Of a stretch of 64,000 bases of DNA, positions 1 to 64,000 are shown piece by piece (position 1 is the stretch's first letter; each line of letters starts with the position of its first letter). The notes under the pieces were generated by a model. It had not been told where the DNA came from and ran no database searches. It saw nothing but the letters and a program-made list of their open reading frames with translations. The position numbers and the translations under genes were made by a program. This DNA comes from Candidatus Melainabacteria bacterium (GTDB lineage Bacteria; Cyanobacteriota; Vampirovibrionia; Obscuribacterales; Obscuribacteraceae), in the NCBI GenBank assembly GCA_003963305.1, contig RXJR01000031.1, forward strand, positions 1 through 64,000. The letters run 5' to 3'.

Positions 1-78
1 CGCGGTCGCTTCCGTTTTTACTTCTGTAGTTGGTGCAGTCGCGGTCGCTTCCGTTTTTACTTCTGTAGTTGGTGCAGC
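1..78 (-). repeat. 39-bp coding tandem repeat (2 copies visible)
   Basis: Bases 1-39 and 40-78 are identical except for the last base. Each copy encodes 13 residues, so the repeat keeps the reading frame of the exported protein on the minus strand. The array probably continues beyond the window. Confidence 0.9.
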
Positions 79-318
79 CACAGCCGCAGGTGATGCGGCA
101 TCTGCTTCTTTTGCATCAGCCTTAGTGGCGACTTCAGTCTTCGCCTTTGTTTCGGTTCTGTCATCAGACCATGATGGAGCAGTATTTTCAACAACAGCAT
201 CATCAGCAAAAGCGAATGAGACGTTAGTTGACGCGATTACGGAGACGCATGAGAGTGATACCAAAATTCTCTTCATCACCAACGCAAAAAAGCGCTCACC
301 TGAATTTTGATTGCTCAT
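1..318 (-). CDS. Exported Ala/Thr/Lys-rich repeat protein, N-terminal part (runs off window)
   Basis: The reverse strand is open from an ATG at 318 to the window edge, so only the first 106 residues are seen. Residues 16-40 form a signal peptide (MKRILVSLSCVSVIAS, then an Ala-rich cleavage region ending AFA). The mature part is low-complexity and rich in Ala, Thr, Lys and Glu, with a 13-residue unit (APTTEVKTEATAT) occurring twice, encoded by the 39-bp tandem repeat at 1-78. A GGAGAG sequence lies about 11 bases before the ATG. It is probably a secreted or periplasmic protein with a disordered linker. No function can be given because the downstream part is missing. The internal ATG at 273 is an alternative start without a clear ribosome site. 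Confidence 0.65.
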   Translation of the reverse strand, partial: MSNQNSGERFFALVMKRILVSLSCVSVIASTNVSFAFADDAVVENTAPSWSDDRTETKAKTEVATKADAKEADAASPAAVAAPTTEVKTEATATAPTTEVKTEATA

Positions 319-616
319 GATCTTGTGTTCTCTCCGCTTCAAGGCTTTTCGCCAGAACCGCTTGGCAAGACGTTTTCAAGCGGGCGGTATAGTCTAACTA
401 TACCTATTCCTTATACAACGACTACGTTACGATGCGACACTTTCAGTTGCCTTACAGATGAAGACTTAATGTCGCGATATTCGACATTCAATCCAGTTGA
501 CAACCATTGGTGGTGCGCGGCGGTATCCACGAAATGGTTACGTTCATTGCGCAAGCGCTATTCCTGCGCAAGTACAGTCTCGACGCAAGCAATACTCTCT
601 GCGCTAACACGCGTGT
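319..616. other. Intergenic region without recognised feature
   Basis: About 300 bases separate the start of the exported repeat protein from the end of the TPR/CHAT-like gene, both on the minus strand. It should hold the promoter of the downstream gene. No convincing terminator hairpin, RNA or conserved coding frame was seen. Confidence 0.4.
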
Positions 617-3511
617 TTAGAATCCCGGTCCAAGAAGCTGGAAGGCAGCCCAAGATTTAGGTGATGGATCTTTCGACAAAGCAAGCAGCTGAGCCTTTCT
701 CAACGACTGGGCTTGATTCAGACCTTCCTGCTTGCCCTTGTAGAATTCGATCAGCTCGTGGGTTCGCACAGACTCTGGTTCCACCCACAGACTCATCATC
801 ACATTGCGTGCACCAGCGTAGTTGAATCCACGACTGAATACTTTGATGGCATTTCCCTGCACATCTTTCGCATTGACGGACGTGGCACTCATCAGAACCA
901 GATCGCTCGGGATGGTCTGCTCGAAAACTCGATCGGCAGTCACCTTGCGATTGCCTTCGCCTTTACCGGAGGCAATCGGGAAAACAGAACGCATCGGGTT
1001 AGTCGAAAGAGGCGTGCTGTTGGTGATGTGCACCACAGCTTTGCCGCGAGATTGTTCGCTAATCGAGTTCAAGTCGGCAGCGGCGCCAGTCAAACGAGTC
1101 ACCAATTCTGGTTGCAGATTCTGCGTGATCTGGTTTTCTTCGCCACTGGAATTATTTGAAGTTATCACAACGCTCAAATCATCTGCATATCTCGGACGAT
1201 TGTCGAGCAACACGCCCATCGACGATGCCATGGTCAAAAGGTGATTCTCAACGAGGAACTTACCCTGTCCATCTACAAGAGCTGCAAATGGAAGGTTGAA
1301 CAAGCAACCGTCCGGAATAATCACGACCATCTGATCGGGGTTCTTCGGAATGAAATTGCGCACAGACGCCGGCAACAATTCACTATATAGAGCCTGGAGT
1401 ATGCCGCGTTCACGTTGATCGCTAGCAGCGGGATCTCCCTCTGTAGGGGCCAGTAGAGCTGTAATCTGGCTCTGCAAACGCTTCGAACCAACCGGAAGTA
1501 CGGTGGACGATATGCGCCCTGACGGATCCATGGTGAACACTACTGTCGACTCGCTGCCGCAAAGATATTCAACGATTGTGGCATGGCGAGACTGTACTGC
1601 TTTCATAACGTCCATAACGGTTATCGGTACTGGAGCAATCATGCGCGCAAGATTCTTGTTCTCAGACACGAGAGTGCGGAAACGCCCGAGATAGTTCTGC
1701 CACTCACCGATCAACTGGTCCGGTGTAGAACTGGCTTCGGCAGCGTGCAGATGGGCTCTCAGCGTGACCAGATCGGTATACACGTCTCGATCGTTAGGTC
1801 TAACCAGACCGCCCCGACGGTGCCATTCGTTGCTGAACGCTTCCTCTTTCAACTGTTCGGCGGCTAACAATGCCTGCTCCGACATTCCTTCCTTAGCACA
1901 CATTGCAACCAGCTTCTGTCCCAAATCTTCTCTCGTTGACGGGAAAGAAAGCTGTTCAACAGAAGGGAAAACTCCAGCTTGCGGCGAACGGAAATATGAA
2001 AGTGCGCTGGTCAGAGAAGATTTTCCTTGCGCCACCTGCTCCTGACTAAATTGAATTCGAGCAAGTAAAGTGTAATCTCGCCACAGAGCGGCATCATCTT
2101 TTATCTTCTCTGATATTGCAATCGCCTGCTTAACGAGCGCTTCAGCAGCAGCAGCATCCGCCAACTTCAACTGAATCTCTGCGAGCGAGCTGAGTGTGCG
2201 CCCCTCAAGAAGCACATCCTTGTTTTTCTTCTGAATTGCCAATGCTTGCTCAAGATGGATTCGAGCATTGCGATTGTCACCTGAACGAGTTTCAACGGCG
2301 GCTATATTTTGCAGAAGAACGGCTTTGAAACGCGGCGTATTGGCGGCTGTAACGTTCTGCAAGTCGAGTGCTTGCTGGATGTTCTGCTGAGCCCTGGCAT
2401 GTGCTCCTTGCATTTCGTCAATGATGCCGAGCGTGTTGTAAGCGGTCGCCTGAGTAGCTAGCGCACCAGATTTCCGCACCGCAGGGATGGCTCGTTCGAG
2501 CACAACGCGTGCCTGATCAAGGTCGCCCGTGGCAGCCAAACAACATCCATAACCGACGTCGATTACACCACGATTGGAGGCCGGCAATTTCTTGGGATCG
2601 ACTTGCTGCATCATGCCGATCAATTGCTCAAAAGTCTTCCGAGCGTTTGCATATTCAGCCAGAACGTATTGAGTATTTGCCAGCGTCGTCAAAGCACTGA
2701 TCATCGCCAGTGTATTGTTGGAAACTCGCGCCTGTGAAACCGCTTTCTGAGCTTCCTCATTGGCTGCGACGAACAGTCCTAGTTGATTGAGAATTCCGGC
2801 GATCTGAATTCGAGTCGAGATAGCGTTGACTGTGTCGTTAGCTTGCACATAGAATGTAGCTGCCTGCTCGTAGAACTTAAGCGCTTCTTTCTGTTTGTTC
2901 AAGCGGCTGAGCAGATTGGCTGAAACAGACAAGATTTCTGCAGCATCAGAAGGGTTTGTAACGTTAGAGCCTGTAAAAATTTTCAGAGCTTCGTCAAGTT
3001 GCTCGCCTGCGCCTGTGGCGTTATCCAGACCGAAGTAGGCTCGAGCAAGTTGCACTTTGGCGCGACCGAGCAGTTGCTTGTCCGAGATTCCACCAAGAAC
3101 CTCAACGGCATTTTCGCCCATATACTTTGCTTTAACGAATTGCCCGCGTTCAAGGAAGAACCGTGCCATGTTGGTCAGGGCTTGACCTTCACCCTCGGAA
3201 TATCTCATCTCGATCGAGAGACCATAGGCTTCTTGCCACTTGATCAAAGCTTTCTCGAGATTCTTCGCGGCGAAAAACTTTTCGCCCTCATCCATCAATT
3301 TTGCTACTTTTTCCATCGATTCTTGTGTTTTCTGCACTTCAGGAAACACAGGAATCTCGCGGATAGTTGTAGAAGGCGCTGCGCCTTCAGCTAGCACTGG
3401 CATCGTTGCACCACATATAGTGCTACTCAAAACTGCCGCTGAGAACATGGTGGCGGCAACGCGCTGATTGAGCTTTGATACGAAAAGAATTTCTTTCAAA
3501 ATGAGCCTCAT
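617..3511 (-). CDS. Exported TPR protein with catalytically degenerate CHAT domain
   Basis: 964 residues from the ATG at 3511; a TTG at 3547 would add 12 residues. The N-terminus is a signal peptide ending near PVLAEG. Residues of about 60-530 are tandem TPR helices (for example ALIKWQEAYGLSIEMRYSEG), typical of protein-protein scaffolds. The C-terminal 300 residues have the CHAT fold, the caspase-like partner of TPR arrays, recognisable from GCLFNLPFAALVD and GARNVMMSLWV. The catalytic residues are missing: the ATHG histidine motif reads ITNS (Asn near 831) and the LSAC cysteine motif reads MSAT (Thr near 877). It is therefore most likely a non-proteolytic binding or decoy protein. It is transcribed divergently from glpD. 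An intact TPR-CHAT protein lies at 52.4-56.4 kb for comparison. Confidence 0.85.
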   Translation of the reverse strand: MRLILKEILFVSKLNQRVAATMFSAAVLSSTICGATMPVLAEGAAPSTTIREIPVFPEVQKTQESMEKVAKLMDEGEKFFAAKNLEKALIKWQEAYGLSIEMRYSEGEGQALTNMARFFLERGQFVKAKYMGENAVEVLGGISDKQLLGRAKVQLARAYFGLDNATGAGEQLDEALKIFTGSNVTNPSDAAEILSVSANLLSRLNKQKEALKFYEQAATFYVQANDTVNAISTRIQIAGILNQLGLFVAANEEAQKAVSQARVSNNTLAMISALTTLANTQYVLAEYANARKTFEQLIGMMQQVDPKKLPASNRGVIDVGYGCCLAATGDLDQARVVLERAIPAVRKSGALATQATAYNTLGIIDEMQGAHARAQQNIQQALDLQNVTAANTPRFKAVLLQNIAAVETRSGDNRNARIHLEQALAIQKKNKDVLLEGRTLSSLAEIQLKLADAAAAEALVKQAIAISEKIKDDAALWRDYTLLARIQFSQEQVAQGKSSLTSALSYFRSPQAGVFPSVEQLSFPSTREDLGQKLVAMCAKEGMSEQALLAAEQLKEEAFSNEWHRRGGLVRPNDRDVYTDLVTLRAHLHAAEASSTPDQLIGEWQNYLGRFRTLVSENKNLARMIAPVPITVMDVMKAVQSRHATIVEYLCGSESTVVFTMDPSGRISSTVLPVGSKRLQSQITALLAPTEGDPAASDQRERGILQALYSELLPASVRNFIPKNPDQMVVIIPDGCLFNLPFAALVDGQGKFLVENHLLTMASSMGVLLDNRPRYADDLSVVITSNNSSGEENQITQNLQPELVTRLTGAAADLNSISEQSRGKAVVHITNSTPLSTNPMRSVFPIASGKGEGNRKVTADRVFEQTIPSDLVLMSATSVNAKDVQGNAIKVFSRGFNYAGARNVMMSLWVEPESVRTHELIEFYKGKQEGLNQAQSLRKAQLLALSKDPSPKSWAAFQLLGPGF

Positions 3512-3547
3512 AAACAGTTCGACGGCAAGGGAAGAATACTGAAACAA

Positions 3548-3857
3548 ATTTTCAGCTGATCTCGAACATGCCGCTTGAGTTAAGCCGACAGGGTCTTAAG
3601 GATACGGCAAGAGGAAGCTATTTCCCCTTTTGTTTATCGAGCTTTCAACATAGATGGACAAAATATAAGGTTGCCAATCTCAAGCAAGCGAGCCGCAAAG
3701 CCCGATCCGCTGTGAGTTGTGGCGATTCAGCAACAGTTTTTCCTGAAACGGTCTTTTGCTATTTGATTAAGAACCGCTATCAGTCTTAAATTCGCCAAAT
3801 GTTGCAATTGATGTTAGCCTCTTTCTATTGTTGTAGATTCAATGGTTTCGGTCTTGT
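3548..3857. promoter_or_regulatory. Divergent intergenic region upstream of glpD and the TPR/pseudo-CHAT gene
   Basis: About 310 bases between two divergent genes, so promoters for both are expected. For glpD a possible sigma70 pair is TTGATT (3763-3768) and TAAATT (3787-3792) with an 18-base spacer. It is moderate only. No operator or RNA structure was recognised. Confidence 0.3.
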
Positions 3858-5543
3858 ATGTTTAGACCAAACCAGTCAGCGAGTACCTCAGTGAAACCCC
3901 GAAGTCAAGCTCTAGAGATTGTAGCACTCAGAGAGTTCGACATGGTTGTCATCGGGGGCGGTATAGTCGGCGCGGGCATCGCACAGAACGCCGCCTCGCG
4001 AGGTTTATCGGTTCTGGTAATCGAAAAAGAAGATTTCGCATCAGGCACATCCAGCAAAACCACAAAACTCATTCATGGTGGACTGCGATACCTTGAACAG
4101 TTTCACTTCCATCTAACCAGAGAGCTCTGTCATGAGCGAGCCTTGCTGGAGACGCTGGCTCCGCATATGGTGAGAGATTTCAGTTTTATTTTGCCTCTTA
4201 CGAAGCGAAACGCCCTGTTCGGGTTGAAAGCTCAACTCGGTTTAACTCTTTATGATTTGCTCGCCTGGTCTGCCACAAACAGCCACCATCATCAGAGAAT
4301 CGATCAGAGAGAACTGCTGGAAGCCGCCCCAGCACTGTCTCCAAATGTCGTCACAGGCGGATTGCGATTCCACGATTGCATAACAGACGATTCGCGCCTG
4401 GTCATCGAAGTACTCAAGTCCGCCGTTGCAGAAGGCGCGCATGTCGTCAATTACCTTGAGGTTACCGGCTTCCAGACAGAGAACAATCTCGTCACAGCCG
4501 TTGAATGCCATGACCGTTACAGCGGGCAAGAGATTATCGTCAAATGCAAATCGTGCGTTAACGCCGCCGGCGTCTGGTCAGACAAGCTCCTGAAGAAACT
4601 GGACGACAGCTGGCGCCCGACAGTTAGCCCGGCAAAAGGGGTGCACATCATGGTGCCGCCCTCGGCGTTCGAAACCAATACGGCGCTTTTCTTACCGACT
4701 CAGGACCACAGATATGTGTTCGTCGTGCCCTGGAACAGGTCTTTGATGATCGGCACGACTGACACCGGATATGAAGGCGACATCGATAACCCATTGCCGG
4801 TGCAGGACGAAATCGATTATCTGTTAGATGTTGTTAATCGCTACAGCGGCTCAAACAGATTGAACAGAAGCGACGTGACAGCAAGTTGGGCTGGTCTGCG
4901 CCCGCTTGTCGGCGGTGCCACCACCGACCCGAAACAGACCGGAAATCTCTCGCGAGAGCATCTAATTTTCGAAGGACCAGGCGGCATAGTCGGCTTGATT
5001 GGTGGGAAATTGACGAACTATCGGTTGATGGCCGTTCAAGTCGTCGACAAAGTGCTGGCCAAAATTCCGCTGCCCACAACAAAAGAAGCGTCGACCGGTC
5101 GCATGATGATAGGCGGCTGGACCGACAAAAACGATTTCCTCGCACAGACAGCCAGCATCGCATCGCGGGCTCGTCGACTCTCAATCGAGCCTTCTACACT
5201 CGACCATCTGATCGCCAGCTACGGCAAAGATGCAGCCCTCGTTGTTGACATCATCGAACAGCAGCCATCTCTCAACCAGCGCATCTGTCCGGACTTTCCC
5301 AATGTCATGGCGGAGGTTCCGCACTGCGTCACAAACGAGATGGCAGTATCTCTTGAAGACTTGCTATTCAGAAGAATGCGCCTGGCTATGCTTCATCAGA
5401 AACAGACAATGGACGCGGCTCCAAAAGTGGCACAGCTCATGGCTGAGACACTCGGTTGGGATAACACACGCATCAATCTAGAGCTGAGCGCACTGGAAAA
5501 AAGTCTGAACGAACATATAACATCGTTCGCCGCAGTGACATGA
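3858..5543 (+). CDS. glpD: Aerobic glycerol-3-phosphate dehydrogenase
   Basis: FAD-dependent, membrane-associated enzyme oxidising sn-glycerol 3-phosphate to dihydroxyacetone phosphate and passing electrons to quinone. The Rossmann FAD motif VVIGGGIVGAGIA (about residues 30-42) is followed by the family signature SSKTTKLIHGGLRYLE (about 65-80). The C-terminal DAO_C helical domain with EDLLFRRMRL is present, and the length (561) is normal. The annotated ATG gives about 28 residues before the FAD motif. An internal ATG at 3942, preceded by GAGAG, would give a start closer to the E. coli protein, so the start is uncertain. It is the first gene of a forward operon; the next start lies 30 bases after its stop. 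It links glycerolipid turnover to respiration. Confidence 0.93.
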   Translation: MFRPNQSASTSVKPRSQALEIVALREFDMVVIGGGIVGAGIAQNAASRGLSVLVIEKEDFASGTSSKTTKLIHGGLRYLEQFHFHLTRELCHERALLETLAPHMVRDFSFILPLTKRNALFGLKAQLGLTLYDLLAWSATNSHHHQRIDQRELLEAAPALSPNVVTGGLRFHDCITDDSRLVIEVLKSAVAEGAHVVNYLEVTGFQTENNLVTAVECHDRYSGQEIIVKCKSCVNAAGVWSDKLLKKLDDSWRPTVSPAKGVHIMVPPSAFETNTALFLPTQDHRYVFVVPWNRSLMIGTTDTGYEGDIDNPLPVQDEIDYLLDVVNRYSGSNRLNRSDVTASWAGLRPLVGGATTDPKQTGNLSREHLIFEGPGGIVGLIGGKLTNYRLMAVQVVDKVLAKIPLPTTKEASTGRMMIGGWTDKNDFLAQTASIASRARRLSIEPSTLDHLIASYGKDAALVVDIIEQQPSLNQRICPDFPNVMAEVPHCVTNEMAVSLEDLLFRRMRLAMLHQKQTMDAAPKVAQLMAETLGWDNTRINLELSALEKSLNEHITSFAAVT

Positions 5544-5573
5544 TAGACGGCGACAAATAGCGGGCTCAATAAA

Positions 5574-6596
5574 TTGGATCAACTAGTCAAGGTATTTGCA
5601 ACCGGACCACTTCCTAAACAAGTGCGCGAAAAACTGGCGCGCTTTTCTGATCTCAAGTCGTGGGAAGAGCCAACAGAAATAACTCAGGAACATCTGATTG
5701 AGCAGATCAAAGACCGCAGCGCAGTTGTTTGTTTGCTTGGCGATAAGATGTCGGCTGAAGTGATGGATGCCGCTCCTGAGCTGAAGTTGATCGCAAATGT
5801 CGCGGTCGGCTTCGACAACATTGACCTGGCGCACGCGAAAAAGCGAGGCATTCTCGTCGTAAACACGCCTGGTGTGCTCGATAATGCTACTGCCGACCTG
5901 GCTTTTGGATTGTTGCTGGCGTGCGCCAGGCGAATTGTAGAAGCGGACCAATACGTGCGAAACCACGAATGGACCGGCTGGAGAACAAACCTTCTTCTGG
6001 GCTCGGATCTGCACGGTAAGACACTGGGAATCGTCGGCATGGGACGCATCGGTGAAGCAGTAGGACGCCGCGCGCTCGGCTTCGGAATGAAAATTATCTA
6101 TACACGCAAAGGCAATGAAGAGAAAGACCACCGTCTCACGCGCGAGCTTGCAGCTAGACGTGTTTCTTTGCCTGAGTTGATCAGCAATTCTGATTTCATC
6201 AGTATTCACAGCCCACTCAATCACGAAACAAGGCACTTGATCGGAAAAGTCGAGCTCTCTCGTGTCAAGAAAAACTGCATTTTAATCAACACCGCGCGCG
6301 GTGCTGTAGTGGATCAGAAAGCACTGATCGCAGCATTGCAAGATGGAAAACTTGCCGCAGCCGGTCTGGATGTGTTCGAAGACGAGCCAAATGTCCCTGA
6401 CGAATTAATTGCCCTGAAAAATGTGGTGATAGTTCCGCACATCGGCAGTGCTACGAGCGAAACTCGAGCAGCCATGGCGCAATTGGCAGTGGAAGGACTG
6501 CTTTCGGCTTTCAGTGAAAGATTGCCTGAAAATACAGTCAACAAAGAAGTTTGGCCATTATTTGTAGAACGACTAAAAGTAGGATCTTCCAGATGA
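5574..6596 (+). CDS. D-isomer-specific 2-hydroxyacid dehydrogenase (glyoxylate/hydroxypyruvate reductase type)
   Basis: 340-residue NAD(P)-dependent reductase of the D-2-hydroxyacid dehydrogenase family. The nucleotide motif GMGRIGEAVGRR lies near residues 155-166. The catalytic triad is visible as Arg in NTARGAVVD, Glu in DVFEDEP and His in PHIGSA. The sequence around NVAVGFDNIDL fits glyoxylate/hydroxypyruvate reductases (GyaR/GhrB) better than phosphoglycerate dehydrogenase, and there is no ACT domain. The start is TTG. The stop overlaps the next gene's start as ATGA, so translation of the two is probably coupled. Substrate is inferred from family resemblance only. Confidence 0.85.
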   Translation: MDQLVKVFATGPLPKQVREKLARFSDLKSWEEPTEITQEHLIEQIKDRSAVVCLLGDKMSAEVMDAAPELKLIANVAVGFDNIDLAHAKKRGILVVNTPGVLDNATADLAFGLLLACARRIVEADQYVRNHEWTGWRTNLLLGSDLHGKTLGIVGMGRIGEAVGRRALGFGMKIIYTRKGNEEKDHRLTRELAARRVSLPELISNSDFISIHSPLNHETRHLIGKVELSRVKKNCILINTARGAVVDQKALIAALQDGKLAAAGLDVFEDEPNVPDELIALKNVVIVPHIGSATSETRAAMAQLAVEGLLSAFSERLPENTVNKEVWPLFVERLKVGSSR

Positions 6597-7483
6597 ATCT
6601 AACATCACCGCCACCCACCGAAAAAGTTGAAGCGCCGCAACCAGCGCAGACATCGAATTTCATTCCGCCACTACTTCTGGTGCTGGCTGCCTACCCGACC
6701 TGGCTGGCGCTGACAACCACACCAGCGCTGCTCGTGGCTCCGGTCGGCGTTTTCGCCTACTGGTTATCGATGCGCCGCAAACTCTTTTTTGTAGCCGGGC
6801 TGCTCATGGCGCTGTGCGCCTTCAAACCCGAATGGCTTCCATTTTTGGCGCTGCCAGGATTCATCTTCGGCGGGCTGCAATTCGCCGGCGGTTTTGCAAT
6901 CGCAGCTGCGGCGACCTTCTTCGGTGCACAAGCGATGCATCTGCCCCTCGACTGGTCGATTATTGCAGGCAATACCCCAGAGGTAGCCACTCACACCTAC
7001 CAGAATTTCGCCGCGATGTTGGCGCTCATACTGGGCGACAGCACACCGAACTTGCAAATTGGCACACTCGCCTGTTATGCCATGGCAATCGTGTCGTCGA
7101 CTGAGCTGTGGTGGCGTACGCATCATCTCGTCGACAGTGACCACAAATTTTTGAAGAAATGCGCTGCCACTACCATTATCATGCTGACGACGAGCATACA
7201 TACGACAATTCAGGATTACGTCGTCCTCGTTCCTGTACTGGTCTGGTTGTGGCAAGCCACCGCAGACGACATCAACGATAACGGCGGACTAGTAAGAAAA
7301 GTAATCATCGCCTATCCGATCTTTTCCTGGCTCTACTTTGGTGCGCAAGCGGCAATGGCTTCACTGAGCCTGCCTGTCTACTTTGTCTGGGGCGTCGTAC
7401 TCTCCGTATGCTTGCTGCCAACGCTCGATGTCGAAACCAACAAGATTCTCACAGCCAGATTCAAAGCTCAAAATTCCGGCTAA
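6593..7483 (+). CDS. GT87-like membrane protein lacking the N-terminal half
   Basis: 296 residues with about seven or eight hydrophobic segments. The ATG at 6593 overlaps the previous stop (ATGA) and has AGGA 12 bases upstream. The frame opens 42 bases earlier inside the dehydrogenase gene, which is unlikely to be used. The order of motifs parallels the second half of the GT87 protein encoded immediately downstream: a Lys-Pro/Gln membrane helix, an Asn-containing loop with QNF/QNV, a GD dipeptide, then YPIFSWLYF against YPLVSWILF. The N-terminal half, which carries the acidic loop thought to be catalytic in GT-C enzymes, is absent. It may be a subunit, a regulatory paralogue or a decayed duplicate. 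Only 3 bases separate it from the next gene. Confidence 0.6.
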   Translation: MNLTSPPPTEKVEAPQPAQTSNFIPPLLLVLAAYPTWLALTTTPALLVAPVGVFAYWLSMRRKLFFVAGLLMALCAFKPEWLPFLALPGFIFGGLQFAGGFAIAAAATFFGAQAMHLPLDWSIIAGNTPEVATHTYQNFAAMLALILGDSTPNLQIGTLACYAMAIVSSTELWWRTHHLVDSDHKFLKKCAATTIIMLTTSIHTTIQDYVVLVPVLVWLWQATADDINDNGGLVRKVIIAYPIFSWLYFGAQAAMASLSLPVYFVWGVVLSVCLLPTLDVETNKILTARFKAQNSG

Positions 7484-7486
7484 TTC

Positions 7487-8794
7487 ATGCAACTCAGCAT
7501 CGAGAACCAAAAGCGGCTCTGGTTTGCGTATTTCGTAGCCCTGATTTGCTGGTCATTCAGTTCCTACTATCTGATCAGCACCTGGGCATCTGAAGGCACG
7601 CTCTTTGCCAGATCTATAGACGGGCAGCCGCACGTGCTCGACTATTTGCTGTTTTACGAAGACGAATATCTGGCCTTACACGCTAAAAGCGACCACCTGA
7701 ACATATACGATCCCGATCTGCAAGCAGCCGGAATCGCCAAACTGATGTCGCCGGTGGTGCCGACGACAAAATTCTACTCGCACTATCCGCCACTGCTTTT
7801 TGTCCTTTCCATTCCATTCGGCTTCGTGCCGATGCTCTGGTCATACCTGGCTTGGAATCTCGTCGGAATCATTGCGCTTTTGTTGAGCACATTACCTTTC
7901 GCTTACCGGAGATTCGGCAAGACGTTTCCCTTCTTCTTTGTTGCAGCCGCAGTCTTGACGAGCTTTCCAGTATGGAATTGCTTTGAACTGGGTCAGAGCA
8001 GCTTCTTTCTTCTGGGCGGCATCGCCTTATTTTTCGCCCTGCTCAAGCGCGAAAAACACTTTCTGGCAGGATTATCAACGTTCTTCCTGCTCATCAAAGT
8101 TCAATATCTGCCCGTGCTGGTATTAATTGGATTGATTCGAGGGCGAGTCAAATTCGTCCTTGGGGGCATCCTCGCTGGTCTGCTTGCCGTTGGAGTGTGC
8201 GTCTTCACGCTCGGATGGGAAAACTGTATTGCCTGGCCGAACATCGTTTTGCACGGTGAAACGAGCGACATCAACCGCGGTCTGATCGCACCGGCTATGA
8301 TGCAAAATGTGCGCGGCATACTGAACTTGATGACGGGCGACGATTCAGCAGCTGTGCGCATGATTTCTGCGGCACTGTGCATTATCACGATTCTTTTGAT
8401 CGGATATCTGTGGACGTCTCCTTATAAACGACTTCAAGGCTATACGAAATATGCCTTTGAAGTCGTGTCGGCAATTTCCATGATGATCATGCTGCTCTTC
8501 AACGTACACACGCACGCCCACGATTACTGCGTCTTCGTTTGCGCGGCAGTGTTGTTGTACGTTGCCGTGCTGGATGCGCCCGTGACAAAAGGCAGCCAGT
8601 GGTTGCGATATTTACTGGTTAGCTACCCATTGGTGAGCTGGATACTTTTCGTGGCGGAACCGCTCATTCAAAATGTCCTTAAGCTGCAACCGCTGGCAGT
8701 GCATATAGCTGTGGTTCTGGCGCTGTCGGTTGTGGTTTGGTTTGGCCAGCGCGGTGATCGTGTCGAGCCTGGGGAAATAGAAACTGGTACTTGA
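7487..8794 (+). CDS. GT87 family (DUF2029) polyprenyl-phosphate-dependent glycosyltransferase-like membrane protein
   Basis: 435-residue integral membrane protein with about ten hydrophobic helices. The N-terminal extracytoplasmic loop with DYLLFYEDEY and the FYSHYPPLLFV segment, then FELGQSSFFLLGG and LIKVQYLPVLVLI, match the GT-C superfamily GT87 (mannosyltransferase-like) pattern. Such enzymes add a sugar from a lipid-phosphate donor to a periplasmic acceptor; donor and acceptor are unknown here. It ends the glpD operon. Its stop codon TGA runs directly into the first unit of a hairpin repeat array, so the 3' end of the mRNA is made of that array. Confidence 0.75.
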   Translation: MQLSIENQKRLWFAYFVALICWSFSSYYLISTWASEGTLFARSIDGQPHVLDYLLFYEDEYLALHAKSDHLNIYDPDLQAAGIAKLMSPVVPTTKFYSHYPPLLFVLSIPFGFVPMLWSYLAWNLVGIIALLLSTLPFAYRRFGKTFPFFFVAAAVLTSFPVWNCFELGQSSFFLLGGIALFFALLKREKHFLAGLSTFFLLIKVQYLPVLVLIGLIRGRVKFVLGGILAGLLAVGVCVFTLGWENCIAWPNIVLHGETSDINRGLIAPAMMQNVRGILNLMTGDDSAAVRMISAALCIITILLIGYLWTSPYKRLQGYTKYAFEVVSAISMMIMLLFNVHTHAHDYCVFVCAAVLLYVAVLDAPVTKGSQWLRYLLVSYPLVSWILFVAEPLIQNVLKLQPLAVHIAVVLALSVVVWFGQRGDRVEPGEIETGT

Positions 8795-8913
8795 TGCGTC
8801 CGGGACGGACGCGCTCCATGCATCCGGGACGGACGCGCTCCATGTGTTCGGGACGGACACGCTCCATGTGTTCGGGACGGACACGCTCCATGTGTTCGGG
8901 ACGGACGCGCTCG
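8794..8913 (+). repeat. Hairpin repeat array A: five 24-bp tandem units
   Basis: Five exact 24-bp periods (8794-8817, 8818-8841, 8842-8865, 8866-8889, 8890-8913). Each carries a hairpin with a GGA centre and a GCTCC tail. Unit 1 has GCGTCCG-GGA-CGGACGC. Units 3 and 4 have GTGTTCG-GGA-CGGACAC, where both arms changed together, with one G-U wobble. The array begins on the last base of the GT87 stop codon and ends 3 bases before the stop codon of the convergent beta-glucosidase gene. There is no T-tract, so it is not a textbook intrinsic terminator. It is the clearest member of a four-site family (see also 13.6, 23.1 and 27.4 kb). Confidence 0.9.
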
Positions 8914-8916
8914 TGG

Positions 8917-10242
8917 TTAGCGGTGTACTTCGTTGTGTGTGATCACTTTGGAATACCAGTATGCGCTGTCTTTCAAGATGCGTTTCTGGGTTTCATAGTC
9001 CACGTGAATCAGCCCGAATCGTTTTGAATAGCCATGCGCCCACTCAAAATTATCTAGCAGACTCCAGACAAAATAACCACGCACGTTTACACCAAGTCGC
9101 ATTGCTTTCCGCAATTCGACCAGATGATCGTGCACGTACTTGATACGCCTGGTGTCATGAACGTGACCATCGACAACTTGATCGTCTAATGCGCAGCCGT
9201 TTTCAGTTACATAGATAGGGGGCAAACGATATTCGTTATGCATCCGCACAAGCATGCGGCCAAGCGCTTCAGGAGCCACTTCCCAGCCCATCTCGGTGTA
9301 ATCGGAGCCAGGCACCTTTTTCATTTCGCCTTGCGGACCGATAGTGGTGCGCGTGTAATAATTAACACCCAGATAATCCAATTTTTGGGCAATCAAAGCA
9401 AAGTCATTCGGCTTCACCTGCGGTGCATCGGCAGACAGATCTCGTAAGGCGCCAGGAGGATAACACCCCCTGAAGAGTGGGTCCAGGAACCAGGCGCTGG
9501 TTGCATTCCAGGCACGCTCTGCAGCCATTTTCTGATACTTATCGTCCGTGTAAGCCTCTACAGGGGATAAATTGAGGACAATTCCAACCTGCAAGTCTGG
9601 TTCAATCGAACGAATCGCTTGAACGGTCATTCCATGAGCCACCAACAGGTGGTGAGCGACCTGCGCAGTCAACTTTCTGTCTTTAAAACCAGGCGCCATT
9701 TCACCCGTCAGATTACCCAGCACTGCAACCACCCATGGTTCATTGAATGTGGTCCAGTATTTGACCCGATCGCCCAATCGCTTCACAGCAACTGCGGCAT
9801 AATCGGAAAAATATCCAATCAAATCACGATTGCCCCAACCGCCTTTGTCTTGCAGTGCCTGCGGCAGATCCCAGTGATAAAGCGTTATGAATGGCTCGAT
9901 TCCCAGCGCCAGCAATGAATCAACCATGCGGTCATAGTAATCCAATCCAGCCCAATTTACAGAGCCGTGCCCCTGGGGAAATATCCTGGGCCAGGACAGC
10001 GAGAATCGATATGCTTTTATGCCGATTTGTTTGAGAAGAGAAAAGTCTTCATGGAATCGATGGTAATGATCGCAAGCGATATCGCCGTTGTCGTCATTGA
10101 AGATTTTTCCAGGCGTGTGCGAAAAGGTATCCCAGATCGACGGTCCTTTACCGTCTAAATTCCAGGCGCCTTCGATTTGATATGCGGCTGTGGCCGCGCC
10201 CCACACAAACCCTCTGGGAAAACCATACTTTTCCGACGTCAT
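8917..10242 (-). CDS. GH1 family beta-glucosidase (or related beta-glycosidase)
   Basis: 441-residue TIM-barrel glycoside hydrolase of family 1, which removes beta-linked glucose or galactose from short oligosaccharides. The acid/base Glu is in TFNEPW (residue 168) and the nucleophile Glu in YVTENG (residue 347). The N-terminal GFVWGAATAAYQIEGAW signature is complete. There is no signal peptide, so it is cytoplasmic. AGGGGCGG precedes the ATG. It lies 85 bases downstream of rsgA on the same strand, and its 3' end abuts hairpin array A. Substrate preference cannot be read from the sequence. Confidence 0.93.
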   Translation of the reverse strand: MTSEKYGFPRGFVWGAATAAYQIEGAWNLDGKGPSIWDTFSHTPGKIFNDDNGDIACDHYHRFHEDFSLLKQIGIKAYRFSLSWPRIFPQGHGSVNWAGLDYYDRMVDSLLALGIEPFITLYHWDLPQALQDKGGWGNRDLIGYFSDYAAVAVKRLGDRVKYWTTFNEPWVVAVLGNLTGEMAPGFKDRKLTAQVAHHLLVAHGMTVQAIRSIEPDLQVGIVLNLSPVEAYTDDKYQKMAAERAWNATSAWFLDPLFRGCYPPGALRDLSADAPQVKPNDFALIAQKLDYLGVNYYTRTTIGPQGEMKKVPGSDYTEMGWEVAPEALGRMLVRMHNEYRLPPIYVTENGCALDDQVVDGHVHDTRRIKYVHDHLVELRKAMRLGVNVRGYFVWSLLDNFEWAHGYSKRFGLIHVDYETQKRILKDSAYWYSKVITHNEVHR

Positions 10243-10327
10243 TCAACCGCCCCTGATAAGTGCAAATGTGCAGTCTGGTTATTCACGCTCAGATTCACTA
10301 TCACCACCAAATCTAATCATATCCTGG

Positions 10328-11479
10328 TTAATCCAAGTTTTCCTGACCGACGATGCCATCCTGAAAGGTGTCATCTTCGGTGGCATCAAGACTATCGTCG
10401 ATGCTGTCATCGTCCGTGTCGATTTCTTCATACTGTCCCTGTCTTTCCCGGCGACGAGAAACAGCACGATATTTGGTGCTCAGTCTGGGCACATGAATTT
10501 CTTTGCCGCCGCGCCCACCGACCTTCTTCACCGTAGCTTCGACTTTTTGCGATGTGACTTGACGTCGGCTGTATTCCATTTGAGCATCACTGACGATGGC
10601 AGCATAACTGTTGTAACGTCCGAGCGAAATTTCGTCGATGTTATTCAAAACGTTGCAATCGTTTTCGACCAGGTGCAAACAGTTCAAAAACTTGCAGTCT
10701 TGTGCCAGGCGCAAAATCTCAGGAAATTGCCACACAACCTCCGTGGGCTGCGGGTGCTTCAGTTCGAGAAGGTTGAACCCCGGCGTATCACCGACCCAGC
10801 TTGCAGTTTGGGAGGCGCGAATCTCTGGAAAGTGTTCAAAACTTAACCGATACAACTCGCTCGATGTTGTCGTATGACGACCAACCCCGAACTCATGATC
10901 CATGACACCGGTCTTAAGTTGCAGATCTTTCTCGATGCAATTCAAAAGAGTCGACTTGCCAACGCCTGACTGGCCGGCGAATACAGACACTTTATTGGCG
11001 AGAGTTCGAGCCAGATCATCGATACCCCGACCGGTCACAGCCGACACAAATATGACGAAGTATCCAAGTGGTTCATAAATACTTCGTAAAGCCTCAAGTT
11101 CACTTTCCTCCGCCAGATCGCACTTGTTGAAGCAGAGCACAGGCAGCGCAGGAGACAGCTCCAGCTGGAAATGCACTATGTAACGGTCGGTGAGCAGGGG
11201 GTTCCATTCCGGCTGATGGACGGCCTGTACAATGATGACCTGGTCCACGTTCGCTAAAGGCGGTCGAGACAGTAAGTTCTCGCGCTCCAGCATCGTGGTA
11301 ATGACTGCTGTGTTCTGCTCTGAGTCCAACTCGTCCAGCTCAACGCGGTCGCCGGTAAAGATGGAGACTCGCTCTTTCTTCAACCTGCCGCGAGCAGCAC
11401 ATTGAAAAACAGTGTCCAGCTCAGGTTCGTAAACCAGATAGCCGCCAGCATGACTTCGTAATACAGTTCCGGACGCCAT
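10328..11479 (-). CDS. rsgA: Ribosome small-subunit biogenesis GTPase RsgA
   Basis: Circularly permuted GTPase that helps late maturation of the 30S subunit. An N-terminal OB-fold (about 1-75) precedes a GTPase domain in G4-G1-G3 order: NKCD, then GQSGVGKST, then DTPG. The C-terminal zinc site follows the family pattern C-x4-C-x-H-x5-C (CKFLNCLHLVENDC). At 383 residues it is longer than usual because of a tail with a basic stretch followed by a very acidic segment rich in Asp and Glu. GAGAG lies 6 bases before the ATG. It is divergent from typA, another translational GTPase gene, across a 254-base region. Confidence 0.93.
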   Translation of the reverse strand: MASGTVLRSHAGGYLVYEPELDTVFQCAARGRLKKERVSIFTGDRVELDELDSEQNTAVITTMLERENLLSRPPLANVDQVIIVQAVHQPEWNPLLTDRYIVHFQLELSPALPVLCFNKCDLAEESELEALRSIYEPLGYFVIFVSAVTGRGIDDLARTLANKVSVFAGQSGVGKSTLLNCIEKDLQLKTGVMDHEFGVGRHTTTSSELYRLSFEHFPEIRASQTASWVGDTPGFNLLELKHPQPTEVVWQFPEILRLAQDCKFLNCLHLVENDCNVLNNIDEISLGRYNSYAAIVSDAQMEYSRRQVTSQKVEATVKKVGGRGGKEIHVPRLSTKYRAVSRRRERQGQYEEIDTDDDSIDDSLDATEDDTFQDGIVGQENLD

Positions 11480-11733
11480 TCAATCTCTCGAAAGTCTCAC
11501 TGTAAGCCGACCAAAACGAAATCGACTTCAACAACAAGAATACACTAATCGACATACTAAGAAACACGTAATCAAACAGTTCGAAAACCGTCCAAACCTG
11601 AATAGTTCAGCAACAGTCCAGTAAAGTCCAGCGCAAAGTCCAATAAAAAACAATCGTTCCACCCGGTATCTACAAAAGCCAGTGCAGCATAGCTGCAAGG
11701 CACCACGCGATGATGAGACAATAGGTAAAATCA
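11480..11733. promoter_or_regulatory. Divergent intergenic region between rsgA and typA
   Basis: 254 bases separating two divergently transcribed translation-factor genes, so it should contain both promoters. I could not single out convincing -35/-10 pairs, and no RNA element was recognised. Confidence 0.3.
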
Positions 11734-13605
11734 ATGAGCACGGCAACAATGGAAGTCCAGAACGTGAATGAAGAACTAACCAGCCAGCAAGAAGCAATTG
11801 CGCAATTCGGAGAGCCACAGGGCGACCTCTCGCACATCCGCAATATCGCCATCATCGCGCACGTCGACCACGGCAAAACGACACTGGTCGATGGATTTTT
11901 GCACCAGACCGGAGTTTTTCGCGAGAATCAGGAAGTCGTCGAATGCGTGATGGACTCAAATGACCTCGAGCGTGAGCGTGGTATCACAATTCTTTCGAAG
12001 AATACAGCCGTCACCTACAATGACATGCTCATCAATATCGTCGACACCCCGGGCCACGCTGACTTCGGCGGCGAAGTCGAACGTATTCTGGGAATGGTAG
12101 ACTGCGCGCTGCTCGTTGTTGATGCGGGCGAAGGTCCGATGCCCCAAACACGTTTCGTTCTGCGTAAAGCGCTCGAGAAAGGACTGCGACCGATCGTTGT
12201 AATCAACAAAATCGACCGTCCAAACATCGACCCGCACATCGCGGTCGACCAGGTTTTCGACCTCTTCGTCGAACTCGGAGCAGATGAAAAACAGCTCGAT
12301 TTCCCATATCTTTTCGCATCGGGCGTGAAAGGATTCGCAGTCGCATCACCTGAAGAGGAAGGTGTCGACTTGCGACCGCTGCTCGATTTGATCGTCAAAC
12401 ATTGCCCACCGCCGTCTGGAAATCCGGATGCACCACTGCAGATGCAGTTGAGCATTCTGGACTACAACGACTACCTTGGCCGCATCGGCATCGGCAGAAT
12501 CTACAACGGCAAGATTCATGACGGAGAGTCAGTGGTGCTGCTCAAAGAAGACGGCACCTCAGTGCGTGGAAAAATTTCCAAGCTCTTTACGTTCCATGGC
12601 TTGAAGCGCATCGAAGCGCGTGAAGCATCAGCGGGACAAATTGTAGCCATCGCCGGATTCTCCACTGCCAACGTTGGTGATACCGTATGCGACCCTGAGC
12701 ATCAAGTCGCCCTGCATCGATTCAAAGTCGACGAACCGACTATGAAGATGGCGTTTCTCGTCAATGATAGCCCGTTTGCCGGGCAGGAAGGCAAGTACGT
12801 AACCTCCAGACAGCTGCGCAGCCGCCTCTTCCACGAACTGGAAACGAACGTCAGTATGCGCGTCGATGAGACTGATAATACAGACACGTTTATCGTCAGT
12901 GGACGCGGAGAACTTCACCTGGGCATCCTGATTGAAACGATGCGACGTGAAGGATACGAGTTTCAGGTATCAAGACCGGAAGTAATCATCAAAGAAATTG
13001 GCGGCGTAGACCACGAGCCGTTCGAGAAGTTGATGATCGACGTTCCTGATGAATTCACGGGCGCCGTCATGAACGAGCTTGGACCACGTAAAGCCGAACT
13101 GCAGAATATGCACGTCGATAAAACTCAAGCTCTTCTCGAATTCGTCATACCGACTCGCGGTTTGATCGGATTTCGCAGCGAGTTCTTGCGCCTCACCAAA
13201 GGTAATGGCGTCATGAACCATGCCTTCCTCGAGTATCGTGAATGGTGCGGAGACATCGTCTCGCAGCGCAACGGCGTTCTCGTCGCATGGGAAGAAGGCA
13301 CAGTCACTGCGTACGCTCTCGGACAAGCTGAGGATCGCGGCGTCTACTTCATCACACCTGGAATCAAAGTATATGGTGGCATGATTGTCGGCGAAAACAA
13401 CCGCACGCAAGACATGGACATCAACGTCTGCAAACTCAAGAAGTTGACCAACATGCGCAGCTCAAACGCAGATACGCTGGTGACCTTGCAGGCTCCGATC
13501 GAGATGAATCTGGAGCGTTGCCTCGAGTACATCGCTGCCGATGAACTCGTAGAAGTAACGCCGAAAAACATCCGCATGAGAAAGCGCCAACTCCCCAGAC
13601 GCTAA
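11734..13605 (+). CDS. typA: Translational GTPase TypA/BipA
   Basis: 623-residue ribosome-associated GTPase of the EF-G family, involved in 50S assembly and stress adaptation. The G motifs are intact: AHVDHGKTT (G1), RGITI (G2), [14 protein letters not shown] (G3) and NKIDRP (G4). They are followed by the beta-barrel domain II, EF-G-like domains III and V, and the BipA-specific C-terminal domain ([12 protein letters not shown]-like segment [13 protein letters not shown]). The N-terminus carries about 30 extra residues before [13 protein letters not shown]. The stop codon is followed within 10 bases by hairpin array B, shared with the convergent beta-propeller gene. Confidence 0.96.
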
Positions 13606-13613
13606 TCCGCCAC

Positions 13614-13695
13614 GGAACGCACGCATCCCGCGTGCCAGGCATGGATCGCACGCGTCCCGCGTGCCCCGGCATGGATCGCACGCGTCCCGCGTGCC
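13614..13695 (-). repeat. Hairpin repeat array B: three units between convergent genes
   Basis: Units at 13614-13642, 13643-13672 and 13673-13695, each with a near-perfect stem. Read on the plus strand the second and third are GCACGCG-TCC-CGCGTGC, the reverse complement of a GGA-centred hairpin, flanked by GGATC/GATCC and GGCAT. The first unit has GCACGC-ATCCC-GCGTGC. The array fills the gap between the typA stop and the stop of the convergent propeller gene at 13700. Its leader ATCCGCCA (13605-13612) is also found at the start of array D (27304-27311). Confidence 0.85.
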
Positions 13696-13699
13696 ATTA

Positions 13700-14986
13700 T
13701 CAACGGGCTTTGCCGGTGCTTGCTTTGCCGCTGCTTGCTTTGCCGGTGCTCTTGCCGGGGTCCTTACTGCTGCCCTTATCCGTGCCTTTGCCAGAGGCTT
13801 TACTGCTGCCCGTATCCGCGGCTTTGCCAGCGGCTTTACTGCTGCCCTTATCCGTTCCCTTAGCTGACTGATAGCTGACACGATAAATAGCCCCGGCATC
13901 GTCATCTGACACAAGCAGAGCGCCGTCAGGCATGACCTGTACATCGACAGGTCGGCCAAGCACCTGCTCCCCAGGCTGCAAAAATCCTGTCAAAAACGGC
14001 GTCGCTGAAACAACTTTCTCTCCATCAAGCTTCACGCACATGACCTGATAGCCGACCTTCTTGCTGCTATTCCAGGAGCCATGCTGAGCGACAAAAATCT
14101 GATTTTTGTACTCCGCCGGAAACATCTTGCCTGTGTAGAAACGCATTCCGAGCGCAGCTACGTGGGCAGCGAAGGGATAGCGTGGCGGCACCGGTTTCAA
14201 ATTCGCAGGCGCCCGCGATCCAAACTCAGGGTCAGGCACATTGTTTCCGAAAAAGAACGGAAAACCAAAATGCATTCCAGCCTGTGGTGCACAATTCAGC
14301 TCATCTGGCGGAGTGGTGTCATTGAGCAGATCTCGACCATTATCAGTGAACCAGAGCTGACCCGTAACAGGGTGCCAATCAAAGCCGACTGTGTTGCGAA
14401 TGCCTCTAGCGAAGACTTCCTGTTCGGAGCCATCAGGTTTCATACGAGAGATGGCAGCGAATGGATCGTTGCGCATACAAACGTTGCAAGGCGCGCCAAC
14501 AGGCACATACAGCTTATCGTCAGGACTGAAGCGAATGAATTTCCATCCGTGATGTCTCTTGTCCGGAAAATTTGTTGACACCACCACCGGTGCTGGTGGA
14601 TCTTTCAAATGTTGTTCGATGTTATCAAATCGAATCACGCGATTAAGCTCGGCGACGTAGAGAGAACCGTTGCGAAATGCCACGCCATTAGGCAAGTCGA
14701 GATTGCGAGCAATGACAAAAACCTCATCGGCTTTCCCATCTTTGTCTTTATCGACAACTGCGTATACAGAACCTTTTCTTGTCGTGCCGACAAACAACGT
14801 GCCCGATGGTGACAGCGTCATCGACCGGGCGTTTTCTATATTGTCCTTATAAACTTCCACCTTAAAGCCAGGAGGTACTTTCAGCTTATCGAGCTGCGGA
14901 ACCTTGGTGGTCTGCGCCGAAGCCCCAGGCAAGACGCCCGTTGTCAACATAAGCAAACCGATGATGAGGCGCCTGACACTTACCAT
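13700..14986 (-). CDS. Exported PQQ/sorbosone-dehydrogenase-like beta-propeller with repetitive Lys/Ser/Gly tail
   Basis: 428 residues from the ATG at 14986, chosen because GGGAG stands 8 bases upstream and a signal peptide starts there (MVSVRRLIIGLLML, cleavage after ASA). The body resembles the six-bladed glucose/L-sorbosone dehydrogenase propeller: PPGFKVEVY, GTLFVGTTRKGSVYAV, RGIRNTVGFDWHP, DNGRD and VAQHGSWN. Family members oxidise sugars with PQQ, but cofactor binding is not proven here. The PCNVC pair may form a disulfide. The last 60 or so residues are a low-complexity tail of Lys, Ser, Gly and Ala built from short DNA repeats (about 13700-13860), possibly a polyanion- or envelope-binding tail. 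It is convergent with typA. Confidence 0.78.
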   Translation of the reverse strand: MVSVRRLIIGLLMLTTGVLPGASAQTTKVPQLDKLKVPPGFKVEVYKDNIENARSMTLSPSGTLFVGTTRKGSVYAVVDKDKDGKADEVFVIARNLDLPNGVAFRNGSLYVAELNRVIRFDNIEQHLKDPPAPVVVSTNFPDKRHHGWKFIRFSPDDKLYVPVGAPCNVCMRNDPFAAISRMKPDGSEQEVFARGIRNTVGFDWHPVTGQLWFTDNGRDLLNDTTPPDELNCAPQAGMHFGFPFFFGNNVPDPEFGSRAPANLKPVPPRYPFAAHVAALGMRFYTGKMFPAEYKNQIFVAQHGSWNSSKKVGYQVMCVKLDGEKVVSATPFLTGFLQPGEQVLGRPVDVQVMPDGALLVSDDDAGAIYRVSYQSAKGTDKGSSKAAGKAADTGSSKASGKGTDKGSSKDPGKSTGKASSGKASTGKAR

Positions 14987-15092
14987 TGCTGAAACTCCCG
15001 GTTCACTTGAAAACAAAAACGCAAAGTCGCTTACTCAAAAGATACACTTCTGGCGCAAGAATCGATCTATTCGTGAAAGAATAACCTCAGTA

Positions 15093-16160
15093 ATGAGCAC
15101 AGATACAGATGAAAAACTAAAGCTAATCAAGAAAGCGATTCTACTCGTCTTCGTGACGCTGCTGCTTGCCTGGATTGCAGTCAAAGTGCAGTCGCTTCTG
15201 ATGTGCACATTCATGGCAATCATTCTGGCGTCAGCTATCGCCCCAGCTGCCGAATTCATGGAATCCCACAAAATTCCTCGCACTGTTACAGTGATCGGAC
15301 TCTACATTTTGATTGCCGTTGTCTATGCGGTGCTGGCGATGTCATTGATTCCGCTAGTCAAGGAACAGGCGCAGCAGCTGTTCTCGGTAGCGCCACAGTA
15401 CATCAAACAACTGCTGGAATCGGTCGATAAACTGCAAGATTTAGCGGGCAACTATGCAGGCGCAGAAAATGTTCATCATGTCGATTACGCCACCATGGTT
15501 CAGGACCTCGGTGCCAAGGCAGTCAGTAAAACTCTGAACTTCACACAAGACGTGTTCGAAGCGCTGTTGAACGGCATTTTCATACTCTTCCTCACATCCT
15601 ACTTCGTCATTGAAGCCGACAAAATGTGGCCGAAACTGATTTTGTGGGTGCCCGAATATCGCCGCAAACGATTTGCCTCGCTGATTCGACCGCTCGAAGT
15701 ACGCCTCGGTGGCTATGTGCGCGGGCAGCTGCTCGTTAGCTTAGCAGTTGCCTTGATTCTAGGCACGGGATTGACTCTGCTGCAAGTCAGATATTCACTG
15801 ATTCTCGGCATAATTGCAGGACTCATGAACATCGTACCGTTTGTCGGATCGATCATCACGTGCGTCTTCTCAATAGTTATAGCGGCGAATCAATCACCGA
15901 TGCTTGGTCTCGCCACCTTCGGACTTTTCGCCTTTGAGCAATGGCTGGAAAGTAATTTCATCGTGCCGCATTTAATCGGCCAAAATGTCGACCTGCATCC
16001 GCTCATAGTGCTGTTTTCATTGTTGATTGGTGGCACATTGTTCGGTCTGGCGGGAGCTGTTATAGCAGTGCCGCTTGCTTCAGCCCTGCTTTTCCTGGCA
16101 CGCGAGTTCTACTTCAAATCAATAAATCCCGAGTTGGATGCCGCCGAGGAAAGCCCTTAG
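15093..16160 (+). CDS. AI-2E family permease (PF01594)
   Basis: 355-residue membrane protein with about eight helices: two pairs at the N-terminus, a soluble segment (about 90-150), then the conserved C-terminal block including GIIAGLMNIVPFVGSIIT and NFIVPHLIGQNVDLHP, which are family signatures. Members include AI-2 exporter TqsA, Na+/H+ antiporters and many of unknown substrate, so a quorum-sensing role must not be assumed. The ATG at 15093 gives the usual family length. The frame is open for 63 codons upstream, but that stretch overlaps the divergent propeller gene's start. The ribosome site is weak. Confidence 0.85.
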   Translation: MSTDTDEKLKLIKKAILLVFVTLLLAWIAVKVQSLLMCTFMAIILASAIAPAAEFMESHKIPRTVTVIGLYILIAVVYAVLAMSLIPLVKEQAQQLFSVAPQYIKQLLESVDKLQDLAGNYAGAENVHHVDYATMVQDLGAKAVSKTLNFTQDVFEALLNGIFILFLTSYFVIEADKMWPKLILWVPEYRRKRFASLIRPLEVRLGGYVRGQLLVSLAVALILGTGLTLLQVRYSLILGIIAGLMNIVPFVGSIITCVFSIVIAANQSPMLGLATFGLFAFEQWLESNFIVPHLIGQNVDLHPLIVLFSLLIGGTLFGLAGAVIAVPLASALLFLAREFYFKSINPELDAAEESP

Positions 16161-16314
16161 TCCCCCAAAAATAGCTTGGCAAAATCTTCCTCCCCGTCTT
16201 CAACGAGGTTTTCAAGCATCTCAAAGGTTTTACAAAAGGAAAGGGCGAGATTCAAGCCAGTTGGTCGATTGGCTCCTAGTAAAGGATCTCTAATAGGGGA
16301 TCGACGCGAACCGT

Positions 16315-16344
16315 TTGACAATCACCTTATGAGTGACTTAAAGT
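16315..16344 (+). promoter_or_regulatory. Predicted sigma70 promoter for the recombinase-like gene
   Basis: TTGACA at 16315-16320 is a perfect -35. After an 18-base spacer comes TAAAGT at 16339-16344. The predicted transcript start near 16351 fits translation from the ATG at 16386 and argues against longer readings of the frame. Confidence 0.5.
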
Positions 16345-16385
16345 CTACGCGACTCTGTCATGGACACCCGAGCGAGAGTTTTTTG

Positions 16386-17243
16386 ATGTGCCCTATTAGT
16401 AACGACCCGACCACTCCAAATCAATTCATTCAAAATCTGCAGACGCATTACAGTTCTTACAGTCATGCCCTGAAAACACAGATGCCTTCGCCTCATGCAA
16501 GGCGCGCACAACGCTCTCGACTCAGTCAATTCATCAGCTTCCTGAGCCATTCTCGCCGCAGTTACGAAACAACCAATCCTGAACGTCAAGCCAAAGATGC
16601 TGCTGTAAGCGATTACCTCGACTACCTGCAATATTTTTTGAAGGCAAGACCTTCTACCATCAGCAAAGCTCTAACTACCATTGGAGAGTTCTACGAATAC
16701 ATCGGGCTGGAGCCAATTTCAATTGTGCGCGACGAATTGCCCGGCGCAAATCCGCAGGCTCTGTCGAATGAAGACGTGCAGAAATTCCTGGCAGCTGCAG
16801 AAGCCAATCCATCGGTGAAACACCGAGCCCTGGCTCTGCTTCTCGGCACAACCGGCATCAGAGCAATCGATTGCACGATGCTCGATATGGATGATTACAT
16901 TCCCGCGACTGCGACATTGTGCCTGAGAGGAGACGATATTGCCACTGCGCGCGCCATTACACTCAATGCACCTACTAAACTAGCCATGGAACAGTGGTTG
17001 CAGCAGCGCCGCCAGCGCTTCACTCGCTCCAACGAAAAAGCATTGTTCTTAAATCCTCAACGTCGAAGAATATCGCAAGCTGGTGTCAATCTCGTCGTGA
17101 GAAAAATCAGTATGGAAGCCGGGCTCGACCTCAACGCACAACAGTTGAGAGACACGTATCTGATCGAAACTGCGCAATCAAACGGCGTTGAAGAAGTTCA
17201 AAAACCGGAATCAAAACCAGGCGCGAACCGAGCCGCTATTTAG
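16386..17243 (+). CDS. Degenerate, C-terminally truncated tyrosine recombinase (XerC/D-like)
   Basis: 285 residues from the ATG at 16386, which has GAGAG 8 bases upstream and lies downstream of a TTGACA promoter. The N-terminal SAM-like core-binding domain (about 15-115) and most of the catalytic domain are present. The first catalytic Arg is in GTTGIRAIDC. The second box, normally HxLRH, reads QQLRD, so both histidines are replaced. The protein ends about 25 residues later, before the GH box and the nucleophilic Tyr. It is therefore unlikely to recombine DNA, though DNA binding is possible. It is either a decaying recombinase or one repurposed as a binding protein. No att-like repeats were noticed nearby. 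Confidence 0.75.
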   Translation: MCPISNDPTTPNQFIQNLQTHYSSYSHALKTQMPSPHARRAQRSRLSQFISFLSHSRRSYETTNPERQAKDAAVSDYLDYLQYFLKARPSTISKALTTIGEFYEYIGLEPISIVRDELPGANPQALSNEDVQKFLAAAEANPSVKHRALALLLGTTGIRAIDCTMLDMDDYIPATATLCLRGDDIATARAITLNAPTKLAMEQWLQQRRQRFTRSNEKALFLNPQRRRISQAGVNLVVRKISMEAGLDLNAQQLRDTYLIETAQSNGVEEVQKPESKPGANRAAI

Positions 17244-17248
17244 TCAGG

Positions 17249-17710
17249 CTACTTCACCCAGCCCTGCTTGCGTCGATAATTCTCGTAAGGCTCGACTTGA
17301 TCGGGCTTAAGAAGTTTGCGCACTTTCAAATTCATCATCATGTATTGATTATTGATCTGGCTGGAAAGTTGATTCATTTCGTCTTGCTTAGACATGATGT
17401 CTTCAGAGGCTTTACCAGTGAACATACATTGCAAGAACTGATCTCGAATCTCGTGATATTTAACCAGAGTCGGCTCTATCTTCGGCTTGAACTCACTGAC
17501 CACTGCTGAAATTTTGACGCGCTGGTCAGGCGTGGCATTGATTGTTTTCAAAATCGGCTCCAGGTGCGAGCCGTATTGACCATATGGTTTGTTAGCTGCA
17601 TTAGCAGTTGCAGAATTGCTTGAATTATCGTCTGGCGCGGCATTTGCGGGCGGATCGCAGCAATAGCCGACAGCCAAACACGCAATGAAAACCAGCAAGA
17701 ATTGCTTCAT
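17249..17710 (-). CDS. Spy/CpxP-like periplasmic protein
   Basis: 153 residues from the ATG at 17710, where a signal peptide starts (MKQFLLVFIACLAVGYCC, cleavage near NAA); AGGG precedes the ATG. The frame is open 40 codons further upstream without a ribosome site. The mature helical protein has two LTxxQ-like motifs, NATPDQR and LKPDQVEPYENY, at the positions expected for Spy/CpxP/heavy-metal-sensor proteins, which act as ATP-independent chaperones or stress sensors in the periplasm. Gln- and Met-rich helices such as QYMMMNLKVRKLL fit. The Cys pair in the signal region could also be read as a lipobox, but GYCCD is a poor match. It is convergent with the recombinase-like gene. Confidence 0.65.
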   Translation of the reverse strand: MKQFLLVFIACLAVGYCCDPPANAAPDDNSSNSATANAANKPYGQYGSHLEPILKTINATPDQRVKISAVVSEFKPKIEPTLVKYHEIRDQFLQCMFTGKASEDIMSKQDEMNQLSSQINNQYMMMNLKVRKLLKPDQVEPYENYRRKQGWVK

Positions 17711-17998
17711 TTCCCTGGACCTTAAAATCGCGGCACAACCACTGAAGTGCTCACCTGTAGTGGTAGACGACGCCTTAGAGAAAATGTGCCTCTCCCACAT
17801 GCCTATTTTGCCACCAAAAATTGTTTTCAAATCACCCTCAACCTCATGGCATCCCCAACTGGGATTGCGATTGCGAGATCACAGGTCTTCCGCTTCTGAT
17901 AATCACTCATAGCAGAACCATAACAGAATCGAAAATTGTTCGCTGAAATGAGTCCCGAAAGTCCACTCTAATCAGGCTGCAGAGGTTAGCCGGCAATT

Positions 17999-19303
17999 TC
18001 AACCTGCTCGCTGGGACGATTCAGAATCTGAAATCAGCGCCAACGGCATCAGATTTGGTGGCATTTCACTGAGCGGTGTATTAGCACGGAGCTGGCGATA
18101 TGTCTTTGCCAACGCGATATTCTGCACGATGTAAGCGGGAAACATACCGATTACAAGGCACAACAAGCCGACCCAGTTGATGAAATAGTTAACAATGCCA
18201 AGGAAAAATACTTCTGCCACTGAGCCCCTGGTGATAGCCCAGCTGGCTTTCAGCGAGGTAAGAGGTCCGGCGTCTGAATCAAGAATGAAATAAGGATAGA
18301 ACTGAAATCGCAACTGTAAATAAACGCCCGGAATAATCAAACAAACGTACCCGGCGCCAACCATCAGTCCGTAGAGAAGACTAGCCAAAGCAAAATTCCA
18401 GGCGCGAGAGTACTTAGAAAAGACATCTCGCACGGCAAGCGTATCGCCCTCAACTACTTTGAGAAAAAGATTCAGCATTCCAAGACCGATGACGACTCCG
18501 ATAATCATGCCAACCAGAGACACAATCAGAGAGATCGTGCCGATCACTGCCGTCTGCGCAACAAGGTACTTCAAAACAAGCGAAGAAATGGTAGGCACCA
18601 TCTGAACCAGGAAGGTGCAAGTCATCACGCCGGTGAGAGGCCAGAAATACTTGAGCATCTCTTTCCAGCCGAAACTGATCACCTCATCAACTGCAAACTT
18701 AGACGCACCAGGTTCGGGAACCACACCCTGTGTGCCCGCTGTTGCAGGTGCTGGGAAGTTCGGAGCTGATGGGGCGCTGGTTGTATCAGGCGACGGCTGC
18801 GGATTGCTTCCAGTGGACGACGGTCGTGGATTGCTGGCAGTGGATGCCGGTTGCGGATTACCGGCAGTGGATGCCGGTTGCGCCTTGTTGCCGACAGTAG
18901 CTGGGGATTGTGGAGTTGTAGATACCTTTGCTGGAAGATTCTTTTTTGCCAGATCTGCATATGTCGGGGGCGGCGGAACATCACCATCATCGTCGCCTGC
19001 GGCATTCGATGGAGACGCAGAATTCGACGGAGCTGTAGAATTCGATGGCGATGCAGAATTCAATGTAGATGAAGGATTTGATGAAGATCCCGTATTTGAT
19101 TGAGAGCCCATATTTGACGGATCGCCAGGCGAGGCAGACGCTGCCTGGTCAGACCTGGCAGGTTGAATTTCTGCCGATGTGGCGAGATCTAGAGGCGCTT
19201 GAAGTCCAAACACATAATCACCGACTGGATCAGCAGCAGCGCTGTCCGCTTCGCCACCGATTCCTGGCTGCTGATGCTCTTCACTCGGTTTTTCTTCGCT
19301 CAC
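17999..19303 (-). CDS. Membrane protein with long disordered Pro/Ser/Asn-rich N-terminus
   Basis: 434 residues, GTG start with AGAGGGAA 6 bases upstream. Residues 1-205 are low-complexity, rich in Ser, Asn, Pro and Ala with short repeats (NPQPAST, SNPRPSS, SNPQPS). Residues 210-410 hold about five or six hydrophobic helices and the motif SWAITRGSVAEVFFLG, resembling DUF975/YciC-like membrane domains in which a 'lkasw.itrg' motif follows the third helix. Function is unknown for that family. The disordered part would be cytoplasmic. It lies 75 bases downstream of the GGDEF-EAL gene on the same strand and may share its transcript. Confidence 0.6.
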   Translation of the reverse strand: MSEEKPSEEHQQPGIGGEADSAAADPVGDYVFGLQAPLDLATSAEIQPARSDQAASASPGDPSNMGSQSNTGSSSNPSSTLNSASPSNSTAPSNSASPSNAAGDDDGDVPPPPTYADLAKKNLPAKVSTTPQSPATVGNKAQPASTAGNPQPASTASNPRPSSTGSNPQPSPDTTSAPSAPNFPAPATAGTQGVVPEPGASKFAVDEVISFGWKEMLKYFWPLTGVMTCTFLVQMVPTISSLVLKYLVAQTAVIGTISLIVSLVGMIIGVVIGLGMLNLFLKVVEGDTLAVRDVFSKYSRAWNFALASLLYGLMVGAGYVCLIIPGVYLQLRFQFYPYFILDSDAGPLTSLKASWAITRGSVAEVFFLGIVNYFINWVGLLCLVIGMFPAYIVQNIALAKTYRQLRANTPLSEMPPNLMPLALISDSESSQRAG

Positions 19304-19378
19304 CTGTAGTTCCCTCTATTGAACTTTCACTATGTCTGCCACTGTCGAATGCAAGGCTCGCGACTGCCTTGTTTTGCC

Positions 19379-21340
19379 CTAACGCTTTTCTGGTTGGAAT
19401 GCCGGTTTCGGTGTCGTACTGGACGGCAACACTTCAAGCAAGTCTCCCCAGTAGTAGCCCTGCCCGTAGTGCACGCCGATTTCTTTAAGAATCGGAAGGT
19501 CATCTTTTACTTCAATTCCTTCCGCGACGATTTCGGCTCCCAGCGATTTCGCCACATTGACGACGCGCTTCAGAAGGCGTGCTTTCGCGGGTTCGCGCGA
19601 CACACCACTAACGTACTTGCGGTCAACTTTGACCAGATCCGGCTCCAGCAAAATCAAACTTTCCAATGAACTTCTGCCAAATCCAACGTCGTCTATTGCC
19701 ACCAGAATTCCAGCTTGCTTCAGAGCATTGACGTGATCTCGAAGATACCCGGGGTCACCAACAAACTGCTGCTCACTAATTTCTACGCAAAACGACTTGC
19801 CACTTCGATCGGTCGGGAAAAGCGCAATCAAATTGTCTATTGGTGTATCAAGAATCGTGCTTGGAAAAAGATTGATGTGAAAACGCAGATGATTACCAGT
19901 GTTGGCAGTTTGCGCAATACAAAGCTTAAGGCACAAAATGTCGACGGTGGTGAGAACGTTGTTTTCCACACAGACCCTGAAGAAATCAGCAGGGCTTTCG
20001 AAAGCTCCATCGGGTCCACGGCTGTACATCTCATAGCCGGCGACCTGGTCGCTGCCCAGGTCAATGATAGGCTGAAATACCGTGCGGAAATCTTTGCCGT
20101 CGCAAAGCACCTCTACGATATCGCGCGTGACTGGTCCTGCTTCTGGCTCAGGAGATGTGCCTTCCCGTGCCAGAGAGATGCGATTTTTCCCGGCCGTTTT
20201 GCTGCGCTTCAACGCCGAGCGAGTGACTTGCAATACCTCTTCAATAGATGTGATTTTTGGTGGCAAAGTGGCCACACCTACACTAACAGTGATACTGATC
20301 AACTCTGATGAGCAACGCAATGGAGATTCAGAGATAGCCAGGCGAATTCTCTCAGCAACACGCATGGCATAAGCCAATTGCGTATCGGGCAAAATGATGA
20401 GAAACTCGTCACCACCTACACGCGCAACGTGATCTGACGGTCGTAGCGTGCCACCCACACGTTTGCCCAACTCCTTCAAGACAATGTCGCCTACTGCATG
20501 CCCGAGGCTCTCATTTATCTTGCGGAAATTATCGACGTTGATCAGTACTGCAACCAACTGCCCGCCGACCCGTCCGGTACGATTTTCTTCAATTGGCAAT
20601 ACAGCTTGCAGTCCGCGAATGTTCAAAACTTCTGTGAGGAAATCGATGTTGGCTAATCGATCGAGTTGAGCTTTCGCAGCTTCCAGTTCAGCAACGAGCA
20701 AACGATTCTTCTCTTCAGCGTCTTTCAATGCCGGTTGACGCGAGCCGAGCACAATCCAGACACCAAAAATCATCAACCCGATGAAGATAAAGCAAATGTA
20801 TCGAACATAACTGAGAGCATCACCATCTTTGGTGGCTTTATTTTCAAGCAGAGAAATTTCGTATTGTTCGGCGTCGCCAATATCTTTCCACAACTTCATG
20901 CGCTCTCGGTACTCACGAGAAGTCACGTAAAGGTCGCGGGCGGCGTTCTCACCCTGCTGCTTGCGAGCTTCGGCGCTCACACGCAACTGCTCGCTCAAGG
21001 CTTGCAGACGTTGTTCAATAGGACGGAACTTATCGCCATAAGCTTCGCCGTGTTCGTTGCGCAACTTGAACAATTGCGCATTGCCACTGCGCACAAACTG
21101 TTTGAACTGTTCCATGTAGGCATCATTGCCGGTGCCTATGTAACTTTGTTGCGCAATCTCTGCGTCACGGAAAGACGATTCTATCTGCTGCAATTCAGAC
21201 AAGACAGCTTTGCGCTCGTTCATCCATGTAGTCAAATTAGCGCCAGTCGGACCACTGCTCATCAAATAAGCACATGCAGCACCGAGAACCAGAACCGCGA
21301 CAACGCCCTGCACTACTTTGTTGTTGTCAGACGATGCCAT
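19379..21340 (-). CDS. CHASE3-GGDEF-EAL cyclic-di-GMP signalling protein
   Basis: About 653 residues from the ATG at 21340; an ATG at 21376 is also possible. A TM helix (about 8-28) is followed by a periplasmic CHASE3-like sensor (IESSFRDAEIAQQSYIGTGN), a second TM helix (about 175-195) and a short coiled coil. The GGDEF domain has an intact RVGGDEF active site and an RPSD inhibitory site five residues before it, so diguanylate cyclase activity with product feedback is likely. The EAL domain keeps its metal and catalytic residues (EISEQ, DDVGF, KVDR, AEGIE, QGYYWG), but the EAL motif itself reads EMY and the loop DFGTG reads DVGFG. Phosphodiesterase activity is therefore uncertain. Confidence 0.9.
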   Translation of the reverse strand: MASSDNNKVVQGVVAVLVLGAACAYLMSSGPTGANLTTWMNERKAVLSELQQIESSFRDAEIAQQSYIGTGNDAYMEQFKQFVRSGNAQLFKLRNEHGEAYGDKFRPIEQRLQALSEQLRVSAEARKQQGENAARDLYVTSREYRERMKLWKDIGDAEQYEISLLENKATKDGDALSYVRYICFIFIGLMIFGVWIVLGSRQPALKDAEEKNRLLVAELEAAKAQLDRLANIDFLTEVLNIRGLQAVLPIEENRTGRVGGQLVAVLINVDNFRKINESLGHAVGDIVLKELGKRVGGTLRPSDHVARVGGDEFLIILPDTQLAYAMRVAERIRLAISESPLRCSSELISITVSVGVATLPPKITSIEEVLQVTRSALKRSKTAGKNRISLAREGTSPEPEAGPVTRDIVEVLCDGKDFRTVFQPIIDLGSDQVAGYEMYSRGPDGAFESPADFFRVCVENNVLTTVDILCLKLCIAQTANTGNHLRFHINLFPSTILDTPIDNLIALFPTDRSGKSFCVEISEQQFVGDPGYLRDHVNALKQAGILVAIDDVGFGRSSLESLILLEPDLVKVDRKYVSGVSREPAKARLLKRVVNVAKSLGAEIVAEGIEVKDDLPILKEIGVHYGQGYYWGDLLEVLPSSTTPKPAFQPEKR

Positions 21341-21431
21341 GCGCAGTTGACCAGGATTGCTAAAACGCCATGTCAAGCAGATTCTTAAACTAGAGACCTA
21401 ACCTGCCATTAGCAGTGTACCACCGCGCTAT

Positions 21432-23036
21432 CTACTTTAAGAGTAGAGGCACCTTACCCGATTTGCCCACGCTTGCGTGAACGACAGGAGTAGTATCGGC
21501 AAACAGCGCCTTGATACGGCGCGCTTCAGCTGTGTGTCCGGTCTTTTCGCAAACTGTCTGGTAGTTTTTGAGGAATCGAATGCGGTCGACCGGGTCCTCA
21601 TAATTGACCTTTTTCGAAACTGCAAGATAGTCCTGGAATGCCTTATAGGCGGCTTCATTGTTACCTTCCACCATGTAAATGCTGGCTAAAACGCCAAGCG
21701 CTCTGGCACGAACCGGGTTATCTTCGGGCGTTGACTCGTTCAGATTCGCAATTGCCTGCCTGGCCAGGCTCTGAGCCTCGGCGAGATCAGTTTTAGTCTT
21801 GGTATTCAGATCTTTGAATCCGAGTGTCAGGGCAAGATCGTCAACCACTCGAATGGTGCGAGGGTGGTGCTCGCCCAACCGCTTCGTCGTCAGGGCAAGC
21901 GCAGCGCGAAGGTTAGACTCGGCTGACTCGTAATCACTAATAGTGAGCGAATAGAGCCCGGCTAACTCATATGGCGCAATCAGGTATGGACTGTCGGCAC
22001 CGTAAGTATCAGCGTAACTGGCGATCAGTCGTTCGTGAACAGACTGCAACTCGGCATTTGGGACTTCCGGATGCATATGATGAACGTTCGGCATGTTCAA
22101 CAGTTTCGCCCGCAGAAGGTCGGGGTGGTCTTCCCTGAACAGCGTGTTCATCTCAAGCCAAACGTGCTGGGCTAGTGCATCAGCCTCGCGATAACGGTGC
22201 TGCGCTGTCAACACAGACAGTAAACCTAGCATCGTCCCGAGAGTCAGATTACTATGCCCATTGAGTCCGCTCCCCTTCAAAGCCATAACCCGATTGATGA
22301 TACTTTCTGCATCCAGAAACTTACCGTTGGCTTCATCTAACGCAGCAATCGTCAACAGCGCCTGAGCTAATACCACCCCCGACCCGGGTTTATTGTCCAG
22401 TCGATCCGCCTCCGCCAGCTTCACCACTTCTTGCAGCCGATTCGAAGCTTCTTTGTACCTGCCGGTCTCAAATTCCAACTTCGCCATGCCCAGCTCGAGT
22501 GGCGCCAGCCGCGGTGCCTCGACAATTTTGTCGGTTGCTGGTGGCTTATTCTCTTTCGTCAGTTGACGGCGCATCTCGATCGCATCTTTGAACAATGGCT
22601 CAGCCTGCGCGAACTTGCCCTCTCTCAAATAAATGGAGGCAAGGGTATAGGCGTCGAGAATTCTACTTTCGACATCGGAAGAATCGTTTTTGTCGTGACT
22701 AAACTGCGCCTTGGAAGCGAGATCTTCAGCTTCTTTGAATTTGCCGTCACACATATAAACCCACGCCAGCTGCTGTGTTGCATTGGCTAATGATTGGGCG
22801 TGATTCGCTTTCATAGTCTTGATTAGCGGAATCAGCCTGGCCTCAGCCTGGGTGTAATGGCCCAGCTCGCACTGCTCCAGAGCAAATTGCCGAGGTTTTA
22901 CATAAGTCTCTTCAGATTGAGAACACCCGAGCAGCAGCGTCGCGGCAAGGGCAACAGTGCCCAAGCAACGAGTGGTGACTTTGAAGTCGCCGTAGCGCTT
23001 TAAAATATCCCACTCACTTTCTATAACCTGACGCAA
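21432..23036 (-). CDS. TPR lipoprotein
   Basis: 534 residues from a TTG at 23036. The frame is open to 23141, but that stretch runs through a terminator hairpin (23060-23083) and a hairpin repeat unit, so it is not used. A lipoprotein signal follows (CLGTVALAATLLLGCSQ, lipidated Cys in LLGC). The mature protein is an array of TPR helices with long, kinesin-light-chain-like spacing (AEARLIPLIKTMKANHAQSL, KEAEDLASKAQ, ESNLRAALALTTKRLGEHHP). It probably sits at the inner leaflet of the outer membrane as a scaffold. It lies directly downstream of glnN but behind its terminator. The TTG start has only a poor ribosome site. Confidence 0.7.
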   Translation of the reverse strand: MRQVIESEWDILKRYGDFKVTTRCLGTVALAATLLLGCSQSEETYVKPRQFALEQCELGHYTQAEARLIPLIKTMKANHAQSLANATQQLAWVYMCDGKFKEAEDLASKAQFSHDKNDSSDVESRILDAYTLASIYLREGKFAQAEPLFKDAIEMRRQLTKENKPPATDKIVEAPRLAPLELGMAKLEFETGRYKEASNRLQEVVKLAEADRLDNKPGSGVVLAQALLTIAALDEANGKFLDAESIINRVMALKGSGLNGHSNLTLGTMLGLLSVLTAQHRYREADALAQHVWLEMNTLFREDHPDLLRAKLLNMPNVHHMHPEVPNAELQSVHERLIASYADTYGADSPYLIAPYELAGLYSLTISDYESAESNLRAALALTTKRLGEHHPRTIRVVDDLALTLGFKDLNTKTKTDLAEAQSLARQAIANLNESTPEDNPVRARALGVLASIYMVEGNNEAAYKAFQDYLAVSKKVNYEDPVDRIRFLKNYQTVCEKTGHTAEARRIKALFADTTPVVHASVGKSGKVPLLLK

Positions 23037-23049
23037 TCCAAAATATACA

Positions 23050-23083
23050 CGAAATAAGAGAGGACGACATCGCTGTCGTCCTC
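23050..23083 (-). terminator. Intrinsic terminator of glnN
   Basis: A perfect 10-bp stem GAGGACGACA/TGTCGTCCTC with a TCGC loop (23060-23083). On the minus strand it is followed by the T-rich run TCTTATTT. It lies downstream of the glnN stop codon and of hairpin repeat C. Confidence 0.7.
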
Positions 23084-23115
23084 CTTGTTGGTTTATCGGA
23101 CGGTGGAACTGGAGG

Positions 23116-23163
23116 ATGCACCCGGGACGGGTGCGCTCCATGGCACCGGGACCGGTGCGTTAC
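23116..23163 (+). repeat. Hairpin repeat array C: two units after glnN
   Basis: Two 24-bp units. The first (23116-23139) has GCACCCG-GGA-CGGGTGC and the GCTCC tail. The second (23140-23163) has GCACCG-GGAC-CGGTGC and a diverged tail. They lie between the glnN stop codon (23168) and the terminator hairpin. Stem sequences differ from arrays A, B and D, but centre and layout are the same. Confidence 0.85.
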
Positions 23164-23167
23164 ATCA

Positions 23168-25429
23168 TTAGTAGATGTAGAGCATTTCGCGGAACTTCGG
23201 CAACGGCCACAGTGAGTCGTCGACGATATTTTCCAATTCATCAGCCACTGCCCGAACTTCGTTCATCGCAGGAAGAACTTTGTTCTGGTAGAACTTGGCA
23301 TGATTGTAGACATCGTCGTGATCATCTTCCTTGTGTATATGGCGCAAGGATTCGAGCGTTTCGATGTTTTCGCGCAATTTGTTGACCTTTTCAGCCAACT
23401 CACGGAGCATGCCTTCCTGTGATGTCAAATTGATACCACTGATTGCTTGCTTCGTCTGAACGACTGTCGTGGCAACTCTGTTTTGATACTCGAGTGCTGC
23501 AGGCAGAATCATCGTTGTCGCCATGTTGGCAGTCAACAGCGCTTCAACGTTAATTGTCTTGCAGTAGCCTTCCAACATAATGTTGTAGCGGCTAACGAGT
23601 TCATCTTCCTGCAAAATGCCGTACTTCGAGAAGAGCTTCTTAGCATCGTCTTCGATCAAAACAGGCAATGCTTCAATGGTGCTCTTCAAGTTAGGCAAAC
23701 CACGTTTTTCCGCTTCGTCGTGCCACTCTTGCGAGTAGTTGTCGCCGTTGAACAAGATTCTCTCGTTCTCTGCGAGAGTCTTCTTCACGACCTGCTGAAC
23801 AGCGGCGTTGAGTTCGGTACCGGAGATGATCAGGTTTTCGATCTCAGTAGCCATGTAGTCGAGCGATTCTGCAACGATGGCGTTGAGAATCGTGTTCGGC
23901 CAGGCAATCGATTGACTGCTGCCCACGGCGCGGAACTCGAACTTGTTGCCTGTGAAAGCAAATGGTGAAGTGCGGTTACGGTCGGAATCATCGCGAGGCA
24001 ATGCAGGCAATGTGGAAACACCAAACTCGATTGTGCGTCCGGAAAGATTTCCAGTTGCTGCTTTACCGCTGATGATTTGCTGCACAACTTCGGTCAACTT
24101 GTCACCGAGGAAGATGCTGATGATGGCAGGTGGTGCTTCGTTGGCGCCAAGTCTGTGATCGTTACCGGCAAAAGCAACGCTGGCACGAACCAGCTTGGCA
24201 TGCTTGTTGACGGCTCTAATTACAGCAGCGAGAACAACGAGGAATTGAGTGTTTTCTTGCGGTGTTTTGCCTGGTTCGAGAAGGTTGTTGCCTTCATCGT
24301 CAGCCATAGACCAGTTGTTGTGTTTGCCACTGCCATTGACACCACTGAATGGTTTTTCATGGAAGAGGCAACGCAAACCGTGCTTCAAAGCTGTTTTACG
24401 GAAGACTTCCATGAGCACCATGTTGTGGTCGGTGGCGACGTTGCTGTTTTCGAAAACCGGTGCAACTTCGAACTGCGCAGGTGCAACTTCGTTGTGTCTG
24501 GTCTTAACAGGAACACCAAGCTTGTAGAGTTCGTTTTCTGTTTCCATCATGTACGCGAGTACGCGTTCTTTGATTGAACCCCAGTAGTGGTCTTCCATTT
24601 CCTGACCCTTCGGAGGCTTGGCGCCGAAGAGAGCGCGACCAGCGTTGATCAAGTCAGGGCGCTGCAAGTAGAAGGCTTCATCGATCAAGAAATATTCTTG
24701 TTCTGGTCCAACGGTGCAGACAACGCGCTTAACTTCCTTCTTTCCGAGAAGGTGAAGCATTCTTGTTGCTTGCTTGTTGATGGCTTCAAGCGAGCGCAAA
24801 AGTGGTGTCTTTTTGTCCAGCGCGTGACCGCTGAACGAGCAAAATACTGTCGGAATACAGAGCGTTTTGCCGTTGGTGCTTTCCATGATGAAAGCAGGGC
24901 TGGTTGGGTCCCAACCGGTGTATCCGCGGGCTTCGAATGTGGAGCGGATGCCGCCCGAAGGGAAGCTCGATGCGTCAGGCTCACCTTGAATCAAGACTTT
25001 GCCGGAGAATTCGAGAATAGCCAGACCTTCATCGCCACCAGAGACGAGGAATGAATCATGCTTTTCTGCGGTCAAACCGGTCATCGGCATGAACCAGTGC
25101 GTGAAGTGTGAGCAGCCTTTGGAGATTGCCCAATCTTTCATAGCGTTAGCAACGATGTCTGCATGATTTGAGTCAAGACGCTCACCGTGGTCCAGGCAGC
25201 GAAGAACGGCTTTATAAACCGCTTTCGGCAACATTGTGCGCATGATATGACGGTTGAAAACATTCGAGCCGTAAATTTCAGATACGGTAGTTCTTGTGTA
25301 ATCAACAGATGCCGACACTGGCTCGCGGGATTGAATCGCTTGAATAGCCGCTCTACGACTGCTGGAATGGGTGTTATTGCCACCATTCCGATGTGAATGT
25401 GCTTTCTTATTTTCTGTCATAGTACTCAT
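23168..25429 (-). CDS. glnN: Type III glutamine synthetase
   Basis: 753 residues, the size of GSIII enzymes, which form dodecamers and make glutamine from glutamate, ammonia and ATP. Diagnostic stretches are EVYGSNVFN-like SEIYGSNVFNRHIM at the N-terminus, VGPEQEYFLID (metal-binding Glu), TRHNEVAPAQFE (ammonia/metal site), HEKPFSGVNGSGKHNNWS, and NRTSPFAFTGNKFEFRAVGS (nucleotide and glutamate Arg). The first 40 residues are polar and His/Asn-rich, an extension before the conserved core. A GAGGAG ribosome site is 10 bases before the ATG. yjbQ ends 21 bases upstream, so the two are probably cotranscribed. GSIII is shared with Cyanobacteria and Bacteroidetes. Confidence 0.96.
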   Translation of the reverse strand: MSTMTENKKAHSHRNGGNNTHSSSRRAAIQAIQSREPVSASVDYTRTTVSEIYGSNVFNRHIMRTMLPKAVYKAVLRCLDHGERLDSNHADIVANAMKDWAISKGCSHFTHWFMPMTGLTAEKHDSFLVSGGDEGLAILEFSGKVLIQGEPDASSFPSGGIRSTFEARGYTGWDPTSPAFIMESTNGKTLCIPTVFCSFSGHALDKKTPLLRSLEAINKQATRMLHLLGKKEVKRVVCTVGPEQEYFLIDEAFYLQRPDLINAGRALFGAKPPKGQEMEDHYWGSIKERVLAYMMETENELYKLGVPVKTRHNEVAPAQFEVAPVFENSNVATDHNMVLMEVFRKTALKHGLRCLFHEKPFSGVNGSGKHNNWSMADDEGNNLLEPGKTPQENTQFLVVLAAVIRAVNKHAKLVRASVAFAGNDHRLGANEAPPAIISIFLGDKLTEVVQQIISGKAATGNLSGRTIEFGVSTLPALPRDDSDRNRTSPFAFTGNKFEFRAVGSSQSIAWPNTILNAIVAESLDYMATEIENLIISGTELNAAVQQVVKKTLAENERILFNGDNYSQEWHDEAEKRGLPNLKSTIEALPVLIEDDAKKLFSKYGILQEDELVSRYNIMLEGYCKTINVEALLTANMATTMILPAALEYQNRVATTVVQTKQAISGINLTSQEGMLRELAEKVNKLRENIETLESLRHIHKEDDHDDVYNHAKFYQNKVLPAMNEVRAVADELENIVDDSLWPLPKFREMLYIY

Positions 25430-25450
25430 TAACGATCTGCTCCTCCCCGT

Positions 25451-25882
25451 TTATATGCCCAAAGCCTTCAGCACGACACGCTTTCGTCGCATGCCGTCGA
25501 ATTCCGCGTAAAAAATTTGCTCCCATGGTCCCAGATCCAATTTGCCATCAGTGACTGGCACCGTCACTTGATGATTGATCAAGATCCGCTTTAGATGCGC
25601 ATCTCCGTTGTCTTCACCAGTCTGGTGATGTTGATAGGAAGGATCAACTGGTGCCAGTTTTTCCACCCATTTGTCAATGTCTTTGAGCAGGCCGCTTTCC
25701 CAATCATTTATATATACGCCCGCGGTTATGTGCATCGCAGAAACCAATATAAAACCGTCGCGCAGGCCCGATTCTTTACAAAAGGCCTGCACGTCGTCTG
25801 TTATTCGGATGTATTCTCTGCGCTCTTTGGTTTCGAACCATAGATACTTGGTGAAGGCTTTGATGCCGTCTGAAGTTTTCAC
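25451..25882 (-). CDS. yjbQ: YjbQ/UPF0047 family protein
   Basis: Small beta-rich trimeric protein of the UPF0047 family; E. coli YjbQ has weak thiamine-phosphate-synthase-like activity. Conserved motifs are visible: SAMHITAGVYIN, the Asp/His pair in GEDNGDAHLKRILI, and DLGPWEQIFYAEFDGMRRKRV at the C-terminus. The GTG at 25882 is chosen because GGAG lies 5 bases upstream and it gives the usual length (143). A TTG at 25921 would extend it by 13 residues. It precedes glnN by 21 bases, an arrangement that suggests cotranscription but gives no functional clue. Confidence 0.85.
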   Translation of the reverse strand: MKTSDGIKAFTKYLWFETKERREYIRITDDVQAFCKESGLRDGFILVSAMHITAGVYINDWESGLLKDIDKWVEKLAPVDPSYQHHQTGEDNGDAHLKRILINHQVTVPVTDGKLDLGPWEQIFYAEFDGMRRKRVVLKALGI

Positions 25883-26113
25883 GATCTCTCCACGCAAAAG
25901 TGAGATAGCGCCTGGGTCCAAATGGAATACAGGCAGGCTGGCAGCTCGGCTAAGATCTTACAACGCCACCTCTGCCATTGCGATAGTTTATGAGGTTAAA
26001 AGCGAAAACCCGTTACACAAGGGATCTCAGCGGCTGTCGCCTTGATACTTTCTTGATATATACGACGGCTATTTACAGCTGCACACGCCGGCTTGGGGCT
26101 CGGTCTTGATGTC
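25883..26113. other. Intergenic region upstream of yjbQ-glnN
   Basis: Minus-strand genes flank both sides, so this region should hold the yjbQ-glnN promoter and the end of the JAB-like gene's transcript on opposite sides. No NtcA-type palindrome, riboswitch or strong terminator was identified by eye. Confidence 0.25.
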
Positions 26114-27196
26114 TTAACCGCCCAATTTTTGACCGGCTGCAATCTTCAGGTGCTCGAGATTCGCTGACGGAGCGGCTTTCGGTATAGACTCAAACTGAGA
26201 CCAGGCATTCTTTACATCGAGCGACTTTAATGCGCTGGTCGCTCCCTCATACTCAACATACTGCGGAGCCGCGTGCTGCCAGGTGTATCCGTTGGTGCCA
26301 GGACGATTATGAAGGAGGAAGGCTTGCTTATTCGCATCGTCGAGGATGAGAGCCTTCAGCTGCGCTTCGCCGCTGCCAAGCCCTTTCTGACCGATGTAGA
26401 AGGTGCGGTAGTCGCCGCTGCGGATGATGCCCAGATCTTGGGTCGCAGTCAAGTCATAAAGACCGGGTCTTGGTCCAACTTCTGTCGGATGCGTGTGGAT
26501 GAGAGCGCGTCCGCTTCTGTCTTCAAATTTTGGTGTTACTTCAAATTCTTTGCCAGTGAAGATGCGGCTCGCCCTGCCGGTTTGCAGGTCGAGCGAACGT
26601 GCAAGTTCTGCTCCGGATTTTGGTGCCAAAGTTTCACTCAACTTGAGCGCATCGACTGAACCGGCTTTGAGAGTGCCTTCCGGCAACATGGTGGCACCGG
26701 GACCTCTGAAGGCAATCTGCTCTTGAATCGGAAATTCGATTGGTTTGGTGATGTTTTTATAGGCGAAGTTTTGCAGCGCTTCCGAGCGCGCAAGTGAGAT
26801 GGATGCTGCCTTTCCGCCGAGCATGAAACCGGGCAAGCCCTCAGCCATGGTGGCACCAGTTTTGCCGAAGTCGAGGCTGTATTTGTTGACGAGCGAGTTG
26901 CGCTGAGCATCTGAATTTGCATTCCAGGCATCGCCGAACATTGGTGCAGTTTTGGAAATGACACCAATTCCTGCCAGCACGCCAGTCGCCAGAAGCGCCG
27001 CAGCCGGAGCCGATTTAAATGCGAACCCTGTGGCGTAACCAATTGCCGCAGACTCGAGGGTCGTAGTAAGTAATTTGCTTTTATTGGTAGCCCAGTCTTT
27101 CTGCACTTCATCAAGAATTGCGCCTGGCGTAGCTAAGGCGACGCGCCCGGCAACATTAAACTCGTTCTCGATGTTCTTGAAACTGAAGTCAGACAT
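26114..27196 (-). CDS. Hypothetical protein with glycine-rich hydrophobic N-terminus and JAB/JAMM-like C-terminal region
   Basis: 360 residues; GGAAG precedes the ATG. There is no signal peptide. Residues 45-85 are Ala/Gly-rich and hydrophobic (ESAAIGYATGFAFKSAPAAA), possibly a membrane hairpin. Around residues 230-255 is ALIHTHPTEVGPRPGLYD, close to the metal motif of JAB/JAMM-like domains (HxHP, a loop, then Asp); the usual Ser is Gly and the spacing is 11 instead of 10. Such domains (DUF4329, Prok-JAB) occur in polymorphic toxins and in ubiquitin-like systems. I can support only a resemblance. It stands alone, between yjbQ and hairpin array D. Confidence 0.5.
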   Translation of the reverse strand: MSDFSFKNIENEFNVAGRVALATPGAILDEVQKDWATNKSKLLTTTLESAAIGYATGFAFKSAPAAALLATGVLAGIGVISKTAPMFGDAWNANSDAQRNSLVNKYSLDFGKTGATMAEGLPGFMLGGKAASISLARSEALQNFAYKNITKPIEFPIQEQIAFRGPGATMLPEGTLKAGSVDALKLSETLAPKSGAELARSLDLQTGRASRIFTGKEFEVTPKFEDRSGRALIHTHPTEVGPRPGLYDLTATQDLGIIRSGDYRTFYIGQKGLGSGEAQLKALILDDANKQAFLLHNRPGTNGYTWQHAAPQYVEYEGATSALKSLDVKNAWSQFESIPKAAPSANLEHLKIAAGQKLGG

Positions 27197-27384
27197 GGCT
27201 TCCGGCAGGTAGGTTCATCCACGGTGATCCTAGCCCCAGGGGGCGCGCATGTCATTGGGGAAACTACGAGGGCAGGGCGACGTCGCGCTAGGGCGCCGCA
27301 CCGATCCGCCATGGAGCGCCCGCATCTTGCGGGCAATGGAGCGCCCGCATCTTGCGGGCAATGGAGCGCCCGCATCTTGCGGGC

Positions 27385-27420
27385 TTAAAAAAAAAAGCCC
27401 GCGGGACGCGGGCGCTCCAT
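27385..27420 (-). terminator. Intrinsic terminator formed by a repeat unit (distal)
   Basis: Read on the minus strand, the hairpin GCCCGCG-TCC-CGCGGGC is followed by ten T residues, a textbook Rho-independent terminator. It lies 50 bases downstream of the TPR gene's stop codon. The stem is a member of the hairpin repeat family. Confidence 0.8.
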
Positions 27421-27442
27421 AAGAATTCGTGCCTGGTGCGCG

Positions 27443-27470
27443 AAAAGCCCGCGGGACGCGGGCGCCCCAT
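27443..27470 (-). terminator. Probable intrinsic terminator formed by a repeat unit (proximal)
   Basis: The same GCCCGCG-TCC-CGCGGGC stem followed on the minus strand by TTTT. It lies immediately after the TPR gene, upstream of the stronger terminator, giving a tandem pair. Confidence 0.6.
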
Positions 27471-28657
27471 CAGGATTCGTGCTTGGTACTGTCCGAGTGC
27501 GACGGCGCCGATGGCGCGCTTGGCTGGTGACTCTTCAAACTTTCGAGGCGCTCTTTGGCTTCGTCCTGACCGGGGTCAAGAGCGAGAGCGTGAGAATAGG
27601 CGCTGGTGGCAGCTTCAGCCTTTCCTTCGCGTTCAAATACTTTGCCCAGATGCGCCCAGAGCCCGGCGTGCTTCGGACTCAGCTTGACCGCTTGCTGAAA
27701 TTCAGTCTGCGCAGTCGCCAGATCGCCCTTGCTTTCAGCCATCCAGCCCATGTCCACGTGCAACGCGGGGTCTTGAGGTTCGAGCTTAACAGCCTCGGAA
27801 AGTTGCTTTATAGCGCGGTCGCCGCCACCGTTGTCGGCAAGCAAGAAGGCGAAGTCAGCGTGCGCATATCCGTCGGCTGGATCTTCGCTAAAACTGCGCA
27901 TGTAAGCCGTTTCAGCCAGTTCGAAATCTCCCTTGTTGGCATACGAGAAAGCCAGAGAGCGCTCAATGGCAGCGTTTCCAGGCGAATAAGTGAGTGCCCA
28001 CTTGAACTCGGCAATCGCTCTATCCCAGCGATTCTTGCGCCCATAAGCTATTCCCTGCTGGTTGTGCAGTTTGGCGGCATTCTTCTTGAAGGCGATTCGC
28101 TCGTCTTCATTCAACGGAATTGGCTCACCGAGCCCGACTACCATCATCAACTCAGCGAGACAACGCGACGGTTGGGCCGTAAACATAGACAGCAAGCACA
28201 AATCGCGATGCGCCACTTTCAAGTCAGGCGAAAACATGATGGCTGCCTGATATTCAAGCTCAGCCATTTTCAAATTCCAGCGCGACCAGTAATAGCGAGC
28301 CAGGTCATAGTGCTCCAGAGCCTGATTGAGTCCGATTCTTCGAGCCGTAGCGGCGCGTTCCAGAGCAGCAGAATAGTCAGCGGCAGCGTCATTGCTAGCT
28401 TCTGCACTAGCGGCTCTCACATCACTCGACTCAGATTGCTCCGATTGGTCCAATTGCTCAGACTGCGCCTGTTCCGCGACTGAGTCAGATTTATCCGGCT
28501 TCGACAGCGCCTGTGCCACTGTCGCCTGAGGCGCTTTCGATTGCGACTTGCCGACTTTCGACTGCTGCCCATCGCCCGCAAATGCCAGCGGAACAGATGA
28601 AGAAACGAGCGCGGTCAACGCAATCACATTGAGCAGCTTAACTTTGATAGATGGCAT
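27470..28657 (-). CDS. Exported TPR protein
   Basis: 395 residues from the ATG at 28657; a GTG at 28669 is also open. A signal peptide (MPSIKVKLLNVIALTALVSS, cleavage at AFA) is followed by a Ser/Gln/Glu-rich low-complexity linker (about 30-95). Six or so regular 34-residue TPRs follow (residues 105-370), e.g. AIAEFKWALTYSPGNAAIER and DLATAQTEFQQAVKLSPKHA. It is a periplasmic or outer-membrane-associated scaffold of unknown partner. It is 134 bases downstream of lpxI, and its transcript ends at two repeat-derived terminators in array D. Confidence 0.75.
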   Translation of the reverse strand: MPSIKVKLLNVIALTALVSSSVPLAFAGDGQQSKVGKSQSKAPQATVAQALSKPDKSDSVAEQAQSEQLDQSEQSESSDVRAASAEASNDAAADYSAALERAATARRIGLNQALEHYDLARYYWSRWNLKMAELEYQAAIMFSPDLKVAHRDLCLLSMFTAQPSRCLAELMMVVGLGEPIPLNEDERIAFKKNAAKLHNQQGIAYGRKNRWDRAIAEFKWALTYSPGNAAIERSLAFSYANKGDFELAETAYMRSFSEDPADGYAHADFAFLLADNGGGDRAIKQLSEAVKLEPQDPALHVDMGWMAESKGDLATAQTEFQQAVKLSPKHAGLWAHLGKVFEREGKAEAATSAYSHALALDPGQDEAKERLESLKSHQPSAPSAPSHSDSTKHES

Positions 28658-28791
28658 GCCAAAACTCACAACTGGGTCGATAACTCATTATGGCATCGAA
28701 CAAAGCTTATTGCTCATGACTTTATGACTGGTAAAACTCCGGGGTTTTCCCTGTATGAACTGCGCAAAAGGGACGAACACTGTTCCGGAAC

Positions 28792-29646
28792 CTAAACGGC
28801 GACTATCGAAATGCCGCAAGCATCGGCTCGGGCAATCATCTCTTCGCGCTCGACAATCATGGTTTCGTTGGCTGCCAGCGCCAGAACGCCGCCACCCTCC
28901 TCGCATTTCATCGATTCAAGCGTCGTCATGCCCACTGCAGGAATGTCAAAGCGCTGGTCCTGCCCAGGTTTGGCAACTTTCACAACAACCACAGGACCGC
29001 GCGCAAGCTGCACAGCCCGCTTGATTGCTTCATCTGTACCCTCAGCCGCTTCGACAGCCAGAAGAATGCGATTGCGAACAATGACAGTCTGACCAATATC
29101 CAGGCGTGCGATTTCCTTGGCAATCTGCATGCCGTATTCGATATCTATGTATTCTTTCGCGTTGGGTTCACGTTTTGTGATTACGCCGACATCGGGAAAC
29201 AATTCCCGCAGAAACTCGGATTGAGTTAGAACCTTGATGCCTAGCCCCTCGATCAACTCGCCCATGCGAACTTGAATGCTGTCGTCAGTCAAATTGGAAA
29301 GCTGGGTGAGCTCGCGAACGGCAGTCCAGTCGAACTTATGGATGTTCTTGAGAAGATTTAGCTTGCGAATTTTTCCGATAAAAACGGCGTAATTGCACTT
29401 ATTGTCCTGCAGCAGCTTGAAATTGCGACCGATCTGACCAGGCGCGATTTTGATGGTAACGTCGGCGGTGGTCTCAACGTTCCGATAAGCTTCGTCTGTC
29501 AGGGCCAGGCAAACAACCTTGAGGCCACGCGCCTTGGCAGATTTCGCGAGCAACAGCGGAAGGGTGCCGTCACCGGCGATGAGCCCAAGCGTGCCGGACT
29601 TCGGACCTGCTTCATTGATTTTGTCGGCTGCGGAAACTTCCGCCAC
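28792..29646 (-). CDS. lpxI: UDP-2,3-diacylglucosamine pyrophosphatase LpxI
   Basis: 284-residue cytoplasmic enzyme hydrolysing UDP-2,3-diacylglucosamine to lipid X and UMP, the fourth step of lipid A synthesis in bacteria that lack LpxH. The N-terminal GLIAGDGTLPLLLAKSAK, the middle LTDDSIQ segment and the C-terminal domain with GPVVVVKVAKPGQDQRFDIPAVG and LALAANETMIVERE are characteristic. The start is GTG with GGAGG 7 bases upstream. Its presence argues for an outer membrane with lipid A. No other lpx gene lies in the window. Confidence 0.93.
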   Translation of the reverse strand: MAEVSAADKINEAGPKSGTLGLIAGDGTLPLLLAKSAKARGLKVVCLALTDEAYRNVETTADVTIKIAPGQIGRNFKLLQDNKCNYAVFIGKIRKLNLLKNIHKFDWTAVRELTQLSNLTDDSIQVRMGELIEGLGIKVLTQSEFLRELFPDVGVITKREPNAKEYIDIEYGMQIAKEIARLDIGQTVIVRNRILLAVEAAEGTDEAIKRAVQLARGPVVVVKVAKPGQDQRFDIPAVGMTTLESMKCEEGGGVLALAANETMIVEREEMIARADACGISIVAV

Positions 29647-29854
29647 AGGCGATCCTCCAGAGTTTACGAAAGTCTAGCACTCGGTATCCCGCTCCACCCT
29701 TGCGTGCAGCTAAGAAAGTCTGGAACGATCTTCGCATTAATGGCGTGCCGGCTGCATTGCGGTGAGCGAGATGGTCAAGATTTTGTTATCCTAAAACTAC
29801 GCGTGCGTGTTCAGTTGGTCGAAACTGGGCGTTCAGGGTAATTACCAGTTTTGC

Positions 29855-29884
29855 TTGACATCGAGAAAACAACACGATTAAACT
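29855..29884 (+). promoter_or_regulatory. Predicted sigma70 promoter of the Pro-rich exported protein
   Basis: TTGACA at 29855-29860, an 18-base spacer, then TAAACT at 29879-29884. The predicted transcript start is about 45 bases before the ATG at 29939. Spacing and -10 form match the promoter at 16315. Confidence 0.55.
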
Positions 29885-29938
29885 GGGCTCAGGTTGCGCC
29901 GCTGCGTGTTAAGCGGCTTGATGGATACGGGAGAAGCA

Positions 29939-30499
29939 ATGACCAAGTTCTCGGCACCTCTGTTAACGGCTTTGTCGATTGCAAGCGCGGCAATGGCGAT
30001 TGCACCGGCGCTGGCGCAGCGTCAGTCTGACCCGAACATCGGGCACTTCTATATGGCGCGCCAACAAATCACAATTACTGATGAGGCGCCGATGGTGAAC
30101 GACCAGCGCACTAATCCAGCCGCAGCTCAGGCAGGAATGGGCGGAATGCCAGGCGGACCGATGCCGTTGCCCCGGGCCGGGTGGCAGCCATATTCCCAAT
30201 CGATTCCAAGCTTGAGAACCAGCCTTCCCAAGACTAATAATGGCGTTCCCGAAAAGGCTCCGCCACCGCCGCCTATGGGGATGCGGGGAAGAGCAGGCGG
30301 CTTGATTAACGGCCCGAAGACAGCCGCGAAGCCCAAATCTTCACAACCTCCTGCGCCTTCGGCTCCCGTCGTGAAAGCGTACTCGCCATATAAACAGTAC
30401 GCACCTGACTCAGCTGCAGCTGGATCGGCGGCCATGCAGTCCAACTCAGCCGTGCGCGGTAGCGTGCTGCACTGGGCACGCCCACGGAAGAATTATTAG
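29939..30499 (+). CDS. Exported Pro/Ala/Gly-rich small protein
   Basis: 186 residues from the ATG at 29939, chosen for the GGGAGAAGCA ribosome site and because a signal peptide begins there (MTKFSAPLLTALSIASAAMA, cleavage after ALA). The frame is open 15 codons further but overlaps the promoter region. The mature protein has no recognisable domain: a GMGGMPGGPMPLPRAGW stretch, a PPPPP run and scattered Tyr (AYSPYKQYAP), giving a disordered, basic, secreted protein. It is a single-gene unit with its own promoter, convergent with the next membrane-protein gene. Function unknown. Confidence 0.6.
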   Translation: MTKFSAPLLTALSIASAAMAIAPALAQRQSDPNIGHFYMARQQITITDEAPMVNDQRTNPAAAQAGMGGMPGGPMPLPRAGWQPYSQSIPSLRTSLPKTNNGVPEKAPPPPPMGMRGRAGGLINGPKTAAKPKSSQPPAPSAPVVKAYSPYKQYAPDSAAAGSAAMQSNSAVRGSVLHWARPRKNY

Positions 30500-30557
30500 A
30501 ACCACTCACCACACATGGTGCCACCAGCCCCGCCACGGCTTTTGATTTTTGCTGCAG

Positions 30558-31562
30558 TTACTTCTCTAACAGCTTCCTTTCTTCTCCAATAGGGGTAAGC
30601 TTTCGGTCAGTACGCGAGATCAGATCGACTATCATCGGTTCCCTCTGTGATGCCATCATGATAAACGGCATATTTGTTTTCGATTTGATCAGTATGTGAC
30701 CAGGCAGCTTTTGGATCGCAGTGATCTGTTCCCACGGTATGAATGCACTTCCAGAGCGGGTTCTCAAGAAAAGTCCTTCGTTGCTTGGCTGTAAGATTTG
30801 AACAAATCTTGTTCTATGCAAGTACATAATCACGATTGGAATGATGATCATCAAACCGTAAATCAGACCATAAATTAAGAGGTGTTCTGTAGTCTCAGCG
30901 GAGCCAGCTCGAAACATCCCGATGACTAAATTAACTGCTGCGAACGCTCCTGCGAGCAGAATCGCGCCTGCGGCCACCCACTGTGTATCGAATTGCCCAT
31001 CCGGGATAATTTGGGCTGGTGTAGACGATACCACATGCGGTGGCAATCGTTTTTGAATGAAATTGAACAAATGATCGCTATCGGTCAAATCTTTGGATAG
31101 GTAAAAAACCTCCCCATTTTTACAAACCACAGCGTACTCGTGAAAGCCTAATTCGGTGCTTCCAGCGAGAAAGAACTTGTCAATTTCATGCCAGGGGACT
31201 CTCCGTTTGAGTCCTGGACTGGTGAACTGCAACTCCAAGTCAGAAGGTTTAACTTCCAGCACGTGATGAATGTGATGCCATACGCAAGGGGAAATGAGTG
31301 CGATTAGACTGAGGAACGCGAAGCTAAACATTGCTGCCAGATAAGCGATCTCAGCTGGAGTCGTCACTTTTTGATAAGCCATAAACACATAGATAGGCAT
31401 GATCGTCAGGGTACAGATAACTGCCCTGATGGAATGATTTTGATTTGGGTGGACAGGTTCTTTTTTTCGAACACAAAAAAAGTAAGCCGTCTGCCACCAC
31501 TGTTTGCGCGCGAACCCGTCCAGTCGATGCACGCGCACCGAAATCGAATTATCATTGTTCAT
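30558..31562 (-). CDS. Membrane protein with two PH-like/YcxB-like segments
   Basis: About 334 residues from the ATG at 31562; the frame is open 22 codons more. Two pairs of hydrophobic helices (about 45-100 and 200-260) alternate with soluble beta-rich segments. Each soluble part carries a PWHEID or PWEQIT motif (RRVPWHEIDKFFLAG, SAFIPWEQITAIQKL), typical of PH-like domains in bacterial membrane proteins (bPH/YcxB type). The arrangement TM2-PH-TM2-PH suggests an internal duplication. No function is known. Downstream is the convergent Pro-rich exported protein; upstream lies the tRNA terminator. Confidence 0.55.
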   Translation of the reverse strand: MNNDNSISVRVHRLDGFARKQWWQTAYFFCVRKKEPVHPNQNHSIRAVICTLTIMPIYVFMAYQKVTTPAEIAYLAAMFSFAFLSLIALISPCVWHHIHHVLEVKPSDLELQFTSPGLKRRVPWHEIDKFFLAGSTELGFHEYAVVCKNGEVFYLSKDLTDSDHLFNFIQKRLPPHVVSSTPAQIIPDGQFDTQWVAAGAILLAGAFAAVNLVIGMFRAGSAETTEHLLIYGLIYGLMIIIPIVIMYLHRTRFVQILQPSNEGLFLRTRSGSAFIPWEQITAIQKLPGHILIKSKTNMPFIMMASQREPMIVDLISRTDRKLTPIGEERKLLEK

Positions 31563-31719
31563 GGTTTCAGTCCGATAGATTTCGCTGGTCTTAGTAACGT
31601 CCCAACTATAGCCCGAACCGCTTGACATCCGCTCGGTTTTAATAGGATGTTAACAAATCAGTCTATGTTGATTCTAGCGTTGCATTAAGCCAAAACGCTA
31701 CCAAGAGACGAAAGGCAAT

Positions 31720-31760
31720 CGCAGGAAAAATAGAAAAAGGCAATCAACTTAGATTGCCTT
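31720..31760 (-). terminator. Intrinsic terminator of the tRNA-Arg gene
   Basis: A 9-bp stem AAGGCAATC/GATTGCCTT with a six-base loop (31737-31760). On the minus strand it is followed by TTTTCTATTTTTCC. It starts about 10 bases after the tRNA 3' CCA. Confidence 0.85.
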
Positions 31761-31768
31761 CATCAAAG

Positions 31769-31845
31769 TGGCGTGCCCGGAGAGATTCGAACTCCCGACC
31801 TCATGGTTCGTAGCCATGCGCTCTATCCAGCTGGGCTACGGGCAC
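31769..31845 (-). tRNA. tRNA-Arg (anticodon ACG), CCA encoded
   Basis: 77 bases including the encoded CCA. The acceptor stem GTGCCCG/CGGGCAC is perfect with discriminator G. The anticodon stem is CATGG/CCATG and the loop CTACGAA gives anticodon ACG, which reads CGN arginine codons after A34 is deaminated to inosine. The T arm contains GTTCGAATC. It is monocistronic with its own terminator. No integrase or mobile element adjoins it. Confidence 0.97.
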
Positions 31846-31940
31846 ATTTCGTAGCGGAATATCAATATACCATGTTGCAACAGAATTGAATTTACGAGAA
31901 AACACTCGTGTTACAAGATTGACATCGCGAAGTCATGTGC

Positions 31941-32750
31941 CTAGTAAAATTCCGACTTTCTTGGAGGCATCATTCCGGCGGATTTTATTAGGTAGATCCC
32001 TAAGTCGCCCATTGTGTTGTGACAAGATGAACGATCGACAACATGATAGCGACCACCATCATTTAATTCGTATACCCATTCCGCGCCGTCGTATCCGAGT
32101 GTCGATTCATCCATGGATTTTTGATCGTAGATTTTCACCTTATCTAGGATTTGTTCGAATTGTCTGAATTGTAGCTCCGTCCAATTCACTTCGGTATTTT
32201 TAGTGAGTTTGCCTGGATCAAATCCACCACTTCCGCTCAATTCCTTCGCCACCAAAATTGCTTTTCCATCATCGTATTTGGTGACTCGGATGCATATCGA
32301 GTGGTGGAAGGAACGCAGCCAGAGTAACCTGCAAACGAATTGTTCTTTTGAGTTCGCGAGCACTTGTAGGGATTTTTCATCCATGGCAATTAAGTGGCGG
32401 GTGTACCAACTCTGGCGGTACTTGCCCAAACTCGAAGGGAAGTATTTTTGATTTGTTTCAGCGAAAATTGGCGCACTGCTTCTGCGCGGTGGCAACGGTT
32501 TGCAGTCGCTATGATCAAAACTCAAATTGTTTCGCACTATACCAAGAGCACTGTCATTAAATAGCCCCGGGCTCATGCGCTTGGCTAAATCGTTGCGGAT
32601 CATACGCAGCGGGTCATAACGATCGCCACACTGGATTATTGGGTGAAACTCCGAACGAACCCGCAGCGGACTTGGAGCTTCTTGAGAGAACGCTGGTTGG
32701 TTAATTAATAACAACATCAATAGAGCTGCTATAGCGTTCATCACAGGCAA
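31941..32750 (-). CDS. Exported hypothetical protein
   Basis: 269 residues. A strong AGGAGGAG lies just before TTG (32750), GTG (32744) and ATG (32741) codons, so the exact start is open; all give the signal peptide MNAIAALLMLLLINQPAFSQ. The mature part has several Cys and Trp residues (QFVCRLLWLRSFHHSICIRV) and ends in a region resembling a structured domain (AEWVYELNDGGRYHVVDRSS). No family was recognised. It lies alone between the tRNA and the ABC ATPase gene. Confidence 0.6.
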   Translation of the reverse strand: MPVMNAIAALLMLLLINQPAFSQEAPSPLRVRSEFHPIIQCGDRYDPLRMIRNDLAKRMSPGLFNDSALGIVRNNLSFDHSDCKPLPPRRSSAPIFAETNQKYFPSSLGKYRQSWYTRHLIAMDEKSLQVLANSKEQFVCRLLWLRSFHHSICIRVTKYDDGKAILVAKELSGSGGFDPGKLTKNTEVNWTELQFRQFEQILDKVKIYDQKSMDESTLGYDGAEWVYELNDGGRYHVVDRSSCHNTMGDLGIYLIKSAGMMPPRKSEFY

Positions 32751-32888
32751 TGCTCCTCCTCATGATGTCTATGGTACGCGTGAAAAGCTGTAACTCTAAG
32801 GAGTAGCTGCTGGTCACAGTGGGGTAATCATCCCTGCACAAGCCGTACTTCATAGGTGTAACTAAGTAATTCTGCACTTCATGCCATT

Positions 32889-33704
32889 TCAACACTCCTC
32901 GGCGTGAAGCGATCTGCTTTGTAAGTCAGCAGTAAAATAGCCTTCTTTAGAACATCTGACATCGACATCCATACCAAATACTGATGACAGTTTGCCTCGC
33001 GTCAGCAAAGACACCTTTTCACCGTCGCTATGTATTTTGCCCCCTTTCATCAAGACAACGCGCTTGATCTCCGGAACGATCTCGTCGATGTGGTGCGTCA
33101 CGATGAGCAGCGCGCATCCTTTAGCGGCAAGTCCGCGCAGCGTTTCAAGAAAATGCCGACGACCAACAATGTCGAGCCCGCTTGTAGGTTCGTCGAGCAG
33201 CAGAGCGCGCGGTCGGTGCACAAGTGCGCGTGCAATTAGAACGCGGCGCGACTCTCCCGTTGACATGGTCTCAAGAGTCTTTTCAGCCAAGTGAGATGCG
33301 CCCATGTCATCCAGGGCGGCCAATGCGTCGTGGCGCATTTCATCAGTCACTAGCTGGTGGCTGAATGTACCCTGGCTTGAGAAGTATCCGCTCAAGACTG
33401 CATCGATACCTGTAATGCCGCCCGCGGCAGTGAAAGCAATTTGCAATTCCGGCGTAATGATGCCGAGCAATTTTCTCAAATCGAAAACGTTCCATGTAGT
33501 TTGACCGAATATCGATACAGCAGGTCTTCCATCAGAATGCGCAACCGGATAAATGTGTCGGGTAATCAACTTGATGAGAATGGATTTTCCGCTGCCATTC
33601 GGTCCAATAATGGCTGTGTGTTCACCTTCCGAAATTTCGATGGATATGTCATCGAGAATGTTGATGCCGTTGCGGCGAACTGTTGCGTGGTCGATTTTAA
33701 GCAT
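32889..33704 (-). CDS. ABC transporter ATP-binding protein
   Basis: 271 residues from the ATG at 33704, with GGAAG directly upstream; the frame is open 10 codons earlier. All ABC motifs are intact: Walker A GPNGSGKS (residues 34-41), signature STGESRRVLIARAL (unusual Thr-Gly-Glu form of LSGGQ), Walker B ALLLDEPTSGLD and the H-loop THH. The DEPTSGLDIVGRRHFLETL region resembles ModF/YlmA-like ATPases, stand-alone ABC proteins without known permease. No permease gene is adjacent. It is divergent from the carboxypeptidase gene by about 120 bases. Confidence 0.85.
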   Translation of the reverse strand: MLKIDHATVRRNGINILDDISIEISEGEHTAIIGPNGSGKSILIKLITRHIYPVAHSDGRPAVSIFGQTTWNVFDLRKLLGIITPELQIAFTAAGGITGIDAVLSGYFSSQGTFSHQLVTDEMRHDALAALDDMGASHLAEKTLETMSTGESRRVLIARALVHRPRALLLDEPTSGLDIVGRRHFLETLRGLAAKGCALLIVTHHIDEIVPEIKRVVLMKGGKIHSDGEKVSLLTRGKLSSVFGMDVDVRCSKEGYFTADLQSRSLHAEEC

Positions 33705-33822
33705 GGCTTCCAGACACTCCACAACAGTGAGCACACGAGATCCGCTCGCACCTCAGAAATTAATAGAATACAGTGCGAAACGGAAAGTTTGAGCGATAAT
33801 TGCATAACTCAACAGAGAGGCG

Positions 33823-35319
33823 ATGATGAGCGAGAAAACAACTGCGGCAACGGCGACAGACGACGACGCTAAAAAGCGGCTGAAAGAACAAGTCAATAAG
33901 CTGCTCAGTCAGGATAACTGGAAAAGCAAAGGCAGCATCAAGCTGGGTGGCAAGTCGTTGAAATACAAAGCCATTGCCGGTTTCATACCTGTCACCGCAG
34001 GCGGGCTCGACGAAAAGCGAGGCGAGCCTGAAGCCGCAATTTTCACCATATCTTATTTGATGGAAGACGCCGAGGCGACCGACCGTCCAGTGTGTTTTGT
34101 ATTCAACGGCGGTCCGGGTTCGTCATCCGTCTGGCTCCATCTGGGAGCCCTCGGTCCCAAGCGGGTGGTCGTCGATGACGATGGAAAAATGCCAACGCCG
34201 CCCTACAAGGCTGTTGACAATCAAAGGTCATGGTTTGAGCACTTCGATCTGGTGTTCATCGATCCGCCTCACACAGGCTATTCACTGACAGCAAGTGAAG
34301 AAGCCCGAAAAAAGATGTTAGGAGTTGATGGCGACGTCGATGCACTCACTGAATGTATTCGAACCTGGCTCAGCGAGCACCGCCGATGGGGCTCCAGAAT
34401 TTTCCTTGCAGGAGAAAGCTATGGCACTACGCGTGGTGCGGCACTAGCTGACAAATTAACCGACAAAGGTATCGCGCTGTCAGGTTTGATCCTGGTCTCA
34501 TGCGCGATGGACTTCCAAAGCATCGTCTTTGCCCCTCGCAATGACCTTCCATATTCATTGTTCCTCCCGGGTTTCGCGTGCGTTGCACAGTATCATGGAA
34601 AACTTTCCGGTCCGCTGGGCGAATCGCCAGAAGCAGCGCGGGCTGCAGCCGAAAGTTTTGTCGAGGAGGATTACCTGCATGCACTTCACGCCGGCGCTCG
34701 ACTCTCTCAGTCGAAACGAGCGAGCGTTGCAGCCAGAATGTCGGATTTGACCGGACTTCCGGTTTCGCTAATAGAGGAAAAGAATCTGCGTATCAGTGAC
34801 GAGACATTCTTCTTCGATTTACTTCGCGATAAGGGATTGATCGTCGGTCGATTGGACGCACGAGCCATTAGTCCGATGGCGGCCAGCCGCACTCGTAACT
34901 GGGAGTTCGACCCCGGCATGGAGTCGATCGTCGCCCCTTATACCATGGCGGCACACGCATACATGATTGAGCAATTGGGCATCGAGACCAATGACCGATA
35001 CGAAATCTTTTCAATGGACGCACACAAACAGTGGAACTTCAACCGCGGGGAAGAGAAAGGAAATTCTTTCACCTGCACAAGTCCTGACTTGTCGCGCGCA
35101 CTGCGCCGAAATCCGCATCTTAAAGTCTTTGTAGCAAGCGGATATTACGATCTCGGCACACCTTACAGTGCAACAGATTGGTCCCTCTCCCAACTGGACG
35201 CACCACCCGATGTGCTCGCCCGAGTACAACACCACTATTACGATGCTGGGCACATGATGTACACGAGAGAGAAGGACATGAAGAAGCTCAAGGACGATCT
35301 GGCAGGGTGGTTATCATAA
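33823..35319 (+). CDS. Peptidase family S10 serine carboxypeptidase, apparently cytosolic
   Basis: 498 residues with the alpha/beta-hydrolase fold of carboxypeptidase Y relatives, which release C-terminal amino acids at acidic pH. The oxyanion segment FVFNGGPGSSS (about 93-102) and the catalytic Ser in GESYG (199), Asp in YYDLGTP (443) and His in DAGHMMY (477) are all present. There is no signal peptide: the N-terminus is polar (DDDAKKRLKEQVNKLLSQ). Bacterial S10 enzymes are usually exported, so this is either cytosolic or exported by an unseen route. AGAGAGG lies just before two in-frame ATGs (33823 and 33826). Confidence 0.88.
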   Translation: MMSEKTTAATATDDDAKKRLKEQVNKLLSQDNWKSKGSIKLGGKSLKYKAIAGFIPVTAGGLDEKRGEPEAAIFTISYLMEDAEATDRPVCFVFNGGPGSSSVWLHLGALGPKRVVVDDDGKMPTPPYKAVDNQRSWFEHFDLVFIDPPHTGYSLTASEEARKKMLGVDGDVDALTECIRTWLSEHRRWGSRIFLAGESYGTTRGAALADKLTDKGIALSGLILVSCAMDFQSIVFAPRNDLPYSLFLPGFACVAQYHGKLSGPLGESPEAARAAAESFVEEDYLHALHAGARLSQSKRASVAARMSDLTGLPVSLIEEKNLRISDETFFFDLLRDKGLIVGRLDARAISPMAASRTRNWEFDPGMESIVAPYTMAAHAYMIEQLGIETNDRYEIFSMDAHKQWNFNRGEEKGNSFTCTSPDLSRALRRNPHLKVFVASGYYDLGTPYSATDWSLSQLDAPPDVLARVQHHYYDAGHMMYTREKDMKKLKDDLAGWLS

Positions 35320-35370
35320 GCAAGAAATTCGTCAACCTTCTGCAGTTGTTAAACAAAGGACCAGAGTAAG

Positions 35371-35541
35371 TTGTCTCCGAAATACGTTGCATCTTGGTTG
35401 ATTTGGGGCACTGGTGCCACTCTTTGGGTGCTTGCGTGGCTACACTCGGTGCCGGATACAGTCGGTTGGTTCGGCGTTATTCTTATGTGTGCAAGTTGCA
35501 CCACATTTCCTTTTCTCGCAAAGAAATCAGATAAACAGTAA
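35371..35541 (+). CDS. Possible small two-helix membrane protein (56 aa)
   Basis: A TTG-initiated frame with AGGA 10 bases upstream. Two hydrophobic segments (WLIWGTGATLWVLAWL and VGWFGVILMCASCTTFPFL) are separated by a turn, and the tail is basic (KKSDKQ). The composition looks coding rather than random. It sits between the carboxypeptidase stop and the large TPR gene. No homologue was recognised, so it remains a candidate. Confidence 0.4.
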   Translation: MSPKYVASWLIWGTGATLWVLAWLHSVPDTVGWFGVILMCASCTTFPFLAKKSDKQ

Positions 35542-35640
35542 GAACTTAGCGAGCAAACCAGGCAAAGCATAGCCTGATCCTATGCGTAAAACACTCATAA
35601 AATCGAGACCAAGCGACCTAGTTCTAGTAGGATTGGAACT

Positions 35641-38600
35641 ATGGATAAATCATACATTGTCGACTATAACGTACACTACAGAAAATGGATCTGTTGTGCC
35701 ATAGTATTGGGACTTTTAGTAGTTCATACTTACGGCACAACTGCAGCGACAAGGGCTGAACCAGATAACAATTCTGTGCTGCCAGCCAGAGCTCCTCTAC
35801 GCCTGACACTTGTACCGGACTTAGGCTATACAGTGACGGGGACTAGTAGTTTCAGATCTTTCTCTCACGGCTCCACACTAGTTTCTATCGATCGCAAAAA
35901 CCTGATAAACTTGAACCAATCCGAGATTGAGAGCCTGTTGGACGGTCCACTCGATTCTGAAGTAGAAATTTCAGTTCTAACTTACGATGGTCAGCTTGAA
36001 ACAGAAAGAGTCAAACGAACGCGACCTTTACGATCGTCAATGTGGGATCGACGCAAATTATTGTTCTCGAACTACGATGCGCGTTCTGCTCGCAATTGGA
36101 ACAGCTCGTTCGTCGAGGACAGCTTGGACCTCGAAGCGCTAGCTACGCAAGGTCTGGTGATCCGAGAAGCAGCAGAGAGCCTTCCGCCCACCAAACAAAG
36201 CATCAGTATCGTCGCATTTGCTAGTGCCATCACAAACTATCAGCTAGGGAATCTTCAACAGGGTGACCTTGACTTACAAAAATGTTTTCAAAACTACCAG
36301 CAGAATCAGAGATGGCTGACGAGTCAAAACATTCAACCCATCCAAGCAATCAACCTGCTAATTGGCTTAAACCGGGATGATTTTTGCTCAAAAGTTTTAG
36401 AGATGATGAGGGATAGTAGATCGTTCCAACTGAAAGATTGCTATGGTCAGGTCGCGCTGACACTGGTTAGTTCGCACCCCAATGCTGCTTTTGAGCTGAC
36501 CCAAAATTGTGCAGCCCAATGGCAGGGAAATGAAACTCCACTCTGGGTGCCCTACATTTATAGAAAGACAGGGGATCTGGCAAAAGCAAAGGCGCTCATT
36601 GCAAAACATTTAGAAGTAATCGACAGCTATGCAAACATGGAACGTAGACCCTTGGATGCTCTTTCCGGTGCAGTAGCTATAGGTCCACTGCGCGAATACT
36701 GCAGATGGGTTTATGAACTAGCCTGCACGGAAAGCGAGCTTGGAGAATTCACAGAAGCCGCTCTCACGCTGAAAAAAGGAATCTCTCTCTACGAATCAAA
36801 GCTCTCAAAAAGCCAACTCGAAGCGCTCGACAAACAACCAGTCTACTTTCCGAAACCTGGTGACCTCAGGGCGGCCAAGGAGAATGTCGAGTCAAGCAAA
36901 AAGCTAATTTCACCCACCCCCCTTAAACTTGAGCAACAGCTCGAGTGCGCAGCAGTTGCCAGCACTGCCTCAGCGATAGAAAAAGCCGATAAAGATACTG
37001 CCTCGAAAAACATAAAACTGCTGCTGCAGCACTACCGATACAACATACCCGATCCGCTTAGTTCAACGGGCAAACTCAATGTTTATTGCGCAATCCTCAG
37101 CCTTGCTCGTCAGATGACTAACCGGGGCTGGTATTCGATGGCAGAGACCACCATGACACAATTACGTGAAGTAGCTGGCGGAAAAGATGCAAATCCCATG
37201 GCTCAACACTTTCTTGCAGCTGAGATATTTTATGACGCATCGAAGATGCACGAATCTAAGTCGCTCAAAACTGTAGCGTTGAGCGATGCCTGGAACAATT
37301 TCGCAAAGCAGAGCAACAGCCAAGAGCCGCTAAGCGAACAATTCCGGCAACTAGCAGTCTTATATTACTACGCAGCGATGCCCGAACGAGCCGAGTTCTT
37401 TATCAAGAACGCGCAGGATGTTTTACAGCAAGAGTCTGGTCGGTCCCGGGAAAACATCATTAAGCTTGACGCAGCTTGCATCGCGGCATCACAAAAGAAC
37501 TACAAGAAAGCGCAACAACTATTCCACGAAGCTATCACAATTCCAGGTCCAATTGACGACGCGTTCTATTTTACCGCAATCGAACTAAGCAGCATCTACA
37601 AGAACTCAAACCTTCGCGATGAAGCAATCAAGACATTGCAACTAGTAAGAGAAAAACCGAACAGTCAAACGGGCCATCGGTGGAACGATAGTTCAGTTCC
37701 AATGGAGATTACTTTCGCAAAACTGTTACTTGAATCAGATCGCGCTAAAGAAGCGTACGCAATTGCGTCAGCAACAGCAAGCAAAAAAGTAAAACTACTA
37801 AACCGGAACGAGTGCTACATCGTCGGTAAGTGCGCAGAAGCAGCAGGAGATTATGAAAAAGCCGCCGAATATCTTGAAAAAAGGCACTGGCTTGGTGGAG
37901 GCTCGATGTCCACACCGGAATTAACGAGCACCTCTGAGATACTACAGGAGGCATTCGAAAATATTGAAAAGACAAAAGAGAATCCGCAGCTCCACGCCAA
38001 AATTTGCACCGAACTAGCAGATTCGCTAGACCAGAAACAATCGAAGCGAAAATATGAGTTGTATCAAAAAGCACTATCGATGACACCTGATGATAATAGT
38101 CAAGAAAAAGTGCAGCTACTCCAGAAACTGGCAAATTTAAGCGCATACAGTATGGGCCCGGGTAGAGAACCAGGCAAGGCTGAGGGCTTAAAATTCAAAA
38201 ATGAGGCAGCTCAACTTGCTGAAAGGAACCACGCCTCAAACGCAGCACGGCTTTGGGCGCTACTTGCCAACGAAGAACTGAACAATACAATGGTGGAACG
38301 CGCCATTGAGCATATGCGACGTGCAATTTCACTTTACGACGGTAACCTCTCCAGTGGTGGCGCCATGGCGTTTACATCGGAGTACTTTCCAGAAGGTTTG
38401 AAGAGACTTAACCGAGGTGCTGATGCTGAACGTATATTAGGAGAGGCGCTAGAAAAAACCATTTCGGTAACAGGCCCGGAGTCTAGTCAAACACAAGTCC
38501 AGCTACTGGACTCGTTCAAATACGAAGTGAATAATTCAAACGAACAATCAGCACAGCAGATTCTAGACAAACTACTTCTCTGCAATATGAGAACAGGCGA

Positions 38601-39024
38601 AACAGTTCATCAGTCTATGATGCATTCCCATTGCGGCATGGGTCCATTTCGAAGATCCAACGCTGTAGAATGCGTAGCGGAGCTCTTATCTATTGCTCGA
38701 TCGAAAGAGAAAACGCACCCAAAGTTTGCTGAAACTATTTTGACAAAGGTCTTAGCGGCCCAGCAACAAGCGCTCAAACCCAACGATGACCGTATGATGA
38801 TCACGCTTGCGGCTATGTCCGGCTTCAGGTATCGACAAGGCGACTTTAAACAAGCCGAGAGTTACGGAAGACAAGCATACGACATTAGCAAACAGTACTT
38901 CAGCGGCGAGTTTGCGGTGCGTCAAGCTGGTCCAGAATTTCTGTTGGCACTGGAAAAGCTCGGAAAGACTTCCGAGGCTCAAAGTCTGGCCAAACTCAGG
39001 TACGTTGGAGTAGACAGACCATGA
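35641..39024 (+). CDS. Very large exported/anchored protein with N-terminal PDZ-like domain and TPR array
   Basis: 1127 residues, AGGA 11 bases before the ATG. A hydrophobic segment (about 16-34, WICCAIVLGLLVVHTYG) is a signal peptide or membrane anchor. Residues 50-130 resemble a PDZ domain: GSTLVSIDRKNLINL, then IESLLDGPLDSEVEISVLT, as in 'G..l.sIdg..l..l....i..ll.G..gs.v.l.v'. From about 150 to the end is an irregular TPR/alpha-solenoid (for example EFTEAALTLKKGISLYE, DYEKAAEYLEKR, RAIEHMRRAISLYDG). PDZ plus TPR suggests a scaffold that recognises C-termini or partner proteins outside the cytoplasm. No catalytic domain was seen. Confidence 0.7.
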   Translation: MDKSYIVDYNVHYRKWICCAIVLGLLVVHTYGTTAATRAEPDNNSVLPARAPLRLTLVPDLGYTVTGTSSFRSFSHGSTLVSIDRKNLINLNQSEIESLLDGPLDSEVEISVLTYDGQLETERVKRTRPLRSSMWDRRKLLFSNYDARSARNWNSSFVEDSLDLEALATQGLVIREAAESLPPTKQSISIVAFASAITNYQLGNLQQGDLDLQKCFQNYQQNQRWLTSQNIQPIQAINLLIGLNRDDFCSKVLEMMRDSRSFQLKDCYGQVALTLVSSHPNAAFELTQNCAAQWQGNETPLWVPYIYRKTGDLAKAKALIAKHLEVIDSYANMERRPLDALSGAVAIGPLREYCRWVYELACTESELGEFTEAALTLKKGISLYESKLSKSQLEALDKQPVYFPKPGDLRAAKENVESSKKLISPTPLKLEQQLECAAVASTASAIEKADKDTASKNIKLLLQHYRYNIPDPLSSTGKLNVYCAILSLARQMTNRGWYSMAETTMTQLREVAGGKDANPMAQHFLAAEIFYDASKMHESKSLKTVALSDAWNNFAKQSNSQEPLSEQFRQLAVLYYYAAMPERAEFFIKNAQDVLQQESGRSRENIIKLDAACIAASQKNYKKAQQLFHEAITIPGPIDDAFYFTAIELSSIYKNSNLRDEAIKTLQLVREKPNSQTGHRWNDSSVPMEITFAKLLLESDRAKEAYAIASATASKKVKLLNRNECYIVGKCAEAAGDYEKAAEYLEKRHWLGGGSMSTPELTSTSEILQEAFENIEKTKENPQLHAKICTELADSLDQKQSKRKYELYQKALSMTPDDNSQEKVQLLQKLANLSAYSMGPGREPGKAEGLKFKNEAAQLAERNHASNAARLWALLANEELNNTMVERAIEHMRRAISLYDGNLSSGGAMAFTSEYFPEGLKRLNRGADAERILGEALEKTISVTGPESSQTQVQLLDSFKYEVNNSNEQSAQQILDKLLLCNMRTGETVHQSMMHSHCGMGPFRRSNAVECVAELLSIARSKEKTHPKFAETILTKVLAAQQQALKPNDDRMMITLAAMSGFRYRQGDFKQAESYGRQAYDISKQYFSGEFAVRQAGPEFLLALEKLGKTSEAQSLAKLRYVGVDRP

Positions 39025-39082
39025 CCTTCGAGTTGCATTATCAATTCAATCTGGCCGCCTGGTTATCCTGACTTAGTTTGTA

Positions 39083-40600
39083 TTACCGCCCGACAGCCTT
39101 TCGCATCATATCAAGGTGCTCATCACAAACGCTCTCCTCACTGTCGAACCAACGCTCGATCTCCGCGAGCACATCCGCGTCAGTCGGCAGAGCTTGATAC
39201 AAAGCAAACAGAATGGGCGCGTTCCTGCACTTTGTCGATTCAGAGTATTTAAGCTCTATCCGAGGAGTTTTGAGAAGAGCTTTCGCCCATGCAATCGCCT
39301 GCTCGTCTTTCAGGCGAACCTTTTCACAAAGGTGCTCTTTCGAAAAAAGATTGGAATCGACAAATTCCTCTATCTCCTCAACGGTAACGCCTCTGTCGTT
39401 TTTAGTGTCTCTAAAATATTCATACTTAATTACTTGAGTTTCAATTTCGTCTGGATTCCGATAAGCCCAGTCAAGCGCCTCGTCGGTGAAATACTCTGGA
39501 GCTCTGCGCCTTAGGTTCATTAACATGTGACCCTTCAAAGCATCGGATCGCGATGCAAGCCACCGTCGTGCCAGGTCGATGCGAAACTCTGTACTACCTT
39601 CACCGATGGCACCAAGCAAAATGCTCTCATAATATCCATGCCCCTCGTTCCGTTTCAGCCAGGCGTCCGCAAAAACGAGTGCGCCTGCTGGTGTTTCGAA
39701 ACGCCCCCAGTGAGAGAACAGCACGGTAAGTATCTCCGGGCTATACCGTTTCGAGGTTCGTGGTTCCAACCACCGCCAAATCAGATCGAATAACTCAGGG
39801 GATGGTTTGAGCGTGACGCCAGTTGAAAGAATTCTTGATGCTTTCTTTGAGTTCGGATGCTCATCAATCCACTTCAAGGCAAGTGGCGCCACCACAAGAG
39901 GTGACACATCCATTAAGTGCCCCAGCGCGAATGGAGTATATTTTTCATGCCATCGATCTAGAAGCCACTGCTGCACTGCAGCCCCATATTTTAAATCATC
40001 TTTTTCCAAAAGAGCAGCTGCTGCGAAGACACCTGTATCAGTTGATGTCGCATTCATGATTTCGAGCCCAAGCTGAATGGACTGTTCATCACCTATGTGT
40101 TTTATCAAAGTAGAAACAGTAAATTCACTCGGAAATTCTCGTAATAATTCAACGGACTTTTGCTGCACAGCAGCAGCTTTTGTCATTGGAAGCAACAATT
40201 CAGCTATCAGGACTGAATCCTTACCGCTACCGAAATCAACCAACCAATCCGATGCGGCTTCGACGAGCGACTGATACTTAAAGCTGATCAAAAAATTCTT
40301 CCACAAACTGACAATGTGTGGATTACGAGGATGAGTTGCACCGTAGTTAATCAGCCACTCATGCCAATTTACGTTTCTAATATGAACAAGGGAATCCAAC
40401 GAAAACCATTCACGCGATTCAAGCCAAAACTCAAACCACTGAAATGTCTCAGCTTCGGGTTTCATCTCTATGAAAGCGAAAAGAACATCGTAGACGCTCG
40501 GGCTATCCTTCTGTCGTTTATCCAGCCAGCACCGCATCGCTGCAAAGTTGGAGTCGCAGGGATCAGCGCGAACTTGCGCGATAAGTTCTTGATACTTCAT
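39083..40600 (-). CDS. Cytosolic alpha-solenoid protein with Trp-Leu repeats
   Basis: 505 residues, no signal peptide; AAAGAG precedes the ATG. About ten copies of an A..WL..R-like helix recur every 35-50 residues: AMRCWLDKR, FEFWLESR, ASDWLVDFG, VQQWLLDRW, LALKWIDEH, IWRWLEPR, ADAWLKRN, ARRWLASR, LDWAYRNP, IERWFDSE. This points to a HEAT/TPR-like superhelix, a protein-binding scaffold. I do not recognise a named family. It is convergent with the PDZ-TPR gene and 145 bases downstream of the TPR-caspase gene on the same strand. Confidence 0.6.
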   Translation of the reverse strand: MKYQELIAQVRADPCDSNFAAMRCWLDKRQKDSPSVYDVLFAFIEMKPEAETFQWFEFWLESREWFSLDSLVHIRNVNWHEWLINYGATHPRNPHIVSLWKNFLISFKYQSLVEAASDWLVDFGSGKDSVLIAELLLPMTKAAAVQQKSVELLREFPSEFTVSTLIKHIGDEQSIQLGLEIMNATSTDTGVFAAAALLEKDDLKYGAAVQQWLLDRWHEKYTPFALGHLMDVSPLVVAPLALKWIDEHPNSKKASRILSTGVTLKPSPELFDLIWRWLEPRTSKRYSPEILTVLFSHWGRFETPAGALVFADAWLKRNEGHGYYESILLGAIGEGSTEFRIDLARRWLASRSDALKGHMLMNLRRRAPEYFTDEALDWAYRNPDEIETQVIKYEYFRDTKNDRGVTVEEIEEFVDSNLFSKEHLCEKVRLKDEQAIAWAKALLKTPRIELKYSESTKCRNAPILFALYQALPTDADVLAEIERWFDSEESVCDEHLDMMRKAVGR

Positions 40601-40745
40601 TGGCTCTTTCTTTGTCAGTCACTCTTTCTATATCAGTCCCAAGATATTCTTCACTTAATCCTAGAAAGTGCATCATGCAAACTTCTTCGCGCATGGAAGC
40701 CGAAAGCTCAATACAGCATTTAACCAGTAGTCCCAAAAACTCAAC

Positions 40746-43292
40746 TCACTTCTTCCCAACAGGAACAGCAAGCACAGGGTCGCCGCCAGTCCATGCTTTG
40801 TTGAACAAGTCTGGAGTCTGCACCATGCCGCGGTCACTGAGAACTTCGGCGCCGACAGAAGTCTTTAGCTGATTGAAAGCCTGGTTCAGAGTAGTGCCCT
40901 TGCCGTTGCACTGAAGCGATTCGATCAGGCGCCGTGTGAATACGCTGTTGGGATAATTCTTCGATTCCCATGAGACCTGGTCCGCCAGGCTAGAGCAGAG
41001 AATAACTTGCCCGCTGCCGACCTTCAGACCGCCTGCATCCAATTTTGCAGTTCGCAGCAGCCCCTTGCTGGAAGAGTCACCAGCACCGGTATCATCGTCA
41101 TCATCGATGTCATCTGCCGCCTTCTTATTCTCATCGCCGGCCGAACCGCTATGGCAAACGTCGAGAATGACTACGACTCGCTTGCTGTGAACTTGCTCCT
41201 GAATAATCTTCGTCAACCACTGCATCGGCAGTCCGGTAGAAACGAGCTTCATCTTATCTGTGTCATGCGCGACCAGAAAGTTGACCCCGACATCTTCCTG
41301 AGACGAGCTGCCATGGCTTGAAACATAGACGACAACAAGATCGTTTTCCTTAGCATGCTTTCCGAGCCATCCATCACCAAGCTTAGATATGATCTCTTCT
41401 TTGGTGGCATTCGCATCAGTCAACAACTTCACGTGATCACTCGCGAAATTTTCCTGACCGACCAGGAAATTTTTAAAGTCAGTCGCGTCCTTCGCAGCGT
41501 ACTTCAAGTTGATGGTTGAATCTTTGAAGTTGCTGATACCGATCAAAAGAGCCCATTTGTCAGAAACCGATTTGTCGTTGGATGTGCCGGACAATGTGGC
41601 GGATGTATAGCTCTGCACAGCAGATCCACCGGGTAGCGCAGCCGTAATTTCGCGAGATTGCTTGAGTAACGGCTCGGCAAGATCATTCTTATTCTGCTTT
41701 CGATACAAGGTTGCGAGTGATTCCAAATCGCCGGCGACCTGCGGGCTCTTCTTCCCAAAAAGCTTTTCATCCGCGCTCAATATGCTCTTCGACAATGGCT
41801 CAGCTTCATCGTATTTTTTCTGAGCCACCAACACATCACACAACGATCGCTGATCGTTGATCGTTTGGACGTTGTCTGATCCGAGTGTTTTTTGTGCGAG
41901 CGCCAGCGCATCACGAAACATTGTTTCAGCCTTTGCGTAATTTTTCTGCGCAAAATAAACGTCTGCCAGGCTATGCACAGTCAATGCTATATCAGGATGG
42001 TCCGCACCAAGCTTCTCTTTGCTTATCTTCAGCGCCTTGTTCAGCAAACTTTCAGACTCATCGAACTTCCGTTCGTCAGCCAAAATATTCGCGAGTTCGA
42101 CTTCGTCATGCGCAATAGACGGATGGTCTGCAGTTAGAAGTTTTTCGTCGAGTTGCAGGGCTTTCCGCGCCAATTCTTCCGCTTCGCTGTATCGTCCCTG
42201 ATAGCGAGCAATTGAAGCTTGTGTGATCCAGCATTTCGAAATTTCTACGTTCTCTTTACCTAGAGCGCGCTCAATCACTTTAGTCGCTTGCTGACAGAGT
42301 TCTTGAGCTTTTACGTAGCGCCCCTCATCTCTAGCGAGCAAGGCGAGATCGAGTAAAACTTTTCCATATTCCGGATGTTCCTTCGTTAAAGTTGCAGCAC
42401 GAATTTTGCGCACATTCTGGAACGCTTTTCTTGCTTCAGCAAATCTGCCTTCCTTTCGATACAACTCGCCAAGCGGTTCTTGCGCTATCGCAACATACTC
42501 ATGCTCAAAACCTACGAGTGACTGAATGCCAAGCAAAGTTGCTTTGTACAACGCTTCTGCTTCTTTGTATTTCCCCTTCTCATTGAGAATTTGCGCAAGA
42601 TTGAAAGCCGTATATGCGTACAGCCAATTCTCCCTGGACGCAGGAGTGGTGAACAACGCCATCGTTTTGTCGTTCATCTCTTTGGCATCGCTAAGTTTTC
42701 CCCATTTGATGTACAAGCGAGTCATGCCGTTGTACGGCAGGGCTAGATTTATGTTTTTGGGTCCGACCTTCTTCAAAGCGATTGCGATCGAGCTATTCAG
42801 AATCTGCTCACACTCCGGAAATCGGCTCTGGTCCAGATACAGAACAGACAAGTCGCTCATCATCGCCGGAATTAAATCGCTAGCGCGCTTCTTTCCTGCT
42901 TTGTATTTCTTGTTAAGGTGCCCTTTGTCAGATTCTTCAGCCTGCGCAATAGCGCTTTTGAAAAGAGCTTCAGCCTCTTTGTAGCGACCAGACGACCTGT
43001 ACGCTTCGGCTAGCCCAAGAGAAATCTGAGCCTCTTGATAGCTCGTTTTCTCGCCAGGGAATTTTTGCGCTTGCTCGAACAACTGAATGGCATCTTTATA
43101 GCGCCCGTGCTGGTAATTGGTTTGAGCACTGACGATAAGACTATCGAGCTGAAACGGCTTTTCAATCGGATTAACGTGGGCAGCTTCGCTCTCAGCTGCG
43201 GCTGATTGCATTGAATCTGCAGCAAAAACTGGATATTGAGCCACAGAGAAAGAAAGTGCTAGAAAAGCAGCGAGAAAACGATGGGATCTCAT
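40746..43292 (-). CDS. Exported TPR-caspase (peptidase C14, metacaspase-like)
   Basis: 848 residues. A signal peptide (HRFLAAFLALSFSVAQYPVFA) precedes about twelve 42-residue kinesin-light-chain-like TPRs (residues 50-540, e.g. EAEALFKSAIAQAEE, EAEELARKALQLDEKLL). A caspase domain follows (about 575-848), starting at WALLIGISNFKD. The catalytic dyad is intact: His in VSSHG (660) and Cys in LDVCHSG (713). An Asp-rich loop follows the active-site Cys (DDIDDDDD), possibly a calcium site or processing loop, both known in metacaspases. Family members cleave after Arg/Lys or Asp; specificity here is unknown. The secreted location is unusual for a death protease and suggests an envelope role. Confidence 0.88.
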   Translation of the reverse strand: MRSHRFLAAFLALSFSVAQYPVFAADSMQSAAAESEAAHVNPIEKPFQLDSLIVSAQTNYQHGRYKDAIQLFEQAQKFPGEKTSYQEAQISLGLAEAYRSSGRYKEAEALFKSAIAQAEESDKGHLNKKYKAGKKRASDLIPAMMSDLSVLYLDQSRFPECEQILNSSIAIALKKVGPKNINLALPYNGMTRLYIKWGKLSDAKEMNDKTMALFTTPASRENWLYAYTAFNLAQILNEKGKYKEAEALYKATLLGIQSLVGFEHEYVAIAQEPLGELYRKEGRFAEARKAFQNVRKIRAATLTKEHPEYGKVLLDLALLARDEGRYVKAQELCQQATKVIERALGKENVEISKCWITQASIARYQGRYSEAEELARKALQLDEKLLTADHPSIAHDEVELANILADERKFDESESLLNKALKISKEKLGADHPDIALTVHSLADVYFAQKNYAKAETMFRDALALAQKTLGSDNVQTINDQRSLCDVLVAQKKYDEAEPLSKSILSADEKLFGKKSPQVAGDLESLATLYRKQNKNDLAEPLLKQSREITAALPGGSAVQSYTSATLSGTSNDKSVSDKWALLIGISNFKDSTINLKYAAKDATDFKNFLVGQENFASDHVKLLTDANATKEEIISKLGDGWLGKHAKENDLVVVYVSSHGSSSQEDVGVNFLVAHDTDKMKLVSTGLPMQWLTKIIQEQVHSKRVVVILDVCHSGSAGDENKKAADDIDDDDDTGAGDSSSKGLLRTAKLDAGGLKVGSGQVILCSSLADQVSWESKNYPNSVFTRRLIESLQCNGKGTTLNQAFNQLKTSVGAEVLSDRGMVQTPDLFNKAWTGGDPVLAVPVGKK

Positions 43293-43468
43293 AGAAACCT
43301 GACTGAAAGGAACAGACCACGATGACTATAGATTTTAGCGCGAAATAGAAACTGCTGAGTCAGACGCCTCCGGACAATAATTCTGTCTCCTTAATGCCCG
43401 CGCCGGTCAGTTCCAATTAGCACGGTTATCGCAAATCCCTACGGCAACAGACAGCTAAAAATCACAAT

Positions 43469-44464
43469 TTAGTGTTGATGATTAAGCCCTTTACAGATAG
43501 AGGGGAATTGCAAGCACACCTTATCTTCATCCCAGCTTTGCCCAGTTATCTCAGTATCGAAGGACAATTCATCTCTGGACAAAACATCCGCAACACTCCA
43601 CCCTGTTTTCTCTTCATAGGCAGTGGCTACCGTCATCAGGAAGTCCTCCTCAAACGGTTCCAAGGAAGGCAAAATCTCACTTAACTGCGAGACTAAGAAT
43701 TGTGGATCCCCCAGACTTCGATGAAAGTTCTTCTGGCCAAGTGACAGCATCCAAGCGCGAAATGACTCGAATGAATCGTCGGAACAACCGTCGTATGCGA
43801 TGTAAACCACTGCCCACAAGTCCCACCTGAACGCCCTGGCGAGCATTCGGTTCTGAATTATTGCAAAATCAATTATTTCGCCTGGGTTCAGCTCGGTCAA
43901 AGCTTGCAACAGATTCTCGGCATGAACGCTGATATTAGTGTCACGAGTTTTCTCCACAAGTTGCCAGAAGATCTCCTCTGTCATCGAACCTGCGTCGGAC
44001 ACTGCAACTGCGGCTCGTGCAGAATCCTGCAATGCAATCAATTTTTCCTTTGATAAACCATTAAGAATCGCTGGTAATGACTCAAACAACAGATCAATCG
44101 CAAGCTCAAGTTTAACAGCCAAGCCAAGCAGCAGCAGAGAAACGCTCTCACCGATAAAAGCTTCCATTTCGCTGAAATCGCTATCCGTTTTATCTCGCCA
44201 ATCTCGCTCGACCTTTGCACAAAGCAGCTCTCTTCTGCAACTCAAGGGTCCGCAATTAATAGCACCATCTCGATCACTAAACTCAATCTTCAATCGAATT
44301 TCTTTGTATCGAGTTAGTCCCAATTCTTCAAAACAGAGCAGATCGTTGAGCTTCTTTTGGATGTCTTTTTGAATGGCTGCTTCATGTCGGTTCCATCCTC
44401 CGTGACGAGTATGGCGTATCATTATAGACAGCAGCGGCGCAGACGTCATAATAGAGTTGCTCAA
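43469..44464 (-). CDS. DUF4240 domain protein
   Basis: About 331 residues; the start is uncertain (TTG at 44464, ATG at 44449 or 44422). Residues 1-150 are an unrecognised N-terminal domain. Residues of about 160-260 match DUF4240: MTEEIFWQLVEKTR, then FRWDLWAVVYIAYDGCSDDSFESF, AWMLSLGQKNFHRSLGDP. DUF4240 occurs with WGR domains and in immunity-like gene sets, but its biochemical role is unknown. There is no signal peptide. The neighbouring broken gene and WG-repeat gene on the same strand have a similar immunity-like flavour. Confidence 0.65.
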   Translation of the reverse strand: MSNSIMTSAPLLSIMIRHTRHGGWNRHEAAIQKDIQKKLNDLLCFEELGLTRYKEIRLKIEFSDRDGAINCGPLSCRRELLCAKVERDWRDKTDSDFSEMEAFIGESVSLLLLGLAVKLELAIDLLFESLPAILNGLSKEKLIALQDSARAAVAVSDAGSMTEEIFWQLVEKTRDTNISVHAENLLQALTELNPGEIIDFAIIQNRMLARAFRWDLWAVVYIAYDGCSDDSFESFRAWMLSLGQKNFHRSLGDPQFLVSQLSEILPSLEPFEEDFLMTVATAYEEKTGWSVADVLSRDELSFDTEITGQSWDEDKVCLQFPSICKGLNHQH

Positions 44465-44505
44465 GTTCGTTAACGATCAAGTATCCCACATAAACATGAG
44501 TACTG

Positions 44506-44583
44506 ATGAATTACGCGGAAGTGCTTACCGATGCAAAACAAACAGCGGAGGCAGAAGCCATCAAGCAGGAGCTGAATCGATGA
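44506..44583 (+). pseudogene. Possible remnant: C-terminal end of a TPR gene
   Basis: A 25-codon frame encoding NYAEVLTDAKQTAEAEAIKQ and a short end. This resembles the last helices of TPR proteins, which commonly finish 'YA.lL...gr..EAe.le.ra'. There is no upstream open frame and no other TPR gene in register, so it may be the residue of a deleted gene. It is short, so chance resemblance is possible. Confidence 0.3.
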
Positions 44584-44624
44584 TGCACTTGAACTAAAAT
44601 GTAGCGATGTATTGATTCTACGAG

Positions 44625-45227
44625 TCAAAAAGAAATCTTTTGCGAAGTAGCGGAGATTACCCAACGCGCACGCCGCTGAACATCGGCATCAGGGTGACGC
44701 GAAAGAGCTTCCAGGTCAGCTTGAAACTCAGACGAATCAACGTATCTAGCCACTCGGCAATAGTATTTGAATTCACGCCGATCCCGCAGTTTAACCGCCG
44801 CGATCACAACAGCCCGTATTCTTTGCGCATCATCATTCGATAGTGGATGCTTTCGGATAAAACGCAGGAGATCCGCCTTCACATATCCAGAACCAAAGAA
44901 CCACGGGTCTTTCTCTAGAAAAGTTATCGCCGGCTTTACACCACGAGAATCGCCCTTCTTGAGTTTCGCAAATGACTCCCAGAAGCCCGGAGGATAAGCT
45001 TCGTCCGTAGCTTGCCGGAACAGCGCTGCCGCTTCTTTCCAGACCGCTTCTTAGTCGTCTCGCCCCAGACGACGATCGTATAGCCGATAAGCTTCGTGAC
45101 AAAGTAACCGAGCTTGCTCTGCACGCTCTGCCATCAACAGCTGATCGAACGAAGCAGGTTTGATTGAGAGCGCCTTCAACCGTGTCTCAACATCTCTCAG
45201 CTTTTTCTTACGCTCTTGTTCCGACAT
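44625..45227 (-). pseudogene. Conserved-looking hypothetical gene interrupted by an in-frame TAA
   Basis: From the ATG at 45227 (MSEQERKKKLRDVETRLKAL) one frame runs to a TAA at 45051-45053 after 58 codons. It then continues without another stop for 141 codons to 44625. The two halves read as one helical protein: YRLYDRRLGRDD, stop, EAVWKEAAALFRQATDEAYP, then AITFLEKDPWFFGSGYVKAD, LLRFIRKHPLSNDDAQRIRA and EFKYYCRVARYVDSSEFQ. Without the stop the product would be 200 residues. The second half alone has a GTG at 44882 but no proper ribosome site. It looks like a nonsense-mutated gene. Sequencing error, read-through or two polypeptides remain possible. Confidence 0.65.
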
Positions 45228-45358
45228 TCTCGCTAATTCATTCGCCCACAGAACCTATCAGTTTGAAGCGCTTACTTCGCGCACATCCAATGTTATTTCA
45301 GGAGGAAACTGGCGACAAGACCTCCGTGAAGCCAACACTTAGTAATTCGGAAAGTCCA

Positions 45359-46831
45359 TCATCCAACCTTCGGCCATCTGCCGCTTGTATTAAATAGCGG
45401 AGTGTAATCCTCGCAAGCAATCCGCCAACCTGCCACTCGATCATCGGCATACAAGATCTCGAAATCGAACCCAGGTCTGAGCGGTTCGGTCTCAAAATCA
45501 AATCCATAAGCTTCCACACTAAGAACCGAGCCGCGTGATTCGTTGACCAAAGTCGGCGGGAATTGCTCGATCGGATACTTCTTCCCCGCCCCTGAACCAA
45601 GCAAATCATGCACCTCGCCACGGGTCATGCCGTAAACAGGATAATCTTCGAAAAATTTCTGCAGAGCTTCGCCGCGACATGGAATCTCCCGAATCAATTC
45701 CCAGTCACGCCAATCAGCGGGATCAAAACCCGGAACTATTACTTTTACTGCAGCTAATCCCGAACTAAAGTGGGTAGCCTCGATGAATTGCGGCTCAATA
45801 ACGAACTTGCCGGTTCGATCGATGAATCCAAATAGCCGCTCGTTCATGTCATCGGATTTGACAGCAACACAAGCGAGACCCTCGACACCGAAGTGCAAAC
45901 GAGCATTCATTCCTTCGATAAACGCAGGTTGAATAACAACTTTGCCGGTACGGTCTATGTAGCCCCAGTTTCCACCCTGGTGCCGGTAGCAATTATTGGT
46001 TTCGTCACGAACCAGTTCGGCACCGAGTTCTACGCCGGCAAGACCGTGTCGAAATTCTCGCACGTCAGCGCAATCTTCAGGAAGCGTGATCGCGACATTT
46101 CCTTCCCTATCAATGAAAAACCAGCGATTATTCTTTTTAACACCCGCCAATCCTTCGCTGAAATTGTAAGTAGAATCGAACGTCGGCGGAATGACAACGC
46201 GACCATGCTTGTCAAAATATCCCTGTTGCGTGTGATACCTTTGCTTGTCGATAGTGAACATAAAGCTGGCCAGCCCTTCACTGAAGTCGCCGCTGTAATG
46301 TTCAGGCGCACGAACTACGATTTCTCCATCAGGATCGACGTAGCATGTCCTTTCACCCTCGTCAACGCGCAGCAAGCCGTCGGACCAATATTCGTCGCGC
46401 AGGTGACTCAAGCCAAGATTGCGTAATTCGCGACCTCTATTATCGATCAATATCAGATCGAATGAATACGACTGTCCGGGGTGAGGAACACTTCGCGACT
46501 TCATGACGACAGCGCGATTTTGATAAAAGGCTGATACACGCACGTATTTTGGCGGAACAAGAATATTTCCTTCAATATCTGCAAAACCTTTCGGTTCGCC
46601 GTCTTTACCAACTTCAAAGAGACCCTCTGCAGTTTGCGAGTGAACACGTAAATTCCGAATCGGCACGACGTGCCCGTGCGTATTTACGCAACAGACTGCC
46701 ATAGCTGGTTCTGACGCTTTGTTGTGCGGAAGTTCCGCTACCGCAAAATCATCGACAAACTCGGTAGCATTGATAAACTGCGGCTCGACAACAAACTCAC
46801 CTCTGGTGTTGATGTATCCATATTTATCCAT
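45359..46831 (-). CDS. WG-repeat protein with SmpA/BamE-like C-terminal segment
   Basis: 490 residues from the ATG at 46831 (GGA 9 bases upstream); the frame is open 13 codons more. At least six WG (KWG) repeats are visible, of the form 'G.id..G..vi.p.f......f..Gla.v': YGYINTRGEFVVEPQF, GYFDKHGRVVIPPTF, WGYIDRTGKVVIQPAF, FGFIDRTGKFVIEPQF. The C-terminal 100 residues contain YGMTRGEVHDLLGSG and FEILYADDRVAGWRI, reminiscent of the SmpA/OmlA fold. There is no signal peptide. WG proteins are usually binding proteins of unknown partner and often sit near toxin-immunity genes. Confidence 0.8.
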   Translation of the reverse strand: MDKYGYINTRGEFVVEPQFINATEFVDDFAVAELPHNKASEPAMAVCCVNTHGHVVPIRNLRVHSQTAEGLFEVGKDGEPKGFADIEGNILVPPKYVRVSAFYQNRAVVMKSRSVPHPGQSYSFDLILIDNRGRELRNLGLSHLRDEYWSDGLLRVDEGERTCYVDPDGEIVVRAPEHYSGDFSEGLASFMFTIDKQRYHTQQGYFDKHGRVVIPPTFDSTYNFSEGLAGVKKNNRWFFIDREGNVAITLPEDCADVREFRHGLAGVELGAELVRDETNNCYRHQGGNWGYIDRTGKVVIQPAFIEGMNARLHFGVEGLACVAVKSDDMNERLFGFIDRTGKFVIEPQFIEATHFSSGLAAVKVIVPGFDPADWRDWELIREIPCRGEALQKFFEDYPVYGMTRGEVHDLLGSGAGKKYPIEQFPPTLVNESRGSVLSVEAYGFDFETEPLRPGFDFEILYADDRVAGWRIACEDYTPLFNTSGRWPKVG

Positions 46832-46969
46832 GAATTTGTTCCGTTGGCGCAAGAATAAGGGAAATAACACTTATATCAGAGACTGCGATCACTTATCCGC
46901 GTCACAAATGTCCAATTCCAGTATATGCAACTCACCTTGCTTCAATAAGACCACTTCAGCCGACAATAA

Positions 46970-48370
46970 TCAAGACGATTTTTTCTGTCCATAAGCCACA
47001 TCACTGAATGTACGTTGAAATTCGTCCAGGCTCATAGTAAAAACACCATCATCTTTACCATCTCGGGGTTTGCCGTCAGCATCGACAGGTTCCCCACGCC
47101 CCCATGGATTTCTAATCGTCACAGTTTTGGTGGCTGGATCGTAGTCTTCAACGCTGTATTCGTGCTTTCTCTGCAACCCCTGTTCAGTCTTATCATAGCC
47201 CGATTTGATTAACGACAGAATATTCCCATTGATGCCTACTGTGACCGGTTGCCCATCTTTGATTGCCTGTTGCAACTTTGCATCGATTTCGGATGAAGAC
47301 GAATACGATATTAAATCGATGTCGACTCCGCTCGGGCTGAGAATTCGGACGCCATCGTGGAGCATGGAACCATTGGGCACGCCATCTTGAGATACGGTCT
47401 TATTTTGATCGTAGTATTTGCCGTAAGCCTTTTCTATTACAGACGGCCAAATGCCCTTGTTTCCTGATGCGTACAAACTCATTTCTGCATCAGTCGGTGC
47501 ATCAATCGTGACCGGATGAGTCGGATCGCCCGGGAAAGTAACTGTGTAGGTTCCGTTTTCGTTGTCCTTGATCATATCTTTTATAGCCTGCGGGTTGTTC
47601 CTGGCCAGGGACGACAACGCTGAAACAAAGTAACAGTCTCCAATACCGCCCTGAGTTACGGCGTCAAAAGTAATGCTATTCAATGGATTTTCTTGATCAG
47701 CAAACAACTCATGACTTGCATCTTTGAGTTTTTGACCGGTCTGCCAAAAGGCTGCGTCAATGCCACCAATCAAGTCTTTTTCCGCCTGAGTTTGGTCAGC
47801 GCGATTAACCATCTCGTTGCACGCATCGATATCTTTCGAAGTAACGCCATCGTTTTCAAAGCCAAATTCATCGTCACTGAGCGTTTGAATTTTTTCCAAA
47901 TTGCCTTTCAAAACACTTACGAACTGTGCATCTTGTCCCTTGAATAATTGGCTGGCAGTAGCCTGTTCGATTTCAGATTTAGTAATAAAGCCATCGTTAT
48001 CGGTATCAATGAGACCCTTGTTTTTCTCGTACAAGCGCTTCATGTCGCTACTGCCCAAAGCATCCGTAGGTCGATTTTCACTGTCTTGGCTTTTGTCGCG
48101 GTCTGGACTTTTGTCTTTATCCGGAACTTGTTCAGTGTTACCAATTTGTCCGTGACCTTCTCGGCTCTTACTATCAACGATTTCAAAAGGTTGCAGATAT
48201 TGCTTGGTCGAATTCTCTTTGCGCTTGTTCTCCGATTGCAAAACGGACTTCTGTGCTCTGGCACCGTGAGCGGGTTGCGAATTATCATCTTGCTGAAAAC
48301 TTGAACGTTCACGATTCTCTTGAGTAGCCTCTTTCGTGAACTTGCGGCTCGATTCGAAACCTTCACCCAT
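46970..48370 (-). CDS. Calpain family cysteine protease with EF-hand
   Basis: 466 residues; AGGA 8 bases before the ATG. Residues 1-108 are charged and low-complexity with Asp/Lys runs (PDKDKSPDRDKSQDSEN), with no signal peptide. One canonical EF-hand loop DTDNDGFITKSE (122-133) suggests calcium binding. The C2 peptidase core follows, with an intact catalytic triad: Cys246 in GGIGDCYFVSAL, His403 in RKHEYSVEDY and Asn421 in IRNPWGRG. The catalytic core is complete but compact, ending shortly after the Asn. Bacterial calpains occur in polymorphic toxins and in unknown signalling roles. It lies 138 bases upstream of the WG-repeat gene on the same strand. Confidence 0.88.
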   Translation of the reverse strand: MGEGFESSRKFTKEATQENRERSSFQQDDNSQPAHGARAQKSVLQSENKRKENSTKQYLQPFEIVDSKSREGHGQIGNTEQVPDKDKSPDRDKSQDSENRPTDALGSSDMKRLYEKNKGLIDTDNDGFITKSEIEQATASQLFKGQDAQFVSVLKGNLEKIQTLSDDEFGFENDGVTSKDIDACNEMVNRADQTQAEKDLIGGIDAAFWQTGQKLKDASHELFADQENPLNSITFDAVTQGGIGDCYFVSALSSLARNNPQAIKDMIKDNENGTYTVTFPGDPTHPVTIDAPTDAEMSLYASGNKGIWPSVIEKAYGKYYDQNKTVSQDGVPNGSMLHDGVRILSPSGVDIDLISYSSSSEIDAKLQQAIKDGQPVTVGINGNILSLIKSGYDKTEQGLQRKHEYSVEDYDPATKTVTIRNPWGRGEPVDADGKPRDGKDDGVFTMSLDEFQRTFSDVAYGQKKSS

Positions 48371-48564
48371 AGTAAATTCCTCGCTTAAATTAGAATCGGC
48401 ATGCTACCGCGCGAACCCAGAGTCGTGTTCTGCGCCTGGTCCGGATGTGAATAAACTGTCTAGTAAGCGGACGCAGTGCATCCATGGACTTAATAAAGAC
48501 AGCTTCCTGTTTCGGAGTTGTTAAAGCCATGTACCGACGCGCTAAAGCGCTTAGCGAGCGACTA

Positions 48565-49470
48565 TTAGAGTGGCACGCCCCAACGCCGCAACTTCCAGTA
48601 CCAGAGCGTGTCGCCCTTCTGAATCGGAAGCGGTGAAATTCTGGGATCGTTAGACGGTCTGTTATAAGCCGACTCGACATATGCGCTTGCCGCACGTTCA
48701 GCCCATCCAGGAGGCTGAGACAGACCACGAAAGAGAGTCAGAGTCTCATGCGTCAGCACGAAAGTGGTATTGCCATTTTGCCAAACAGTATGTGCAGGGT
48801 CGAAGAGTTCGACTTCGTCGTAGTGAATATGGTAGACCCGCCTTCCGATATTCGCGTTTTTAACTGCTAATTGATTGTTCTCGTCCGTCGGCCAATCTGC
48901 CCAGCCATCGTATCTTCTGGCTACATCTATCACCGTCCAGGGTGTTGTAGTTGGTGTCGGTTTACCAATAGTGCCACCAAATTCGCGCTGACCGATACCG
49001 CGGCCGCCACATGCGCGCAGTGGATTCCCAAGGAGGATAAAAGTCACTCTACTGGGCGGCGGAGCGGAAGAATCATTCGCGTGCTGTCGCATCCAATGAG
49101 AGGCGACCTGCGCGCCCTGACTGTGCGCTAAAACGATAATTGGACCGGGCGTGGAGCGCAATGCAGCATCCAGCGCAGCAACGCCTTTCGTAATCGTTTG
49201 CGGACTTATGCTCGCGGGATAACGCACCTGATACATACGATATGGCGACCGAGAGAAACGCCCATGAAAAACCTCGGGCATGTAATTTATCAAATTGAAG
49301 TTCAGTCCGGTGAGCGTCAGAACAGTCGCCGACGCAGGAATGAGGCGAGTCAAGGGCGACACGTTCTGCGCATACGCAGCCTGTGCCGACACTGCGCAAT
49401 AGTGCGGCAATATAAGCATGCTCATCGCTGAAACAAGCACCAAAAACTTTAGCAGGAATACCTTTTGCAT
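48565..49470 (-). CDS. Exported PE-PPE domain serine hydrolase
   Basis: 301 residues with a signal peptide (LLKFLVLVSAMSMLILP, cleavage near AQA). The domain matches the PE-PPE (PF08237) alpha/beta-hydrolase: VRYPASISPQTITKGVAALD, the nucleophile Ser in LAHSQGAQVAS (near residue 117), LLGNPLRACGGRG, and a YDGWADWP segment with the likely acidic residue. In mycobacteria this domain is an esterase/lipase of the cell envelope; outside Actinobacteria it is uncommon. The substrate here is probably an ester in the envelope or outside, but that is inference. Confidence 0.8.
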   Translation of the reverse strand: MQKVFLLKFLVLVSAMSMLILPHYCAVSAQAAYAQNVSPLTRLIPASATVLTLTGLNFNLINYMPEVFHGRFSRSPYRMYQVRYPASISPQTITKGVAALDAALRSTPGPIIVLAHSQGAQVASHWMRQHANDSSAPPPSRVTFILLGNPLRACGGRGIGQREFGGTIGKPTPTTTPWTVIDVARRYDGWADWPTDENNQLAVKNANIGRRVYHIHYDEVELFDPAHTVWQNGNTTFVLTHETLTLFRGLSQPPGWAERAASAYVESAYNRPSNDPRISPLPIQKGDTLWYWKLRRWGVPL

Positions 49471-49593
49471 TTGCTGTGCGACTTACAAATCCTCGAATTG
49501 TCAGTCACTCTAACAACAAATACCGGAATAAATCAGGATAATTTTGTGACAAATATCGGTATGGCCAGAGAAGTTTTCAGCTGAGGTAATCGT

Positions 49594-50214
49594 TCATCGA
49601 GGATTGCACGAAGCACCGCCGGCGCAACCAGCGTTTTCGGTCAAAAGTTGTCCTACATCATCGCCTGACAAGAGCACATCCCCAAATCTAATCAGGTTAG
49701 TGCGCAGAATCGACTTGAATGTCAGCGTGTATCGCTTCAAAGTAGCGCCGGTGGCGCGAGGCGGAAGCTCGATCGCATCAACAGAACCAAGAATCCAACC
49801 ATCTCTCATTATCTGCGTTTGGTAGTCTTTCAACTCCCGCGTGACTGTGAAATCTCCGTCTTTATCGGAAAAGCAAAATTGTGTCGTAACCTGCTCGCGT
49901 GTCCGCCCGAGGCTTTCAATGAAATAGACGGACAATCCACGAAAGCTGTTTGGCTGCCTTAGATTGCGAACATCCATTCCGCCCGTCGATATATCAGAGC
50001 CGAATGCAATTACTTGTATAACTTTTCCAGTTTTTCCAACCGTATATCTTCTATCGACGCCGGAATTAGATTCGACACTGGCTTGTATTCCGTTTCCACA
50101 ACTAAAAGGTTGTGCGGTTCCCTGAGCCGAAGCTCCGGCAGATGCTGAGAGGCACAGCGCAGAAACTAGCAGCATTCCAAACATATCTTGCCGTCTTCTG
50201 GATAAATGCTGCAT
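49594..50214 (-). CDS. Exported hypothetical protein
   Basis: 206 residues, AGG 9 bases before the ATG. A signal peptide (MFGMLLVSALCLSASAGASA) is followed by a beta-rich mature domain with four Cys (FSCGNGIQ, TQFCFSDKDGD, GCAGGASC) that could pair as disulfides. The FGDVLLSGDDVGQLL motif near the end is not recognised. No family can be assigned. It lies between two minus-strand genes, the internally duplicated protein upstream and the PE-PPE hydrolase downstream. Confidence 0.55.
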   Translation of the reverse strand: MQHLSRRRQDMFGMLLVSALCLSASAGASAQGTAQPFSCGNGIQASVESNSGVDRRYTVGKTGKVIQVIAFGSDISTGGMDVRNLRQPNSFRGLSVYFIESLGRTREQVTTQFCFSDKDGDFTVTRELKDYQTQIMRDGWILGSVDAIELPPRATGATLKRYTLTFKSILRTNLIRFGDVLLSGDDVGQLLTENAGCAGGASCNPR

Positions 50215-50285
50215 GTGCTTGACCTCGCTGAATTAATTGAATCCGTCTATTCTCCTCGAAATTTTGACACATTCGAGCGATTCTT

Positions 50286-51785
50286 TCATAACAAATAATC
50301 GTCACGCTCAATATATACAGGAACATCAATTGGATGCGGTGCATTGGCGGGCCACGCCTTCATCAATTCCGAAGAGTTTCCGCCATCTACCACTCGGACG
50401 TTTCCAAAATCACGCAACAGATGTGCACAAGCCGATTCAAACTTTTCAATATCATTCTGCAGCCCACGAATCGCCAGTCTATATCCTGATTCCTTTTTCG
50501 TTAAGGCGTTGATGCGCTGTTTGTGCAGCGTAGACCTGGCAGAAGCAAACAATGAGACCAATCCGGCGATGACAAGGTCGATGCGCTCTCTCGGCACAGG
50601 AACATAGTGTGCGTAGCTTTCCAACTCGTCGACAATGTGCTTCGGCAATTCCACTTTGATTTCAATCTGCTCACGGCGGGCCTCCTCGAGTTTGGACTCG
50701 CAGATATAACGGCAGCCATCAGTATCGTAAGGATTCGGCGACTTCTTTTGCTCCTCAATAAATTTTTCCAGATACTTATCGAAAGACACAAGTATCTCCA
50801 GGGAGCGGTTTATGCTCTCTGCAAAATCTTCCTCATAAATCTCGTGAGGCGTTCTATAAGTGTTGACCAGAGCCAATTTGAGATTATGCTTCTTCAATTG
50901 CTCGAACTTGCGCAGGAAACAAAGTGTGTCATCGATAACTCCTGCTGCAGTGTCTGCGAGATTTGTCTTCTGCTGTAGTTTTGCCGAAAATGACATTGAA
51001 TCAATACGGCTCGGGATCAAACAGAGAACCTCCTGCAGGTTCTGCGGTTGGATATTCGTGCTCGGAGTGGTTCGCCATGAAACGCCGCGAATCTTGCTGT
51101 AAGAGGGTTTAAGCAAAGAATCCCAACCAAACTCCAGCTTCCGAGAGTCGCTGATAGAATCTACGACTTGGACTATAGGCAAATCGTCGTAGCGAACTTC
51201 GAACTGCATGATGCTAGCACTATCGTTGTCATCGTAAACTTTCGCGGCGAAAGTCTTGATTGGTGCGCGCAGGCGTCTGCGCAAAGCCTGGTTGTAATTC
51301 AGTGGCGGCGACGTAAGACAACGATAAATATCGCGAGTCGCACCTCGAATCGCAACAAATTGCTTATTGTGTTCAACCTCGCGCAGAAAGTCGTTGAACA
51401 GCCGGTTCAGTCCCAAAACGCCAACGATGATAAGCTCGGGTCGTTTCGTTTCCGCGGCAAAAATCGGCGCCATTTCTCGCAATTCATCGATTATGATTTC
51501 CGGCATAGGCAACGACCATCTCTCACATGGGCCGTCAGCGCAAGGCAGGTCTGCGAATGAGATACGACTGAAAAAATCGGCAGTCTCTCGAAACGGATAG
51601 GATGACAAATCGACGCTAATCAACCTGTCATTGTTCTTTTGCAGGTTAACAACAAGGCGCGCAAACCCAATGGATTCCTCAATAAGATGCAGGACGGACT
51701 GTACCGCATCATCTTCCGGAGCTTGATCGAGATCGCAAAATGCTTCGCGGAGCTCGACAAGTGGCAGGGTGCAATCCAATGGCAC
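50286..51785 (-). CDS. Hypothetical protein with an internal duplication
   Basis: 499 residues, GTG start with AAGGAG 9 bases upstream. No signal peptide or TM helix. Two halves of about 230 residues share an ordered motif set: LPMPEIIIDELREMA, then RPELIIVGVLGLNRLF, then AIRGATRDIYRCL in the first; LPKHIVDELESYAHYV, RIDLVIAGLVSLF and AIRGLQNDIEKFE in the second. The LP..I.DELE.YA phrase resembles ribbon-helix-helix-type antitoxin helices, but no DNA-binding claim can be supported. No family was recognised. It is divergent from the small membrane protein gene by 120 bases. Confidence 0.55.
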   Translation of the reverse strand: MPLDCTLPLVELREAFCDLDQAPEDDAVQSVLHLIEESIGFARLVVNLQKNNDRLISVDLSSYPFRETADFFSRISFADLPCADGPCERWSLPMPEIIIDELREMAPIFAAETKRPELIIVGVLGLNRLFNDFLREVEHNKQFVAIRGATRDIYRCLTSPPLNYNQALRRRLRAPIKTFAAKVYDDNDSASIMQFEVRYDDLPIVQVVDSISDSRKLEFGWDSLLKPSYSKIRGVSWRTTPSTNIQPQNLQEVLCLIPSRIDSMSFSAKLQQKTNLADTAAGVIDDTLCFLRKFEQLKKHNLKLALVNTYRTPHEIYEEDFAESINRSLEILVSFDKYLEKFIEEQKKSPNPYDTDGCRYICESKLEEARREQIEIKVELPKHIVDELESYAHYVPVPRERIDLVIAGLVSLFASARSTLHKQRINALTKKESGYRLAIRGLQNDIEKFESACAHLLRDFGNVRVVDGGNSSELMKAWPANAPHPIDVPVYIERDDYLL

Positions 51786-51905
51786 TGGAGTTACTCCTTA
51801 TCCGATTCACAGTGCAGCCATTATGCCCGGCAGAAGCACGGAATGAACGAATTATCTGTGCTTTGGATGCATCAGGTTCACCGGGGAAGGGCATAAAAGA
51901 GATCT

Positions 51906-52301
51906 ATGCCATCACTTCCAGACAAATCTGCGGATCAGACAAATAGTCTTGCTCGACCTGAACTTAAGGCGATCATTCCGAGACCCTTTTACGCCCCTTT
52001 CGTCGTTTTCTCAATAGTCGTTTCGGTAATTTACGATACACTCATGTGGATCGTTATAGGAGTGGTCTTCATCGTTGGTCTCGGCTCTCCTTTTTTCCAC
52101 ATTGCAATGCTCGTGACTCCAATTCCGACCATTCTGGCGCTAATCATCCTGGTTCCGCCGATCGCATTCTTTGGGGGCAGAGCGTACTTACGCGCGCTCC
52201 GAAAGCTGAGCACAGAAACAGTGCGGTTCATTAAGACTGAGATGCATGAATCCAAACAAGAACAGGAGCGGGGTCCTGAGGTGGACGGGAATAATCTTTG
52301 A
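51906..52301 (+). CDS. Small membrane protein, unknown function
   Basis: 131 residues; GAGAT lies close to the ATG. Two or three hydrophobic segments (about 27-55 and 62-92: VFSIVVSVIYDTLMWIVIGV, TIPTILALIILVPPIAFFGG-like PIPTILALIILVPPIAFFGG) precede a basic, then charged cytoplasmic tail. No motif was recognised. It precedes the TPR-CHAT gene by 140 bases. Confidence 0.5.
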   Translation: MPSLPDKSADQTNSLARPELKAIIPRPFYAPFVVFSIVVSVIYDTLMWIVIGVVFIVGLGSPFFHIAMLVTPIPTILALIILVPPIAFFGGRAYLRALRKLSTETVRFIKTEMHESKQEQERGPEVDGNNL

Positions 52302-52408
52302 GCCAACACGATCGATTTCTTCCGATTTAATCTTTTCCTGAAAGCGGTCAAAAGAACACTGCGCGGCGATTGTCAAATCAGGCTCACCGTCATACCGTCC
52401 AATGCATA

Positions 52409-52414
52409 TACAAT
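52409..52414 (+). promoter_or_regulatory. Candidate -10 element of the TPR-CHAT gene
   Basis: TACAAT within GCATATACAATAGG, about 28 bases before the ATG at 52442. No strong -35 is seen. Its place supports the later start rather than the TTG at 52370. Confidence 0.3.
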
Positions 52415-52441
52415 AGGCTGATCAGTCAATTCAGCTTGTCA

Positions 52442-55400
52442 ATGGAAAGAAACCACCAAAACTCACTTAGTCCAGTATTAGCGATCGTATTTGCCGCGAC
52501 GATCGTTCTAGGCACAATCACGCCACTATGCGCGCAGAATGAGCCCCAATTGTGGTGGCAACACACATGCACACTTGCTGACCAGGACAGCGAGCACGGA
52601 AACTACGATGCCGCGATAAAGAAACTGGAACCTCTGGTGAGCAAACTTGGCGAAACGGATCGAGATAACATCGAAATCGTTTATCCACTTGTGAATCTGG
52701 CGAATTTGTATGCATGGACCAACCGCCGCGATGACGCAGAAAAGGCAGGCAAGCGCGCCATCGAGATTGCGGAAGTCAATCCGCCGCACACTGCGAATTT
52801 GAGCAAGGCAGGCTACAACCAGGCTCAGATTTTGGCAGGGTGCAAGAAGATGTACCGTTTTGCTTTGGAAGGTCTGGCGAATTCGTACCTGAACGAAGAA
52901 CACTACATCGAAGCCGAAAAGGTCCTCAACAAGTCGCTCACAAAACTCGGCACAAGTGATGATTCGGTCGTTTCTCAGGCACTTCTTGCAGATGTACTGA
53001 AACAAAAACAAGAGTATAAAAAGGCCGCTGAATCATACAAGAAAGTAATTGCAATTAGAGAGAGACTCAAAGATCCGGAAGAATTAGCCAAATCGTACGA
53101 ATCGCTAGGAAACTGTTATTACCTGCAAGATAATCTACCGGCCGCCGAAACCGTTCTCCTGAAAGCCTTAGACATAATGGCAAAAGCCACATTATCGGCG
53201 CGGCCGGTCAACTCAGATTTCCACTATCAACTTGGAAATGTTTACTACTACCAGAAGCGCTATCCTGATGCAGAAAAGGAGTATCGCGCTGCGGTTGCAA
53301 TTCTAACAGCCGACCCTGAAGCCAGTGATGAGCGAAAAGCAGAGCGCCTGCGAGACCTCGGAAGCGTGCTTGTGGTGCTGGGAAAACTGGATGAAGCGGA
53401 ACAGTGCTACAACACCGCGCTCAAAGACAACAAGTTCCAAATCACCAAAGACATTTTTCTAGATAATCTGCTGCTGCTCCAGAATAAAACCTGCTTTGCC
53501 ACTTACAAAAAATATTTCAAGGCTACCGATATTCATTTGTGCATAGCCGAAAATCAGAAGAAGATCGAGCCGAATTCTATTGCCTACGCAAAATTTCTGG
53601 AAGACATTTGTGTGTCGTTCCAGGCTTTTCCAGTGCGGAATGAGCCCGTAATTCCAATGCTCAAGCAAGCTATAGCGATAAGAACGAAACTCGCGGGACC
53701 AGTTTCTCCAGAAATTGCTCATGACCAATATTTGATGGCCTTCCGCCTGGCATCGCTTGGTGGAGAATTTGCCCAACCGGCGTTGGACTCCTACAAAACC
53801 TGGAAGGAGTTGAACAAAGTCGGAAGCACGAAACTCAAGACATGGCAGTTTGCAATGACGAGGCTGGCATATCTGCTCGGCGCGGCGGGCAAAGACCATC
53901 GAACCGAAGCACTAGAAATAGCTGATATCGCATATGATACCGAATCGAAAGGAGGCGCGGAGTTGTATGACCTCGCGACTTTGTTCGAATTATTTGGCAA
54001 ATTCGGTAAAGCCCGGGTCATTTATGACGAATCATTCGAGTTTGCAAAATCACAACACAATGTGCTGAACATGGCAACGGCAGCGCTTTCACGTGCTTCG
54101 CTTAGTTTCAGAGAACGTGATATGACCAGTGCCTGGTCGGAAGCGAAACAAGCCGAATCACTATTCATCGAAGCTCAAGGTCCGGAGTACTACAAGAACT
54201 CGCCCTTCAATCTTAGCTGTATTCAACTGCTTACAGATTTATGCGTGGAGCGGGGCGAACTTTCTGCGGCAGAATCGTATGCACGCCAACTTACGTCACC
54301 ACTGAAATGGCGTCCCTCGGCTGCTCAGATACAGCGCGACTATCTCGAACTCGCCAAAATTCTCCTGCTAGAAACGAAAACGGCGGAAGCAACAAAAATC
54401 ATTGAGACTGCTGTCACAACGCTATCAAACAGCACGTATAGAAATTATCTAGGCGAAATCGAATTAGCACGCGCACACGATATGCTCGGAGATATCGCGA
54501 TCGCGTCGAAGAAATATTCTGATGCCGACATGCACTTTCGCAGAGCATACAACTTGTATCGCGATGATGATACCGCCACCTCTGGCATCTTAGGAATGGT
54601 CAATGATCTCAACCAGCTAGCGAAGTGCTCAGCTGCTTCCGGCGGACAGTCAGCACAAGCTGTACAACTTGCTTGTCTAAAACTGGATAAATATCTGAAA
54701 TCAGTTTTTCCACAAATTTCATTTGCGCAGCAATGCGCATTCGTAACCTGCATCGGCGATCAAATTGATCCGTTGTTAACATACGCATCGAACAATGATT
54801 CAGCATCTAAAACATTTCAATACCTGATGCAGTGGCAAGGTTTATTGGTCGACTCTGTGCGACGCTCAAGCGGCGATTCAGCCGGTGACGCTGCCACACT
54901 CAACCAGCTAAGAAAGATCAGAAACCAACTTTCAAAATCATCTACTCAATCGGCAGATGCTTCAGCGGTTGCAGCTTTGACCTTGGAAAAGGAAGCACTA
55001 GAACGAAAGCTGGCGCTTCGAAGAAAAGCCGATGACAAAGCCGACACAGTGCTCCAACAAACCAGCAAAGACTTCATCAATATGTTGACGGACGACGAAG
55101 CCTTTGTAGATATAGTTCACTATCATAGATTCGACGATGGCAGTCCTGCTTACGCCGCATTCGTTGTCACCAAATCCAGTGGTGTCAAAGTCGTAAGTCT
55201 CTCAAACGCAGCACTCATTGACGACGCTATAAACAAATGGGTGCAGTCCATGGCAGCTCCAGGCGGTTCCGTACGCGATTTAAAATTCGACACCGCCGCT
55301 ACCGCGAACACACCAACGGGGTCACCTGCTGTCCTTTGCACCGCAGTCAGCGATAAACTTTGGACGCCACTAAAAGCGGCGATTCCGGCTAACGTGAGGA

Positions 55401-56437
55401 AAGTGTGGTTATGTCCAGACTCGAAGTTATCAACTTTGCCATGGAGCGTATTGCTGGAAAACGCGCATGCAGACAATTTGCTGCTGACCCAGGTCGATAG
55501 TCCTCGGGCGTTCATTTCATTGAAAGAGAGCTTAACCAGAGTTGCGCAGAACACTCAAAATAATGTGCTTCTGGTGGGCGGGATCGATTTTGCAAACAAG
55601 GCGCTTTTCCTGCCCGGAACGAAGCAAGAAGTTTCAGAAATAGAAGGATTAGTCAAAAACCAGGGATATCAACTTACCGAATTGACAGGTGGCGCCGCAA
55701 CCAAGGCGGCTCTGCTGGAGAACCTGGGGAAATCATCATTCGCTCATATTGCAACACACGGATTTTTTAATCAGACAACTACAACACTAGCCTCAGCTTC
55801 GTCTGGCGTCAGTACAGCGGGAAGTGCATCTGCAGGATCGGCGGCAGCAGCAGTGGGAAGTGCAGCGGCAGGATCGGCGTCAGCAGCAGGGATAGGAACA
55901 GGCACCGGCACACCTGGAAGCAGTCAAAAGCGGGTGTCCAGGGAGATAGCCAGCGCGAGTTCTGGAGAAGTAAGCAACAACTCGTTCTTGATGGAGAGGG
56001 ATCCATTGCTGTCGTCTGGTCTGTTGGTGGCGCCCGCAAGTGACGGCACAAGCTCTTCCACCAATAATGACGCTGACGATCATCTCACAGCGGAAGAACT
56101 CGTCGGTCAAGATTTGAGTGGTTGTCGCACGGTCGTCCTCTCCGCTTGCAATACTGGAAGAGGTAAAGGTTATGACGGTCAGGGAGTAATGGGGCTGCGT
56201 GCAGCGTTAATCGGAGCTGGTGTAAAAGGCGTTGTGATGTCGCTTTGGCCAGTAGACGACGATGCAACGCGCGAACTCATGAAGCAGTTTTACCTCAACC
56301 TGTGGAGTAAAACCAATCCAATGCCACCGGCTATGGCGCTTAGAACTGCACAGCAAGCTGTTCGCAACAACCCAAGCGGGCAGTGGAAACATCCGTTCTA
56401 CTGGGCTGGCTGGATTTACGATGGGCTCGGTTGGTAA
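52442..56437 (+). CDS. Exported TPR-CHAT protease with Ala/Gly/Ser insertion
   Basis: 1331 residues from the ATG at 52442, where a signal peptide begins (LSPVLAIVFAATIVLGTITP, cleavage near CAQ). About 800 residues of TPR helices follow (EAEKVLNKSLTKLG, AAETVLLKALDIMA, DAEKEYRAAVAILT). The C-terminal 400 residues are a CHAT domain with LSTLPWSVLL, the catalytic His in HIATHGFF (1106) and Cys in LSACNTG (1236), then GAGVKGVVMSLWPVDD. A low-complexity Ala/Gly/Ser/Thr stretch of about 65 residues (about 1112-1175), encoded by short DNA repeats near 55,800-55,920, lies between the two catalytic residues. CHAT proteases are caspase relatives activated by partner binding; the target is unknown. Confidence 0.9.
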   Translation: MERNHQNSLSPVLAIVFAATIVLGTITPLCAQNEPQLWWQHTCTLADQDSEHGNYDAAIKKLEPLVSKLGETDRDNIEIVYPLVNLANLYAWTNRRDDAEKAGKRAIEIAEVNPPHTANLSKAGYNQAQILAGCKKMYRFALEGLANSYLNEEHYIEAEKVLNKSLTKLGTSDDSVVSQALLADVLKQKQEYKKAAESYKKVIAIRERLKDPEELAKSYESLGNCYYLQDNLPAAETVLLKALDIMAKATLSARPVNSDFHYQLGNVYYYQKRYPDAEKEYRAAVAILTADPEASDERKAERLRDLGSVLVVLGKLDEAEQCYNTALKDNKFQITKDIFLDNLLLLQNKTCFATYKKYFKATDIHLCIAENQKKIEPNSIAYAKFLEDICVSFQAFPVRNEPVIPMLKQAIAIRTKLAGPVSPEIAHDQYLMAFRLASLGGEFAQPALDSYKTWKELNKVGSTKLKTWQFAMTRLAYLLGAAGKDHRTEALEIADIAYDTESKGGAELYDLATLFELFGKFGKARVIYDESFEFAKSQHNVLNMATAALSRASLSFRERDMTSAWSEAKQAESLFIEAQGPEYYKNSPFNLSCIQLLTDLCVERGELSAAESYARQLTSPLKWRPSAAQIQRDYLELAKILLLETKTAEATKIIETAVTTLSNSTYRNYLGEIELARAHDMLGDIAIASKKYSDADMHFRRAYNLYRDDDTATSGILGMVNDLNQLAKCSAASGGQSAQAVQLACLKLDKYLKSVFPQISFAQQCAFVTCIGDQIDPLLTYASNNDSASKTFQYLMQWQGLLVDSVRRSSGDSAGDAATLNQLRKIRNQLSKSSTQSADASAVAALTLEKEALERKLALRRKADDKADTVLQQTSKDFINMLTDDEAFVDIVHYHRFDDGSPAYAAFVVTKSSGVKVVSLSNAALIDDAINKWVQSMAAPGGSVRDLKFDTAATANTPTGSPAVLCTAVSDKLWTPLKAAIPANVRKVWLCPDSKLSTLPWSVLLENAHADNLLLTQVDSPRAFISLKESLTRVAQNTQNNVLLVGGIDFANKALFLPGTKQEVSEIEGLVKNQGYQLTELTGGAATKAALLENLGKSSFAHIATHGFFNQTTTTLASASSGVSTAGSASAGSAAAAVGSAAAGSASAAGIGTGTGTPGSSQKRVSREIASASSGEVSNNSFLMERDPLLSSGLLVAPASDGTSSSTNNDADDHLTAEELVGQDLSGCRTVVLSACNTGRGKGYDGQGVMGLRAALIGAGVKGVVMSLWPVDDDATRELMKQFYLNLWSKTNPMPPAMALRTAQQAVRNNPSGQWKHPFYWAGWIYDGLGW

Positions 56438-56537
56438 CCGCTCCAGCTTTTTGAAAGCCTTTTGCAAGTTTCTGCAAGCCTTTTGAAAGCTTAGAAACAC
56501 TTGTACAGACAACACCTTCATAGTACTTACATTGTCA

Positions 56538-56565
56538 TTGACATGTCACGAAGCGGCCTTACAAT
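56538..56565 (+). promoter_or_regulatory. Strong predicted sigma70 promoter of the potassium channel gene
   Basis: TTGACA (56538-56543), a perfect -35, a 16-base spacer, then TACAAT (56560-56565). The transcript would start near 56572. This excludes the ATG at 56543 and favours the GTG at 56600. Confidence 0.6.
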
Positions 56566-56599
56566 AGCCACCACAAATCGGAAACCTGAAGTAACCACC

Positions 56600-57583
56600 G
56601 TGTCATCAAACATTGCTGCGCCCCCGGCTGGCTGGCGCGAAGCGCTCTACAAAACAATCTTCGAATCAAACACACGCATGGGTCGAGCATTCGACCTGGT
56701 GTTGATCGCGGTAATTCTGACCAGCGTTGTTACCGTTATGCTCAACAGTGTGCACTCGCTGCGCGTGCAGTACGGCGACCTATTTCTTACCGCAGAAATT
56801 GCAATTACAGCCATATTCACCGTCGAATATATACTGCGTCTCATCTGCGCGCCGAATCGTTGGGCATATGCGACTAGCTTCTTCGGCATCGTTGATTTAC
56901 TCTCCGTTCTGCCGACATATATCGGATTGATCTCCGCCGATGCACACTATCTAATGATCGTGCGAATTCTGCGCTTGATGCGCATTTTCCGTATTCTGAA
57001 ACTGGCACGATTTTTGCACGAAGCTGAAACGTTGAAGCGTGCGCTTCAGCTAAGCCTGCCGAAAATTACTGTGTTTGCTGCAGCAATCGTCGCGATAGTC
57101 GTCATAGTCGGAGCGTTGATGTATGTCGTTGAAGGTGAAGAACACGGTTTCTCAAATATTCCAATCAGCATTTATTGGGCGATTGTCACACTCACCACGG
57201 TCGGCTACGGAGACATGTCACCCAAAACACCGCTCGGGCAGCTGCTTTCCTGCATAGTAATGATGCTCGGTTACGCGATAATCGCAGTACCGACCGGCAT
57301 CGTCTCTGTACAATTGCACCAATCAGCAAACCCTGTCAGCACGTGCAAAAACTGTGGAGAGAAATCGCACGATCGTGATTCAGTATTTTGCAGAATGTGC
57401 GGCTTCAGCTTGCTAGCACCTGTTACGGTATCAGCCCCTAGCGCGAGTCAAGATGTGCACACCGCATCAAACACCCAGCGCGGCATCACAGACGCTACAG
57501 AGCAGCGCCCACAAGTGCCAGACAAACTCGAGCTAGAGACCGAGTTGAGTCTGTTCACACGCCGATTTACCGACAAATCCTAA
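56600..57583 (+). CDS. Voltage-gated potassium channel (Kv/KvAP type) with C-terminal zinc ribbon
   Basis: 327 residues from the GTG at 56600, the first start after the predicted promoter; the frame itself is open from 56501. Six TM helices: S1 from about 30, S2 ending FTVEYILRLI, S3 with GIVDLLSVLP, S4 RILRLMRIFRILKLARF with regularly spaced Arg/Lys (voltage sensor), S5, and the pore loop with selectivity filter TVGYGD (200-205). After S6 comes a soluble tail with C-x2-C...C-x2-C (CKNCGEKSHDRDSVFCRMCG), a zinc-ribbon-like module, unusual as a channel regulator. The stop codon overlaps that of the convergent nitroreductase gene. Confidence 0.92.
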   Translation: MSSNIAAPPAGWREALYKTIFESNTRMGRAFDLVLIAVILTSVVTVMLNSVHSLRVQYGDLFLTAEIAITAIFTVEYILRLICAPNRWAYATSFFGIVDLLSVLPTYIGLISADAHYLMIVRILRLMRIFRILKLARFLHEAETLKRALQLSLPKITVFAAAIVAIVVIVGALMYVVEGEEHGFSNIPISIYWAIVTLTTVGYGDMSPKTPLGQLLSCIVMMLGYAIIAVPTGIVSVQLHQSANPVSTCKNCGEKSHDRDSVFCRMCGFSLLAPVTVSAPSASQDVHTASNTQRGITDATEQRPQVPDKLELETELSLFTRRFTDKS

Positions 57584-58227
57584 ACGCGAATTACAACGTC
57601 ATCGGCATCGAATCGGACCTTCGCAAGCTGCGCATATTTATCGTCAGCCGCTCTATACCCAAGCGGACAAACCACAACGGAATGGCAACCTTTTTCCGGC
57701 AAGCCCAGAATACGGTCATACGCCTCTGCGTCAAAACCTTCCATCGGACAGGCATCAACACCTAACGCCGCTGCTGCAGTCAACAGAGTGCCGAGAGCGA
57801 TATAGCACTGCTTTTCCATCCAGTGAGTCTTATCGCCAGGTCGCTGAAGAAATCCTTTCATCATTCCTGCGTAAGATTCCAGCGACTCCACTGGTACACC
57901 GCGCGCACCTGCAATATGGCTTACATACTTATCTATGTACTGTTCGGTCAATTCGGCGATGCGGCAGATTACTACAAGATGAGAGCACTCTTCCGGTTGA
58001 GTTTGTCCCCACGAAAATGCAGGCATTTGCGCTTTAATCTTCGGGTCTGTGACCACGACAAACTTCCATGGCTGCAACCCAAAACTAGAGGCACTGAGCC
58101 GCAGAGCATCCTCCAATTGCTTGTATACAGCAGCATCAAGCTTTCGGCTGGAATCAAATTTCTTGGTCGCGTAGCGCCAATTTAAGCTATTTACAAGGTC
58201 AAAATTCTCTTTCTGCGTAACCGTCAT
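57580..58227 (-). CDS. Nitroreductase family FMN oxidoreductase (NfsB-like)
   Basis: 215 residues from the ATG at 58227 with GGAGG 9-10 bases upstream. The NADPH/FMN family features are present: RYATKKFDSSRKL near the N-terminus, LRLSASSFGLQPWKFVVV (FMN phosphate site), ALGTLLTAAAALGVDACPMEGF and the C-terminal GYR. Such enzymes reduce nitroaromatics, quinones or flavins with NAD(P)H; the true substrate is unknown. It is convergent with the potassium channel gene, and the two stop codons share bases in CTAA. Confidence 0.9.
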   Translation of the reverse strand: MTVTQKENFDLVNSLNWRYATKKFDSSRKLDAAVYKQLEDALRLSASSFGLQPWKFVVVTDPKIKAQMPAFSWGQTQPEECSHLVVICRIAELTEQYIDKYVSHIAGARGVPVESLESYAGMMKGFLQRPGDKTHWMEKQCYIALGTLLTAAAALGVDACPMEGFDAEAYDRILGLPEKGCHSVVVCPLGYRAADDKYAQLAKVRFDADDVVIRV

Positions 58228-58411
58228 GTCTGCGTGCCTCCAAAAGTTCCAGACCACTGATGTTAGCAAATCGGCTACAAGGTCTTCATTAGGTCCAGGC
58301 GTACGACCGCCTCAATGGCAAGTCCGCAAATCAATGAAACCCTGGTCCTATGTTCCATTCGATTAATCCAGCGGGTCCACGAGCGGTGGAAGAAAGCTGT
58401 ATCATTTAGCA

Positions 58412-58921
58412 ATGGGCGTGAAAAATATACTGATTGAAGGAGTATCCGGAACCGGCAAAACTTCCGTTTGTACAGAACTCCAGCGCCGCGGCTATCAGGC
58501 CATTCATGGCGACCGAGAATTAGCCTATCAGGGTAATCCCGAAACTGGCATTCCGACTACTGGACGCACCCACGAACACCACATTTGGAATGTTGATAAA
58601 GTAAAAGAGCTGATCGCAAACCAAGATCACCCGATTACATTCTTCTGCGGCGGTTCAAGGAATTTCTCAAAATTCATCAGTTTGTTTGACAGAGTCTTTA
58701 TCCTTGAAATCGACCTGCAAACTCTGCATCAGCGGCTTGATGAGCGACCTGCCGATGAGTGGGGCACAAAACCACAGGAGCGCGAATTGATAACGCGCTT
58801 ACATCAAACTAGAGAAGACATCCCGAAAACTGGCATCATTATTGATGCGACTGCGCCGCTCTCGGAGGTGGTCGACCGAATCCTGCAGTTGAGCGAAGTG
58901 ATGGACGAGCGACTCAGCTAA
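58412..58921 (+). CDS. P-loop nucleotide kinase-like protein
   Basis: 169 residues of the adenylate/shikimate-kinase-like (AAA_17/AAA_18) P-loop group. The Walker A motif GVSGTGKTS is at residues 10-18. A strand-loop QAIHGDRELAY follows, then FFCGGSRNF (possible substrate or lid contact), FILEIDLQTLHQRLDER, where the Arg-rich lid helix is expected, and a C-terminal IIDATAPLSEVVDRIL. Small-molecule phosphorylation is likely, but the substrate is unknown. No signal peptide. The SGNH gene starts 34 bases after its stop and could be cotranscribed. Confidence 0.7.
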   Translation: MGVKNILIEGVSGTGKTSVCTELQRRGYQAIHGDRELAYQGNPETGIPTTGRTHEHHIWNVDKVKELIANQDHPITFFCGGSRNFSKFISLFDRVFILEIDLQTLHQRLDERPADEWGTKPQERELITRLHQTREDIPKTGIIIDATAPLSEVVDRILQLSEVMDERLS

Positions 58922-58955
58922 AATATCTTCGTCGCCCGGGAGTTCTCGCAAAAGA

Positions 58956-59753
58956 ATGAAATTTTCAACTGCCATTATCGCTGTTTGCATCGCAACGACA
59001 ATCTTCTTTGGCAGGGTTTCGACAGCTCACGCGAACGACCAAGCCGAGCTACTCTTCGATTGCAAAATGAGAGATGCTGTTAGAGTACTTTTTATCGGCA
59101 ACAGTTTCACTTACTACAACAGCCTGCCTCTGACGCTGGCAGCGCTCGTCATGGATTCAAAAACTCAGCCACCGGTAACGGTTGCACAAATCGTCTGGGG
59201 TGGTGCACATCTGCAAGAGCATTACAAAAAAGGTGGCGCACGCAAAACTATTGCACAAGACGGTCCGTGGACCTACGTCGTTTTGCAGGAGCAGAGTCAT
59301 ACGCCAATTGTTCTTCCCGATGAATTCCTTACTTCAGTGCAGCAATTTGACTATGACATCAAGAAAGTCAGAGCCATGACGGTTTTGTACGAAACCTGGG
59401 CAGACAAAGCAGCCCCGGAAGATCAGTCTGCTTTGACAGCCGCTTATACAAAAGCAGCGAACCAGGCTCGCGCGCTGCTGGTGCCGGTAGGCGATGCCTT
59501 TGCGAAGTGTTCACGCGAACACGCCGAAATCAACCTGTACAACCCAGACGGCAAACATCCTTCGCGCGAAGGTACATATCTGGCTGCATGTGTTTTCTAT
59601 GCCAAGCTTTTCGGTCGCACTCCAGTCGGACTGCCGAGCAATCTTACTTTGTACGACCAGGACACAAAACAGAATTTGAAGCTTTTCGAACTACCGGCGG
59701 CTACAGCGAGAACGTTGCAGCAAATTGCCTTCAGCGTTGCTAGCAGCAGATAA
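58956..59753 (+). CDS. Exported SGNH/GDSL-type hydrolase (DUF4886-like)
   Basis: 265 residues with a signal peptide (FSTAIIAVCIATTIFFGRVS, cleavage AHA). Block I is VLFIGNSFTYYNSLP, with the nucleophile Ser in GNS (about residue 49). The later Asp-His pair is in PDGKHPSREGTYLAACVFY (about 208-226). VVLQEQSHTPI matches block III of this subgroup, which hydrolyses esters or acetyl groups on carbohydrates. Localisation is periplasmic or extracellular. The 3' end is only 10 bases from that of the convergent next gene. Confidence 0.8.
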   Translation: MKFSTAIIAVCIATTIFFGRVSTAHANDQAELLFDCKMRDAVRVLFIGNSFTYYNSLPLTLAALVMDSKTQPPVTVAQIVWGGAHLQEHYKKGGARKTIAQDGPWTYVVLQEQSHTPIVLPDEFLTSVQQFDYDIKKVRAMTVLYETWADKAAPEDQSALTAAYTKAANQARALLVPVGDAFAKCSREHAEINLYNPDGKHPSREGTYLAACVFYAKLFGRTPVGLPSNLTLYDQDTKQNLKLFELPAATARTLQQIAFSVASSR

Positions 59754-59763
59754 GCAGGCGAGT

Positions 59764-60783
59764 TTATTGCGTTGGTGCGCTCATAGATTTGGTGCCACGC
59801 ACAACCATCATCAGTTCGAGCAGCGGGCGATTCATTCCGACGATCATGGCATCGACCGTGCGCAGCATCGATAAGCGATCTGATACCAGTTGAATAGTGA
59901 GTTCATCTTGTACAGTGGCGGTAAGTAAATCCAGCTGGTGATGTGTCGGTTTAGGAGAAAAATAGCGAATGTTTCCGTCTCTCTGCCACCAGTCGATCAA
60001 GTACGCTAACCGCGTTACTTTCGGTCCAATGGGCGCCTGCGAATTCAGCCACTTCCAAACAGAGTCAGGATATTCCAGCTCTGGTGTCACCTGGTAGTTG
60101 AAAATCTTCGAGAGCATGTTCGGATGCGGCTTGCGCTCAAATCGTCCGCCGGCGTCCTGACGCAGCGCATAAAGTGAAAAAGCACTCGGTGCAAGACCGG
60201 CAACGATTCCCACTATTCCAGAAGAAATCGAATATCTCGGCCGTGCGTATGTGGGAATAGTAAGGCCCTCAGCAACAGCCCAGAGCACTCCGTTTGTCCG
60301 ATAGCCCCAGGCATTGGACAAATTTACTCTGTGATTGCGTTCGGCAATGTACGAAGCCAAGAATTCCTCATGAACGGCTATCTCTCGCGTCAATTCAGCC
60401 TCAGCGAAATCGACTTCCATTCGTGTTTGCTCAATCGCTTCTACAACATCCTCTTTCAGATCTCGATAGCGATCCAGCTCATCACGAGAGAGCGAGTTCC
60501 GATCGGCCGACCGTGCCTTCCGCAGCTTAGTCAACTCAATCAAACTGTCGGTAAGTTTCAGTTGCTCCGCGAGTTGAACGGCTTCTGCAGAAACGGTTTC
60601 GGTATGAACATCCGACATATACGGTATGTATGTAAATGGTAACTGCCCTTTCTTCTCCGTCAAAATTGAATTTGCAGCGTTCGCCGGAACAAAGAAAATC
60701 GACTGCTGCAGAGTCAATAACGAAGCAAGGAAAGCCAGTGTTTGTGCACCTGCAAGTGTTCCCAAACTGAATTTAAATCGCAT
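59764..60783 (-). CDS. Exported or membrane-anchored hypothetical protein with coiled coil
   Basis: 339 residues from the ATG at 60783, with GGACAC 8 bases upstream. A signal peptide or anchor (LGTLAGAQTLAFLASLLTLQ, cleavage near ANA) precedes a Glu/Arg/Lys-rich helical stretch (about 75-160, DELDRYRDLKEDVVEAIEQT) likely to form a coiled coil. A glycine-rich hydrophobic segment (SSGIVGIVAGLAPSAFSLYA) could be a second membrane helix. The remaining C-terminal third is helical. No family was recognised. Confidence 0.55.
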   Translation of the reverse strand: MRFKFSLGTLAGAQTLAFLASLLTLQQSIFFVPANAANSILTEKKGQLPFTYIPYMSDVHTETVSAEAVQLAEQLKLTDSLIELTKLRKARSADRNSLSRDELDRYRDLKEDVVEAIEQTRMEVDFAEAELTREIAVHEEFLASYIAERNHRVNLSNAWGYRTNGVLWAVAEGLTIPTYARPRYSISSGIVGIVAGLAPSAFSLYALRQDAGGRFERKPHPNMLSKIFNYQVTPELEYPDSVWKWLNSQAPIGPKVTRLAYLIDWWQRDGNIRYFSPKPTHHQLDLLTATVQDELTIQLVSDRLSMLRTVDAMIVGMNRPLLELMMVVRGTKSMSAPTQ

Positions 60784-60916
60784 CAACAGTGTCCAAACTG
60801 TAAAACCACGTCAAGTATAACAGCGGCAATGACGAGTCGGGTTTGTCGTTGATGTGAATCACGGTGCCAATTCAGCCAACACTACGACTTCACATACCAT
60901 CGGCGCAATCGATATA

Positions 60917-62773
60917 TCAAGTCGCTATCGGCAGGCGCAACCAGACGGTGGTGCCTTTACCGAGTTCGCTCGATACACCTATGGTTCCTTCATGGCCCTC
61001 GACTATTGCTTTGCAAATAGCCAATCCTAGCCCTGTGCCAACGCCACGTTTGCCGTCACCCTTCTCTGTCTGTCTAAATCGTTCAAAAAGAAACGGCAAT
61101 TGATCGGCAGGAATACCTCTGCCCCGATCAGAAATTTGAATCTCGCAATATCCGTGAACGCCAGCTCCTTTTAAATCTCCGGAATGAGCACCGTCATCAC
61201 CATTCGCAGAAACGAGGCCGGCACTTATTTTGACACTTGTGCCTGGCGGCGAAAACTTTATAGCGTTGGACAGTAAATTGACCATCACCTGAGTAACTCT
61301 ATCTTCGTCGGCCATGACAATGATTTCCGCAGCCTCGCCTGAGACTTGCACATTATGACTTTCTGCGAAACCAGCGACCGCGTCAATTGCCTTCTTTATC
61401 AATTCAGGAACACTAGTCGGTTTTATATCCATAACCATTTTGCCGGCATCAAGTTTTTCCAGGTCCAGCAAATCATTGACGAGACCAAGCAGCCTATCTA
61501 GGCTTCCAAGCGCCTTGCGCAATCGATTTTTTCCCTTTTCGTCCCTGGAGTCGTAGACATCCGCGAGCAAAAGCTCAAGCGTGCCATGCACCGACGACAG
61601 TGGCGTGCGCAAATCATGACTCACCATAGCAGCAAATTCTTGTTTGAGCCGCGCCACCTCTTTCGCTTGACTGATATCGCGTATCACAGAGAAGATCGCC
61701 CGCTCTTGTTGCGACCAGCGCGCCGAACAAGCGACGTCGATTTGCGCGCCAGACTTAGTGATAAGAACTGTCTCGAACTCCGATTTTGTTTCATCACGCA
61801 TAATACTCTCGAAACGCTCACGCGTTCCGTCGATATGTGTTGGTGCGACGAGAGTCAAAATGTTTTTTCCGATCAAATCATCAGGGCTAAAACCAAGAAC
61901 AGATTGCGAAGCCGGATTCACTGCCGCGAATCGCATTCGTTTGTCGATTGAGCAAATGATATCGACGGCATTTTCTACAATGGCTCGCTCCTTGTGCGCG
62001 GATTCTTCCAGCGCCTCCGCCATTTGATGAAAGACGTGATCCAGGTTTGCGATTTCGTCACCGCCACTCATTGGTGCATTCAGAGGTACACCCAGTGCTA
62101 ATTTCTGACTGTTCTCAGTCACAATTCGCAGTCGGCGTATGATGCCCCTGATGAATAGAGATGCAAGGCACAGTGCGAGCACGATGTTGAATACGAGAAC
62201 AGTCCCGAGGGCTTTTTGAAGATTAGCTCTGGATTCTCCCTCGTAGCGCGAAGCATCTTGCTCCAAATTTCTGTAGTGATCGAGAATAACCTGAGTTAAT
62301 TGGCTTGCCGAATTAGCCATTCGATTCAGCTTCATTACATGGAAATCATCATTCTGCTTGGTTACATACAGATCGCGCTCAAGCCGCATCTCCTGAACAC
62401 CCTCCAGCAGTAAGCGTTGGAGATTTTTCGCATTGGCAGAAACTTCAGCATCGTCCTGAACGAGATCAACGACCGTCCTCATCTCAGCAGGAATTTCTTC
62501 CAGATACCGGCCAAAAGTCTCTCTAAATCGACGAGAATTCGGGTCATCCTTCAAAAACATCTGCTGCAGCAGAAGCCCGCTGGTGGCTTTCTCTCGCAGC
62601 ATAGAAAGCCGCTCCAGATGATCAATCGTCCTCAGAACCTCTCGCTCATGGTCGATCTGCGCTTCGGCATTTTTTAACAGCGAACCGAGCCAGCCAAGCA
62701 AGCCCACCTCACAGGCGAGCAATACACAGATCACCAAAAGCACTTGCGCTGTTAAATTCATTCGCGAGTTCAC
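60917..62773 (-). CDS. Membrane sensor histidine kinase (4HB-HAMP-PAS-HisKA-HATPase)
   Basis: 618 residues; the start is GTG at 62773 or ATG at 62761. TM1 (about 8-30), a periplasmic helical-bundle sensor (31-185), TM2 (188-208), HAMP (209-262), a PAS domain (about 263-370, IICSIDKRMRFAAVNPASQ), HisKA with the phosphoacceptor His386 in MVSHDLRTPLS, and an ATPase domain with N box NLLSNAIKF, G1 DRGRGIP and G2 GTGLGLAI. All kinase motifs are intact. No response regulator is adjacent, so it is an orphan. It is divergent from the small TPR gene, sharing a 144-base region. Confidence 0.93.
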   Translation of the reverse strand: MNSRMNLTAQVLLVICVLLACEVGLLGWLGSLLKNAEAQIDHEREVLRTIDHLERLSMLREKATSGLLLQQMFLKDDPNSRRFRETFGRYLEEIPAEMRTVVDLVQDDAEVSANAKNLQRLLLEGVQEMRLERDLYVTKQNDDFHVMKLNRMANSASQLTQVILDHYRNLEQDASRYEGESRANLQKALGTVLVFNIVLALCLASLFIRGIIRRLRIVTENSQKLALGVPLNAPMSGGDEIANLDHVFHQMAEALEESAHKERAIVENAVDIICSIDKRMRFAAVNPASQSVLGFSPDDLIGKNILTLVAPTHIDGTRERFESIMRDETKSEFETVLITKSGAQIDVACSARWSQQERAIFSVIRDISQAKEVARLKQEFAAMVSHDLRTPLSSVHGTLELLLADVYDSRDEKGKNRLRKALGSLDRLLGLVNDLLDLEKLDAGKMVMDIKPTSVPELIKKAIDAVAGFAESHNVQVSGEAAEIIVMADEDRVTQVMVNLLSNAIKFSPPGTSVKISAGLVSANGDDGAHSGDLKGAGVHGYCEIQISDRGRGIPADQLPFLFERFRQTEKGDGKRGVGTGLGLAICKAIVEGHEGTIGVSSELGKGTTVWLRLPIAT

Positions 62774-62917
62774 GGTGATGCCTTATGCAAAAGCTACTAA
62801 CGTCGCTGTCGACCAAATCAGACGCAACAGGAACTGAAACGAATATACAACATGATTCTACCTCGGGTATGTCAAACTGGGATACGATGGTTGGCGCCTA
62901 TGGCAAGGAGAATGTCC

Positions 62918-63655
62918 ATGCTACGCAAAAAGGTATTCTTAGCCGCTCTCGTGCTCAACGCAATAAGCGCCGTAAGCACCAGCAGCACCTTGAGTTGCCT
63001 GGCAGAGTCGACCAGGCGCTATGAAGACATCGCGGCAAAGCTGCCGTCTCTTTACATGATCGATGAGCAGATAAAGCTCAGCCCTAAAGAAACGACACTG
63101 TACGTGCAGCGCGCCGCAGTTCACCAATTCAGAAAGGATTACCCCGAAGCCATCGCCGATTTCACAAAAGCGATCGAAATGAAATACAAATCGCCGGAAG
63201 ATGCGAGCGACAAAGGACAAATGATTTATGGAATGCGTGCAATTTGCTACATGCAAATGAAAAATTTCGATGCTGCTATCGCTGACTCGACCAGGGCGAT
63301 AGCGATTGCACCTGGCGACGCTACAGCAGTAACATACAGGGGAGTCGCATACCTGGAGAAAAAACAGTACGCTTTAGCAATGAACGATTACACGAGAGCG
63401 TTGCAGCTCGATCCAAAACTGCCTGCTGCGTATGAGGGAATCGGCGAAACTTGCTACAAAACTGGGCAGTATGCCCGCGCGATCGAGTATTTGACGCGTG
63501 CACTTTCAGCGGACAGCAAAATACCCGATGCCTACTACTATCGCGGCGCCGCTTACAAAGCAATGGGCAATAAAACCGAGGCCGATAAAGATTTTCAACG
63601 TGCAAGCGCGCTTGGATTTAAGCCTGGGCAGCCATCAATCTATGCAGTGAAATGA
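62918..63655 (+). CDS. Small exported TPR protein
   Basis: 245 residues from the second of two nearby ATGs (62918), 7 bases after AGGAG. A signal peptide (MLRKKVFLAALVLNAISAVS) precedes four or five 34-residue TPRs (EAIADFTKAIEMKYKSPEDA, AAIADSTRAIAIAPGDATAV, LAMNDYTRALQLDPKLPAAY, RAIEYLTRALSADSKIPDAY). It is a periplasmic scaffold of unknown partner. The stop overlaps the start of the next gene as ATGA, so the two are translationally coupled and probably act together. Confidence 0.8.
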   Translation: MLRKKVFLAALVLNAISAVSTSSTLSCLAESTRRYEDIAAKLPSLYMIDEQIKLSPKETTLYVQRAAVHQFRKDYPEAIADFTKAIEMKYKSPEDASDKGQMIYGMRAICYMQMKNFDAAIADSTRAIAIAPGDATAVTYRGVAYLEKKQYALAMNDYTRALQLDPKLPAAYEGIGETCYKTGQYARAIEYLTRALSADSKIPDAYYYRGAAYKAMGNKTEADKDFQRASALGFKPGQPSIYAVK

Positions 63656-64000
63656 AGACGCCAGCCAAATCGCTTTTCCTAATCTGGATCATTTTCGTCG
63701 TTGTGCTGTTTCCGATTAGCCCGATTCAATTCGCAGATCCACGATTGGAGTTCTTTCGAGCCTGGCTATATGAGTGGCTGCCAGTTATGCTGCTCGTGCT
63801 TATAACGAGGTCCAATCTCATTACAGATCAGACAATAAAGGTACCTGTTTTAGTCGTACTGGTGCCGCTGACAATCGGTAGCCTTTTGATAGCAAGCTTC
63901 TATGGAACAGAAGGCATTGCAGAAGCAGTGGATAAAAACGAGAATATTTTTTCCAAACCAAAGCAGATCATAAGAACTGCATCCAGTACCATAACCAGTT
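63652..64000 (+). CDS. Membrane protein, N-terminal part (runs off window)
   Basis: 116 codons seen. It starts in an ATGA overlap with the small TPR gene. Three hydrophobic segments (LFLIWIIFVVVLFPISP, LPVMLLVLI, VPVLVVLVPLTIGSLLIASF) indicate a polytopic membrane protein. The soluble part begins about residue 90 (GTEGIAEAVDKNENIFSKPK). No family can be assigned from the fragment. Confidence 0.65.
   Translation, partial: MKTPAKSLFLIWIIFVVVLFPISPIQFADPRLEFFRAWLYEWLPVMLLVLITRSNLITDQTIKVPVLVVLVPLTIGSLLIASFYGTEGIAEAVDKNENIFSKPKQIIRTASSTITS

Follow-up and report, generated by a model that had tools for sequence, protein, structure and literature searches.

REPs of the GTAG superfamily are high-copy palindromes of 20-40 bp with an unpaired tag at the 5′ foot and with alternative complementary stems; they are biased to the 3′ ends of convergent or unidirectional genes, and a RAYT (TnpAREP) gene lies between inverted copies (PMC2817692; Di Nocera 2013, PMC3733652), the REPtron structure of Nunvar et al. 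2010 (PMC2817692). CGTC REPs are likewise short, tagged, intergenic palindromes, but are without a known transposase (PMC3733652), and in BIMEs and REPINs clustered REPs alternate in orientation. An array of five hairpin units in a Candidatus Melainabacteria genome was compared with these systems, the window being the whole 64,000-nucleotide stretch of DNA that was analysed. The array is very probably a tandem REP cluster, mobilised by a RAYT and amplified in place at gene 3′ ends, so that an apparent one-off RNA curiosity becomes a transposase-linked repeat family with an exact searchable motif.

Structure of the five-unit array

The array (TRF score 189) fills the 122-bp gap separating two convergent stop codons, the gene context being taken from our own ORF calls rather than from an annotation. 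The first base of unit 1 is the last base of the plus-strand gene's TGA (8792-8794), and three bases lie between position 8913 and the TAA of the minus-strand gene (8917-8919, plus-strand positions). The original prediction had the number, length and coordinates of the units right, as well as their distances from both stop codons. Unit 5 ends in G and the other units in C. Read on the minus strand, a unit is TGGAGC GCGTCCG TCC CGGACGC, with a 7-bp stem and a 3-nt loop.

7487-8794, plus strand: glycosyltransferase family 87 gene (GT87, PF09594), convergent, upstream of the array
8794-8913, minus strand (REP sense strand): five REP units of 24 bp, head-to-tail, each a GGAGC tag and then a stem-loop; units at 8794-8817, 8818-8841, 8842-8865, 8866-8889 and 8890-8913
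8796-8812, minus strand: unit 1 hairpin GCGTCCG-TCC-CGGACGC, perfect 7-bp stem; tag GGAGC at 8813-8817
8820-8836, minus strand: unit 2 hairpin GCGTCCG-TCC-CGGATGC, one G.T pair
8844-8884, minus strand: units 3 and 4 hairpins GTGTCCG-TCC-CGAACAC, one pair double-changed, one C.A mismatch
8892-8908, minus strand: unit 5 hairpin with mixed arms (on the plus strand, left arm altered and right arm original)
8917-10242, minus strand: GH1 beta-glucosidase gene (TIGR03356), convergent, downstream of the array

On the plus strand the arms are GCGTCCG/CGGACGC in unit 1 (seven pairs), GCATCCG/CGGACGC in unit 2 (one A.C, which is G.T on the minus strand), GTGTTCG/CGGACAC in both unit 3 and unit 4, and GTGTTCG/CGGACGC in unit 5, a two-wobble state on this strand. 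Paired substitution on both arms had been predicted, and within the array this holds for only one of the seven stem pairs, C2-G16, replaced by T2-A16 in the third and fourth units; the C5-to-T change affects one arm alone and gives T.G on the plus strand and C.A on the minus strand. Unit 2 is intermediate, by one G.T step, between unit 1, whose stem is GTCC/GGAC, and an ATCC/GGAT stem present at three other loci of the genome. Since the GTCC stem is confined to this array within the genome, its founder would have diverged in place or been derived from an ATCC-type copy. Units 2 and 5, earlier described as caught mid-change, are indeed intermediate states, but ordinary G.T and T.G steps together with tandem duplication suffice to produce them.

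A 90-aa open frame with VPNTWS/VPDAWS repeats, which crosses the array on the minus strand (8612-8884), is a by-product of the 24-bp period and not a gene. Intrinsic terminators, taken as a GC hairpin with a U-tract, were sought and no site was found at the array; a CRISPR reading of the array was also rejected. An Rfam covariance-model search of the window returned a tRNA only, with no described RNA family at the array.

A dispersed hairpin family and the RAYT that it flanks

The array is one locus of a genome-wide family whose unit frame, on the minus strand, is TGGARC followed by GCNNNNR-TCY-YN′N′N′N′GC. The pattern GGARCGCNNNNRTCYYNNNNGC gave 156 matches in the 7.48-Mb genome, and its reversed control gave 0. 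Between loci the four central stem pairs differ, with cores such as ACGC, ACCC, AGCC, ACTC, CCGC, AGTC, ATGC and ATCC each paired with its own complement; the search placed no constraint on the N positions, and still 417 of 448 were Watson-Crick (93%), against 25% in reversed-control hits. For the 43 distinct hairpins the covariation score was 0.422, compared with 0.132 ± 0.019 when shuffled (0/500) and 0.04-0.11 in slid controls, and there were 45 double-change cells compared with 12.7. Since these pairs vary and yet remain complementary, arm substitutions are coupled family-wide; the coupling first proposed for the array is thus true of the free stem positions generally, and paired substitution belongs to the whole REP family rather than to the five units alone.

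Clusters were analysed at loci amounting to 1.52 Mb of the genome, in part contiguous sequence and in part stretches picked around hits; 52 of the 63 clusters lie outside ORF calls, and 27 consist of a single unit. Other members of the family in the window are as follows.

13613-13694, plus strand: second REP array, three units, ACGC stem, period 29-30, between convergent genes
23118-23140, minus strand: REP hairpin, ACCC stem, with a second, degenerate hairpin beside it (cluster to 23162)
27312-27469, three units plus and two minus: five REP hairpins, CCGC stem, mixed-orientation cluster

Direct repeats of 15 and 36 bp adjoin the second array at 13707-13855, possibly within the 3′ end of a coding region.

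Intergenic clusters with both neighbours called (n = 50) comprised 24 between convergent genes, against 15% predicted from base-pair share (p 2e-8), 24 between co-directional genes and only two between divergent genes, against 31% predicted (p 3e-6). Picking loci near hits is not expected to skew these orientation classes, but ORF calls at arrays are imperfect, as a period of 24 bp keeps frames open. The flank of the RAYT gene itself is one of the two divergent clusters. A preference of REPs for gene 3′ ends has been reported (PMC3733652), and this placement fits it. Multi-unit clusters are of one orientation in 29 of 35 cases, and the same stem core is shared by 78% of unit pairs within an array and by 13% between arrays (0/2000 permutations). 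Many arrays keep a constant, locus-specific period (24, 25, 26, 31, 32, 35, 44, 46 or 63 bp), as is expected if a REP and some local flank were duplicated in tandem.

A single match to Y1_Tnp was found in the genome, a 206-aa protein (P0001, L049:1396-2016, minus strand) with the motifs NHVH, WQ and YIENNP, which scored 92.2 bits against the NCBIfam REP-associated tyrosine transposase model NF047646 (cut-off 80) and is similar to E. coli TnpAREP (4er8, E 1e-10). Four exact motif copies and one partial copy lie on one side of its gene and inverted copies on the other; hairpins inverted around the only Y1/HUH transposase found in the genome are the REPtron layout. The same inverted layout surrounds the RAYT in two genomes of the same family (G028 and G022; L120, L125), and in a third genome (G024) the layout is alike and the hairpin related. 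At 23 RAYT loci from other phyla (Acidobacteriota, Thermodesulfobacteriota, Chloroflexota, Verrucomicrobiota, Omnitrophota and others), a strict test found a motif match on both sides within 300 bp at seven, and a match on at least one side was present at 14; hits in RAYT flanks numbered 35 in 13.9 kb near the genes and one in 583 kb of shuffled sequence. On a Kiritimatiellota contig, motif copies (207 plus, 508 minus, 664 plus) fall within the RAYT match itself (L214:109-681), reminiscent of the REP insertions reported to occur inside tnpAREP genes. In the broad sense the family is one of RAYT-associated REPs, being a high-copy, dispersed, mostly extragenic short palindrome that keeps its stem pairing through base changes, with a transposase gene between two inverted copies whose product is a RAYT.

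Origin of the array

A search of the congener genome G001 gave neither a Y1_Tnp match nor a strict-pattern REP copy. At the orthologous locus (GH1 91% identical, GT87 74%) its convergent genes are separated as TGA-11 bp-CTA, with no hairpin in the 11-bp gap, and the REP is likewise absent from G001 at three further window loci with alignable flanks. Lineage-specific insertion would be the simplest reading of these empty sites, loss by deletion in G001 being a possible alternative. G002, a member of the same genus, carries 42 copies, many of which differ in stem, and no intact RAYT was recognised in its assembly (86% complete) despite this number. In the gap downstream of a TypA/BipA-like gene (L209, G002:C74, about 5780-6120) it carries CCGGC-stem hairpins of its own, at a place where the window genome has ACGC REPs. 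G001, which has neither a RAYT nor strict-pattern copies, can be set against genomes carrying 42-233 copies as a natural comparison of how REPs spread.

The coupled arms had been attributed either to gene conversion between units or to selection on an RNA hairpin, neither of which is the best account: the hairpin frame has upwards of 150 copies, some of them on either side of the sole RAYT gene of the genome, and is missing from four aligned sites in a congener that lacks both the RAYT and strict-pattern copies. RNA hairpins in a chain, under selection as terminators or 3′-end stabilisers of the two mRNAs, would suit an array that abuts both stop codons and belongs to a family strongly enriched at 3′ ends, and REP hairpins of E. 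coli do stabilise the 3′ ends of RNA, though they do not terminate transcription (PMC13289151). Such selection is nevertheless unlikely here, since the array has no U-tract or terminator-like site, its fold energy equals that of dinucleotide shuffles in both directions (z -0.53 and -0.40), its units pair with their neighbours in the minimum-energy folds, the strand bias of G.T over A.C, which would have pointed to the functional strand, is not significant (17 vs 10, p 0.12), and a congener has the same gene pair with no array. The predicted position at two mRNA 3′ ends stands, and the hairpin chain itself is disfavoured; by analogy with E. coli REPs, the array might still have a stabilising effect on 3′ ends (PMC13289151). 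Selection on RNA explains the coupling of the arms no better than does a constraint imposed by the transposase, whose substrate would be folded single-stranded DNA.

Gene conversion, spreading coupled arm changes from unit to unit, could account for the homogeneity of arms within arrays and for the identity of units 3 and 4, but it is improbable: simple tandem duplication, with which the many arrays of constant period agree, explains that homogeneity, and conversion leaves the complementary changes between loci with different stems unexplained. The identical units 3 and 4 and the intermediate units 2 and 5 need only duplication and stepwise G.T substitution. The tandem, variable-copy organisation also recalls an ordinary minisatellite with an incidental palindrome, a reading that is hardly credible given single copies of the same frame dispersed as 27 of 63 clusters, RAYT-flanking copies in several genomes and a reversed control of zero.

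Mobilisation of a REP by the RAYT, followed by local amplification, is therefore the preferred reading. The family, its covariation, the REPtron, the empty sites and the location bias were observed, and a mechanism can be proposed around them. REPs would be short non-autonomous palindromes moved by an HUH/Y1 RAYT acting on folded single-stranded DNA. One such element may have inserted into a very short stop-to-stop gap and then been amplified head-to-tail in place. Its stem bases would drift and yet stay complementary, through G.T intermediates, because the transposase recognises the single-stranded fold. Copies would survive chiefly where they are least harmful, immediately beyond stop codons and at a distance from promoters, possibly with a side effect on mRNA 3′-end stability.

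Guide tag and comparison with known systems

Points that count against the preferred reading are the many copies in G002 with no RAYT recognised, the confinement of the GTCC stem to this array, and the tag, which is GGAG/GGAA and not that of a described superfamily. The GTAG superfamily tag (GTAG/GTGG, GYRG and others) was absent, every alignment row having GGARC as the pattern search required, and base 2 was also G in the RAYT-flanking copies, which were found independently of the tag; the CGTC superfamily tag (CGTC/TGTC/CCTC) was absent as well. Among the collected RAYTs (L049, L119, L120, L122, L123, L125 and L210-L232 included), GGA-tagged flanks go with Arg in a W-x5-[YFW]-D-R motif, and GTAG/GTGG-tagged flanks, among them those of G005 and G018 from the same family and of many RAYTs of cyanobacteria, go with His (Y-D-H, F/Y-E-H, W-E-H), a comparison of related rows in which many flanks are one-sided and tags were read through shared inverted words, partly by eye. 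Three RAYTs fall in neither class (L226, Gln; L248, Tyr; L231, Thr), and L136 (Arg), with dissimilar hairpins on its two sides, was left out of the tag classes. Tags cluster on the RAYT tree, with nine changes against a shuffled mean of 13.9 (0/200). In E. coli TnpAREP the Arg/His position is that of H101, which is listed among the GTAG-contacting residues; as a caution, R is said to replace H101 at times in subclasses associated with typical REPs (PMC6006769), and Pseudomonas and Xanthomonas members are reported to carry R there. From these alignments we tentatively suggest that a widespread RAYT/REP lineage may have switched its guide tag from GTAG/GTGG to GGAG/GGAA, with Arg in place of His at the H101 position. 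If so, guide recognition would follow a readable residue-base code; should the correlation hold, the specificity of single-strand transposases could be readable, and testable, from sequence.

The family shares with GTAG REPs the tagged palindromes in high copy, the alternative stems, the 3′-end bias and the RAYT between inverted copies, and differs from them in its GGAG/GGAA tag, conserved TCC/TCT loop and GC foot, and in its mostly head-to-tail arrays, which are reported to be absent or rare in most described GTAG families. It resembles CGTC REPs as a set of short tagged intergenic palindromes but has a transposase and no CGTC/TGTC tag, and it is clustered like BIMEs and REPINs, with one orientation prevailing instead of alternation. 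The motifs of the window-genome RAYT fit those of TnpAREP subclass 2.4 (NH[IFV]H, WQ, YIxNNP), whose REPs are described as long or double-foot with GT[AG]G, unlike the short, perfect 7-bp stems with GGAR found here (PMC6006769). The element is thus of a known kind, and what is new is the GGAG/GGAA tag, the head-to-tail arrays and the correlation between tag and RAYT residue.
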